A stretch of 52,559 nucleotides of DNA, from positions 1 through 52,559 of the forward strand of contig CAJYQM010000405.1 in assembly GCA_913777025.1 (NCBI GenBank), read 5' to 3'. This DNA is from an uncultured Massilia sp. (GTDB taxonomy: Bacteria > Pseudomonadota > Gammaproteobacteria > Burkholderiales > Burkholderiaceae_D). Of this stretch, positions 1 through 52,559 are shown piece by piece; the stretch's first letter is position 1; every line of letters begins with the position of its first letter. The notes beneath the pieces were generated by a model. The model did not search any database. It saw nothing but the letters and a program-made list of their open reading frames with translations, and was not told the DNA's origin. Made by a program: the position numbers and the translations under genes.

Positions 1-849
1 CGGCGACACCTGCTTGCGGCTGGCCAGCACCATGTACAAAGGAACGTTGCTGCCTTCCCAGTCCGGCAGCAGCAGGCGCAGCTTGCCGCTGGCCAGGTCC
101 TGGTGCACGTCGATGCGCGAGCGGTAGCAGATGCCCAGCCCGGCCAGCGCCCAGCGCCGCACGATCTCGGAATCGTCGGCCACGCGGTCGCCGCGCACCG
201 CCACCTCGATCTCTTCGCCGCCCTGGCGGAAGCGCCAGCGGTCGTTCACGGCCTCGTCCAGCATGAAGCACAGGCAGTTATGCGCCGCCAGCTCATGCGG
301 CGAGGCCGGCACGCCGTGGCGCGCCAGGTAGGACGGCGCGGCGCACAGAACGCGGCGGTTGTCTTCCAGCAGCGGCAGGGCGACCATGCTCGACTCCGAC
401 GGCGTGCCGAAACGCAAGCCGATGTCGACAGGCTCGCGGTAGATGTCGGCCACGCGGTCGGTCAGCTGCAGGCGCAGCGACACGCCCGGATGGCGCAGCT
501 GGAATTCGTTCAGCCAGGGCAGCACCACGTGGCGGCCGAGGTCGGACGGCATCGAGATCTGCAATTGCCCTTCGATGCCGCCCTGGCCCGCGCGCAGCTC
601 GTCCTCGGCCTCGCGCAAGCCGTCCAGCAGCGCCTTGCCGCGCGCCAGCAGGCGCTCGCCGGCCAGCGTCAGGCGCATACTGCGCGTGGTGCGCACGAAC
701 AAGGCGGTGTCGAGGTCGGCCTCGAGCCTTTTGAGGCCGGCGCTGGCCACGGCCGGCGATAGGTCGAGCTGGCGCGCCGCCGCCGACAGGCTGCCGTGCT
801 CGGCCGTCGCGACGAAAATTTCCAGGTCCTGCACGCTGCGGATCTTCAA
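1..849 (-). CDS. LysR-family transcriptional regulator (C-terminus cut by window edge)
   Basis: The minus frame reads 283 codons with no stop, so the last roughly 15-20 residues of a usual ~300 aa LysR protein lie outside the window. The N-terminus has the LysR winged helix-turn-helix (SLSAAARQLDLSPAVASAGL, about residues 21-40). An effector-binding domain of the periplasmic-binding-protein fold follows. No ATG is available near the expected start. TTG at 849 puts the HTH at the usual distance and is my choice; the frame stays open upstream, so the start is uncertain. The gene is divergent from the dehydrogenase gene at 951, with about 100 bp between them. LysR proteins often control such a divergent neighbour, so this pairing is the likely regulatory relation (inference). 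Confidence 0.85.
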   Translation of the reverse strand, partial: MKIRSVQDLEIFVATAEHGSLSAAARQLDLSPAVASAGLKRLEADLDTALFVRTTRSMRLTLAGERLLARGKALLDGLREAEDELRAGQGGIEGQLQISMPSDLGRHVVLPWLNEFQLRHPGVSLRLQLTDRVADIYREPVDIGLRFGTPSESSMVALPLLEDNRRVLCAAPSYLARHGVPASPHELAAHNCLCFMLDEAVNDRWRFRQGGEEIEVAVRGDRVADDSEIVRRWALAGLGICYRSRIDVHQDLASGKLRLLLPDWEGSNVPLYMVLASRKQVSP

Positions 850-950
850 TGGATTTTTGAAAGTGAATTCGGGATTGCGCAGTTTATCAAAAAGGCCGGA
901 CTGGTCAGAATGACAGCCATCGACAACCGACAACCATGAAGGACGACGCC

Positions 951-1964
951 ATGAAAGCCATCGGCTACCAGAACACCCTGCCCATCGACGACGCGCAAGC
1001 CTTGGTCGATATCACCCTGCCCGAGCCCGTCGCGCAAGGCCACGACCTGCTGGTCGAGGTGCACGCGGTGTCGGTCAACCCGGTCGACACCAAGATCAGG
1101 AAGAGCGCCAAGCCCGAGAACGGCGAGTGGAAGGTGCTGGGCTGGGACGCGACCGGCATCGTCAAGGCCGTGGGCCCGGACGTGACCCTGTTCCAGCCGG
1201 GCGACCGCGTCTGGTACGCCGGCTCGATCGCGCGCGCCGGCAGCAACAGCGAACTGCAGCTGGTGGACGAGCGCATCGTCGGCCACATGCCCAAGTCGCT
1301 CGGCTTCGGCCCGGCCGCCGCGCTGCCGCTGACGGGCCTGACGGCCTGGGAAATGCTGTTCGACCGCCTGGAGGTGCCGCAGGACGGCGCCGGCAAGGGC
1401 AAGACCCTCCTGGTGATCGGCGCCGCCGGTGGCGTCGGCTCGATCCTGGTGCAGCTGGCGCGCCAGCTGACGCAGGTGACCATCATCGGCACCGCTTCGC
1501 GTCCTGAAACGCGCGAATGGGCCCTGCAGCACGGTGCCCACCACGTGATCGACCACAGCAAGCCGCTGACCGAGGAAATCGCCAAAGCCGGCCTGCCGGC
1601 ACCGGACTACGTGATCAGCCTGACCCACACCGAACACCACTTCGACCAGATCGTCGAGGTGATCGCGCCGCAAGGCAAATTCGGCCTGATCGACGACCCG
1701 GCCCCGATCGACGTGCGCAAGTTCAAGAGAAAAGCCGTGTCCCTGCACTGGGAGCTGATGTTCACGCGCTCGCTGTTCAATACCGCCGACATGGCGCAGC
1801 AGAACGTGATCCTGAACCGCATCGCCGAACTGGTCGACGCCGGCACGATCCGCACCACGGTCAACGAGAACTTCGGCACCATCAATGCCGAGAACCTGAA
1901 ACGGGCGCACGCGCTGATCGAGTCGAACCGGGCGCAGGGCAAGATCGTGCTGGAAGGCTTCTGA
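951..1964 (+). CDS. Zinc-type alcohol dehydrogenase-like / NADPH:quinone oxidoreductase family protein
   Basis: A 337 aa protein of the medium-chain dehydrogenase/reductase superfamily. An N-terminal GroES-like domain (LGWDATGIVKAVG) precedes a Rossmann nucleotide-binding domain with a glycine-rich AAGGVGSILVQLARQ loop. The cysteines of classical zinc alcohol dehydrogenases are absent, as in the quinone-oxidoreductase-like branch. The expected role is NAD(P)H-dependent reduction of quinones or other activated carbonyl substrates; the substrate cannot be told. The frame also opens at ATG 936, but AAGGA at about 940-944 is well spaced for ATG 951, which also matches the family N-terminus (MKAIGYQ). 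It is divergent from the LysR gene to its left, its probable regulator. Confidence 0.9.
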   Translation: MKAIGYQNTLPIDDAQALVDITLPEPVAQGHDLLVEVHAVSVNPVDTKIRKSAKPENGEWKVLGWDATGIVKAVGPDVTLFQPGDRVWYAGSIARAGSNSELQLVDERIVGHMPKSLGFGPAAALPLTGLTAWEMLFDRLEVPQDGAGKGKTLLVIGAAGGVGSILVQLARQLTQVTIIGTASRPETREWALQHGAHHVIDHSKPLTEEIAKAGLPAPDYVISLTHTEHHFDQIVEVIAPQGKFGLIDDPAPIDVRKFKRKAVSLHWELMFTRSLFNTADMAQQNVILNRIAELVDAGTIRTTVNENFGTINAENLKRAHALIESNRAQGKIVLEGF

Positions 1965-1971
1965 TTGGCCC

Positions 1972-2553
1972 TCAGGCCAGCTTCAAGCTCATGTAGCACA
2001 GGTCGCAGCCGGCGCCATCGACCCTGAGCATATCCTCGATGCGCGCGATCATCCGGAAGCCGGCATGCAGGTAGAGCTCGACCGCCGGCCGGTTATCGGC
2101 CAGCACTTCCAGGTCGATCCAGTCCAGGCCGGGTTCAAACCGGGCCCAGGCGACGCCGGTGTCGAGCAGCTGCCGGCCGAGCCCGCGCCGCCGGTACAGG
2201 CGGTGCACGCCCATGCCCAGCATCGTACGGTGGCGCGCCGCCTGCTCCGGGCGGCTGCGCAGGTCGATGTGGCCCACGATGTTGCCGGTCGGCCCGAGCG
2301 CCAGCCACAGGCGGCGCCAGCCCGGTTCGCCGACCGGCACTTGCAGGCCGCGGATGAAGGCCAGGCGCAGGCCGGGCGGCATGCGCGATTCACCGGGCGG
2401 CAGCGGCTGGAACAGCGGCGTGCCGCCGCGGCCGTTGTCGCGCAGGTGGTCGTCCAGGTAGGCGAAGAAGGGAGCCAGGTCGGCTTCGCCGGCCATGCGG
2501 ATGGCGGGCGTGGCGGCCGTGGCCAAGCCAGGCGTGGGCTGGGAAAAGGTCAT
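1972..2553 (-). CDS. GNAT-family N-acetyltransferase
   Basis: A 193 aa single-domain acetyltransferase. The acetyl-CoA pyrophosphate-binding motif A is clear (YRRRGLGRQLLDTGV, about residues 125-139), followed by the typical late segment ending in NRPAVELYLHAGFR. GNAT enzymes transfer acetyl from acetyl-CoA to an amine; the acceptor here is unknown. The open frame extends to 2592, but that start would overlap the upstream gene, so the internal ATG at 2553 is preferred. No strong ribosome site supports either. It is the last gene of a long minus-strand run, just after the LprI-domain gene, and converges on the dehydrogenase gene ending at 1964. Confidence 0.85.
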   Translation of the reverse strand: MTFSQPTPGLATAATPAIRMAGEADLAPFFAYLDDHLRDNGRGGTPLFQPLPPGESRMPPGLRLAFIRGLQVPVGEPGWRRLWLALGPTGNIVGHIDLRSRPEQAARHRTMLGMGVHRLYRRRGLGRQLLDTGVAWARFEPGLDWIDLEVLADNRPAVELYLHAGFRMIARIEDMLRVDGAGCDLCYMSLKLA

Positions 2554-2569
2554 GCTGCAATTGTTTCGG

Positions 2570-3937
2570 TTAATGCGGGAACGGACCCACACCCGCGGTG
2601 ATGCCGGCGACGGTCCTGGGTCCCTCTACCGTATAACACGTTTCCTCCGGCGGTGACAGGTCTTCCGGTTTGCGTATGCAGATCTGGGCATCCAGGCCGC
2701 TTTTCGGCGTATAGCCGCCAAACCAGTCCCTGAGCCGTCCAATATAGCATTGCGTGCCGACCTGGACCGGCACATCGGCGATCTCTTCGATGGTGTAATG
2801 TCCCGTGCCGTAGCTGAAATTGGCTTCGCGCATGTCTTCCGAGGCACCGGCAGGGAGCGGACAGATCGGCGTGGTACGCGCCACGGGCTGCTCATTGCCG
2901 AGCGCGGCGGCCGAGGCGACAGCCTTGTTCAGTGCCCCGTGCAGCGCCGGCGGCAGGCGGGTCGCGGCGCGTCCCTCTTCTTGTTGGACTGCGGACACCG
3001 ACAAGCGGTAACGGTAACGGATGCGCAGGTGCGGCACCTGGCCCTTGCCATGCCAGGGGCGCAGCAGGTAGAGATTGTCCTCCCCGTACTGGCTGTCGCG
3101 GTAGATCACAAGCACGCGGCCGCGCAGCCGGATCCACTTGGCGGCCTGGTTGCTGCCGCGTCCATTGACCGCGTACAGATAGGAGGCGTCCGGTTCGTCG
3201 GGGGAGGCCGGTGTCGCGGGCGCCGGTCCGGCGCCGGGCACGGTGAACCTGCCGCCTGCCTGGCGCAATACGCTGACGGTGTTGAACAGGCCGGTCCCGC
3301 CGGTATAGCTGTCGATGACGAGGTCGCGCAGGCCGTCGCCGTCGATGTCCACCAGGGTGTAGCTCGCCTGGCCGTTCTCGCCGCCGCCATCGACCTTCGA
3401 CGCCAGCAGTGCGCGCCATTCGGCCTCGCTGACGCCGCGCGGACGCTTGCGCGGAAAACGGGCCGGCTCGGATGTATCGCCGGGGTCGTCTTCGTTGGCG
3501 AAGTCGGTGCCGCCCGGTGCGCTGCCGAGTTTGTCGATGAGCTTGTCGAGAGGCAGCTCGGGATCCGTTTTGCGCAAGCGCTCCAGCGCCTGGCGCAATT
3601 CGTCCAGCGCTTCCAGATCGGCCTTGTCCGGCATGCCGAGGGCCGCGATGCGCTGGTCGTACTGCTTCGCCAGGCAAGGCGTGTCCGCAGCGCAGCCATT
3701 CCTCGCCGTCAGCCAGTCGCGTTGCTGCTGGCGCAGCTCGGCGCGCAGGTCCGGCGACGCCGCCAGCGCTTTCGCATACGCCTCCGCCAGTGCGGCATCG
3801 CGCTGGCGCAGCGTGGCGTCGGCGCAGATGGCGCGTTCGGTGGGCGTGGCGGCGGCCTTGCAGTCGAAGCCCGCCGCATGGGCGTCCAGGAGGCCGGCCA
3901 GGGCCAGCAGCGCGATGCCGGAGAAGCGGGCCCGCAT
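2570..3937 (-). CDS. Secreted LprI-domain (DUF1311-like) protein
   Basis: A 455 aa protein with a signal peptide (hydrophobic stretch, then AHAAG at about 20-24). Residues about 24-98 look like a lysozyme-inhibitor LprI N-terminal domain: FDCKAA, ERAIC, W-TARNGC and CLAKQYDQRI carry its four characteristic cysteines. A second, larger region contains DIDGDGLRDLVID, resembling a calcium-binding or FG-GAP-type repeat. It has no clear enzymatic motif. The protein is probably periplasmic or envelope-associated. LprI domains are named for lysozyme inhibition, but that activity is not assured for long multi-domain members. Its ATG directly follows the TAG of the acyl-CoA dehydrogenase gene (TAGATG), suggesting coupled translation. 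Confidence 0.85.
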   Translation of the reverse strand: MRARFSGIALLALAGLLDAHAAGFDCKAAATPTERAICADATLRQRDAALAEAYAKALAASPDLRAELRQQQRDWLTARNGCAADTPCLAKQYDQRIAALGMPDKADLEALDELRQALERLRKTDPELPLDKLIDKLGSAPGGTDFANEDDPGDTSEPARFPRKRPRGVSEAEWRALLASKVDGGGENGQASYTLVDIDGDGLRDLVIDSYTGGTGLFNTVSVLRQAGGRFTVPGAGPAPATPASPDEPDASYLYAVNGRGSNQAAKWIRLRGRVLVIYRDSQYGEDNLYLLRPWHGKGQVPHLRIRYRYRLSVSAVQQEEGRAATRLPPALHGALNKAVASAAALGNEQPVARTTPICPLPAGASEDMREANFSYGTGHYTIEEIADVPVQVGTQCYIGRLRDWFGGYTPKSGLDAQICIRKPEDLSPPEETCYTVEGPRTVAGITAGVGPFPH

Positions 3938-5077
3938 CTATAACGCCCTTGCGATCAGGATCTTCTGGATGTCGCTGGTGCCCTCGTAGATCTGGCACAC
4001 GCGCACGTCGCGGTAGATGCGCTCGACCGGGAAGTCGGCCACGTAACCGTAGCCGCCGAACACCTGCATCGCGCTGGAGACCACGCGCTCGGCCATCTCG
4101 GAGGCGAACAGCTTGGCCATCGCCGCTTCCTTCAGGCAGGGTAATCCAGCATCCTTCATCGCCGCCGCATGCAGGATCAGCTGGCGCGCGGCCTCGATCT
4201 GCATCGCCATCTCGGCCAGGCGGAACTGGACAGCCTGGTGGTCGAAGATCGGGCTGCCGAAGCTGGTGCGTTCCCTTGCGTACGCCAGCGCCGCCTCGTA
4301 GGCCGCGCGCGCCATGCCGACCGATTGCGAGGCGATGCCGATGCGCCCGCCCTCCAGGCCGGACAAGGCGATCTTGTAGCCTTGTCCTTCTTCGCCGATC
4401 AGGTTCTGCGCCGGGATGCGGCAGTTGTCGAACACGATCTGCGCCGTGTCCGAGGAGTGCTGGCCCATCTTTTCTTCGATGCCGGCGACGATGTAGCCGG
4501 GGGTGTCGGTCGGCACCCAGAACGCGCTGATGCCCTTTTTTCCCGCCGCCTTATCCGTCACCGCCATGACGATGGCGACGTCGCCGTGCTTGCCGCTGGT
4601 GATGAACTGCTTGCTGCCGTTCAGGACGTAGTGGTTGCCGTCGCCGCTACTTACACGCACAGCGGTCGTGCGCAAGGCCGCCGCGTCACTGCCGGTGTGC
4701 GGCTCGGTGAGGGCAAAGGCGCCCAGCATCGTGCCCTGGGCCAGTGGCCGCAGCCACTGTTCCTTCTGCGCCGCGTTCGCATAGGTCATGCCGATCGAGC
4801 ACACCGGGCAGTTGTTGACCGAGATGATGGTCGAGGTGCCGCCGTCGCCGGCCGCGATCTCTTCCAGCACCAGCGCCAGCGCCACGTAATCGAGGCCGGC
4901 GCCGCCATGTTCTTCCGGCACCGCGACGCCAAAGGCGCCCAGCTGTGCCAGCTCCTGCAATTCGGCTTTGGGAAAGTGGTGTTCGCGGTCCCAGCGCGCG
5001 GCGTTCGGCGCCAGGCGCTCCTGCGCGAAGCTGCGCAGGGCGTCCCGGATCATCTGGTGTTCATCGCTAAGGATCAT
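3938..5077 (-). CDS. Acyl-CoA dehydrogenase
   Basis: A full-length 379 aa flavin-dependent acyl-CoA dehydrogenase, which introduces the alpha-beta double bond into acyl-CoA and passes electrons to ETF. The family signatures are present: GAFALTEPHTGSDAAAL for FAD/substrate binding, and FGGYGY before the final helix. Glu365 in QIYEGTSDIQ sits where short- and medium-chain enzymes carry the catalytic base. The isovaleryl-type position instead has Gly (GLEGGRIG). This suggests a short or branched short-chain substrate and separates it from the isovaleryl-CoA enzyme at 9123-10307. An AGAGACA purine stretch precedes ATG 5077. It lies between the SDR gene (28 bp gap) and the LprI-domain gene. Confidence 0.93.
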   Translation of the reverse strand: MILSDEHQMIRDALRSFAQERLAPNAARWDREHHFPKAELQELAQLGAFGVAVPEEHGGAGLDYVALALVLEEIAAGDGGTSTIISVNNCPVCSIGMTYANAAQKEQWLRPLAQGTMLGAFALTEPHTGSDAAALRTTAVRVSSGDGNHYVLNGSKQFITSGKHGDVAIVMAVTDKAAGKKGISAFWVPTDTPGYIVAGIEEKMGQHSSDTAQIVFDNCRIPAQNLIGEEGQGYKIALSGLEGGRIGIASQSVGMARAAYEAALAYARERTSFGSPIFDHQAVQFRLAEMAMQIEAARQLILHAAAMKDAGLPCLKEAAMAKLFASEMAERVVSSAMQVFGGYGYVADFPVERIYRDVRVCQIYEGTSDIQKILIARAL

Positions 5078-5105
5078 TGTCTCTTCTATTCTCTGTGGTG
5101 TCGCC

Positions 5106-5774
5106 TTACCAGGCGATCGGTTTGCCGTCGTAGTTCAGGAAGGCGCCGTTGCGCGAGGCGTCGACGCCGGCCAGGGTGGCGCGCAGCGCCTTGACGCTGT
5201 CCTCGACCGTCAGGGCGGCGCCGCTGCCGCCCATGTCGGTCTGGACCCAGCCCGGGTGGAAGCTGACGCAGGTGACGCCCTGCGGGCCGTAGCTGAGGGC
5301 GGCGTCGGCCAGCACCGAGTTCAGTGCGGCCTTGCTGGCGCGGTACAGCGAGCCGTCCGGGCTGCTGCGCTCGCCGATCGAGCCCATGCGCGAGGAAATC
5401 ACCGCCAGCTTGCCGCGGGCGTTGGCCACCAGCGGGGCGACGATCGGCAGCAGGCGCATCGCGGCCAGCACGTTGGTGTGCATGACGCTGTCGAAGTCCT
5501 GCTGGGTCGGGAAGCCGTTGTGGGTCGGACCGTAGACGCCGGCGACCAGCCAGGCATGGTCGATCTTCTCGTCGTCCAGCTTCCAGCCCAGGCCGCCGAT
5601 GGCTTCGGCATTGGTGACGTCGAGCTGGTGCGCCTCGGCGCCCAGCCGGCGCAGCGCCTCGCAGTCTTCCGCTTTGCGCGCGCTGGCGATGACGCGCCAG
5701 CCGTCGGCGCGGTATTGACGGACCAGTTCGTGGCCGATGCCGCGCGATGCGCCCAGGATGAGTACGGTGGACAT
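5106..5774 (-). CDS. Short-chain dehydrogenase/reductase (C-factor-like SDR)
   Basis: A 222 aa classical SDR. The cofactor loop is ILGASRGIG at residues 5-13, the catalytic serine is in VISSRMGS, and the active-site Tyr/Lys are in YRASK. It probably uses NAD(P)H to reduce or oxidise an alcohol/carbonyl; the substrate is unknown. The usual NNAG motif is replaced by LVAG, as in the short C-factor-like branch. The frame extends to 5813, but AAGGAG seven bases before ATG 5774 fixes the start. It sits between the thiolase and acyl-CoA dehydrogenase genes on the same strand, consistent with a fatty or branched acyl catabolism cluster. Confidence 0.9.
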   Translation of the reverse strand: MSTVLILGASRGIGHELVRQYRADGWRVIASARKAEDCEALRRLGAEAHQLDVTNAEAIGGLGWKLDDEKIDHAWLVAGVYGPTHNGFPTQQDFDSVMHTNVLAAMRLLPIVAPLVANARGKLAVISSRMGSIGERSSPDGSLYRASKAALNSVLADAALSYGPQGVTCVSFHPGWVQTDMGGSGAALTVEDSVKALRATLAGVDASRNGAFLNYDGKPIAW

Positions 5775-5841
5775 GGAAACGCTCCTTGTATATGGATGAC
5801 AGATCGTCACCATACATCGTTTTCGAAACAGATGCGTCTCG

Positions 5842-5969
5842 GGTAGGGGGACGCGGACGGCGAGTCAGCTCCGCTGTCCACGCGGTGATAGATAGAGGCT
5901 CCGAAATCGTGCACGAATCGACAGCCGTCAACAATCACCGCGTGGACGGTAAACCCGTCCACGCTACCC
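5842..5969. repeat. Composite palindromic element, GTAGGGTGGACG family
   Basis: The gap between the SDR and thiolase genes contains two related palindromic units facing each other. The left begins GGGTAGGGGGACGCGGACGG (5842 onward) and the right ends CCGTCCACGCTACCC (about 5955-5969). The left unit matches the start of the element at 43514 almost base for base. The right unit is itself a hairpin (CGTGGACGGTAAACCCGTCCACG). The ends form a roughly 128 bp inverted arrangement like paired REP units. No open reading frame is convincing here. Confidence 0.75.
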
Positions 5970-5988
5970 GGAACGCATCCGCGGACGA

Positions 5989-7187
<1,199 letters not shown>

Positions 7188-7191
<4 letters not shown>

Positions 7192-8990
7192 TGTGTGTCT
7201 CCATTCAGGTTGGCTTGTTGATTGCGGGTCCGGCAGAACCGGATGTGCTGCGGATACGGGAACACGTCCTCGACCTCGCCGGCCAGGATGCGCTCCTTGT
7301 GCGACTGCCACCAGGCGCGCGTGAGCAGGGGCGCGTGGTGGCGCATGAAAGCGTTTCTCAGTTTCGGGTTCGACAGCAGGAAGTGCGCGAATTGTTCCGG
7401 GAAGACGTCGTGGCGGCCGATCGGGTACCAGGGCTCGGCCGCCATCTCGTCTTCCTCGTTGCGCGGGGCCGGGATGTCGCGGAAATTGCAGTCGGTGAGG
7501 TATTCGATTTCGTCGTAGTCGTAGAACACGACGCGGCCGTGGCCAGTCAGGCCGAAGTTTTTATACAGCATATCGCCGGGGAAGATGTTCGCGGCGACCA
7601 GGTCGCGGATCGCATTGCCGTATTCGAACATACCGTGCTCGAGCTGGCCGTCGTCGCCCTGGTGTTCGGCGTCGAGCAGGAACATATTCAGCGGCACCAT
7701 GCGCCGCTCGATGTACAGGTGCTTCACGATCAGGCGGTCGCCTTCGACCTCGACCATCGAGGGCGCCGTGCGCCGCAGTTCGGCCAGCAGCGCTTCCGAA
7801 AAGCGCGCCAGCGGAAAGGCCACGTCCGAGTATTCCAGCGTGTCGGCCATGCGCCCGACGCGGTCGTGGTGCTTCACGAGCAGGTACTTGTCCTTGACCT
7901 GGGCGCGCGTGGTGTCCTTCGGCGGCGGGTACCAGTCGCGGATCACCTTGAATACATAGGGAAAGGACGGCAGTTCGAACACCAGCATCACCAGGCCCGG
8001 GATGCCCGGCGCGATGCGGAATTCGTCCGAGCTGTGCTTCAGGTGCTGCAGGAAGTCACGGTAGAACAGGGTCTTGCCCTGCTTTTGCAGGCCGAGCACG
8101 GTGTAGATCTCGCTGCGCGGTTTACGCGGCATCAGGCTGCGCAGGAATTGCACGTAGCTCGACGGCACTTCCATGTCGACCATGAAGTAGGCGCGCGTGA
8201 ACGAGAACAGGATCAAGACCTGTTCCTGGTCGGTCAGTACCGTGTCCAGCACCAGCCGGCCATCGTCGTCGTGCAGGATCGGCACCACGAAGGGGAATTC
8301 GCGCGCGCCGTTGATGGCGCGGCCGACGATGTAGGCGCCCTTGTTGCGGAAGAACAGGCTGGAGAGCACGTGCAGCTGCTGGTTCGACTCCAGCCGGTCC
8401 AGCCCGAACTGCGCGTTCATGCGCGCTTCGACCCGGGCGACATCGCGCGCAAGGTCGGCGAACGGGCGAGCCAGCTGAAAATTCGTGACCATGCGCTGCA
8501 GCGCGCCGCACAGGCCGTCGCGCGCCGGGTAGTAGACGCGGTAGGTCGGCTGCGGCTCTTCCGTCTCGATGTAGTCGGTGGAGACGGCCGGGCGCACGAA
8601 AATAAAATCGTTGCGGTAGTAGCTGCGGTGCAGGATCTGGCAGCTGACGGAATTGAAAAAGCTTTCGGCCAGTTCCGGGCGCTTGTGGTGGGTGAGCAGG
8701 CCGATGTAGTGCAGCTTGGTTTCGCGCCAGGTGTCGTCGTTCAGGTCCTGCCGCGGGTATTGGCGTTCCAGCGCCTGCACGCATTCCTGGACGCGCTTGT
8801 CGTAAAAATCGATGCGTTCGCGCGCGGCCTGCTGGGCGGCCTGCCAGTCGGCGGTCTCGAAGTGGCTGCGGGCAGCCTGGCTGGCTTCGCGGAACAGGGA
8901 ATAGTGACGGTCGAAGCCGTCGAGAATGGTGCGCGCGATGTCGTAGGCGATGTGCGACGAGAGCAGCTTGGGGAAGGTGGGCTGGGTCAT
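7188..8990 (-). CDS. aceK: Isocitrate dehydrogenase kinase/phosphatase
   Basis: A 600 aa protein recognisable as AceK along its length. Landmarks include [20 protein letters not shown], the lysine-containing FKVIRDW that follows, and [14 protein letters not shown] with the acidic residues of the kinase/phosphatase active site. AceK phosphorylates isocitrate dehydrogenase to divert carbon into the glyoxylate bypass on acetate or fatty acids, and also reverses that modification. No aceA or aceB is visible here, so it is separated from the usual aceBAK neighbours. Its TGA overlaps the ATG of the thiolase gene. This places the flux switch in the same message as an acetyl-CoA-producing enzyme, a sensible pairing (inference). 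Confidence 0.97.
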
Positions 8991-9011
8991 CGGGGGCTCG
9001 CGGTTGAAAAT

Positions 9012-9039
9012 CGTCGTTCCCGCACAGGCGGGAACGACG
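9012..9039. repeat. Solo palindrome of the CGTC...GACG repeat family
   Basis: A perfect hairpin with 12 bp arms (CGTCGTTCCCGC and its complement) and a 4 nt loop, between the isovaleryl-CoA dehydrogenase stop and the aceK start. It is one half of the longer elements at 35712, 46949 and 49895. Read on the minus strand it is followed by ATTTTC, so it could also attenuate or terminate transcription leaving the dehydrogenase gene. Confidence 0.85.
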
Positions 9040-9122
9040 TTTCAAGATGATCAGGCTTGCGGCGGCCTTTTCGGCTCTATTGTCGCAATCCTCGTCTCCA
9101 CTCCACTTCTCCTGCAAAAAAC

Positions 9123-10307
9123 TTACATAGTTTCGCCGAACAGCTCGCGCCCGATCAGCATGCGCCGGATCTCGCTGGTGCCCGCGCCGATTTCGTAAAG
9201 CTTGGCGTCGCGCCACAGCCGGCCGACCGGGTATTCGTTGATGTAGCCATTGCCGCCCAGCGTCTGGATCGCTTCGCCGGCCATCCAGGTCGCCTTTTCG
9301 GCGCTGTACAGGATGGCGCCGGCGGCGTCCTTGCGCAGCGCGCGCACCTGCTCGGGGCCGGTGGCGCGGTCGCAGGCCTGGCCGACGGCGTAGACGTAGG
9401 CGCGGCATGCCATCATCGTCGAATACATGTCGGCGATCTTGCCCTGCATCAGTTGGAACTCACCGATGGCCTGGCCGAACTGCTTGCGCTCGTGGATGTA
9501 GGGGACGACCACGTCCATGCACGCCGACATGATGCCCAGCGGGCCGCCGGACAGCACGGTGCGTTCGAAGTCCAGGCCCGACATCAGCACGTTGACGCCT
9601 TTACCCACGCCGCCCAGCACGTTCTCCACCGGCACTTCGCAATCCTGGAACACCAGCTCGCCGGTGTGCGAACCGCGCATGCCCAGCTTGTCCAGCTTCT
9701 GGGCGATCGAAAACCCTTTAAAACCTTTTTCGATCAGGAAGGCGGTCATGCCGCGCGGGCCGGCGTCGATGTCGGTCTTGGCGTAGACGACCAGGGTATC
9801 GGCGTCCGGGCCGTTCGTGATCCACATCTTGGTGCCGTTCAGCACGTAGCGGTCGCCCTTCAGCTCGGCGCGCAGTTTCATGCTGACGACGTCGGAGCCG
9901 GCGTTCGGCTCGGACATGGCGAGAGCACCGACGTGCTCGCCCGAGATCAGCTTGGGCAGGTATTTGCGTTTCTGTTCTTCGTTGCCGTTGCGCTTGATCT
10001 GGTTGACGCACAGGTTCGAGTGGGCACCGTAGGACAGGCCGACCGAGGCCGAGGCGCGCGAAATCTCTTCCATGGTGACGATGTGCGCCAGGTAGCCCAT
10101 GCCGGTGCCGCCGTATTCCTCGCCGACAGTGATGCCCAGCAGGCCCAGTTCGCCCATCTTCCTCCACAAGTCCATCGGGAACTGGTCGGACCGGTCGATC
10201 TCGGCCGCGCGCGGGGCGATTTCGCTCGCCGCGAACTGTTGAACCGCTTCACGCAGCGCGGCGATGTCGTCGCCGTGGTCAAAGCTCAAGCCTGGAAGGT
10301 GCAGCAT
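9123..10307 (-). CDS. ivd: Isovaleryl-CoA dehydrogenase
   Basis: A 394 aa flavoenzyme of leucine degradation, converting isovaleryl-CoA to 3-methylcrotonyl-CoA with electrons going to ETF. It has the acyl-CoA dehydrogenase signatures [16 protein letters not shown] and [15 protein letters not shown]. The residue at the usual catalytic Glu position is Gly ([12 protein letters not shown]), while Glu248 in [14 protein letters not shown] occupies the base position characteristic of isovaleryl-CoA dehydrogenases. That supports the specific assignment. It lies 94 bp downstream of the MerR/LiuR-like regulator, with a near-perfect operator in the gap. The other liu/mcc genes of leucine catabolism are not in this window. 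Confidence 0.94.
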
Positions 10308-10363
10308 GTCGTCCTCGTCTCGTCTGGATTGTTATGGATGCGATGCGGCATGATAGCGCGGAG

Positions 10364-10383
10364 TGACGTTAACGTAAACGTCA
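10364..10383. promoter_or_regulatory. LiuR-type operator before isovaleryl-CoA dehydrogenase
   Basis: TGACGTTAACGTAAACGTCA has perfect 7 bp inverted arms (TGACGTT/AACGTCA) around a 6 bp centre. It lies 57-76 bases upstream of the dehydrogenase ATG at 10307. It shares the ACGT-x-ACGTAA core with the second site at 10883-10899, and a MerR/LiuR-like gene lies between the two sites. Assignment to that regulator is inferred from position and from the known ACGT-rich motif of LiuR-regulated genes. Confidence 0.75.
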
Positions 10384-10401
10384 ACTCGTGGCGCGCTCGC
10401 G

Positions 10402-10812
10402 TCAGGCCGCGTCGCGCTCGGCGGGCAGGTCCGCCTCGTCCAGCAGGCGCTTGCACTCTTCCTCGTGCACGGCGATTTCCGCCAGCGACATCTCGATGTC
10501 GGCGCGCTGCTGTTCCAGCGTCTGCTTCTGGTGCGCCAGCACGCCCAGGAAGCGGTTGATCTGGGCCACCGTGTCCTTCGGGGTTTCGTACATGTCGATG
10601 ATGCTCTTGATCTCCGACAGCGTCAGGCCCAGTCGCTTGCCGCGCAGCGTCAGTTTCAGGCGCGTGCGGTCGCGCGGCGTATAGACGCGGTTGCGGCCGC
10701 CCTGGCCCTCGCGTGTCGGGCTGAGCAAGCCCTGGTCTTCATAGAAACGGATGGCGCGTGCCGTGATATCGAATTCGCGCGCCAGTTCGGCGATGGTATA
10801 GGTAATGGCCAT
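10402..10812 (-). CDS. liuR: MerR-family regulator, LiuR-like
   Basis: A 136 aa MerR-type regulator. The N-terminal winged helix holds the typical YTIAELAREFDITARAIRFY and the wing sequence GRNRVYTPRDRTRL. It ends in a long antiparallel coiled-coil dimerisation helix (about 75-120). Cysteines for metal binding are lacking apart from one in EEECKRLL, so a metal sensor is unlikely. Being the gene just before isovaleryl-CoA dehydrogenase, it matches LiuR, the known MerR-type regulator of leucine/isovalerate degradation. Palindromic ACGT-rich sites lie in front of both that gene and this one, implying autoregulation. CAGGA precedes ATG 10812. Confidence 0.88.
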   Translation of the reverse strand: MAITYTIAELAREFDITARAIRFYEDQGLLSPTREGQGGRNRVYTPRDRTRLKLTLRGKRLGLTLSEIKSIIDMYETPKDTVAQINRFLGVLAHQKQTLEQQRADIEMSLAEIAVHEEECKRLLDEADLPAERDAA

Positions 10813-10882
10813 GGTGTCCTGCAGGGTCGAGAAGTGGCGGTGCCGGGAATCGCTTAGAATCGCAACATCCGGCTCGCTTTCC

Positions 10883-10899
10883 GTTTACGTCAACGTAAC
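10883..10899. promoter_or_regulatory. Second LiuR-type operator in divergent regulator/hydrolase promoter region
   Basis: GTTTACGTCAACGTAAC is an imperfect palindrome sharing the TTACGT...ACGTAA core with the site at 10364. It is about 70 bases upstream of the liuR-like start (10812) and about 50 bases upstream of the divergent metallo-hydrolase start (10950). It could therefore serve both promoters. Binding is inferred. Confidence 0.7.
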
Positions 10900-10949
10900 G
10901 TCGATGCATTGTAGCGCGCCGCGCCTGTCACAACACGAAAGACCTTTGC

Positions 10950-12011
10950 ATGAACGCTCTCGAATCCCAGCTGTCCTATTCTTTCGGCGACCTGGTCCCG
11001 GCGCCCGGCACCGTCACGCAGGTGGCGCCCGGCATCCGGTGGGTGCGCATGCCGCTGCCGTTCGCGCTCGATCACATCAACCTGTGGCTGCTGGACGACA
11101 CGGCCGATGGCCGCCAGGGCGTGTCGCTGATCGATTGCGGCGCCGGCACCGAGGCCACCCGGTTGGCATGGGAACAACTGTTTGACGGCCCGATCAAGGA
11201 CCAGCCGCTGCTGCGCGTGTTCGCCACCCACTGCCACCCCGACCACGTCGGCCTGTCCGGCTGGCTGTGCGACCGTTTCGATGCCCCGTTCTGGACCAGT
11301 GCCGCCGAGTTCGCCTTCGCGCGCATGATGGCGGCGGCCTTGCCGGGCGTCGACGGTCCGTCGGCGATCCCGCATTTCAGGAAGCACGGCCTGCTGGATG
11401 CCGGCATGCTCGAGCAGATGCAGAGCCGCAAGAATTACTACCCGTCGCTGGTGCCGGCTGTCCCGGCCGCCTACACCCGGCTGCAGGACGGCCAGCCGGT
11501 GAGTATCGGCGGCTTGGCCTGGCGCGTGATCACCGGCTTCGGCCACTCGCCGGAACACGTGTCGCTGTACAGCGAGGCGCTGAACGTGCTGGTGTCCGGC
11601 GACATGGTGCTGCCGCGCATCTCGACCAACGTCTCCGTGTTCGCGGTCGAGCCGGAAGGCAATCCGCTGCAGCTGTACCTGGCCTCGCTGGACAAGTTTG
11701 CCGGCCTGCCGGACGACGTGCTGGTGCTGCCCTCGCATGGCAAGCCCTTCCGCGGCCTGCATACCCGCATCAGGCAATTGCGCGAGCACCATGCGGCACG
11801 CCTGGACGAGGTGCTGGCCGCTTGCGCCACGCCCCAGTCCGCGGTCGACATCGTGCCGATCATGTTCCGGCGCCAGCTGGACGCCCACCAGCTGAGCTTT
11901 GCCCTCGGCGAGGCGCTGGCCCACCTGCACCTGCTCTGGCAGGACGGTAGCTTGCAGCGTGTAACCGGCGACGATGGCGCAATCCGCTTCCAAGTGGCTA
12001 AGATGCCATAA
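10950..12011 (+). CDS. MBL-fold metallo-hydrolase
   Basis: A 353 aa metallo-beta-lactamase-fold hydrolase. The di-metal motif HCHPDHVG follows FAT at about residues 90-97; a later His (GFGHSPEHVSLY) and Asp (VLVSGDMVLP) complete the usual metal ligands. The C-terminal region resembles the winged-helix tail of the LACTB2-like/glyoxalase-II-like branch. It probably hydrolyses a thioester or ester; the substrate is unknown. It is divergent from the LiuR-like gene and shares its operator region, so it may belong to the leucine/isovalerate regulon (inference). A hairpin follows the stop codon at 12075-12100. Confidence 0.88.
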   Translation: MNALESQLSYSFGDLVPAPGTVTQVAPGIRWVRMPLPFALDHINLWLLDDTADGRQGVSLIDCGAGTEATRLAWEQLFDGPIKDQPLLRVFATHCHPDHVGLSGWLCDRFDAPFWTSAAEFAFARMMAAALPGVDGPSAIPHFRKHGLLDAGMLEQMQSRKNYYPSLVPAVPAAYTRLQDGQPVSIGGLAWRVITGFGHSPEHVSLYSEALNVLVSGDMVLPRISTNVSVFAVEPEGNPLQLYLASLDKFAGLPDDVLVLPSHGKPFRGLHTRIRQLREHHAARLDEVLAACATPQSAVDIVPIMFRRQLDAHQLSFALGEALAHLHLLWQDGSLQRVTGDDGAIRFQVAKMP

Positions 12012-12295
12012 AGCAACAGTTTACTCACGCTAAAACTTGCATGGCGTCACGTTCTATTCGTGCGCGCCAGCATGACAGGCAGGCTCCAGAGGCTGCCTGT
12101 GCGCTTTGCATGCCTGGAATTATTCTAAGCAAACGTTTTCTTTTTCCTGTAGGATATTTTTCACACTTAAGTAATCAAGGACCGAAAAGGTTGAGAATTG
12201 CTGGACAGCATGTGAGAATCGATGAATACTCACATATTTGTGACTTCCAGCCTTGTCCTGTCGTCACAGACGGTCTGATTAAAGGAGCGACCAAA
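12012..12295 (+). other. AT-richer intergenic leader with a hairpin
   Basis: This 284 bp gap is visibly richer in A and T than the flanking genes. It holds one clear hairpin at 12075-12100 (ACAGGCAG/CTGCCTGT, 8 bp arms), which may end the metallo-hydrolase message although no T-run follows. The rest holds no convincing gene. The open frame through it has atypical composition and no ribosome site until AAAGGAG at 12281-12287. It is best read as the promoter and leader of the HTH gene. Confidence 0.5.
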
Positions 12296-12739
12296 TTGAC
12301 GGCTTTGCATGAACCATTAGTCCCACCCATGAATTCGACCAACGAAAGGGAGAGCTTCAGCGAGCGGCTGCAGCAAGCCCTGAAAAACGCCCACTATTCC
12401 CCCGACAGCCCGACACGCCTGGCGCGCGAATTCAACATTCGCTTCGAAGGCCGTCCGATCACGGTCCATGCGGCACGCAAGTGGCTCGTCGGGGAAGCGA
12501 TCCCGACCCAGGAAAAGCTGCGCATGATCGCCCAGTGGCTGGGCGTACCGGCTGACTGGCTGCGTTTCGGCGGCACGGAAAACGCCGCGGTGAACGGCGA
12601 GGGGGGCGATGGCGCGGCCCGTTTCGAGTCCGCAGACGTCAAATTAATCGCAGATTTGCAACGTCTTGATGAGCATCACAAGCAGCTGGCACGCGAGTTT
12701 ATTCGTATGCTGGTGCGCATGAATCATCAGCAAAAGTAA
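12296..12739 (+). CDS. XRE-like helix-turn-helix transcriptional regulator
   Basis: A small protein with an HTH region at about residues 20-75 (SPTRLAREFNIRF ... ITVHAARKWLVGEAIPTQEKL ... IAQWLGVPADWLRFG), as in phage-repressor-like regulators. A short helical C-terminus (DEHHKQLAREFIRMLVRMN) probably mediates dimerisation. The start is debatable. TTG 12296 has AAAGGAG eight bases upstream and gives 147 aa. ATG 12329 gives 136 aa but has no ribosome site, so TTG is chosen here. No ligand domain or protease site is seen. Its targets are unknown and no phage genes lie nearby. A strong hairpin terminator follows. Confidence 0.8.
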   Translation: MTALHEPLVPPMNSTNERESFSERLQQALKNAHYSPDSPTRLAREFNIRFEGRPITVHAARKWLVGEAIPTQEKLRMIAQWLGVPADWLRFGGTENAAVNGEGGDGAARFESADVKLIADLQRLDEHHKQLAREFIRMLVRMNHQQK

Positions 12740-12752
12740 GACTTCCGCTACA

Positions 12753-12790
12753 GGGCCCGGCGTTCATCGAACCCCGGGCCCTTGTTCTAT
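12753..12790 (+). terminator. Intrinsic terminator after the HTH gene
   Basis: GGGCCCGG (12753-12760) pairs with CCGGGCCC (12774-12781) across a 13 nt loop, followed by TTGTTCTATTCCTT. It lies 14 bases past the HTH stop codon. Confidence 0.8.
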
Positions 12791-12906
12791 TCCTTCCCCG
12801 CTGCAATTTTTCTTCAAGCGAACGGCACAAACTGCCGAGTCTCGCGCATAATCAAGGCGCTTCTGGCCCGACCAGTGTTATCAGTCAACAAGGATGCAGT
12901 CGCCTC

Positions 12907-13077
12907 ATGATTAATAACTACAGCAATACCGCGCAGTTGAAGGACCTAATGACCGCGCCGCCGATGACGGCGCAGCAGCACGCAGAAATCATGCGCAAGC
13001 GTAACGAGCAGCGCAGGAAGATCGAAGACGCCCGGGAAGCCAGGCAAGCGGAGAAGGAGCGCTACGGAGAGGGCTGA
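12907..13077 (+). CDS. Small charged hypothetical protein (56 aa)
   Basis: A 56-codon reading frame starting ATG ATT AAT AAC and ending TGA at 13075-13077. The first half is polar and contains LKDLMTAPPMTAQQHAEIM. The second half is very rich in Lys, Arg and Glu (KRNEQRRKIEDAREAR) and should form a charged helix or coiled coil. AGGA lies 12 bases upstream of the ATG, longer than usual but usable. It sits alone between a terminator and the convergent ubiX gene, so it would need its own promoter. A CATAAT-like -10 at about 12846 is the only candidate. The product is not recognised; the composition argues for a real gene more than for noise. Confidence 0.5.
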   Translation: MINNYSNTAQLKDLMTAPPMTAQQHAEIMRKRNEQRRKIEDAREARQAEKERYGEG

Positions 13078-13089
13078 GCCCAGCAGGGC

Positions 13090-13680
13090 TTACGCACCCT
13101 CTTTCATGCCCGCCCAGCGCGGCGCCAGCGTGTTGTCGACCCCGAGCAGGTCGAGCACGCGCGCAACCGTATGGTCGACCATCTCGTCGATGGTGGCCGG
13201 ACGGTTATAAAAGCTGGGCAGCGGAGGGAAGACGATACCGCCCATTTCGGTGACGGCGGTCATATTGCGCAGGTGCGCCAGGTTGAACGGCGTCTCGCGC
13301 ACCATCATGATGAGGCGCCGGCGCTCCTTCAGGATGACGTCGGCGGCGCGCGTGATCAGGTTGTCCGACAGCCCGTGGGCCACCGCGGCCAGGGTTTTCA
13401 TCGAGCAAGGTGCGATCACCATGCCATCGGTCTGGAACGAGCCGCTGGCGATCGACGCGCCGATGTCGCGGTTCTTGTGCACCACGTGGGCCAGCGCTTC
13501 GACATCCTTGCGCTGCAGGCCGACTTCCTGGTGCAGGGTGAGGGTGGCGGCGTCGGAGATGACCAGATGGGTCTCGACGCCGGGGCAGGCGCCCAGCCGT
13601 TGCAGCAGGCGCACGCCGTAGACCGCGCCGGTCGCCCCGGTGATGGCGACGACAAAGCGGCGTGGTCTGGGGTCAGCCAT
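13090..13680 (-). CDS. ubiX: Flavin prenyltransferase UbiX
   Basis: A 196 aa UbiX/Pad1-family protein. It joins a dimethylallyl group to FMN, making prenyl-FMN for the decarboxylase UbiD in ubiquinone synthesis. The FMN-binding start VVAITGATGAVYGVRLLQ, the central PCSMKTLAAVAHGL and the later RLIMMVRETPFNLAHLRNM are classic. The FYNRPATIDEMVDHTVARVLDLLG tail completes the fold. It follows the glutaredoxin gene on the same strand by five bases, so the two are likely co-transcribed. No ubiD is in the window. Confidence 0.95.
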   Translation of the reverse strand: MADPRPRRFVVAITGATGAVYGVRLLQRLGACPGVETHLVISDAATLTLHQEVGLQRKDVEALAHVVHKNRDIGASIASGSFQTDGMVIAPCSMKTLAAVAHGLSDNLITRAADVILKERRRLIMMVRETPFNLAHLRNMTAVTEMGGIVFPPLPSFYNRPATIDEMVDHTVARVLDLLGVDNTLAPRWAGMKEGA

Positions 13681-13685
13681 TCCTA

Positions 13686-14003
13686 TCAGCCGTTCTTTTT
13701 CAGCAGGGTCTGCAGTTCGCCGGATTCGTACATTTCCGTCATGATGTCGGAACCGCCGACGAACTCGCCGTTCACGTAGAGCTGCGGCACGGTCGGCCAG
13801 TTCGAGAACTCCTTGATGCCCTGGCGCACTTCCGCATCTTCCAGCACGTTGACGGTGGCGATGTTATCGACGCCGCAAGCTTTCAGGATTTGGATGGCAC
13901 GGCCGGAAAAGCCGCACTGCGGGAACTGGGCGGTGCCTTTCATGAACAGCACGACCGGCGTGTTGGTCACGGTTTCTTTGATCCAGGTTTGTACGTCGCT
14001 CAT
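13686..14003 (-). CDS. grxD: Monothiol glutaredoxin (CGFS type)
   Basis: A 105 aa Grx4-type monothiol glutaredoxin. Its active-site motif is CGFS with Cys30, preceded by the conserved KGT loop ([13 protein letters not shown]). The later [19 protein letters not shown] motif binds glutathione. This class bridges [2Fe-2S] clusters with glutathione and passes them to target proteins, often with BolA partners; a BolA-family gene lies at 45421. It is upstream of ubiX in the same transcription unit and downstream of tex, from which a hairpin array separates it. Confidence 0.96.
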
Positions 14004-14055
14004 TTGTGTCGCCTCAGGTAAAAGTCGTGGATGCCGGCATTTTATAAGAAAACGA

Positions 14056-14100
14056 CCCGCCAGGTTTACCGCCTGACCTGGCGGGGTTAACCCGCCAGGT
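14056..14100 (-). terminator. Terminator with three copies of a 10 bp arm between tex and grxD
   Basis: CCCGCCAGGT occurs at 14056-14065 and again at 14091-14100, with its complement ACCTGGCGGG at 14076-14085. The middle copy can pair with either side, giving two mutually exclusive hairpins. On the minus strand the second hairpin is followed by TCGTTTTCTT, fitting termination of tex transcription ahead of grxD. Confidence 0.75.
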
Positions 14101-14138
14101 CATCCCCGGCCTAGGCGGCCCCCTTGGCGGGATCCAAG

Positions 14139-16493
<2,355 letters not shown>

Positions 16494-16574
16494 GGTGCGT
16501 AGGTGAGTCAGTGAGTCGAACCGGCAATGATACGCAAACGCGGGCGTTATGCCAGTCTTGACAGCGGGGGCATT

Positions 16575-17516
16575 TCAGATGTCGGGCACCGGGTTGATTC
16601 CTGAGACCAGCACATATTCCTTGCCGTCGAAGCGATAGCGGGCGCTTTCCTGGATCGTGCCCTTGGGATGCTCGACGTAGTCGCCGCTCTTGTTTTCGGT
16701 AACGCGAAAGCGCTTGCCCTTGAAGTCGATTTGCAGGTCCGGGTAGGCATCGGCCTGGACGTCCAGGACCCGGATGCTGCTGTCGATGTCCCAGCATTCG
16801 TCTTTTTCCGGGCTGCAGGCGCCACTGCTGCTGGAGGCTTCCTTCACGCTGCCCAGATGGCGCACGCCATGGCCCAGGTCGAAGATGTCGGCAAAGCTGA
16901 TCGCATAGCCTTGCCAGACACCTCCCGAAGAGACGATGAAGCCCGGCTTGTCGGGGCCGAGACTGATCCACCTGACTTCGCCGAAATTGCCCATCGAACC
17001 CAGGGTCGTGACATTTTCGCGGCGCTCCAGGACATTCCAGCCGGTCTCCGTGCGGCGCAAGGTGTACACGTTCAGCATGCCCGGCGACGCATGGCCGGCC
17101 AGATCGTTACCCTTTTCGTCGGATGGCGCGCCATTCGTGATGACGACGGTACGCCCGTCGGGCAGCTCGGTCGAAGCAGCCAGGGTCATCAGGCAATACG
17201 CATCCTTGCCCTCGTCCTGGACCACGGCCAGTGCCTGGCCGGTGCCGGGGTTGTAGGCATCTTCGAAAATCGCCTGCATCAATTCCTTGTCCCGCGCCGT
17301 GTCGGGCTTGGCCGGCATGGACGGTGCCACGGGCGCGACCGCGGTGGCCGCCGGTACCGGGAGGGCCGCCGCCGTGGAGTTCACCTTGCCGGGTGGAGGC
17401 TTGGGGCCGGCGTCACCGCTGCGCGAACAGGCCCCGAGGCAGCTTGCCAGAAACAGCAATCCTGCCAGACGGCCGGGGATGGTTTTGCAAAGCTTGTATT
17501 GCGAGAAGGTCATCAT
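16575..17516 (-). CDS. Hypothetical lipoprotein
   Basis: A 313 aa protein beginning with a positively charged, hydrophobic signal ending in a lipobox (LFLASCLGAC), so it is probably an outer- or inner-membrane lipoprotein. After the cysteine comes a Pro/Ala-rich linker (about 35-75). A globular domain of about 240 residues with several conserved-looking aromatic and Asp positions follows. I recognise no known domain. The reading frame extends to 17573, but ATG 17516 (or the adjacent ATG 17513) places the signal peptide correctly. It is flanked by tex and a metallo-hydrolase gene on the same strand, without clear operon spacing to either. Function unknown. Confidence 0.75.
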   Translation of the reverse strand: MMTFSQYKLCKTIPGRLAGLLFLASCLGACSRSGDAGPKPPPGKVNSTAAALPVPAATAVAPVAPSMPAKPDTARDKELMQAIFEDAYNPGTGQALAVVQDEGKDAYCLMTLAASTELPDGRTVVITNGAPSDEKGNDLAGHASPGMLNVYTLRRTETGWNVLERRENVTTLGSMGNFGEVRWISLGPDKPGFIVSSGGVWQGYAISFADIFDLGHGVRHLGSVKEASSSSGACSPEKDECWDIDSSIRVLDVQADAYPDLQIDFKGKRFRVTENKSGDYVEHPKGTIQESARYRFDGKEYVLVSGINPVPDI

Positions 17517-17667
17517 GGCTAAATGATGACCTAGCTCAAAAAGGATGGGAAGTGGCGAGCGGCCTGTTTGCAACAGTCGCAGCGGGCAGCCGCTTCGGTA
17601 GCAGCCTGCGGTACCTCAGCCTGCCAGCGCCAGATCGAACAGTTGCTGCGTCCGCCAGCCTGAGCGC

Positions 17668-18750
17668 TTACTCCAGCCCGCGCCACCAGCGCCGGCCCGG
17701 CTGCGGCTGCGCCAGGTCGAGCGCCTCGCCCATTTCGGGCGTGGCCATGCGCACGCCGCGCGCTTCGGCCAGCGCGGTAATGCGATCGAAGGGCTCCTGC
17801 CAGCGGTGCAGGCCCAGGTCGAAGGTGCCGTTGTGCACCGGCACCAGCCATTCCCCCTTGAGGTCGAGGAAGGCTTGCAGGGTTTCCTCGGGCTGCATGT
17901 GGACGTCCGGCCATTGCTTGTCATAGGCGCCGGTTTCCAGCAAGGCGACGTCGAAGGGGCCGTATTTCTCGCCGATGTCCTTGAAGCCCTTGAAGTAACC
18001 GGTATCGCCGCTGAAGAACACGCGCAAGTCCTTGTGCAGGATCACCCAGGATGCCCACAGCGTCGAATTGCGGTCGCCCAGGCCGCGGCCGGAAAAGTGC
18101 TGGGCTGGCGTCGCCACCAGGCGCACGCCGTCGACCTCGGTACCCTGCCACCAGTCGAACTGGCGCACCTTGGCGGCATCGACGCCCCATTTGACCAGGC
18201 GCTCGCCGACGCCCAGCGGGGTCAGGAACACCGCCGTCTTGGCATTCAGCGCCATGATGGCGGCATGGTCGAGGTGGTCGTAATGGTCGTGCGACAGGAT
18301 CACGGCGCGGATCGGCGGCAGTTCATCGATGCTGATCGGCGGCGCGTGGAAGCGTGCCGGCCCGGCCCATTGCACCGGCGAGGCGCGTTGCGAAAACACC
18401 GGATCGGTCAGGTAAAAATTACCGCCCAGCTTGATCAGCATGGTCGAATGGCCCAGGCGGAACAGGGTGTTGTCCGGCGCCGCCAGCACGGCTTCGCGGG
18501 TCAAGGGGCGCACCGGGATCGGCTGGGCGGGCACGGTGCCGGACGGCTTGTCGAACGTGAAGGACCACCACAGGCGTGCCATCTCGCCCAGGCTGTGCTC
18601 ATGCATGGGAACCGGATTGCGGAACTTCCCGTCATGGAACTGGGGCGAGGCTTCGGGTACGGATGGCGTCGACGCCAGGGTGGGATAGGCCATGGTGAGC
18701 AGGACTCCAAGCAGGACAGCGGTGAACAGGATGCGCATGGGCAATGGCAT
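17668..18750 (-). CDS. Membrane-anchored or secreted MBL-fold hydrolase (UlaG/NAPE-PLD-like)
   Basis: A 360 aa protein with an N-terminal hydrophobic signal or anchor (residues 6-27). A metallo-beta-lactamase fold of the UlaG/NAPE-PLD-like branch follows. The metal motif is SHDHYDHLD, with further His and Asp ligands in ATPAQHFSGRG and FFSGDTGYFKGF. Related enzymes hydrolyse phosphodiester or lactone bonds; the substrate here is unknown. ATG 18750 is the first start and ATG 18738 (MRILF) is also possible. It is divergent from the TetR gene, with tandem TetR-type operators in the 71 bp between. It is therefore probably that regulator's target (inference). Confidence 0.88.
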   Translation of the reverse strand: MPLPMRILFTAVLLGVLLTMAYPTLASTPSVPEASPQFHDGKFRNPVPMHEHSLGEMARLWWSFTFDKPSGTVPAQPIPVRPLTREAVLAAPDNTLFRLGHSTMLIKLGGNFYLTDPVFSQRASPVQWAGPARFHAPPISIDELPPIRAVILSHDHYDHLDHAAIMALNAKTAVFLTPLGVGERLVKWGVDAAKVRQFDWWQGTEVDGVRLVATPAQHFSGRGLGDRNSTLWASWVILHKDLRVFFSGDTGYFKGFKDIGEKYGPFDVALLETGAYDKQWPDVHMQPEETLQAFLDLKGEWLVPVHNGTFDLGLHRWQEPFDRITALAEARGVRMATPEMGEALDLAQPQPGRRWWRGLE

Positions 18751-18760
18751 TCAATAAATG

Positions 18761-18812
18761 TATACTGCACAGTGTAGTTTTCATTTCTGAAAAAGTAAAC
18801 TGTGCGGTGTAG
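18761..18812. promoter_or_regulatory. Tandem TetR-type operators
   Basis: Two related 17 bp sites, TATACTGCACAGTGTAG (18761-18777) and TAAACTGTGCGGTGTAG (18796-18812), are spaced 35 bp start to start. They match at 13 of 17 positions, and each contains an imperfect ACTG...CAGT-like palindrome. They fill the gap between the divergent metallo-hydrolase and TetR genes, so TetR binding would repress both directions. Confidence 0.7.
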
Positions 18813-18821
18813 AATTATCGG

Positions 18822-19439
18822 ATGAACGCACCGACCCGCCTTACCGACCGCAAGCGCATGGCCATTCTCGCCGCAGCGGCCGAGCAGTTCCGCGCCTGCG
18901 GTTTCGAAGCCACCAGCGTCGACCGGATCGCTGCCGCCGCCGGGGTGTCCAAGCGCACGGTCTACAACCATTTCCCGAGCAAGGAAGAGCTGTTCACGGA
19001 AACGCTGTTGCAACTTTTCCAAAGCAGCGCCGGCCTGCTGGAGCTGGCCTACCGGCCCGATATCGGCCTGCGCGAGCAGCTGACCGAACTCTTGACCCTC
19101 AAGATGGGCACGCTGGCCGACGTGGATTTCATCGGCCTGGCGCGGGTCGCCGTCGCCGAGGCGATCCGTGCGCCCGAGCGTGCGCGCGCCGTGTTCGCGC
19201 GCCTGGGCGAGCGCGAGGAGGGGCCCACCGCCTGGATCCGCGCGGCGCAGGCCGACGGCAAACTGAAACCGGGCGATCCGGGCTTTGCCTCGACCCTGCT
19301 GCAGGGGCAATTGAAGACCTTCGCCTTCTGGCCCCAGGTGACGATGGGCGCCGCGCCCCTCGGTCCCGAGGAGCAGGCACGCATCATCGAGGCGTCGGTG
19401 TCGATGTTCCTGTCCTATTTCGCCACCGGACAGGCGTGA
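18822..19439 (+). CDS. TetR/AcrR-family transcriptional regulator
   Basis: A 205 aa repressor. The N-terminal TetR HTH is clear: ILAAAAEQFRACGFEATSVD, then IAAAAGVSKRTVYNHFPSKEELF at about residues 32-54. The C-terminal ligand and dimer domain resembles the AefR-like group. Ligand unknown. Its start is ten bases beyond the second operator, indicating autoregulation. The divergent metallo-hydrolase gene is the other obvious target. It converges on an SDR gene with one base between the stop codons. Confidence 0.93.
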   Translation: MNAPTRLTDRKRMAILAAAAEQFRACGFEATSVDRIAAAAGVSKRTVYNHFPSKEELFTETLLQLFQSSAGLLELAYRPDIGLREQLTELLTLKMGTLADVDFIGLARVAVAEAIRAPERARAVFARLGEREEGPTAWIRAAQADGKLKPGDPGFASTLLQGQLKTFAFWPQVTMGAAPLGPEEQARIIEASVSMFLSYFATGQA

Positions 19440-19440
19440 A

Positions 19441-20196
19441 TCAGACCTGCGCCTGGCCGCCGTCGACGAACAGCTCGGCGCCGTTGACGAAGCTCGCGTC
19501 ATCGGAGGCCAGGAACACCGCGGCCTTGGCGATCTCGTCCGGCTCGCCGACGCGGCCCAGCGGGATCTGCGACGCCAGGTAGTCGAGCAAGCCCTGCTGT
19601 TGATCCTTGTCGTCGCCGGCCAGTTCGACCAGGCCCGGCGTGCGGGTGGCGCCCGGGCTGATGGTGTTGACGCGGATGCCGCGGTCCTTCAGGTCCAGGA
19701 TCCAGTTGCGGGCAAAGGCGCGGATCGCCGCCTTGCTGGCGGCGTAGACGCTGAAGGCCGCGGTGCCGGAGCTGCCGGCGGTCGAGCCGGTCAGGATCAC
19801 CGAAGCGCCCTGCGCCAGCAGCGGCAGCGCCTTCTGCACGGTGAACAAGGTGCCTTTCACGTTGCGACCGAAGGTGTCGTCATATTGTTCTTCCGTGATT
19901 TGGCCCAGCGGCAGCATCGAGCCGCCGCCGGCATTCGCGTACAGCACGTCGAGGCGGCCGAAGCGGGTGCGGATGGTGTCGTACAGGCCGTCCAGGGCAT
20001 CCAGTTCGCTCGAATCGACGCGCAGGCCAACAGCGTCGTGGCCGATGGCGTCCACCGCGGCATCCAGTTCGGCCTGGCGGCGGCCGGTAATGATCACCTG
20101 CGCGCCTTCGAGGGCGAAGCGCTTGGCGGTGGCCAGGCCGATGCCGCTGGTGGCGCCGGTGATCAGGGCGATCTTGTTGTCGAGTTTGCGGGTCAT
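19441..20196 (-). CDS. Short-chain dehydrogenase/reductase (classical SDR)
   Basis: A 251 aa classical SDR of the FabG-like type. The cofactor motif is [17 protein letters not shown] at about 12-28 and the structural motif is YANAGGG. The catalytic serine is in [11 protein letters not shown] and the active site is YAASK. It probably carries out NAD(P)H-dependent alcohol/ketone interconversion; the substrate is not predictable. The frame extends upstream to 20277, but ATG 20196 has GAGGAT before it and fits the family start. It is divergent from the LysR gene at 20317, its likely regulator, and convergent with the TetR gene. Confidence 0.92.
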
Positions 20197-20316
20197 GATG
20201 GAATCCTCGTCAGTCGGTTTCAGGTCACGGACCGTTTTTGTTCGTCCGATGTGAACCATGCTACCGGGGCTGCCCAACGATTAAAATAGCATCGATCGCA
20301 AACTATCTTTGCAAAA

Positions 20317-21240
20317 ATGTCGATATCAAAATTGCCTGATTTCGAGGGCCTGGCGCTGTTCGCCAGGGTGGCCGAAGAGCGTTCGTTTGCCGGCGCCGCC
20401 CGCGCGCTCGACGTGTCGGTAGCGACCGTGTCGCGCGGCGTGGCCCGGCTCGAGGAGCGGCTCGGCGCGCGCCTCCTGAACCGCAGCTCGCGCCAGCTGG
20501 CGCTGACGGAGTTCGGTGAAACGGTGGCGGAAAATGCCCGGCGGGTGGTCCAGGAAGCGCAAGCGGCCGAAGGCGCGGCACGCGAGATGTCGGCCCGGCC
20601 GCGCGGCCTGGTCCGGCTGTCGGTGCCGATGTCCTTCGGCCTGCGCTGGGTCGCGCCCTTGCTGCCGGCCTTTTTCCGCGCATACCCGGAGGTGTCGATC
20701 GACCTGCACCTGGGCGATGCCCAGGTCGACCTGGTCGGGCAGGGCTTCGATGCCGCGCTGCGCATCGCCGTGCTGCCGGACTCGTCACTGGTGGCGCGCC
20801 GCCTGTGCCGGGTATCGCCGCTGGTGGTGGCCGCGCCGGCCTACCTCGAGCGGCACGGCACGCCCACGCATCCGTCCGAGCTGGATGCGCATGCCTGCCT
20901 GGGCTATGCCTACCGTGCGCGCAGCGACGTGTGGCGCTTTACCAACGCCGCCGGCGAGGAAGTGAAGGTCAAGCCGGCCGGCCCGCTGCGGGTGACGAAT
21001 TCCGACGCCCTGATGCCGACCGTGCTGGATGGCCTGGCGATCGCCGAGTTCCCCGAGTTCATTTGTGCCGATCAGGTACGCGATGGCCGGCTTGTCCCGA
21101 TACTGAGCGACTGGACCCTGCCGCGCGGCGGCCTGTATTTCGTCACGCCGTCGGCACGCACGCGCCCCGCCAAGGTCGAAGCGCTGTCCTCATTCTTCGT
21201 GCAACACCTGAGTGACCCGGCATGGCGCATCGTCGCGTAA
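20317..21240 (+). CDS. LysR-family transcriptional regulator
   Basis: A complete 307 aa LysR protein. The N-terminal winged HTH is at about residues 22-41 (RSFAGAARALDVSVATVSRG), then ARLEERLGARLLNRSSR. A substrate-binding domain follows (VRLSVPMSFGLRWVAPLLPAFF). It resembles the LysR branch that often controls divergent oxidoreductases. The SDR gene starts about 120 bp away in the other direction, and that shared region should hold the operator. The 266 bp beyond its stop, up to 21506, is AT-richer. It shows only a short CCGAAC/GTTCGG hairpin near 21431-21447 and no gene. Confidence 0.93.
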   Translation: MSISKLPDFEGLALFARVAEERSFAGAARALDVSVATVSRGVARLEERLGARLLNRSSRQLALTEFGETVAENARRVVQEAQAAEGAAREMSARPRGLVRLSVPMSFGLRWVAPLLPAFFRAYPEVSIDLHLGDAQVDLVGQGFDAALRIAVLPDSSLVARRLCRVSPLVVAAPAYLERHGTPTHPSELDAHACLGYAYRARSDVWRFTNAAGEEVKVKPAGPLRVTNSDALMPTVLDGLAIAEFPEFICADQVRDGRLVPILSDWTLPRGGLYFVTPSARTRPAKVEALSSFFVQHLSDPAWRIVA

Positions 21241-21506
21241 TACCCATGCAAGGTTCATAACTGGTTGATATCTATGCAAAAAATGATGAGCTGGACGCGA
21301 TGCGCAAACCGATCCGGTGGATTCCATGTGACACGAATAGATATTGCCGCCTGACATGGTGGCAAAAAGCTGCGGAAGAGTGTAACTTTTGATCCTTTCG
21401 ACTCGTAAAGTTTCCCCCGCTACGTGCGATTCCGAACAAAACAGTTCGGGCTGCATGACGGATAATGATGGTTGTTGTTTTTTCAAATTTGGACTCGTGA
21501 GACCCC

Positions 21507-24500
21507 ATGCACACAGTTGATTTTCACCGCGACGACACCAGCGAAGCACCGCCGGCTCGAGCGCCCGCCCGCGCCCCCGCCCTGCCCGCCCCGGTGTTGA
21601 GCTGGCTGCAAAGGGTCGAAGCGGCAGCGCATCCCCAGCCCAAGCTGACCGCCGAAGTCGCAGACCCCAAGGCTGTTCAGTACAAATTTGTTTACGTCAT
21701 GGCCCCGACCAGCGGCGGCCGCCATGTCGCGGTGTGCCTGTGCAAGGCGCGCCTGCGCCCGAACGGGGACGTGGCTTCGGCCAGCCCGGTCGGCGAAGTG
21801 TTTTCGCTGCTGTCGGCGCCGCCCGCCTACCTCGAAGGCGAGGATGAGGACCTGGTCCGTTTCTTCATCGCCATGCGCAGCGGCTCCAACCAGAGCACCA
21901 GCGCCACCGAACCCAAGGGCAAGGTCGGCGCCATCCTGCTGCAGCAACTGCTGGCGCAGGGCAAGCTGCTGTGGGCCAACTCGTGGTCGGACATGAGCAA
22001 TGGCTTGCTGTATCCGCTGCAGGCCGGTCCGGTACGCCAGGCCAATCTCACCTGGCGCGACGAAGGCCGCATCGCCAAGCTCGGCTGGTCGGTGGAACCG
22101 GCCAAGGGCGCGAACCACCCGGGCGCCGACCTGGTCGACTACATGCTGCCAACCGATCCGCCGTGGTACATCGACAATCTGTCCTGCGGTCCTTTGGCCC
22201 TGAACCGTGGCGGTATCGACATTTCGCTGGGCGAGCTGCAGGCGCTGGTGTCGCAGGCGCCGCCGCTATCCGGCAACGACAAGAAACGCGTGTCGCAGCT
22301 GCTGCTGGCGCACGGCCTGCAGCAATTGATGCCGCTGCCGCAGCCGCTCACGCAGCGCATCCGCACCGACGTCAAGCCGCAGCCGCACCTGCTGCTCGAT
22401 GCCATCCCGGTGGCCGAAGGCAATGGCCAGCGCTGGCAGGATTTCGCCGTGCTGTCCTTCGACTACGACGGCCAGCGCGTGTCCTTCGACCCGGCCCAGC
22501 GCGTGGTGCGCCAGATTGGCGACGTCACCGAAGTTATCCAGCGCAACGACGCCTTCGAAGCCGCGGCGCTCGACATGCTGCACGAGATCGGTTTCCGCAA
22601 GCCGGCCACGGCGCCGCTGTCGGCACTGGCTGGCGCGCAATTGCTGGATAGCCAGGCGCATTGGCTGCGCTTTGCCGAAAACGAACTGGACGCGCTGTCG
22701 GACATTGGCTGGCACGTGCAAAAGTCGCCCAAGTACCGCTACGACGTGGTGCCGGTTGAAGACTGGTACGCCGAGATCGAGGAACCGCCCGAAGCCGGCA
22801 ACGCCTGGTTCGAGCTGGAACTGGGCATCGTGGTCAACCGCAAGCGCGTGCCGCTGCTGCCCGTGTTGGTGCAATTGATCCGTAGCACGCCGCTGGATTT
22901 CAACCCGGAAGTGCTGGCGTTCCACGGCGAAGCCGACCAGATGCTGGCGACCCTGCCCGATGGCCTGCGCGTGGCGCTGCCCTGGGGCCGCGTCAAGCCG
23001 ATCCTCTCCACACTGGGCGAGCTGTATTTCAACGACAAGATCAAGGCCAAGGTCCGCCTGTCGACGCTGGACGCGGCGCGCCTGGAAGACCTGGCGCGCG
23101 GTACCGATTTCAACTGGACCGGCGGCGAACGCCTGCGCGAGACTGGCCGCAAGCTGAGCCAGTTCGGCAAGGTCAAGAAGGTCGAGGCGCCGAAAGGCCT
23201 GCAAGCCAGCCTGCGCGACTACCAGCTGGACGGCCTGGCCTGGATGCAATTCCTGCGCGAATACGACCTGGGCGGCATCCTGGCCGACGACATGGGCCTC
23301 GGCAAGACCGTGCAGACCATCGCCCATATCCTGACCGAAAAGGAAGCGGGCCGCCTGACCGCGCCGGCGCTGGTGATCGCCCCGACCAGCCTGATGGCCA
23401 ACTGGATGGAAGAAGCCGCGCGCTTCGCCCCCAGCCTGAAGGTGCTGCTGTTGCAGGGCAAGGAGCGCATGGACTTGTTCGACCAGATCGAGCAGGCCGA
23501 CATCGTGCTCACCACTTATGCACTGTTGCCGCGCGACGAGGAAAAGCTGCGCGAGCACGAGTACCACCTGGTGATCCTGGACGAATCGCACTACATCAAG
23601 AACACGCGCTCGAAGGCGGCGCAGACGGCCGGTTCGCTGAATGCGCGCCACCGCCTGTGCCTGTCCGGCACGCCGCTGGAAAACCACCTGGGTGAATTGT
23701 GGTCGCAGTTCCACTTCCTGCTGCCGGGCCTGCTGGGTGACGAAAAGACCTTCAACAGCCAGTTCCGCCATCCCATCGAACGCCAGGACGACCCGGTGCG
23801 CCGCGCGCTGCTGAACCGCCGCATCAAGCCTTTCCTGTTGCGTCGTACCAAGGAAAACGTGGCCAAGGAGCTGCCGGAAAAGACGGAGATGATCCGCCGC
23901 ATCGAACTCTCGGGCGCCCAGCGCGACCTGTACGAGACGGTGCGCCTGGCGATGGACAAGAAAGTGCGCGAGGAAATCGACCGCAAGGGCGTGGCGCGCA
24001 GCCAGATCGTGATCCTGGAAGCGCTCTTGAAACTGCGCCAGGTCTGCTGCGACCCGCGCCTGGTGAAAGCCATGCCGGCCAAGAAGAACACCGCGGCCGT
24101 GTCGGCCAAGCTGACCGACCTGATGCAGATGGTCGACGACCTGCTGGGCGAAGGCCGCAAGATCCTGGTGTTTTCGCAGTTCACCAGCATGCTCGGCCTG
24201 ATCGAGGAAGAACTGGATGCACGGAATATTCCGTACGCCATCCTGACCGGCGAGACGCGCGACCGTTCGGCGCAAGTCGCCGCCTTCCAGCAGGGCGCGG
24301 TGCCGATCTTCCTGATCAGCCTGAAAGCCGGCGGCGTCGGCCTGAACCTGACCGCGGCCGATACCGTGATCCACTACGACCCATGGTGGAACCCGGCGGC
24401 CGAAAACCAGGCCACCGACCGCGCCTGGCGCATCGGGCAGGACAAGCCGGTGTTCGTGTATAAACTGATCGCGAAAGGCACGCTGGAAGAAAAGATCCAG

Positions 24501-24617
24501 CTGCTGCAGCAGAAGAAGTCGGAACTGGCGCAGTCGATCCTGGCCGAAGGGGAATCGCAGAAGATGGCGCTGACGCAAGAAGACCTGCAGGCGATCTTCG
24601 CACCGCTGGAAGACTGA
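21507..24617 (+). CDS. SNF2-family DEAD/DEAH-box helicase-like ATPase
   Basis: A 1036 aa protein whose C-terminal half is a full SNF2 motor. The Walker A is ADDMGLGKTVQT (about 594-605) and the Walker B is ILDESH, a DESH variant of DEAH. Motif III is LSGTPLENHLGELWSQ. The second RecA-like lobe contains VFSQFTSMLGLIEEEL and ends in ATDRAWRIGQDKPVFVYKLI. The N-terminal half of about 560 residues has no motif I recognise. SNF2 ATPases translocate on double-stranded DNA to remodel protein-DNA complexes; RapA, acting on RNA polymerase, is a bacterial relative. No methylase, nuclease or defence gene accompanies it. It is monocistronic and followed by a strong terminator. Confidence 0.93.
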   Translation: MHTVDFHRDDTSEAPPARAPARAPALPAPVLSWLQRVEAAAHPQPKLTAEVADPKAVQYKFVYVMAPTSGGRHVAVCLCKARLRPNGDVASASPVGEVFSLLSAPPAYLEGEDEDLVRFFIAMRSGSNQSTSATEPKGKVGAILLQQLLAQGKLLWANSWSDMSNGLLYPLQAGPVRQANLTWRDEGRIAKLGWSVEPAKGANHPGADLVDYMLPTDPPWYIDNLSCGPLALNRGGIDISLGELQALVSQAPPLSGNDKKRVSQLLLAHGLQQLMPLPQPLTQRIRTDVKPQPHLLLDAIPVAEGNGQRWQDFAVLSFDYDGQRVSFDPAQRVVRQIGDVTEVIQRNDAFEAAALDMLHEIGFRKPATAPLSALAGAQLLDSQAHWLRFAENELDALSDIGWHVQKSPKYRYDVVPVEDWYAEIEEPPEAGNAWFELELGIVVNRKRVPLLPVLVQLIRSTPLDFNPEVLAFHGEADQMLATLPDGLRVALPWGRVKPILSTLGELYFNDKIKAKVRLSTLDAARLEDLARGTDFNWTGGERLRETGRKLSQFGKVKKVEAPKGLQASLRDYQLDGLAWMQFLREYDLGGILADDMGLGKTVQTIAHILTEKEAGRLTAPALVIAPTSLMANWMEEAARFAPSLKVLLLQGKERMDLFDQIEQADIVLTTYALLPRDEEKLREHEYHLVILDESHYIKNTRSKAAQTAGSLNARHRLCLSGTPLENHLGELWSQFHFLLPGLLGDEKTFNSQFRHPIERQDDPVRRALLNRRIKPFLLRRTKENVAKELPEKTEMIRRIELSGAQRDLYETVRLAMDKKVREEIDRKGVARSQIVILEALLKLRQVCCDPRLVKAMPAKKNTAAVSAKLTDLMQMVDDLLGEGRKILVFSQFTSMLGLIEEELDARNIPYAILTGETRDRSAQVAAFQQGAVPIFLISLKAGGVGLNLTAADTVIHYDPWWNPAAENQATDRAWRIGQDKPVFVYKLIAKGTLEEKIQLLQQKKSELAQSILAEGESQKMALTQEDLQAIFAPLED

Positions 24618-24645
24618 AGCGCTCAGATTTCATTGTGAGTACAAC

Positions 24646-24674
24646 AAAAGGCAAGCCTCAGGGCTTGCCTTTTT
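24646..24674 (+). terminator. Intrinsic terminator after the SNF2 gene
   Basis: A 12 bp stem (AAAAGGCAAGCC with GGCTTGCCTTTT) and a four-base loop, ending in a T run, 28 bases past the stop codon. The A/T-flanked stem could act in both directions. Confidence 0.92.
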
Positions 24675-24778
24675 ATTTATGCATACGTCGTAGAAGCAAC
24701 GCCTCGATGGCGATTGTCTATGCAACCGGCAAGCCCGACACTATACTCGTCAAATTCTTCTTTGCAATTAAGGCGTCC

Positions 24779-25996
24779 ATGACCCGCAATGCTCGCGTCC
24801 CAGATCCTGGCCAGGCGGCGCTTGCCACAACGGAAGCCTTTCGCACCATTGCCGAACTCGGGGGCGATCTTGCCTTCATCCTCGATTGCGCATCCAATAC
24901 CCTGGTCTACCTGAGTCGCGGCGCCGATGCCATGCTGGGTTATGGTATAAAAGATATTGAACAACAGCTGAAAGCAGGCGATGATGGCCCTCTTGCCGCC
25001 CTGTGTGCCGGTTTGCCCGAGCGCCTGCGCCGCTTTGCCGAAGGCGACGGCTCGCGCCTGCGCGTGGTGCGCGAGTTCGACCTGCGCCGGCCGGACGCCA
25101 GGATCGCGCCGGTCGAGGTGATCTCGACCCTGCTGCTGGATGCCGATGGCCAGCCGCGGTCGCTGGCCGGACTGGTGCGCGACTTGTCGGCGCGGCGCGC
25201 GCGCGCGCTCGAGCAGAAGCGCTTCGCAAGCATGCTGAACCATGAATTCCGCACGCCGCTGTCGACGATCGACGGCGCGATCCAGCGGCTGGAAGCGACG
25301 GGCGCGAACGCCGACGAGCCGACGCGTCAGCGCTACCGCAAGATTGCGACCGCCACCGACCGCCTGATCGCAATGCTCGACGACTACCTGTCGCCCGAGC
25401 GGATGGCGGAACTGGGACGCGTGCGCCAGCCGAACGCGGTGGCGCCGCGGCTGCTGCTGGAAGAGATCGTGGCCCAGGCACGGGTGGCCGGGCGTCCGGT
25501 CGGCCTCGATGCGGAAGCATTGCCGCCGGCGCTGCGCGGCGAGCCGGCAGGCCTGCGCCTGGCGCTCAAGCTGCTGCTGGAGAATGCGCTGCGCTTTTCC
25601 CCGCCGGGCAGTGCGCTGCACGTGAGCGGCCGGCAGAGCGGCGGCGGGATCGAATTCGCCCTGCGCGATGAAGGGAAGGGCGTGCCGGCGGAGGACGTGG
25701 CGCGCATCTTCGAGAAAGGGTATCGCGGTGCCAACGCGGCCGGTTTGCCCGGCAAGGGGCTCGGCCTGTACATGGCGCAGTCGGTGGTGGAAGTGCATGG
25801 GGGCACGATCGGCGTGGTGGCGCCGAAGGGCGGCGGCGCCGAGTTCCGCCTATGGTTGCCCGCACAAGATGCTCCGGCGAAAGATCTTGCTTCAAGCGGG
25901 ACCAGCAGTGATAATCGGGCAGGCAACGAGGGTAGCCACCCGACAATAGAAAGCAGCGCGGGAAAACGGAACAATAGAAACATGGCCAACCCATGA
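24779..25996 (+). CDS. Sensor histidine kinase (PAS-like input)
   Basis: A 405 aa kinase with no transmembrane segment. An N-terminal PAS-like domain spans about residues 20-138 (LAFILDCASNTLVYLSRGADAMLGY). The phospho-acceptor His155 is in the H-box FASMLNHEFRTPLSTI. The ATPase domain has the N-box LLLENALRFS (Asn269), DEGKGVP and GKGLGLYMAQ. The frame opens upstream at 24635, inside the terminator of the previous gene. ATG 24779, preceded by TAAGG, is the likely start. Its stop overlaps the response-regulator start as ATGA, so the pair is coupled. As a soluble kinase it probably senses an intracellular signal. Confidence 0.9.
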   Translation: MTRNARVPDPGQAALATTEAFRTIAELGGDLAFILDCASNTLVYLSRGADAMLGYGIKDIEQQLKAGDDGPLAALCAGLPERLRRFAEGDGSRLRVVREFDLRRPDARIAPVEVISTLLLDADGQPRSLAGLVRDLSARRARALEQKRFASMLNHEFRTPLSTIDGAIQRLEATGANADEPTRQRYRKIATATDRLIAMLDDYLSPERMAELGRVRQPNAVAPRLLLEEIVAQARVAGRPVGLDAEALPPALRGEPAGLRLALKLLLENALRFSPPGSALHVSGRQSGGGIEFALRDEGKGVPAEDVARIFEKGYRGANAAGLPGKGLGLYMAQSVVEVHGGTIGVVAPKGGGAEFRLWLPAQDAPAKDLASSGTSSDNRAGNEGSHPTIESSAGKRNNRNMANP

Positions 25997-26673
25997 CGCA
26001 AATACTGATTGTTGAAGACAATGGCGAATATGCCGGCGACATGGCCGACTTTCTCAAGGAACTGGGCCATGAAGTAACGATCGCGACCACCGCCGGCGAC
26101 ATGTGGGCGGCACTGACGCGCACGCCCGCGGCCGTGGTGGTGCTCGACCTCGGCCTGCCGGATGAAGACGGCTTCAATGTCATCCCGCGCATGCGCCAGC
26201 TGTATCCCGAGATCGGTTTGCTGGTGCTGACCGGCCGGGTTGCCTTCGACAGCCGCATCCTCGGCCTGCGCCTGGGCGCGGACCACTATCTCACCAAACC
26301 GATCAAGTTCCCGGAACTGGCCGCCCATATCGAGGCGCTGGACCGGCGCGTGCGCCCGAGCGAGCCGGCCCCGGCGCCGATCAAGTGGACGCTGCGCGTG
26401 TCCGCGCGCCAGCTCGAGCTGATGGGCAAGGTGATCGACCTGACCGAAAAAGAGTGCAACTTCCTGCACCTGTTGACCATCAACACCCGGCCGGTGCCGC
26501 GCCAGGTGATCGTGGCCGGCATGGGCGGCGACGACCCGGATGCCAGCCGTCGCGTCGATATGCTGGTGTATCGTTTGCGCAAGAAGGCGCGCACCGGCCT
26601 GGGCCAGGACTTGCCGCTGCGCAGTGCGTACGGCGAAGGCTACAGCCTGTCGGCCGGCTTCACGCTGGCCTGA
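25993..26673 (+). CDS. OmpR-family response regulator
   Basis: A 226 aa regulator. The receiver domain starts ILIVEDN, has the phospho-acceptor Asp52 in VVVLDLGLPDEDG, and the conserved Lys in YLTKPIKF. The C-terminal winged helix of the PhoB/OmpR type is at about 130-222 (IDLTEKECNFLHLL ... RRVDMLVYRLRKK). It is the cognate partner of the kinase whose stop codon it overlaps. Its target genes are not evident. Confidence 0.93.
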   Translation: MTQILIVEDNGEYAGDMADFLKELGHEVTIATTAGDMWAALTRTPAAVVVLDLGLPDEDGFNVIPRMRQLYPEIGLLVLTGRVAFDSRILGLRLGADHYLTKPIKFPELAAHIEALDRRVRPSEPAPAPIKWTLRVSARQLELMGKVIDLTEKECNFLHLLTINTRPVPRQVIVAGMGGDDPDASRRVDMLVYRLRKKARTGLGQDLPLRSAYGEGYSLSAGFTLA

Positions 26674-26766
26674 GCGCACAAGTTAGCGCTACCGCCGGCA
26701 CCCCGCGCTTGGCGTGCCCCCGATTCCGGCTATATTGGAGCTTTCTTGCGCCATGCGAGATCGGCC

Positions 26767-27012
26767 ATGAAATCTGCCTGCCCGTGGGAAGAGGTCCCCA
26801 GCTTCCGGACGCCCGTCGAATTCCGCAGCTTCGAGCGCTGGATGACGGGCCAGGTCAGCGCCGGCATGGCGCGCCAGGTGCCGGTCGGCCAGCCCTACCT
26901 TCCGGATCCCATCCATGTCGAAATCTGGTACCTGCACCTCAGGAGCCGCGAGGTGTGGCGCCTGGTATGGCCGGAGCCGCCGTTCGCCGGGGTGTTCATC
27001 CGGGTGGCGTGA
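26767..27012 (+). CDS. Small hypothetical protein (81 aa)
   Basis: An 81 aa frame starting MKSACPWEEVPSF and rich in Trp, Pro and Arg (WYLHLRSREVWRLVWPEPPF). No signal peptide or membrane span is seen, and no domain is recognised. It follows the two-component genes by about 90 bp, which weakly suggests readthrough from them. An in-frame ATG at 26746 is possible; ATG 26767 was chosen because the extra residues look unlike coding sequence. The order of charged and aromatic residues looks more like a real protein than a shadow, but function is unknown. Confidence 0.5.
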   Translation: MKSACPWEEVPSFRTPVEFRSFERWMTGQVSAGMARQVPVGQPYLPDPIHVEIWYLHLRSREVWRLVWPEPPFAGVFIRVA

Positions 27013-27014
27013 AT

Positions 27015-27111
27015 CAGGGACAGGATGGCGGGCACCGCCTGCCGCTGTCTCATCAATTGGGGACAAAGTGGATGCATGGAAACGATAGTTTCAGATTAAA
27101 TGGGGACAGGG
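27015..27111 (+). repeat. Left GGGGACA module beside the transposase-like gene
   Basis: The stretch upstream of the transposase-like gene holds a GGCGG-GCA-CCGCC hairpin flanked by GGGACAG and CTGTCTC. Two GGGGACA boxes follow (27059-27065 and 27102-27108), separated by about 36 bases that include CGATAGTTTCAG. A diverged inverted copy with the same order of blocks lies at 30817-30880. Such repeats are typical companions of REP-associated transposases. Confidence 0.6.
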
Positions 27112-27159
27112 CGCTCGGGCTGGGCTAGAATACCGGGATTCTGACCGTAACCGACGACC

Positions 27160-27876
27160 ATGGCCCGCCAGCCCCGCCTCATCATCCCGAACCAGCCGCA
27201 CCACCTGATCCAGCGCGGTAACGACAACATCGCCATCTTCCGCGACGACGAGGATTACCGGCAATTCCTTGGCTGGCTGAAGGAAAGCGCGAAGTTCTAC
27301 CACGTCGCCATCCATGCCTGGATGCTGCTGCCGGATCAGCTGCAATTACTCGCCACGCCACTTGATGCGGATGGGCTGGCGCTGATGATGCAGAAGGTCG
27401 GACGCCTCTACGTGCCCTGGTTCAACGCCAAACACGGCCGCTCAGGCACCTTGTTCGGCGGGCGCTTCCGCACCGCCGTCATCGATCCGGCCCAGTACTT
27501 CCTGGCCTGCATGCGCTACATCGAACTGCACCCGTTGCGCGTGCAGCAGGCACAGGCGCCCCAGGATTATCCGTGGTCGAGCTATGCGCATCACGCCGGC
27601 ATCCATGCCGACAGCCTGATCACGGACCACATCAAGTACTGGGAACTGGGCAACACGCCGTTCCAGCGCGAGGCGGCGTACATCCAGCTGGTACAGCAGG
27701 GCTTGTCGGCCGAGGAATTGGCGACGATCGACCAAGCGGTGCTGAAGGGAGCGGCACTGGGGTCGCATGCATTCAAGTTAGCGCTGGAGAAGAAGACCCA
27801 GCGCCAGATCCTGCCAGCCAAGCGCGGACGGCCGTTCAAGGCCAAGTCACCCGACACGGACGGCACCCCATCCTGA
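27160..27876 (+). CDS. REP-associated tyrosine transposase-like (Y1/IS200-type) protein with altered HUH motif
   Basis: A 238 aa protein of the IS200/RAYT family. The N-terminal HHLIQRGNDN, the central GTLFGGRFRTAV and the MRYIELHPLR segment are characteristic; Tyr120 there is the expected nucleophile. The metal-binding His-x-His is missing. Where relatives read PNHVHLL this protein has PDQLQLL, with Gln60 and Gln62 (codons CAG and CAA) at both His positions. The family cleaves single-stranded DNA at palindromes and spreads REP sequences; without HUH this copy is unlikely to do so. It sits among GGGGACA modules. The C-terminus is Lys/Arg-rich (RGRPFKAK), suggesting retained DNA binding. Confidence 0.88.
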   Translation: MARQPRLIIPNQPHHLIQRGNDNIAIFRDDEDYRQFLGWLKESAKFYHVAIHAWMLLPDQLQLLATPLDADGLALMMQKVGRLYVPWFNAKHGRSGTLFGGRFRTAVIDPAQYFLACMRYIELHPLRVQQAQAPQDYPWSSYAHHAGIHADSLITDHIKYWELGNTPFQREAAYIQLVQQGLSAEELATIDQAVLKGAALGSHAFKLALEKKTQRQILPAKRGRPFKAKSPDTDGTPS

Positions 27877-27972
27877 AGGCCGTTCGCGCCGTCCAGGCGC
27901 CGGCGGTCGCACCGGGCGGCGATCCGTCGCTTGCCGCTGGCCAGCCTTGCTGCCACTGGTACACTTGCCAGC

Positions 27973-29124
27973 ATGCAAACTAAAACGACCCTGCCCCTGG
28001 CCTGGCGCTCGCTGTGGGAACTGCGCCGCACGCACAGCGTGTCCACCGGCATGCGCCTGCTGGCGGCCTCCCTGCTGGCGGTTGCGCTGGCGCTGGGCCT
28101 GATGTCGACCGTCGCCGTGTTCGGCCACGTCGACCGGCCCAACTGGTGGATGGCGTCGCTGCTGCCGAACATCGGCATCTGCCTGTGCATCGTCCACACG
28201 CTGCTCGCCACGCTGCGCCTGGCCGAGCGCCTGCTGCCGCCGGCGCTGGTCGAGCGCATGTCGGATGTGCGCGACATCCGTGCCGGCATGGCGCTCAGCG
28301 CGCTGGCGCTGTTCGGCATCATCCTGGGCATGACGATCGGCTTCACCATCGTGCCGATCCTGGTCGGCTTCAATGTGTGGGGGATGTTCGCGTCGCTGCC
28401 GGCGGCGCTGACCAAGTTTGCCGTGTTCCTGCTGTTCGTGATGGCCGCCAACTGGGTCTGGTGGCGTGCGCGCCTGCGCGAGCAGCAGTTGCGGCAGGAT
28501 GCCCTGGACGCGCGCCTGCGCCTGCTGCAGGGCCAGATCGAACCGCACCTGCTGTTCAATACCCTGGCCAATGTGCAAAGCCTGATGGACTATGATCCGC
28601 CGCGCGCCAAGCGCATGCTGGAAACGTTTTCGGCCTACCTGCGCGCCGGCATGACGCAATTGCGCGAGACCGACAGCACGCTGGCCTCAGAAATCGAAAT
28701 GGCGCGCAGCTACCTGGCGCTTTACCAGATCCGCATGGAGGAGCGCCTGCAATTTCGCATCGAGGCGGGCGAGGCCGCCCTGGCGGCGCGCATGCCGGCC
28801 CTGATGCTGCAGCCGCTGGTCGAAAACGCCATCCACCATGGCCTGGAGCCGAAGCTCGACGGCGGCAGCGTGCTGGTCAGCGCGCAGGTCGAAGACGGCC
28901 GGCTGCGGGTGCGCGTGGCCGACGACGGCATGGGCCTGGCGGCGCCGAGCCGGCGCCTGCGTCCCGGCGCCGGCATGGCGGTGGCCAACCTGCGCGCGCG
29001 CCTGCAGACCCAGTTCGGCCTTGGGGCCAGCCTGACGCTGGAAGCGGCGGACCCGGGCACGCGCGCCGTGCTCGACCTGCCTTACCGGACTGGCGCCGGC
29101 GTGGCGGCCGGGGTGGCGTCATGA
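27973..29124 (+). CDS. LytS/YehU-type sensor histidine kinase
   Basis: A 383 aa membrane kinase. Four or so hydrophobic segments occupy about residues 28-50, 60-80, 104-135 and 142-163. A coiled linker and the His-kinase domain QIEPHLLFNTLANVQ with phospho-acceptor His192 follow. The ATPase part contains LMLQPLVENAIHHGLEP and ADDGMGL. This class lacks a periplasmic sensor and senses in or near the membrane. ATG 27973 is chosen over the frame start at 27931 because it removes an unrelated leader. Its TGA overlaps the LytTR regulator start (ATGA at 29121). Confidence 0.92.
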   Translation: MQTKTTLPLAWRSLWELRRTHSVSTGMRLLAASLLAVALALGLMSTVAVFGHVDRPNWWMASLLPNIGICLCIVHTLLATLRLAERLLPPALVERMSDVRDIRAGMALSALALFGIILGMTIGFTIVPILVGFNVWGMFASLPAALTKFAVFLLFVMAANWVWWRARLREQQLRQDALDARLRLLQGQIEPHLLFNTLANVQSLMDYDPPRAKRMLETFSAYLRAGMTQLRETDSTLASEIEMARSYLALYQIRMEERLQFRIEAGEAALAARMPALMLQPLVENAIHHGLEPKLDGGSVLVSAQVEDGRLRVRVADDGMGLAAPSRRLRPGAGMAVANLRARLQTQFGLGASLTLEAADPGTRAVLDLPYRTGAGVAAGVAS

Positions 29125-29894
29125 TGCGCGCCCTGATCGCCGACGACGAGCCGCACCTGGCGCATTACCTGCGCGACCAGCTGCTGGCCTTGTGGCCGGA
29201 CCTGGACGTGGTGCACATCGCGCGCAACGGCGTCGAGGCGGCGGCGCGCATCGCCGAACTGGAACCGGACCTGGCCTTCCTCGACATCCAGATGCCGGGC
29301 CTGAACGGCCTCGAAGTGGCGCAGGGCATCGAGGGGCGGACTCGCGTGGTGTTCGTGACCGCCTTCGACGACTACGCGCTGCAAGCCTTCGAACATGCCG
29401 CGCTCGACTACATCCTGAAGCCGGTGGCGCCGGAGCGGCTGGCGCGCACCGTGGCGCGCCTGCGCGCGGCCCCGGCCGGTGCGGCGTCCGATGCCGCCCT
29501 GGCCGAGGCGCTGCGGCGCCTGATGGGGCAGCCGGCACAGATGGCACAGATGGAGCAAAGGGCCCGCGCACCGCTGCGCTACATCCGCGCCGGCCAGGGC
29601 GAGCGCACGCACCACCTGGACGTGGCCGAGGTGCTGTTCTTCCGGTCCGACGACAAGTACACGGTCGTGACGGGCGCGCGCGGCGAATACCTGATCCGCA
29701 CCACGATCGCCGAACTGCTGGCCCAGCTCGACCCGGCGCAGTTCTGGCAGGTGCACCGCTCGACCATCGTCAACCTGGCCTGGCTGGACGGCACCCGGCG
29801 CGACGACGCCAGCCGCCTGTTTCTGCGCATGCGCGGCCACGACAGCGAGCTGCCGGTAAGCCGCGCCTTCGTCCACCTGTTCAAGGCGATGTAG
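29121..29894 (+). CDS. LytTR-family response regulator
   Basis: A 257 aa regulator. The N-terminal receiver (ALIADDEPHLAHYLRDQ) has phospho-acceptor Asp55 in LAFLDIQMPG. The C-terminal LytTR DNA-binding domain is at about 155-255 (RYIRAGQGERTHHLDVAEVLFFRSDDKY and WQVHRSTIVNL). It partners the kinase it overlaps. LytTR systems commonly control secreted, cell-wall or membrane genes; the alpha/beta hydrolase gene downstream is one candidate target by position only. Confidence 0.94.
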   Translation: MMRALIADDEPHLAHYLRDQLLALWPDLDVVHIARNGVEAAARIAELEPDLAFLDIQMPGLNGLEVAQGIEGRTRVVFVTAFDDYALQAFEHAALDYILKPVAPERLARTVARLRAAPAGAASDAALAEALRRLMGQPAQMAQMEQRARAPLRYIRAGQGERTHHLDVAEVLFFRSDDKYTVVTGARGEYLIRTTIAELLAQLDPAQFWQVHRSTIVNLAWLDGTRRDDASRLFLRMRGHDSELPVSRAFVHLFKAM

Positions 29895-30009
29895 TTTTCC
29901 TGGCGGCTTGCCATCCGTCGCGCCTGCCGTCGATCCGTCGCACGGCGGCTGCGCCGGCCCGCCTGGATTGCGATGCTGGCGTCTCCACCGATCACACAGG
30001 AGCGCCGCC

Positions 30010-30807
30010 ATGTCCATGTTTGTCCTGCAATTCGTCCTCACCCTGTTGCTCGCCCTGGGCACGGCCCACGCCGCGCCGCCCGATACCGTGGTCGACACCA
30101 TCGGCGGCCAGCGCATCGAATCGCTGACGATCCGCCATCCGGATGCGAAAGCCGTGATCGTGTTCGAAGCCGGTTCGCGCGGCACCATCGCCGGCTGGGG
30201 CACGGTGCCGGCCGCCGTCGCGCGCGACGCCACCGTGTTCGCCTGGAACCGGCCCGGCTACGGCAACAGCGCGCAAGCCGCCACGCCGCGCGATGGCCGC
30301 ACCATCGTCGAGGAACTGCGCCGCGTGCTGCGCCACAAGGGGTTGAAGCCACCCTACGTGCTGGTCGGGCATTCGCTGGGCGGCCTGTACATGCAGTTGT
30401 TCGCGCGCGCCTATCCGGACGAGGTGAGGGGACTGGTGCTGGTCGATTCGCTGTACCCGCGCGTGGTCAAGAAGAGCGCCGACTTCCCGCTGGCGACCCG
30501 CATCGCGGGGCGGCTGGCGTTTTCCCGTACCGCCTGGGCCGAGATCGAAGGCATCGACGAGACCGGGGAGGCGGTGCTGGCGCTGGGCGGCATCGACGAC
30601 AAGCCGATCATCCGGCTGATCAATGTGCCGAAGGATGCCACCGCGATCCCGGTCGACTTTGGCGCCTTCCGGATGGACTCAGCAACCCGAGACTTCGTGC
30701 GCGGGCTGTACCCGAATGCGAAAACCGTGGTGGTGGATGCGAGCCACCAGATGCAGTTGACCCATCCGGATGTGGTGATCAAGGCGGTCCAGGACATCCT
30801 GAGGTGA
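30010..30807 (+). CDS. Secreted alpha/beta hydrolase
   Basis: A 265 aa hydrolase with an N-terminal signal peptide (MSMFVLQFVLTLLLALGTAHA). The nucleophile elbow is GHSLGG with Ser122, and a late His in DASHQMQLTHP probably completes the triad. AGGAG eight bases upstream fixes ATG 30010 over the longer frame from 29908. The fold covers esterases, lipases and lactonases, so the substrate is not assignable. It follows the LytTR regulator by 115 bp on the same strand. Confidence 0.88.
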   Translation: MSMFVLQFVLTLLLALGTAHAAPPDTVVDTIGGQRIESLTIRHPDAKAVIVFEAGSRGTIAGWGTVPAAVARDATVFAWNRPGYGNSAQAATPRDGRTIVEELRRVLRHKGLKPPYVLVGHSLGGLYMQLFARAYPDEVRGLVLVDSLYPRVVKKSADFPLATRIAGRLAFSRTAWAEIEGIDETGEAVLALGGIDDKPIIRLINVPKDATAIPVDFGAFRMDSATRDFVRGLYPNAKTVVVDASHQMQLTHPDVVIKAVQDILR

Positions 30808-30816
30808 CTTCTTTTA

Positions 30817-30880
30817 CCATGTCCCCATTTATTTTTTGAACGATCAGACTTTAATTTAATTTTACTCCGACCCTATTTAT
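30817..30880 (-). repeat. Right GGGGACA module, inverted relative to the left copy
   Basis: Read on the minus strand it gives AATAGGGTCGGAGTAAAA, then TGATCGTTCA, then AAATGGGGACATGG. That is the same block order as at 27054-27111. It is AT-rich and lies in the 144 bp before gltB, which otherwise holds only the GGAG ribosome site of gltB. Confidence 0.6.
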
Positions 30881-30951
30881 TGTGGTTGATGTTTATCCGG
30901 CTCTGCTCTATTCTCGTTTTTCGATATTCATAAAATGCTGTGGAGCCCTTC

Positions 30952-35673
<4,722 letters not shown>

Positions 35674-35711
35674 CTGGATTCGCAACCTGAACTCACCATC
35701 GCATTAACCAA

Positions 35712-35798
35712 CGTCGTCCCCGCGAAGGCGAGGACCCAAGTTTGTAGCGCAGTCGAGATGCGAACAGAACTTGGATCCCCGCCTGCGCGGGGATGACG
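35712..35798. repeat. 87 bp composite palindromic element between gltB and gltD
   Basis: The element begins CGTCGTCCCCGCG and ends CGCGGGGATGACG, with CCAAGTT and AACTTGG as inner inverted arms. Each half can form its own hairpin, or the whole can pair. It has the same length and plan as the element at 46949-47035. Lying inside an operon-like gap, it may protect gltB mRNA from decay or uncouple gltD. Confidence 0.85.
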
Positions 35799-35855
35799 GA
35801 GCAAGCGCTGCCATACGGAGCGAGCGCTCTCAACTGAATAAATAAGGAAAACACC

Positions 35856-37319
35856 GTGGGTAAAATCACCGGCTTCATGGAATTCCAGCGTCAGGAAGAA
35901 AACCACCTGGAACCCGCCGCCCGCCTCAAGAACTACAAGGAATTCACCATCACCCTGACCAACGAGCAGGCCAAGGTGCAAGGTGCGCGCTGCATGGATT
36001 GCGGCATCCCGTTCTGTAACACCGGCTGCCCGGTCAACAACCAGATCCCCGACTGGAACGACCTGGTCTACCACGGCAATTACCGTTACGCCGTCGAGAA
36101 CCTGCACTCGACCAATAACTTCCCGGAATTCACCGGCCGCATCTGCCCGGCCCCGTGCGAAGCGGCATGCACGCTCGGCATCAACAACGAGCCGGTCGGC
36201 ATCAAGTCGATCGAGCGCAAGATCGCCGACGCCGGCTGGGAAAACGGCTGGATCGTGCCGCAACCGGCGGCCGTCAAGACCGGCAAGCGCGTGGCGATCG
36301 TCGGTTCCGGCCCCGCCGGCCTGGCCGCGGCCCAGCAGCTGGCGCGTGCCGGCCATGACGTGACGGTGTTCGAGAAGAGCGACCGCATCGGCGGCCTGCT
36401 GCGTTACGGCATCCCCGACTTCAAGATGGAAAAGAACCTGATCGACCGCCGCGTCGAACAGATGAAGGCGGAAGGCGTGACCTTCCGTACCTCGACCATG
36501 ATCGGCAAGGACTTCCCGACCACGGTCAGCAACATGGCCCGCGAAACCATCTTCCCGGAAGACCTGGCGAAGGACTACGACGCCGTGGTCATGGCCGGCG
36601 GCGCCGAGCAGCCGCGCGACCTGCCGGTGCCGGGCCGCGAGCTGAAGGGCGTGCATTTCGCGATGGAATTCCTGCCCCAGCAAAACCGCGTGAACGCCGG
36701 CGACAAGGTCAAGGACCAGATCAAGGCGACGGGCAAGCACGTGGTCGTGATCGGCGGCGGCGACACCGGTTCCGACTGCGTCGGCACCTCGAACCGCCAC
36801 GGCGCGGCGTCCGTCACCCAGTTCGAACTGATGCCGATGCCGCCGGAACACGAGAACAAGCCGCTGGTCTGGCCCTACTGGCCCACGAAACTGCGCACCT
36901 CGTCCTCGCACGAGGAAGGCTGCGAGCGCGATTTCGCGGTCGCCACCAAGCGCTTCGAAGGCAAGAACGGCAAAATCGAGAAGGTCATCGCCTGCCGCGT
37001 CGAGTGGAAAGACGGCAAGATGCAGGAAGTGCCGGGCTCGGACTTCGAGCTGAAAGCCGACCTGGTGCTACTGGCCATGGGTTTTGTTTCCCCGGTACAG
37101 CAGGTGCTGGATGCCTTCGGCGTGCAGAAGGATGCGCGCGGCAACGTGCGCGCCAGCGTCGATGGCGAGGCCTGCTACCAGACTTCGGTCCCGAAGGTCT
37201 TTACGGCGGGCGACATGCGCCGCGGCCAGTCGCTGGTGGTGTGGGCGATCCGCGAAGGGCGGCAAGTGGCCCGTGCGGTCGATGAATTCCTGATGGGTTC
37301 GTCGGAACTGCCGCGCTGA
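35856..37319 (+). CDS. gltD: Glutamate synthase (NADPH) small subunit
   Basis: A 487 aa GOGAT beta subunit, which passes electrons from NADPH through FAD and two [4Fe-4S] clusters to GltB. The N-terminal cysteine clusters are [19 protein letters not shown] and [12 protein letters not shown]. The FAD dinucleotide fold is [24 protein letters not shown] (about 146-169), and the NADPH fold is [17 protein letters not shown]. The start is GTG 35856, with AAGGA nine bases upstream. A 10 bp hairpin follows the stop. Confidence 0.98.
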
Positions 37320-37346
37320 TCGGCGTTTAAATCGTAGCGAGAGGGC

Positions 37347-37375
37347 GAGCAAAAACATGCTTGGCGTTTTTGCTC
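37347..37375 (+). terminator. Hairpin after gltD
   Basis: GAGCAAAAAC (37347-37356) pairs perfectly with GTTTTTGCTC (37366-37375) across a nine-base loop, 28 bases past the gltD stop. The T run is within the stem, so termination may be partial. Confidence 0.6.
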
Positions 37376-37389
37376 AAATCTGATATATT
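37361..37389 (+). promoter_or_regulatory. Candidate promoter for the short leader RNA
   Basis: TTGGCG (37361-37366) and TATATT (37384-37389) are spaced by 17 bp, giving a usable sigma-70 promoter. The -35 box overlaps the gltD hairpin. A start near 37396 would run straight into the terminator at 37446-37471. Confidence 0.5.
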
Positions 37390-37395
37390 GATCCT

Positions 37396-37471
37396 AACAA
37401 CTAATCCGTGACGCCGGTGTGGCTAGACCATCTGGAGCGCGGGGGAAAAAGCCGGCGAAAGCCGGTTTTTT
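37396..37471 (+). ncRNA. Candidate short leader RNA or attenuator before the NYN gene
   Basis: A segment of about 76 nt lies between a promoter-like sequence and a strong intrinsic terminator. It contains a small CUAGA-CCA-UCUGG hairpin (37423-37435). No ORF of useful size and no tandem repeats are seen. The RNase-like gene starts 18 bases beyond the terminator. This could be a free small RNA, an attenuated 5' leader, or both. The layout recalls type III toxin-antitoxin loci, where an RNA and a leaky terminator precede an RNase gene, but the repeats of those loci are absent. Confidence 0.4.
37446..37471 (+). terminator. Intrinsic terminator just upstream of the NYN gene
   Basis: AAAAAGCCGGC pairs with GCCGGTTTTTT through a GAAA loop (11 pairs with one G-U). 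It is followed by CATTTCC and then the ribosome site AGGGAA and ATG 37490. A terminator in this position implies attenuation or readthrough for expression of the downstream gene. Confidence 0.85.
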
Positions 37472-37489
37472 CATTTCCAGGGAACGAAA

Positions 37490-38065
37490 ATGGCAGAAGC
37501 CTCGGTGGCCATGGGGCCGCTGCGTACGCGGATATACATCGACGGCTACAACCTGTATTACGGCTGCCTAAAAGGTACGCCTTACAAGTGGCTCGATTTG
37601 TTAGTGCTCTTTGAGCAATATATTCTACCTTCTAGTGCTTCGGCTACCAGCACCTTGCTGCCGCTGAGCATTAAGTTCTTCACCGCAAAAATTCTGGAGA
37701 AGGCCGCGAAGGCGCGAGACTCAGTCTCGTCGCAAGCGCGTTATCACACGGCACTTCGTAAACTGTACGATCAACGAATCGAACTCATCAAGGGCTACTA
37801 CTCCTTAACCGAAGCTAAAGCCAAACTGATCAATAAAGATCAGCCAGAGGTTTGGCCGCGCGAATGCAAGGAAACGCTGGTCTGGAAACTGGAAGAAAAA
37901 CAGTCCGATGTTAACTTGGCATTGCAAGCCTATCATGATGCAATTACTGGAGCGGTCGATCAGGTTGTTATCGTCACTAACGATACGGACATCGCACCAG
38001 CACTGAAGCTGATTCGTACTCATACCCCTGTAAAGATTGGCGTGGTAATCCCTACCAGGCATTAG
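37490..38065 (+). CDS. NYN-domain (PIN-like) ribonuclease, N-terminal part of an amber-split gene
   Basis: A 191 aa frame with a full NYN domain. The acidic residues of the metal-dependent RNase centre are visible: Asp18 in IYIDGYNLYYG, Asp140 in EEKQSDVNLAL, Asp150 in YHDA, and Asp165/Asp167 in VTNDTDIAPAL. NYN domains cleave RNA. AGGGAA spaced before ATG 37490 supports the start. Translation stops at TAG 38063-38065. The same frame then continues without interruption for 116 codons (38066-38413), so the gene appears to be one 307-codon gene broken by a single stop. The region is visibly AT-richer than gltD before and mla genes after, indicating transfer. Confidence 0.8.
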   Translation: MAEASVAMGPLRTRIYIDGYNLYYGCLKGTPYKWLDLLVLFEQYILPSSASATSTLLPLSIKFFTAKILEKAAKARDSVSSQARYHTALRKLYDQRIELIKGYYSLTEAKAKLINKDQPEVWPRECKETLVWKLEEKQSDVNLALQAYHDAITGAVDQVVIVTNDTDIAPALKLIRTHTPVKIGVVIPTRH

Positions 38066-38413
38066 GAACGGATTCCTAATACAGAGTTGACCGAACTTGC
38101 ACACTGGGTTCGCTCACATATCGGTACTGCAGAGTTGGCGAAGGCACAACTGCCCCGTGTGATTGATGGACGCAAGCCAACCATCAAACCTGAATCATGG
38201 TATGCCAGACCAGATTTGCTGGAGCAAGTGCTGGCATTGGCGACACCTGTCGTCGGAGGTCGAGGCAAGGCATTCAAATGGATGGAAGAGCCGAATCCTT
38301 ACATGAACGGACAGCTCCCCATCGACCTTGTTGATACGGAGGCCGGCGCTTCACAGGTCATCGAGTACATCAAACGCTACGAGCAGGACCGTGCTCGCAA
38401 GGACGCACCGTGA
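38066..38413 (+). pseudogene. C-terminal continuation of the NYN gene with MbcA/ParS/Xre-like toxin-binding domain
   Basis: In frame with the NYN part, directly after its TAG, the reading continues ERIPNTELTELAHWVRSHI. The first half resembles the usual second part of NYN proteins. It ends in PDLLEQVLALATPVVGGRGKAF and then WMEEPNPYMNGQLPIDLVDTEAG. That last pattern (W-x-x-x-PN...L-x-G-x-x-P-x-x-L-x-x-T-x-x-G) resembles the MbcA/ParS/Xre toxin-binding domain. TTG at 38087 could re-initiate, but AGGA lies about 20 bases before it, too far for efficient use. Either this is a nonsense-broken gene, an amber-suppressed one, or two separate proteins. I favour a recent nonsense mutation. Confidence 0.6.
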
Positions 38414-38519
38414 TCCATTGCAGTGCTCTGTCCCTTCACTTCCGCCAATCGTCATCGAGTTGACTCGAATCGCTTGCAGATCGATCTTCCGTGCAGATGA
38501 TTGAATCTGCGTGACGGCA

Positions 38520-39182
38520 TCATGGCAAGTTGCGCGCAAAGTGCCCGGCAAACCAGTCGGACGCCAGCCGCGCGACTTCCTCGAGCGTGCCCGGTTCCTC
38601 GAACAGGTGGCCGGCCCCGGGCACGATCACCAGCTCCTTCGGGCAACCGAGCTGCTCGAACGCCATCCGGTTTAAGTCGATGACGCCATCGTCCTCGCCC
38701 CCGACGATCAATAAGGTCGGGGCTTCCAACGAACGCAGCGCTTCCGCGCCGGCCAGGTCGGGCCGGCCCCCGCGCGACACCACAGCCGCCACCGGCACCG
38801 CGGGATCCGCCGCCAGCCGCAGGGCCGCCGCCGCGCCAGTGCTGGCGCCGAACAGGCCGAGGGGCAGCGCCAGCATGGCGTCCTGTGCCCGCAGCCAGTC
38901 GGCAGCCGTGCGCAGGCGGGCGGCCAGCAGGGCGATGTCGAAGCGCGCGGCAACACTGCCTTCCTCGTCGGGCGTGAGCAGGTCCAGCAGCAGGGTGCCG
39001 ATGCCGGCTTCGCGCAGGACGCGTGCCACGTAGTTGTTGCGCGGGCTGAGCCGGCTGCTGCCGCTGCCGTGCGCAAACAGCACGATGCCCAGTGCACTGC
39101 GGTCCCGCTGCGGCGGTAATTCCAGCATGCCTTCCATCTCGGCCGCACCATTGCCGATCCGTACCACGGCCTTTGCAAGCAT
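38520..39182 (-). CDS. Dienelactone hydrolase-like alpha/beta hydrolase
   Basis: A 220 aa alpha/beta hydrolase. The oxyanion region is FAHGSGSSRLSPRN, the nucleophile Ser is in LFGASTGAAAAL, the acidic residue is in IVGGEDDGVID, and the His is in PGAGHLFEEPG. This is the pattern of the dienelactone-hydrolase-like group; some members sit beside phosphoribosyltransferase domains, which is not the case here. AAGGAG six bases before ATG 39182 fixes the start over the longer frame to 39269. No signal peptide, so it is cytosolic. The substrate is unknown. It is convergent with the NYN gene. Confidence 0.88.
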   Translation of the reverse strand: MLAKAVVRIGNGAAEMEGMLELPPQRDRSALGIVLFAHGSGSSRLSPRNNYVARVLREAGIGTLLLDLLTPDEEGSVAARFDIALLAARLRTAADWLRAQDAMLALPLGLFGASTGAAAALRLAADPAVPVAAVVSRGGRPDLAGAEALRSLEAPTLLIVGGEDDGVIDLNRMAFEQLGCPKELVIVPGAGHLFEEPGTLEEVARLASDWFAGHFARNLP

Positions 39183-39505
39183 GCCCCGCTCCTTGCGGTT
39201 ATCCTTGCCATTGGACCTGTGTACACGCAAAAAAATCCGCGTGCCGGCCGCTGTCCGGCGCCGGGTCATACCCTATCGGAAGCCTAGTTTCCGTACGGAA
39301 TTTGTTAAGAAAATTTAGCAAAGTGCAACAATGATCGATATGCATAAGTTAGTAAAAACAAGGACTTATGTCTCGAAAATACCTGACCCATTGTTCATTA
39401 GTGTTGTAATATCACGTCGATAACTCAGCCAGAAATGGTCGGTGTCAAGCAGGGATTGCCGTTTCTGCACTACAATACGAGATTCTCAAAATTCCAAATT
39501 TCACC
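39183..39505 (+). other. Intergenic region, divergent promoters of hydrolase and mla operon
   Basis: These 323 bp separate two divergent units. Near the hydrolase lies a GC-rich stretch with partly self-complementary GCCGGCC/GGCGCCGG blocks (39240-39265). The middle is AT-rich (39290-39420) and should hold the mla promoter, but no -35/-10 pair is convincing. I see no gene and no repeat of the window's families. Confidence 0.45.
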
Positions 39506-40309
39506 GTGTCCAACCTCGTCGAAATCCGCGATCTGCATTTTTCGTATGGAGATCGTCCCATCCTGTCGAATCTGAGCATGGATTTCCCGCGCGGCAAGCT
39601 GATTGCCGTGATGGGCGGCTCCGGCTCGGGCAAGACGACGGTGCTGCGCCTGATCGGCGGCCAGATCCGCCCGCAACGCGGTACCGTGTCCGTCAATGGC
39701 GAGAACGTGAACCAGCTGGACACCGAAGGCTTGTACCGCCTGCGCCGCAAGATGGGCATGCTGTTCCAGTTCGGCGCCCTGTTCACCGACCTGACCGTGT
39801 TCGAGAACGTCGCCTTCCCGCTACGCGAGCACACCGACCTGCCGGAAGAGCTGTTGCGCGACCTGGTGCTGATGCGCCTGAATGCCGTCGGCCTGCGCAA
39901 TGCCGCGCAGCTCAAGCCGAACGAGATTTCGGGCGGCATGGCGCGCCGGGTGGCGCTGGCCCGTGCCGTCGCGCTCGATCCGCGCCTGATCATGTACGAC
40001 GAGCCCTTCGCCGGCCTGGACCCGATCTCGATGGGCGTGACCGCCAACCTGATCCGCAACCTGAACGATACGCTGGGCTCGACCTCGATCCTGGTCTCGC
40101 ACGACGTGAACGAGACCTTCTCGATCGCCGACTACGTGTATTTCCTGTCGCAAGGGAAGATCGTGGCCGCCGGCACGCCGGAAGAAATGCGCCGCTCGAC
40201 CGACCCCTACGTGAAACAGTTCGTCAATGCCGAACCGGACGGGCCCGTGCCCTTCCACTATCCGGGCAAATCGCTGGCCGAAGACCTGGGCCTGGGAGGC
40301 AAGCGATGA
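39506..40309 (+). CDS. mlaF: Mla phospholipid transporter ATP-binding subunit
   Basis: A 267 aa ABC ATPase. Walker A is GGSGSGKTT (about 35-43), the signature is ISGGMARRV, Walker B is LIMYDEPFAGLDP, and the switch His is in LVSHDVNE. MlaF powers the MlaFEDB inner-membrane complex that moves phospholipids between the membranes and keeps outer-membrane lipid asymmetry. The start is GTG 39506 (SNLVEIRDLHF); no strong ribosome site is visible. The stop overlaps the mlaE start as ATGA. First gene of the mlaFEDACB operon. Confidence 0.95.
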   Translation: MSNLVEIRDLHFSYGDRPILSNLSMDFPRGKLIAVMGGSGSGKTTVLRLIGGQIRPQRGTVSVNGENVNQLDTEGLYRLRRKMGMLFQFGALFTDLTVFENVAFPLREHTDLPEELLRDLVLMRLNAVGLRNAAQLKPNEISGGMARRVALARAVALDPRLIMYDEPFAGLDPISMGVTANLIRNLNDTLGSTSILVSHDVNETFSIADYVYFLSQGKIVAAGTPEEMRRSTDPYVKQFVNAEPDGPVPFHYPGKSLAEDLGLGGKR

Positions 40310-41088
40310 TCAAGCGCTTACTTTCAGGAATCGGCGGTGGTGTCATCGACATGTTCGCCCGCATCGGTTTCGTGACGCGCTCGTTCGGCGGCCTGCTGGG
40401 CAAGGCGCCGGGCGCGCTGCGGCGCCCGGCCCTGATCTCGGAACAGATCCACTTCATCGGCAACTATTCGCTGCTGATCGTCACCGTGTCCGGCCTGTTC
40501 GTCGGCATGGTGCTGGCCCTGCAGGGCTACTACACGCTGAGCCAGTTCGGCGCCGACGAAAAGCTGGGCCAGCTGGTGGCGCTGTCGCTGCTGCGCGAAC
40601 TGGGCCCGGTGGTCACCGCGCTGCTGTTCGCGGGCCGCGCCGGCACCTCGCTGACCGCGGAGATCGGCCTCATGAAGGCCGGCGAGCAGCTGACGGCGAT
40701 GGAAATGATGGCCGTGAACCCGATCCAGCGCGTGCTGGCGCCGCGTTTCTGGGCCGGCCTGATCGCGATGCCGGTGCTGGCCACCGTGTTCTCGGCGATC
40801 GGCATCATCGGCGGCTACCTGGTCGGCGTGCAGCTGATCGGCGTGGACGAAGGCGCGTTCTGGTCGCAGATGCAGGGCAATATCGACGTGCGCCGCGACA
40901 TCCTGAACGGCGTGCTGAAGAGCTTCGTGTTCGGCGTGGCCGTTACCTTCACCGCGCTGTTCCAGGGTTACGAGGCGCAGCCGACACCGGAAGGCGTGTC
41001 GCGCGCGACCACGCGTACGGTCGTGATCGCTTCGCTGATGGTGCTGGGGCTGGACTTCGTCATGACCGCCCTGATGTTCAACAAGTAA
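40306..41088 (+). CDS. mlaE: Mla phospholipid transporter permease
   Basis: A 260 aa integral membrane protein with about five to six hydrophobic segments. It carries the MlaE family marks EQIHFIGNYSLLIVTVSGLFVGMVL and RELGPVVTALLFAGRAGTSLTAEIG. MlaE dimerises to form the channel of the Mla complex. ATG 40306 overlaps the mlaF stop, and GGGAGG lies upstream. The next gene, mlaD, follows after 43 bp. Confidence 0.96.
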   Translation: MIKRLLSGIGGGVIDMFARIGFVTRSFGGLLGKAPGALRRPALISEQIHFIGNYSLLIVTVSGLFVGMVLALQGYYTLSQFGADEKLGQLVALSLLRELGPVVTALLFAGRAGTSLTAEIGLMKAGEQLTAMEMMAVNPIQRVLAPRFWAGLIAMPVLATVFSAIGIIGGYLVGVQLIGVDEGAFWSQMQGNIDVRRDILNGVLKSFVFGVAVTFTALFQGYEAQPTPEGVSRATTRTVVIASLMVLGLDFVMTALMFNK

Positions 41089-41131
41089 TACGGATCGGCT
41101 GAATTTACGCCCATATATATTAGGAAAACTT

Positions 41132-41605
41132 ATGCATCGCAAATCCATTGACGTCTGGGTCGGACTTTTTGTACTGCTGGGTGCGGTAGCGCTCCTATTC
41201 CTGGCACTCAAGGCCGGTAACATGAGCACCATATCGTTCAGCAAGACGTATGCGGTCACCGGGAAATTCGACAATATTGGCGGACTCAAGCCGCAGGCGC
41301 CCGTCAAGAGCGCCGGCGTGGTGGTCGGCCGTGTCGGGGCCATCGATTTCGACGACAAGACCTTCCAGGCCAATGTCCGTCTCGATATCAACCCGGCGTA
41401 CAAGTTCCCGAAAGACAGCTCGTTGAAGATCCTGACCTCCGGCCTGCTCGGCGAGCAGTACGTGGGCATCGAAGCCGGCGGCGATACCAACAACCTCGCC
41501 GATGGGGACCGTATCACCCGCACGCAATCGGCGACCGTGCTGGAAGATTTGATTAATCAATTTATTTATAGCAAGGCAGCCGACGGAAAGGACGGAAACC
41601 AATGA
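41132..41605 (+). CDS. mlaD: MCE-domain lipid-binding subunit of the Mla complex
   Basis: A 157 aa protein. One N-terminal transmembrane helix (about 9-27, WVGLFVLLGAVALLFLALKA) is followed by a single MCE domain (TYAVTGKFDNIGGLKPQAPVKSAGVVVGRV). MlaD forms a hexameric ring in the periplasm that passes lipid between MlaC and the MlaE channel. AGGAAAA precedes ATG 41132. Its TGA overlaps the mlaA start (ATGA). Confidence 0.96.
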   Translation: MHRKSIDVWVGLFVLLGAVALLFLALKAGNMSTISFSKTYAVTGKFDNIGGLKPQAPVKSAGVVVGRVGAIDFDDKTFQANVRLDINPAYKFPKDSSLKILTSGLLGEQYVGIEAGGDTNNLADGDRITRTQSATVLEDLINQFIYSKAADGKDGNQ

Positions 41606-42522
41606 AACAACGCAACGACTCTGCCCAGCTCCGCGTGCGCGGCTTGATGGCCGCCGTCGGGGTCTCCCTGTTGCTGGGCGGTTGCGCCACGACGAACAAT
41701 CCGAATGATCCGTTCGAGAAGTTCAACCGCGCGATGTTCACCTTCAACGACGCGGTCGACCGTACGGCGCTGAAGCCAGCCGCCACCGCCTACAAGAAAG
41801 TCACCCCGAGCTTCGTGCAGACGGGCGTGAACAACTTCTTCGGCAACCTGTCGGACCTGTGGAGCGCGGCCAACAACTTCGCCCAGTTCAAGGGCCGTGA
41901 CGGCATGAACGATTTCACCCGCTTTGCCGTGAACTCGACCCTGGGCCTGGCCGGCGTGCTCGACATCGCCACCCCGGCCGGCCTGGCCAAGCACAACGAA
42001 GACCTGGGCCAGACCCTGGGTTACTGGGGCGTGCCAGCCGGCCCCTACTTGATGTTGCCGATTCTGGGCCCATCTACGATCCGTGACACGGCCGCGCTGC
42101 CGGGCGACTGGTGGGGCGACGCGTGGACCCACGTGAACGACGTGCCGTGGCGCAATAGCGGCATCGTGCTGCGCGCGGTCGACCAGCGCGCCAGCGTGCT
42201 GGACGCCTCGAACCTGCTGGAAGATGCCGCCCTCGACCGCTATGAGTTCATCCGCGACGGTTACCTGCAGCGTCGCGCCAGCAAGGTGCTGGACACCGAC
42301 AAGGCCCAGGAGCGCGCCGACAAGGTGCAGGGCAAGATCGACCAGGTCCAGGAAAAGGTGTCGGAACGGCTGGAAAAGCTGGGCGTGAAGAAGCCGGCGG
42401 CGCCGGGCGAGGAAGGCGACGCCGTGGCGCCGGCACCGGCGGGCACCGAACCGGCGACCGATTCGGCACCCAACAACCCGCCGGCCCCGGCGCCCGTGTC
42501 ATCCGAACCGGTCCAGAAGTAG
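41602..42522 (+). CDS. mlaA: Outer-membrane lipoprotein MlaA (VacJ)
   Basis: A 306 aa VacJ-family lipoprotein. The signal peptide ends in the lipobox LLGGC, with lipidated Cys28. The family core follows: NDPFEKFNRAMFTFND, TPAGLAKHNEDLGQTLGYWGVPAGPYLMLP and DRYEFIRDGYLQRR. A charged helix and a Pro/Ala-rich tail (about 255-306) are accessory. MlaA sits in the outer membrane and removes mislocalised phospholipid from its outer leaflet, handing it to MlaC. In E. coli mlaA is unlinked; here it is within the operon. Confidence 0.96.
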   Translation: MKQRNDSAQLRVRGLMAAVGVSLLLGGCATTNNPNDPFEKFNRAMFTFNDAVDRTALKPAATAYKKVTPSFVQTGVNNFFGNLSDLWSAANNFAQFKGRDGMNDFTRFAVNSTLGLAGVLDIATPAGLAKHNEDLGQTLGYWGVPAGPYLMLPILGPSTIRDTAALPGDWWGDAWTHVNDVPWRNSGIVLRAVDQRASVLDASNLLEDAALDRYEFIRDGYLQRRASKVLDTDKAQERADKVQGKIDQVQEKVSERLEKLGVKKPAAPGEEGDAVAPAPAGTEPATDSAPNNPPAPAPVSSEPVQK

Positions 42523-42586
42523 TTAACGAAGGCCGAGCCGGGCTGAGTACGCGCCCGGGAGGCCCCAACCAGACAAAAGGAACACC

Positions 42587-43237
42587 ATGAAACCCATCGC
42601 ACAACTGATCGTGACCGCCGCCACCGTGGCCATCTCCACCAGCCTGATCGCTGCGCCGGCCGTGGCTGCCGCCGAAACCCCGGACGCGCTGGTCAAGCGC
42701 GTCAGCACCGAAGTGATCGACAGCGTCAAGGCCGACAAGGACATCCAGGCCGGCAACCGCCAGAAGATCATGGACCTGGTCAACAGCAAGATCCTGCCCT
42801 ACGTCGATGCGCAGAAGATGACCCAGCAGGCCGCCGGCCGCTTCTGGCGCCAGGCCAGCCCGGAACAGCAGAAGCAGCTGACGGAAGAGTTCCGCACCCT
42901 GCTGGTCTACACCTACTCGGGCGCGCTGGCCCAGATCAAGAATGAAACGGTGGAGTTCAAGCCGTTCCGCGCCGACCCGGCCGCCAACGAGGTCGAGGTG
43001 AAATCCCAGGTCAACATGACCCGCGGTGAGCCGATCACCCTGAACTACCGCCTGTCCAAGGGCGCGCAGGGCTGGAAGATCTACGACATCAACGTGCTCG
43101 GCGCCTGGCTGGTCCAGACTTACACCAGCACCTTCACGTCCGAAATCAGCAAGGGCGGCATCGATGGCCTGATCAAGAAGCTGCGCGACCGCAACCAGCA
43201 GCTGGCCAGCAAGCCGCTGCAAGCCCCGGCCAAGTAA
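42587..43237 (+). CDS. mlaC: Periplasmic phospholipid carrier MlaC
   Basis: A 216 aa periplasmic protein with a signal peptide ending near AAPAVAAAE. The MlaC (Ttg2D) fold follows, seen in FWRQASPEQQKQLTEEFRTLLVYTYSGAL and GWKIYDINVLGAWLV. It ferries phospholipid between MlaA and MlaFEDB. AAAGGA precedes ATG 42587. mlaB begins four bases past its stop. Confidence 0.96.
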   Translation: MKPIAQLIVTAATVAISTSLIAAPAVAAAETPDALVKRVSTEVIDSVKADKDIQAGNRQKIMDLVNSKILPYVDAQKMTQQAAGRFWRQASPEQQKQLTEEFRTLLVYTYSGALAQIKNETVEFKPFRADPAANEVEVKSQVNMTRGEPITLNYRLSKGAQGWKIYDINVLGAWLVQTYTSTFTSEISKGGIDGLIKKLRDRNQQLASKPLQAPAK

Positions 43238-43241
43238 GCCC

Positions 43242-43517
43242 ATGGCGGAAGCGAATCCCATGCTCTCGCTGGATGCCCTGACTTTCCAGAACGCGCAAGC
43301 GGCGCTGGACCAGGGCTGCGCGGCGCTGGCCGCCGGCGAAACCGTGTTCGACCTCGGCGGCGTCAAGTCCGCCGATTCGTCGGCGCTGGCGCTGATGCTG
43401 GCCTGGCAGCGCCGGGCGCAGGCGCAGGGGCGGGTACTCAAGTTCATCAACGTGCCGGCCAACGTCGATGCGCTGGCGAGCCTGTACGGCGTCGAAGGAT
43501 TGCTGGGACGCGCGTAG
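43242..43517 (+). CDS. mlaB: STAS-domain Mla subunit
   Basis: A 91 aa STAS-domain protein. The core GETVFDLGGVKSADSSALALMLAWQRRA matches MlaB, which binds MlaF and supports complex assembly and ATPase activity. ATG 43242 or 43260 could start it; the first is next to the mlaC stop. The stop codon TAG (43515-43517) is part of a dispersed palindromic element beginning at 43514, so the end of this gene was probably set by insertion of that element. Confidence 0.93.
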   Translation: MAEANPMLSLDALTFQNAQAALDQGCAALAAGETVFDLGGVKSADSSALALMLAWQRRAQAQGRVLKFINVPANVDALASLYGVEGLLGRA

Positions 43518-43558
43518 GGTGGACGCGGACGGCGAGTCGGGTATCCCGTCCACCCTAC
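43514..43558. repeat. GTAGGGTGGACG-family palindromic element at the end of mlaB
   Basis: The element starts GTAGGGTGGACGCGGACGG and ends CCGTCCACCCTAC, with 5' and 3' arms complementary over about 11 bases. It matches the left unit at 5842 almost exactly. It overlaps the mlaB stop codon and abuts a terminator. Confidence 0.85.
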
Positions 43559-43563
43559 CAAAC

Positions 43564-43598
43564 AACGCCACAACCGGAAGGTTGTGGCGTTTTCTTCT
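43564..43598 (+). terminator. Terminator of the mla operon
   Basis: AACGCCACAACC (43564-43575) pairs with GGTTGTGGCGTT (43580-43591), loop GGAA, then TTTCTTCT. TATAAT directly follows (43598-43603) and may be the -10 of the next transcription unit, although no clear -35 is seen. Confidence 0.92.
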
Positions 43599-43650
43599 AT
43601 AATGGCTCGTTTCCCCGCAAGCCCCTCCGATCCTCCGGGCCATCCAACGA

Positions 43651-44598
43651 ATGACAGCAGCCATCCAGATTGACCGCGTCGAAAAAAGCTACAAGGGCTT
43701 CAAGGCCCTGAAGGGCGTTTCGCTCAGTATCGAACAAGGCGAGTTTTTCGGCCTGCTCGGCCCGAACGGCGCCGGCAAGACCACCCTGATCTCCACCATC
43801 GCCGGCCTGATCCGGCCGGACGTGGGCAGCGTGCGCATCCACGGCCACGACGTCGTGTCCGACTTCCGCAAGGCGCGCATGAACCTGGGCGTGGTGCCGC
43901 AGGAATTGGTGTTCGACCCCTTCTTCACGGTGCGCGAGACGCTGCGCCTGCAATCGGGCTACTTCGGCCTGAAGAACAACGACAAGTGGATCGACGAGGT
44001 GATGGAAAACCTCGACCTGACGGCCAAGGCCGACGTCAACATGCGCGCCCTGTCCGGCGGCATGAAGCGCCGCGTGCTGGTGGCCCAGGCGCTGGTGCAC
44101 AAGCCGCCCGTGATCGTGCTCGACGAGCCGACCGCCGGCGTCGACGTCGAATTGCGCCAGACCCTGTGGAAGTTCATCTCGCGCCTGAACCGCGAGGGCC
44201 ACACCGTCGTGCTCACCACGCACTACCTGGAAGAAGCGCAGGCCATGTGCCAGCGCGTGGCCATGCTCAAGACCGGCAACGTGGTCGCGCTCGACACGAT
44301 GTCCCAGCTGCTGCGCCGCGTGTCCGGCTCCTCGCTGGTCGTGCACCTCAAGCACGGCACGCTGCCGGAAGGGCTGCGCCACCTGGTTGCCCACGACGAG
44401 CACGACGAAGGCAAGGCCAATGGCGGCAACAAGTACACGCTGCGCGTGAACGAGTACGCCGAAGTCGAAGGCATCCTGGCGCGCCTGCGCGAATCGGGTG
44501 CCCAGATCGACGAGATGCAATTGCAGCAGGCCGACCTGGAAGACATCTTCATCCAGATCATGGAAGGCGAATCCCAAGCTGGAGCAGCGGTACGATGA
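43651..44598 (+). CDS. ABC transporter ATP-binding protein (YadG-like)
   Basis: A 315 aa ATPase of the ABC-2 drug/lipid/polysaccharide exporter type. Walker A is GPNGAGKTTL (about 38-47), the signature is LSGGMKRRVL, Walker B is VIVLDEPTAGVD, and the switch His is in LTTHYLEEA. An extra C-terminal domain (about 220-315) is typical of YadG. It overlaps the permease gene as ATGA (44595). The substrate of YadGH-type exporters is not established. Confidence 0.93.
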   Translation: MTAAIQIDRVEKSYKGFKALKGVSLSIEQGEFFGLLGPNGAGKTTLISTIAGLIRPDVGSVRIHGHDVVSDFRKARMNLGVVPQELVFDPFFTVRETLRLQSGYFGLKNNDKWIDEVMENLDLTAKADVNMRALSGGMKRRVLVAQALVHKPPVIVLDEPTAGVDVELRQTLWKFISRLNREGHTVVLTTHYLEEAQAMCQRVAMLKTGNVVALDTMSQLLRRVSGSSLVVHLKHGTLPEGLRHLVAHDEHDEGKANGGNKYTLRVNEYAEVEGILARLRESGAQIDEMQLQQADLEDIFIQIMEGESQAGAAVR

Positions 44599-45362
44599 AT
44601 TTCATTTCCACGGGTTTCCGTACCCTGTTTTACAAAGAAATCCTGCGTTTCTGGAAGGTCGCCACCCAGACCATCGCCGCGCCGGTCGTCACTTCGATGC
44701 TCTACCTCTTGATCTTCGGCCACGTGCTCGAGGGCCGCGTGCAGATGCTCGAGGGCGTCGACTACACCGCCTTCCTGATCCCGGGCCTGGTCATGATGAG
44801 CGTGCTGCAGAACGCGTTCGCCAACTCCTCGTCTTCGCTGATCCAGTCGAAGATCACCGGCAACCTGGTGTTCATCCTGCTGCCGCCGCTGTCGCACTGG
44901 GAAATCCTGTCGGCCTACGTGACCGCGTCCATCGTGCGCGGCCTGGCCGTCGGCGCGGGCGTGTTCATCATCACCGCCTGGTTCGCCCACCTGTCCTTCG
45001 TGGCGCCGCTGTGGATCATCGTGTTCGCGCTGATGGGCGCGGCCATCCTCGGCACCATGGGCGTGATCGCCGGTATCTGGGCCGAAAAGTTCGACCAGCT
45101 GGCCGCTTTCCAGAATTTCCTGATCATGCCTGCAACATTTTTGGCCGGTGTGTTCTATTCCATCCAGAAACTGCCCCCGTTCTGGCTGGCAGTCTCGCAT
45201 TTCAACCCGTTCTTTTATATGATTGACGGGTTCCGCTACGGCTTCTTCGGCAAGTCGGACGTCTCGCCCTGGACCAGCCTGGCCATCGTGGCCGTGTTCT
45301 TCGCGGTGCTGGCCGCCGTTGCGATCAACATGCTGCGCCGCGGGTACAAGCTGCGTCACTGA
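44595..45362 (+). CDS. ABC-2 type transporter permease (YadH-like)
   Basis: A 255 aa permease with about six hydrophobic segments. It bears the YadH marks GFRTLFYKEILRFWKVATQTI, LIPGLVMMSVLQNAFANSSSSLIQSKI and FNPFFYMIDGFRYGFFG. It forms the membrane part of the exporter with the preceding ATPase. The bolA-like gene follows after 58 bp that contain a duplicated GAGCACCC. Confidence 0.93.
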   Translation: MNFISTGFRTLFYKEILRFWKVATQTIAAPVVTSMLYLLIFGHVLEGRVQMLEGVDYTAFLIPGLVMMSVLQNAFANSSSSLIQSKITGNLVFILLPPLSHWEILSAYVTASIVRGLAVGAGVFIITAWFAHLSFVAPLWIIVFALMGAAILGTMGVIAGIWAEKFDQLAAFQNFLIMPATFLAGVFYSIQKLPPFWLAVSHFNPFFYMIDGFRYGFFGKSDVSPWTSLAIVAVFFAVLAAVAINMLRRGYKLRH

Positions 45363-45420
45363 GCACCCAGTACCGAGCACCCCGTATCAAGCACCACGAC
45401 TTACCGGATTCCTGAACATT

Positions 45421-45663
45421 ATGGCAACCACACCTGAACTGATCCACGGCTACATCTCCAAGGGCCTGGACTGCACCCACCTGGAAGTGGAGGGCGACGG
45501 CCAGCACTTCACCGCCGTCATCGTCTCGAACGCCTTCGCCGGCAAGAGCCGCATCCAGCGCCACCAGATCGTGTACGCGGCGCTGGGCGACCGCATGCGC
45601 GAGGAAATCCACGCGCTGTCGATGAAGACGCTGACCCCCGAAGAATACGCAACCCAAGGATAA
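45421..45663 (+). CDS. ibaG: BolA-family protein (IbaG-like)
   Basis: An 80 aa BolA-fold protein. The conserved helix-turn region is seen in [31 protein letters not shown], and the tail is [16 protein letters not shown]. IbaG/BolA proteins bind [2Fe-2S] clusters with monothiol glutaredoxins; a grxD gene lies at 13686. Its place between an ABC block and murA is the same as ibaG in E. coli, where it lies after mlaFEDCB. It ends two bases before murA, so it is likely co-transcribed with it. Confidence 0.93.
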
Positions 45664-45665
45664 GC

Positions 45666-46916
45666 ATGGACAAGCTCCAGATCACCGGCGGCAAGCGCCT
45701 GAACGGCGACATCCCCATCTCGGGCGCCAAGAATGCGGCCCTGCCGATCCTGTGCGCGGGCCTCTTGACCGCCGGCGACCTCGTACTTTCCAACGTCCCG
45801 CGCCTGCACGACGTGCGCACCATGCTCAAGCTGCTGGCCCAGACCGGCCTGAAGGTGACGCAGGACGACGAGAATGTCACCCTGAACGGCGCCAGCATCG
45901 ACAAGCTCGAAGCGCCGTACGAGATGGTGAAAACCATGCGCGCCTCGATCCTGGTACTGGGCCCGATGCTGGCGCGCTTCGGCGAAGCCAAGGTCTCGCT
46001 GCCGGGCGGCTGCGCGATCGGTTCGCGTCCGGTCGACCAGCACATCAAGGGCTTGCGCGCGATGGGCGCCGAGATCACGATCGAAGGCGGCTACATCCAC
46101 GCCAAGTGCGCCAAATTGCAGGGCGCGCGCATCCACACCGACATGATCACCGTCACCGGCACCGAAAACCTGCTGATGGCGGCGACCCTGGCCGAAGGCG
46201 AGACCGTGCTGGAAAACGCCGCGCGCGAGCCGGAAGTGACGGACCTGGCCAACATGCTGGTCGCGATGGGCGCCCGGATCGAGGGCATCGGCACCGACCG
46301 CCTGGTGATCCAGGGCGTCGAGGCGCTGCACGGCACGAAGCACGCGGTCATCTCGGACCGCATCGAAGCCGCGACTTTCCTGTGCGCGGTGGCGGCCACC
46401 GGCGGCGACATCCGCATCACCCGCACCCGCACCGACATCTTCGACGTTGCGCTGGACAAGCTGCGCAGCATGGGCTTGCAACTCGAGGTCGAAGGCGATT
46501 CGATCCGCGCCCGCATGGATGGCCGCCCGCAGCCGGTGTCCTTCCGCACCACGGAGTACCCGGGCTTCCCGACCGACATGCAGGCCCAGTTCATGGCGGT
46601 GAACACCATCGCGGGTGGCCCGAGCCGCGTGACCGAGACCATTTTCGAGAACCGCTTCATGCACGTCCAGGAAATGAACCGCCTGGGCGCGCACATCCTC
46701 ACCGAGGGCAACACCGCCTTCATCAAGGGCGTCGATCGCCTGATCGGCGCGCCGGTGATGGCGACCGACCTGCGGGCTTCGGCCTCGCTGGTGATCGCCG
46801 GGCTGGCGGCGCAAGGCACGACCCTGGTCGACCGCATCTACCACCTGGATCGCGGGTATGATCGGATGGAAGACAAGCTGTCGGCGGTGGGTGCCGATAT
46901 CGTGCGGATCAAATAA
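45666..46916 (+). CDS. murA: UDP-N-acetylglucosamine 1-carboxyvinyltransferase
   Basis: A 416 aa MurA, catalysing the first committed step of peptidoglycan synthesis: enolpyruvyl transfer from PEP to UDP-GlcNAc. The N-terminus has [12 protein letters not shown]. The active-site loop carries Cys116 in [16 protein letters not shown], the target of fosfomycin in this family. AAGGA precedes ATG 45666 by a few bases. It is followed by a dispersed palindromic element and hisG. Confidence 0.98.
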
Positions 46917-46948
46917 AGTTATCATTGGCTTGGTGCCTGTCTTACCAA

Positions 46949-47035
46949 CGTCGCCCCTGCGAATGCAGGGGCCCAAGTTGGAGGCGCAGCCAAAATGCAA
47001 GCAGCACTTGGGCCCCTGCCTTCGCAGGGGCGACG
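46949..47035. repeat. 87 bp composite palindromic element between murA and hisG
   Basis: The element begins CGTCGCCCCTGCGAA and ends TTCGCAGGGGCGACG, with inner arms CCCAAGTT/CACTTGGG. It has the same 87 bp length and layout as the gltB-gltD element, with matching changes on both arms (CCCCTGC/GCAGGGG). Paired substitutions across the stem show that structure is kept. Confidence 0.88.
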
Positions 47036-47064
47036 AGTGCAGCGTCATACATTAAAGCAGTCAC

Positions 47065-47736
47065 ATGACCACTACCACCCAGGACAGCCCGCAGCTGATC
47101 CTCGCCCTGTCCAAAGGCCGCATCTTCGAAGACACGTTGCCCCTGCTGTCCGCAGCCGGCATCGAAGTCTTAGAGAACCCGGAAACCTCGCGCAAGCTGA
47201 TCCTTGCGACCAACGACCCTGGCGTACGCGTGCTGATCGTGCGCGCCAGCGACGTGCCGACCTATGTCCAGCATGGCGCCGCCGACTTCGGCGTGGCCGG
47301 CAAGGACGTGCTGCTCGAGCATGGCGGCGAGGGGCTGTACCAGCCGGTCGACCTGCGCATCGCCTGCTGCCGCATGTCGGTGGCGGTGAACGCCGGTTTC
47401 GATTACGAGAACGCGGTGCGCCAGGGCGCGCGCCTGCGCGTGGCGACCAAGTTCGTGAACACCGCGCGCCAGCACTTCGCCGCCAAGGGCGTCCACGTCG
47501 ACCTGATCAAGCTGTATGGTTCGATGGAACTGGCGCCGCTGGTCGGCCTGTCGGATGCCATCGTCGACGTGGTCTCGACTGGCGGCACGCTGCGCGCCAA
47601 CAACCTGGTCGAAGTCGAAAAGATCATGGACATCTCCTCGCGCCTGGTGGTCAACCAGGCCGCGCTCAAGCTCAAGCGCGAGCGCCTGCAACCGATCATC
47701 GAGGCGTTCGAACGCGCCTCCAAGCGTCAGGGCTGA
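47065..47736 (+). CDS. hisG: ATP phosphoribosyltransferase, short form
   Basis: A 223 aa HisG of the short type, which lacks the C-terminal regulatory domain and normally works with HisZ. It joins ATP and PRPP in the first step of histidine synthesis. Marks are [18 protein letters not shown], the central [13 protein letters not shown] and the PRPP-binding [17 protein letters not shown]. No hisZ is in the window. hisD begins three bases past the stop. Confidence 0.96.
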
Positions 47737-47739
47737 AGC

Positions 47740-49074
47740 ATGAACATCGCCAATCAAGTGCAAGTCAACAAGCTCGATTCCACCGCCGCCGACTTCAAGC
47801 AGCAGCTGCGCACGCTGCTCGCCTTCGAAGCGGAAACCGACGACGCCATCGAAACCGCCGTCGCCAGGATCCTCGCCGACGTCAAGGCGCGCGGCGATGC
47901 CGCCGTACTCGAGTACACCAACAAATTCGACCGGATCCCGGGCGGCGCCGCCAGCATGGCCGCCTTCGACCTGACCCAGGACGAGCTGCAGGGGGCGCTG
48001 GCCGCGCTGCCGGACGCCCAGCGCGCCGCGCTGCAGACGGCCGCCGACCGCATCCGCGTGTTCCACGAGCGCCAGAAGCAGGAATTGAACGGTTTTACCT
48101 ATACGGAAGCCGATGGCACCGTGCTGGGCCAGCGCGTGACCCCGCTGGACCGCGTCGGCATCTACGTCCCGGGCGGCAAGGCCGCGTATCCGTCGTCGGT
48201 GCTGATGAATGCGATTCCGGCGCAGGTCGCGGGCGTCAAGGACATCGTGATGGTCGTGCCGACCCCGGACGGCGTGAAGAACCAGATGGTGCTGGCCGCT
48301 GCGGCGATCGCCGGCGTGACGCGCGTGATCACCATCGGCGGCGCGCAAGCCGTGGCCGCGCTGGCCTACGGCACCGAGACGATTCCCGCGGTCGACAAGA
48401 TCGTCGGCCCCGGCAACGCCTACGTCGCCGCCGCCAAGCGCCGCGTGTTCGGCACGGTCGGCATCGACATGATCGCCGGCCCGTCGGAAATCCTGGTGCT
48501 GTGCGACGGCACCACCGACCCGGACTGGGTGGCGATGGACCTGTTCTCCCAGGCCGAGCACGACGAGCTGGCCCAGGCCATCCTGCTGTGCCCGGACGCC
48601 GATTACATCGCCAAGGTCGAAGCCAGCATCCACAAACTGCTGCCGACCATGCCGCGCAAGGACACGATCGCGACTTCGATGAGCGACCGTGGCGCCTTGG
48701 TGCTGGTGCGCGACATGGAAGAGGCGTGCGACATCGCCAACGACATCGCCGCCGAACACCTGGAAATCTCGGCTGCGGAACCGCAGCAGTGGGCCGACCG
48801 CATCCGCCACGCCGGCGCCATGTTCCTGGGCCGCTTCTCGTCCGAATCGCTGGGCGACTATTGCTGCGGCCCGAACCACGTGCTGCCGACCTCGCGCACG
48901 GCGCGCTTCTCGTCGCCGCTGGGCGTGTACGACTTCCAGAAGCGCTCGTCGGTGCTGTTCGTGTCCGAAGCCGGTGCCCAGACCCTGGGCAAGGTGGCGG
49001 CCGAACTCGCCTATGGAGAGGGACTGCAGGCGCACGCCCGCAGCGCGGAACTCCGCCTGAAAAACACGCCATGA
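47740..49074 (+). CDS. hisD: Histidinol dehydrogenase
   Basis: A 444 aa HisD, which oxidises L-histidinol to histidine in two NAD-dependent steps using zinc. Family marks are [42 protein letters not shown] and [12 protein letters not shown], with the metal-site FSQAEHDE. Its TGA overlaps the ATG of a DNA methyltransferase gene (ATGA at 49071) rather than hisC. Confidence 0.98.
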
Positions 49075-50030
49075 CGGACTGGGTCGACCGGGTCTTCTGC
49101 GAGGATGCGCTGGCCGGGCTGGCGCGCATCCCCGACGGGTCCATCGACCTGATCCTGACCGATCCGCCGTACAACCTCGGCAAGGATTACGGCAACGATT
49201 CGGACCAGCTCAGTGCCGAGGACTACCTGGTCTGGACCGAAGCCTGGATCGATGCGGCGCTGCCCAAGCTGAAGGACAACGGCAGCCTGTACATCTTCTC
49301 CACCTGGCGCAACACGCCGGAAATCTTTGTCATGCTCAAGCGCCGCATGACGATGATGAACGAGATCATCTGGGACCGCCGCGTGCCCTCGATGGGCGGC
49401 AGCACCCGCAGCTTCAGCTCGGTGCACGACACGATCGGCTTCTTCGTGAAGCGCAAGGATTACTATTTCGACCTGGATGCCGTGCGCATCCCCTATGACG
49501 AGGCGACCAAGAAGGCGCGCTCGCGCTCGATCTTCGTCGGCGCCAAGTGGCTGGAAGTCGGCTACAACCCGAAAGACCTGTGGAGCGTGTCGCGCCTGCA
49601 CCGCGAGCATGCGGAACGGGTTGGCCACCCGACCCAGAAGCCGCTCGAAGTCATCGAACGCATGGTCAAGGCGTCCTGCCCGCCGGGCGGGATCGTGCTC
49701 GACCCGTTCATGGGCAGCGGCACCACGGCGGTGGCGGCCAAGCGGCTCGGGCGCCATTTCGCGGGCTTCGAGCTGAACCCGGATTATTGCGCGATCATCG
49801 AGCAGCGCCTGGCCGCGCCGGCGGTGCCGGCAAAGAAGCGGGCCGGGACTGGCCGCAAAAAGGACAAGGCTGTAACAAGCGCTGACCCCAAGACCGTCAT
49901 TCCCGCGCAGGCGGGAATCCAGGTTGCACGCATGCCGCAAACAAACTTGGGCTCCCGCCTGCGCGGGAGCGACGGTGCGGACGCCAACGATCAGAATGTA
50001 GACAACGCCACCCAAGGAGTAACCCAATGA
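49071..50030 (+). CDS. Site-specific DNA methyltransferase (beta class), inside the his operon
   Basis: A 319 aa amino-methyltransferase. Motif IV comes first ([11 protein letters not shown], catalytic DPPY at 31-34). The AdoMet motif I comes late ([28 protein letters not shown], 209-236), preceded by [14 protein letters not shown]. This is the beta-class order, and DPPY favours N6-adenine methylation. The recognition sequence cannot be read. There is no restriction gene nearby, so it is an orphan. It overlaps hisD upstream and hisC downstream, both as ATGA. Residues of about 275-302 are encoded by a dispersed palindromic element; the catalytic domain ends before about residue 250. Confidence 0.95.
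49895..49974. repeat. 80 bp palindromic element inside the methyltransferase gene
   Basis: The element begins CGTCATTCCCGCGCAGG and ends CCTGCGCGGGAGCGACG, with the AACTTGG inner arm conserved. It is a slightly shortened copy of the 87 bp family and is read through in frame, giving VIPAQAGIQ and SRLRGSDG in the protein. Confidence 0.88.
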
Positions 50031-51130
50031 CCGACATCGACACCCTCATCGCCAACACGATCCGCGAAGACGTCCGTGCCGGCCATAGCTACAAGGTGCC
50101 GGACGCCAGCGGCTACATCAAGCTCGACGCCATGGAAAACCCCTACGAGCTGCCCGATCCGCTGCGCACGGAACTGGCCACGCGCCTGGCCGACGCCGTC
50201 CTGAACCGCTATCCGGTGGCGTCCTACGCCACGCTGAAGCAGAAGATCCGCGATAACCTGGGCGTGCCCGCCGGTTACGATGTCATCCTCGGCAACGGCT
50301 CGGACGAGATCATCTCGATCCTTTGCACCGCCTGCGCGCGCCAGAGTCCGGACGATAAAAGCGGACGGGCCGTGGTGCTGGCCCCGACCCCGGCCTTCGT
50401 GATGTTCCAGCGCTCGGCCCAGTTCGCGGGCATGGATTACGTGGGCGTGCCCTTGCAGGCCGACTTTTCGCTGGACCTGCCGGCGATGCTGGCCGCGATC
50501 GCCGAGCACAAGCCGGCGCTGGTGTTCCTGGCCTACCCGAACAACCCGACCGGCAACCTGTTCGCCAGCGAGGACGTGATTGCCATCATCGAGGCGCTGG
50601 GCGACACCGGCATCGCCGTGGTCGACGAGGCCTATCAGCCGTTCGCGCGCACCAGCTTCATGGAGCGCCTGCCCCAGTACCCGAACATGGTCGTGATGCG
50701 GACATTGTCCAAGCTGGGCCTGGCCGGCATCCGCCTCGGCTACCTGGCCGCGGCCCCGGCGCTGCTGGACCAGTTCGACAAGGTGCGCCCGCCCTACAAC
50801 ATCAACGTGCTGACCCAGGTGGCGGCCGAGTTCGCGCTCGACCACCTCGACGTGCTGGACGCCCAGGCCGCCAGCCTGAACGACGCGCGCAGCGAACTGG
50901 CGGCCGCGATGGCGGCGCTGCCGGGCGTGACCGTGTATCCCTCGAGCGCGAATTTCATTACCGTGCGCGTACCGGACGCCGAGCGCACCTGCGCTACACT
51001 GTTCGCGGAAAAGGTATTGATTAAAAATTTGAGTAAAATGCATGGTTTGCTGGCCAACTGCATCCGCGTGACGGTCAGCACCCCGGAAGAGAATTCCATA
51101 TTCCTGAATGCCCTGAAGGCTTCCCTGTAA
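50027..51130 (+). CDS. hisC: Histidinol-phosphate aminotransferase
   Basis: A 367 aa class I/II PLP aminotransferase of histidine synthesis, converting imidazole-acetol phosphate to histidinol phosphate with glutamate as donor. Marks are [35 protein letters not shown], and the PLP lysine in [19 protein letters not shown] 50027 overlaps the methyltransferase stop; AGGAG lies just upstream. The stop TAA shares its last base with the hisB ATG (TAATG). Confidence 0.97.
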
Positions 51131-51720
51131 TGACCCGCACCGCAGAAATCACGCGCAACACCAGCGAGACGCAGATCCGCGTCGCGCTCAACCTGGACGG
51201 CACCGGCCGCCAGAAGCTGAACACCGGCGTCCCCTTCCTCGACCACATGCTGGACCAGATCGCACGCCATGGCCTGATCGACCTCGAAGTCGAGGCCGTG
51301 GGCGACCTGCACATCGACGACCACCATACCGTCGAGGACACCGGCATCACGCTGGGCATGGCGGTGGCCAAGGCCATCGGCGACAAGAAGGGCATCCGCC
51401 GCTACGGCCACGCCTACGTGCCGCTGGACGAGGCGCTGTCGCGCGTGGTCATCGATTTTTCCGGCCGCCCGGGCCTGGAATGGCATGTGCCGTTCACCCG
51501 CGCGACCATCGGCCGCTTCGACGTCGACCTCACCATCGAGTTCTTCCGCGGCTTCGTGAACCACGCCGGCGTCACCCTGCACGTGGACAACCTGCGCGGC
51601 GTGAACGCCCACCACCAGTGCGAAACCGTGTTCAAGGCCTTCGGCCGCGCGCTGCGCATGGCGTCCGAGCTGGACGACCGCGCGGCGGGCACGATTCCTT
51701 CGACCAAAGGCAGCCTGTAA
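51130..51720 (+). CDS. hisB: Imidazoleglycerol-phosphate dehydratase
   Basis: A 196 aa monofunctional dehydratase without the phosphatase domain of the enterobacterial HisB. Manganese-binding His/Glu motifs are [23 protein letters not shown] and NAHHQCE. It dehydrates imidazole glycerol phosphate to imidazole acetol phosphate. Its start overlaps the hisC stop as TAATG. Confidence 0.98.
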
Positions 51721-51736
51721 GGGCCCATCCACCATC

Positions 51737-52378
51737 ATGACGAACAAGATTGTTGTGGTCGACGGCTTGGGCAACCTGCGGTCCGTGGCGCAGGCGCTGC
51801 GCGCGGCCGATCCGGACGCCGACGTGGTCGTCTCGAACACCGCGGCCGACATCGACGCCGCCGACCGCGTGGTGCTGCCGGGGCAGGGCGCGATGCGCGA
51901 CTGCATGCGCAGCCTGCGCGAGTCCGGCGCCGAGGAAGCCGTGCTGCGCGCCATGAAGACGCGCCCGGTGATGGGCGTGTGCGTGGGCGAGCAGATGCTG
52001 TTCGACGCGAGCGAGGAAAACGAGGGCACGCCCGGCCTGGGCCTGTTGCCCGGCAAGGTCGTGCGCTTCCAGCTCGACGGCAAGCTGCAGGCCGACGGCT
52101 CGCGCTTCAAGGTGCCGCAGATGGGCTGGAACCGCGTGCGCCAGACCCGCGCGCACCCGCTGTGGGAAGGCGTCGAGGACGGCGCGTATTTCTACTTCGT
52201 GCACAGCTATTACGCCGCGCCGGAAAACCCCGAAGATACGATCGGCGAAGCCGACTACGGCGGCGCCTACTGCTGCGCCGTCGCGCGCGACAACATCGTC
52301 GCCACCCAGTTCCACCCCGAGAAAAGCGCCGCCGCCGGGCTGCGCCTGTATCGCAATTTCATCCACTGGAATCCTTGA
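51737..52378 (+). CDS. hisH: Imidazole glycerol phosphate synthase, glutamine amidotransferase subunit
   Basis: A 213 aa class I glutaminase that feeds ammonia to HisF. The nucleophile Cys is in [12 protein letters not shown], and the His/Glu pair is in [12 protein letters not shown]. The N-terminus is [17 protein letters not shown]. It lies 16 bases after hisB; hisA follows after 40 bp. Confidence 0.97.
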
Positions 52379-52418
52379 GCTTCCTCGTCCAACACCGCCA
52401 ACCCAACCGACAACGACC

Positions 52419-52559
52419 ATGCTGCTGATCCCCGCCATCGACCTGAAAGACGGTCACTGCGTTCGCCTGAAACAGGGCGATATGGACCTCGCCACCGTGT
52501 TCTCCGAAGATCCCGCCGAGATGGCGCTGCACTGGCTCAAGAAGGGTGCGCGCCGTCTG
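52419..52559 (+). CDS. hisA: ProFAR isomerase HisA (5' end only)
   Basis: The first 47 codons are present before the right edge. [20 protein letters not shown] is the standard HisA start, with the catalytic Asp in AIDLKDG. HisA opens the ribose ring of ProFAR by an Amadori rearrangement. The rest lies outside the window. Confidence 0.94.

Follow-up and report, generated by a model that had tools for sequence, protein, structure and literature searches.

An intact RAYT/TIRYT-like gene near gltB that lacks its HUH residues suggests a DNA-binding switch rather than a cutter

The window, i.e., the whole stretch of 52,559 nucleotides from an uncultured Massilia sp. that was analysed (contig CAJYQM010000405.1), carries a gene for a RAYT/TIRYT-like protein, followed on the same strand by three interposed genes and by gltB (Table 1). 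Short repeats resembling terminal inverted repeats (TIRs) lie upstream of the gene, around the sole sigma-70-like promoter found for it, and again upstream of gltB.

Table 1. Features of the window around the RAYT/TIRYT-like gene and gltB
Feature	Position	Strand	Basis or remark
Weak upstream TIR-type site ATCAGGGACAGGA with two mismatches, 43 bp ahead of the following site	27013..27025	+	pattern scan
Upstream TIR-type site ATTGGGGACAAAG	27056..27068	+	pattern and matrix
Upstream TIR-type site AATGGGGACAGGG, overlaps the -35 hexamer	27099..27111	+	pattern scan
Sigma-70-like promoter, GGGACA - 17 - TAGAAT	27103..27131	+	consensus match only; 1 found, 0.1 expected
Gene for RAYT/TIRYT-like protein, 238 aa, catalytic centre degenerate	27160..27876	+	open reading frame, alignment, model, fold match
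Gln-Leu-Gln codons CAG CTG CAA at the HUH position, residues 60-62	27337..27345	+	sequence
Tyr120, equivalent of catalytic Y115 of E. coli TnpAREP	27517..27519	+	count on 4er8 profile alignment
His124, equivalent of metal ligand N119 of E. coli TnpAREP	27529..27531	+	count on 4er8 profile alignment
K-R-G-R-P C-terminal tail, AT-hook-like	27820..27834	+	by inspection; G223 and R224 invariant in 108 sequences
Three genes between the RAYT/TIRYT-like gene and gltB	27931..30807	+	names from translations by inspection
Sensor kinase	27931..29124	+	inspection of translation
LytTR-type regulator	29121..29894	+	inspection of translation
Esterase-like gene	29908..30807	+	inspection of translation
Inverted TIR-type site upstream of gltB (site 3)	30817..30829	-	pattern and matrix
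Main gltB-promoter site (site 4) TTAATTTTACTCCGACCCTATTTATT	30856..30881	+	window's best matrix match, 44.1 bits
gltB, glutamate synthase large subunit	30952..35673	+	in almost all relatives examined, adjoins the RAYT-like gene or lies close to it

A preliminary description of this DNA had reported an intact frame of 238 codons in which Gln-Leu-Gln replaces the His-x-His motif while Tyr120 and the rest of the fold are retained, and each of these points held. The frame is open throughout, Tyr120 is present, and QLQ (Q60-L61-Q62) stands where most relatives have His-x-His; the interval given for the motif, 27337-27351, does contain it but spans QLQLL, with QLQ itself ending at 27345. The same position reads QLQ in a second genome (G012) and HLQ in a third (G037), so that the motif of the window gene is not a one-off sequencing error. 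A further change went unmentioned there: position 124 is His instead of Asn, and only Y120 and P125 are left of the Y---NP motif. In E. coli TnpAREP the corresponding residue, N119, is described as contributing to the metal site alongside the histidines (PMC6006769). With H60, H62, and N124 replaced, the window protein is without three of the four residues scored, and ordinary HUH catalysis has likely been lost, as far as the residues can tell.

The AlphaFold2 model of the protein has a mean pLDDT of 95, and its best match among solved structures is TnpAREP 4er8 (Foldseek E 3.6e-8; VIA-align Z 17.3 over 159 residues, rmsd 2.5), i.e., the Y1-transposase core fold of the RAYT/TnpAREP proteins (TnpA-Y1 class 2). 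A PDB sequence search with the whole protein returned 0 matches, and a PDB search with a 108-row profile reached 4er8. Pfam gave no match to the window protein, a Pfam family scan of the genome missed the gene, and NCBIfam NF047646 (REP_Tyr_transpos) scored it at 40 bits, below the cut-off of 80; in the alignment of 108 relatives, Pfam Y1_Tnp matched 97 and REP_Tyr_transpos 107 of the 108. The C-terminal part is predicted to be helical in the AlphaFold2 model; taken alone it found no fold match by Foldseek (model pTM 0.41) and no HTH family by Pfam. Pfam AT_hook matched 7 of 74 C-terminal parts weakly, with a best E of 0.034, and in our own reading the KRGRP tail around the invariant G223 and R224 resembles an AT-hook.

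The window family belongs in subclass 2.1 of the TnpA-Y1 proteins, as a relative of the RAYT/TIRYT transposases, a placement made on length, Y motif, C-terminal extension, and flanking repeats of the GGGGWSAS type. This subclass (Quentin et al. 2018; Bertels group 1; probably the TIRYTs of Di Nocera et al. 2013) is the nearest known system; it is thought to contain the TIRYTs, and its median length is given as 238 aa (Quentin et al. 2018, PMC6006769). The window protein likewise has 238 aa, an N-terminal Y1 core, a YIELNP-type Y motif, and a C-terminal extension of ~100 aa, and its gene has a low copy number and flanking GGGGWSAS-type repeats. TIRs of this type are described as neighbours of TIRYT genes (PMC3733652), and here GGGGACAG lies upstream at 27102-27109; the inverted sites at 30817 and 30856 lie past the three interposed genes and are not exact GGGGWSAS forms. 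Unlike in subclass 2.1, HUH, often together with Tyr and Asn, is gone in many lineages of the window gene. Furthermore, the gene is nearly universal in its own family and tied to gltB, whereas the distribution of subclass 2.1 is described as patchy (Quentin et al. 2018, PMC6006769). A C-terminal HTH-like domain has been published for TIRYTs; here the C-terminal part is predicted to be helical, and neither Pfam nor Foldseek on that part alone matched it to an HTH.

E. coli TnpAREP (RAYT; PDB 4er8) shares the fold with the window protein, and its Tyr and Asn positions can be aligned, but the window protein is without HUH and has an extra C-terminal domain, and its gene has gltB linkage and TIR-type sites as neighbours. 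RAYT genes are flanked by GTAG REP palindromes; beside the window gene no long inverted repeat was found, and TIR-type sites stand there instead. The TnpA proteins of IS200/IS605 elements (IS608, ISDra2) have the same Y1 core fold. They differ in coming in several near-identical copies, against one copy in the window's own genome (G000, which has in addition a 39 percent identical paralog and a 26 percent weak match), in keeping the metal residues that are lost here, and in a Y---Q motif against Y---HP in the window protein and Y---NP in its relatives.

An ortholog was found in 61 of 62 genomes of the own genus, 60 of them full length; the exceptions are an ortholog cut by a contig end (G049) and a genome with a paralog-level match only (G024). 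Eight loci in one set of nine are from Massilia. Within the family, 382 of 392 genomes match, mostly once, at an E of at most 1e-40, a threshold that a paralog can reach, as in G024; six genomes of the own genus (G013, G019, G024, G030, G049, and G056) stood outside this draw of 392. Eight of the ten family genomes without a match are also without a gltB match, and six of these eight are less than 90 percent complete. Among the matchless genomes, G095 has a 35 percent identical relative beside gltB and G159 has the gene in two pieces beside gltB. The latter is a reduced genome of 1.7 Mb in which the gene (L217) is broken over two frames and the sites are degraded. Low copy number is the rule for RAYT genes, as is vertical inheritance, which the conserved place near gltB suggests for the window gene as well, in a reading from synteny. 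All counts of orthologs were made after dropping repeats of the same genome or place (L001, L005, L006, L034, L035, L036, L039, L074, L083-L085, L135, and L171), the 26 percent match L004, seven paralogs of 39-43 percent, L042, and L073, which is cut by a contig end.

How often have the catalytic residues been lost? Counting as loss the replacement of at least one of H60, H62, and Y120, we found it in 19 of 60 orthologs of the own genus and in 12 of 40 representatives, these being the first genome with a match from each of 40 other genera (no match came from g8, g14, or g35). The overall figure of 56 of 152 is inflated by enriched sampling, since four g6 genomes with QHYV were followed by the addition of 14 more from g6 and 6 from g40; the two former figures are free of such enrichment. 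The HUH forms include QLQ, HLQ, HVI, HAI, QLH, QWQ, SID, SVM, and YWC, and Tyr120 is F, H, or L in 16 of the 152 orthologs, with S or V seen in a few further rows. The QxQ form is thus not a single conserved clade, a possibility that the preliminary description had proposed to check; it is one of many erosions (QxQ, HxQ, HxI, QxH, SxD, Tyr to F/H/L, and others). Lost histidines are most often replaced by Gln, in 30 of 38 cases at position 60 and in 12 of 24 at position 62, counts inflated by 16 sequences of one genus. Parsimony requires 21 changes on a 185-row tree built without the four catalytic columns, which is poorly resolved, with good support on only 44 of 182 inner branches and with L216 and L217 left out. 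Some residue-lost members sit on long branches. In the 8 independent pairs that rest on well supported branches alone, loss of the Asn ligand tracks HUH/Tyr loss in 5.8 on average and goes the opposite way in 0.0 (median p 0.03).

Codon models (GY+F3X4) were fitted to 11 clades. For the window clade (n=3) omega is 0.091 and omega=1 is rejected (2dlnL 209), so the dN/dS check proposed beforehand came out as purifying selection. The other four residue-lost clades have omega values of 0.093, 0.096, 0.084, and 0.090, and six intact clades range from 0.047 to 0.071; omega=1 is rejected in all 11 (2dlnL 209-1066). Constraint is strong, and somewhat weaker after residue loss. The ~1.5-fold higher omega of lost compared to intact clades counts against a regulatory role. 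The frame is open, over 226-252 codons, in every one of the 56 residue-lost orthologs sampled, and the 16 QHYV sequences, all of genus g6, keep a frame of 235 codons. The earlier reservation that the change might be unique and the gene decaying elsewhere can be set aside, as loss is recurrent, frames are open, and selection is strong.

The gene has kept its place as well as its frame. Of the 96 intact orthologs, 87 have the start of gltB at most 500 bp downstream and in the same orientation, as do 48 of the 56 lost ones, and in other families of the order the gene is beside gltB in 20 of the 23 best-scoring loci, a set that excludes L224 because it is from the window's own family. gltB lies ~1.5-3.8 kb downstream in G037, G012, G026, G031, G072, G112, and G280, ~14 kb away in G073, and ~68 kb away in G062. 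The kinase and regulator genes also follow the gene in L018 and L050, and the esterase-like gene does so in L020. Among the papers listed in literature searches none linked gltB with RAYT or TIRYT genes; one co-occurrence was due to chance.

The motif at the gene's own promoter consists of copies of TTAATT[AG]GGGACAGAGTC, often two of them spaced 43 bp apart; upstream of gltB there are two oppositely oriented sites, 48 bp apart in most genomes, just before the gltB promoter. With a matrix trained on the gltB sites of 90 intact genomes and a threshold at the 99th percentile of dinucleotide shuffles, the gltB site passes in all but one of the intact genomes (89 of 90), in every lost genome scored (53 of 53, with the lost orthologs L018, L050, and L104 outside this test), and in all 4 genomes that have lost Asn alone. 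Mean scores are 41.8 for intact and 41.5 for lost genomes, and the best real-sequence decoy elsewhere in the 53 lost loci scores 3.5. After the lost sequences were thinned by similarity to 30, conservation is 1.36 bits per base over site 4 and 0.25 over the spacer. The top three positions of the window on both strands, 30856 (44.1) and then, far weaker, 27052 (0.8) and 30808 (0.3), all fall at the gene's own promoter or at that of gltB. The sites remain at gltB despite intervening genes (the window; L208-L214) and with the gene 14 kb (L218) or 68 kb (L215) away. Pattern scans of the window with two mismatches allowed gave 12 matches versus 16 expected and 13 versus 12 expected, which is not above chance.

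The gene and the sites also part company in places. The own-promoter site is above threshold in 82 of 92 HHYN and 46 of 56 lost orthologs, and it is unrecognisable in 10 of the 56, including L081 of the window clade, which speaks against a regulatory role. In other families the site core (at most 1 mismatch) lies upstream of gltB in 11 of 14 intact and 1 of 6 lost loci, again against such a role; under looser criteria L230 (intact) and L232 (lost) also count, for 12 of 14 and 2 of 6. No site core was found at L220 (G095), an own-family gene that is 35 percent identical, reads ERVA, and lies beside gltB. The gltB sites are kept at L219 (G153, 92 percent complete) and L221 (G104, 68 percent complete), where the nearest protein relatives found are 39 and 36 percent identical, so the site may not need a close ortholog. 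The core is present in 0 of 19 gltB upstream regions from 18 genomes of the order listed without a match to the gene (those so listed, less G403 and the family member G074, with 118 more outside the listing), a comparison that is confounded with phylogeny and in which gltB identity is at least 53 percent for 11 of the regions.

The preliminary description had proposed that the gene may be selected for a job other than cutting, such as binding palindromes. The part concerning selection stood, as given above. Palindromes are unlikely partners: the long ones of the window at 46949-47035 and 49893-49976 are unlike the TIR motif and far from the gene, and we favour instead the TIR-type sites found in front of gltB and around the promoter of the gene itself. 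These palindromes, of the CGTCGCCCC/GTCATTCCCGC type, are the longest inverted repeats of the window.

The pattern ACTCYGACCCTAATT is present in 196 of the same 392 family genomes, and its reversed control gave two matches in all. The gltB-type motif is present two or more times, and up to 56 times, in 23 of 91 intact genomes versus 0 of 54 lost ones (Fisher p 8e-6), a comparison over 145 genomes of known state that is confounded with phylogeny, with few origins of the multi-copy state; an independent-pairs test of copy number against catalytic state was not significant. Several dispersed copies form inverted pairs. Copies restricted to intact genomes are expected if proliferation needs the catalytic centre and the gltB site does not. 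For the exact motif forms, the window's own genome has 0 and 2 matches, one of them in the window. The TIR motif is dispersed and often palindromic, with up to 56 copies, at L248-L266 (including g33, g27, and g28) and in own-genus genomes such as G008, G009, and G040, and looks like a REP/MITE-like family of these genomes.

Taken together, the gene probably encodes a domesticated transposase that is retained for binding DNA and so regulating gltB and itself, while cutting is dispensable. An ancestral TIR-flanked tyrosine transposase (RAYT/TIRYT, subclass 2.1) would have become fixed upstream of gltB in Burkholderiales, and its terminal repeats would have come to resemble operators, as a group of sites covering its own promoter and a pair just ahead of that of gltB. 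The protein would bind these candidate sites and would have been kept mainly as a sequence-specific DNA binder regulating itself and glutamate synthase, so that cleavage could be abolished and the metal and tyrosine residues lost many times, as with Q60, Q62, and H124 in the window lineage. The catalytic centre appears expendable, the candidate DNA sites mostly not. Since the site at 27099 overlaps the gene's own -35 box, self-repression is suggested. On a wider scale it is possible, and we put it forward tentatively, at just short of an even chance, that a transposase became a standing regulator of nitrogen metabolism (glutamate synthase) in Burkholderiales, with repeats serving as operators and catalysis repeatedly discarded, in a series from active transposases with dispersed TIRs to pure binders.

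Could the gltB site belong to another regulator? It could, since gltBD is described as being under ArgR and NtrC in some Proteobacteria (PMC5343134). The protein would then have another non-catalytic job, such as binding single-stranded or hairpin DNA or RNA, and the neighbourhood would be historical. That the closest solved relative, 4er8, is bound to a REP hairpin agrees with such a job, as do the lost members of other families, mostly without the site, and G153 and G104, which keep the site with no close ortholog found. A different reader of the gltB site is at odds with the recurrence of the same motif at the gene's own promoter, with the exact form ATYGGGGACAGAGT, which lies beside the gene in 47 of 55 matches (31 of 62 genomes with matches), with the GGGGWSAS-type TIRs described for TIRYT genes (PMC3733652), and with the core missing from all 19 gltB regions of the listed gene-less genomes; we regard this explanation as rather unlikely.

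Catalysis might also be altered and not lost, with Gln60, Gln62, and His124 holding the metal and Tyr120 cutting. Gln substitutes for one His in some other HUH enzymes, Tyr120 is still there in the window clade together with a residue at 124 that could act as a ligand, and Gln is the most frequent replacement, yet His to Gln takes a single base change. In other lineages these HUH positions are occupied by I, S, D, A, M, Y, C, or R, 16 of 152 orthologs are without the Tyr, loss of the Asn ligand accompanies that of HUH/Tyr in most of the independent pairs, and the 54 lost genomes hold no extra gltB-type motif copies, which together leave altered catalysis improbable. The modestly raised omega of lost clades, the long branches of some lost members, and the broken gene and degraded sites of G159 are what a decaying transposase remnant, held by slow drift only, would look like. 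Such decay is hard to credit with omega near 0.09, omega=1 strongly rejected, and frames kept in all 56 lost orthologs and in the g6 sequences with QHYV. Regulation of gltB and of the gene itself by a DNA binder that can do without cutting remains our preferred reading.

What exactly RAYT transposases do is described as unknown (PMC8049555). With a RAYT relative that persists through repeated residue loss, linked to gltB and accompanied by conserved sites, this question becomes testable. More telling than the residue change is where it occurs, in a core protein that derives from a transposase and is tied to gltB. Surveys that require HUH or a match to the Pfam Y1 model can miss genes under selection, since Pfam is blank on the window protein and sequences without HuH/Y were set aside as probably nonfunctional by Quentin et al. 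(2018, PMC6006769). Elsewhere in the window's own genome, the 39 percent identical second copy (G000:C70; L003, L074) has HVH, Tyr, and Asn intact, is flanked by ACCGGGGTCAGAGCCCG and its inverse, and looks like an ordinary TIRYT.
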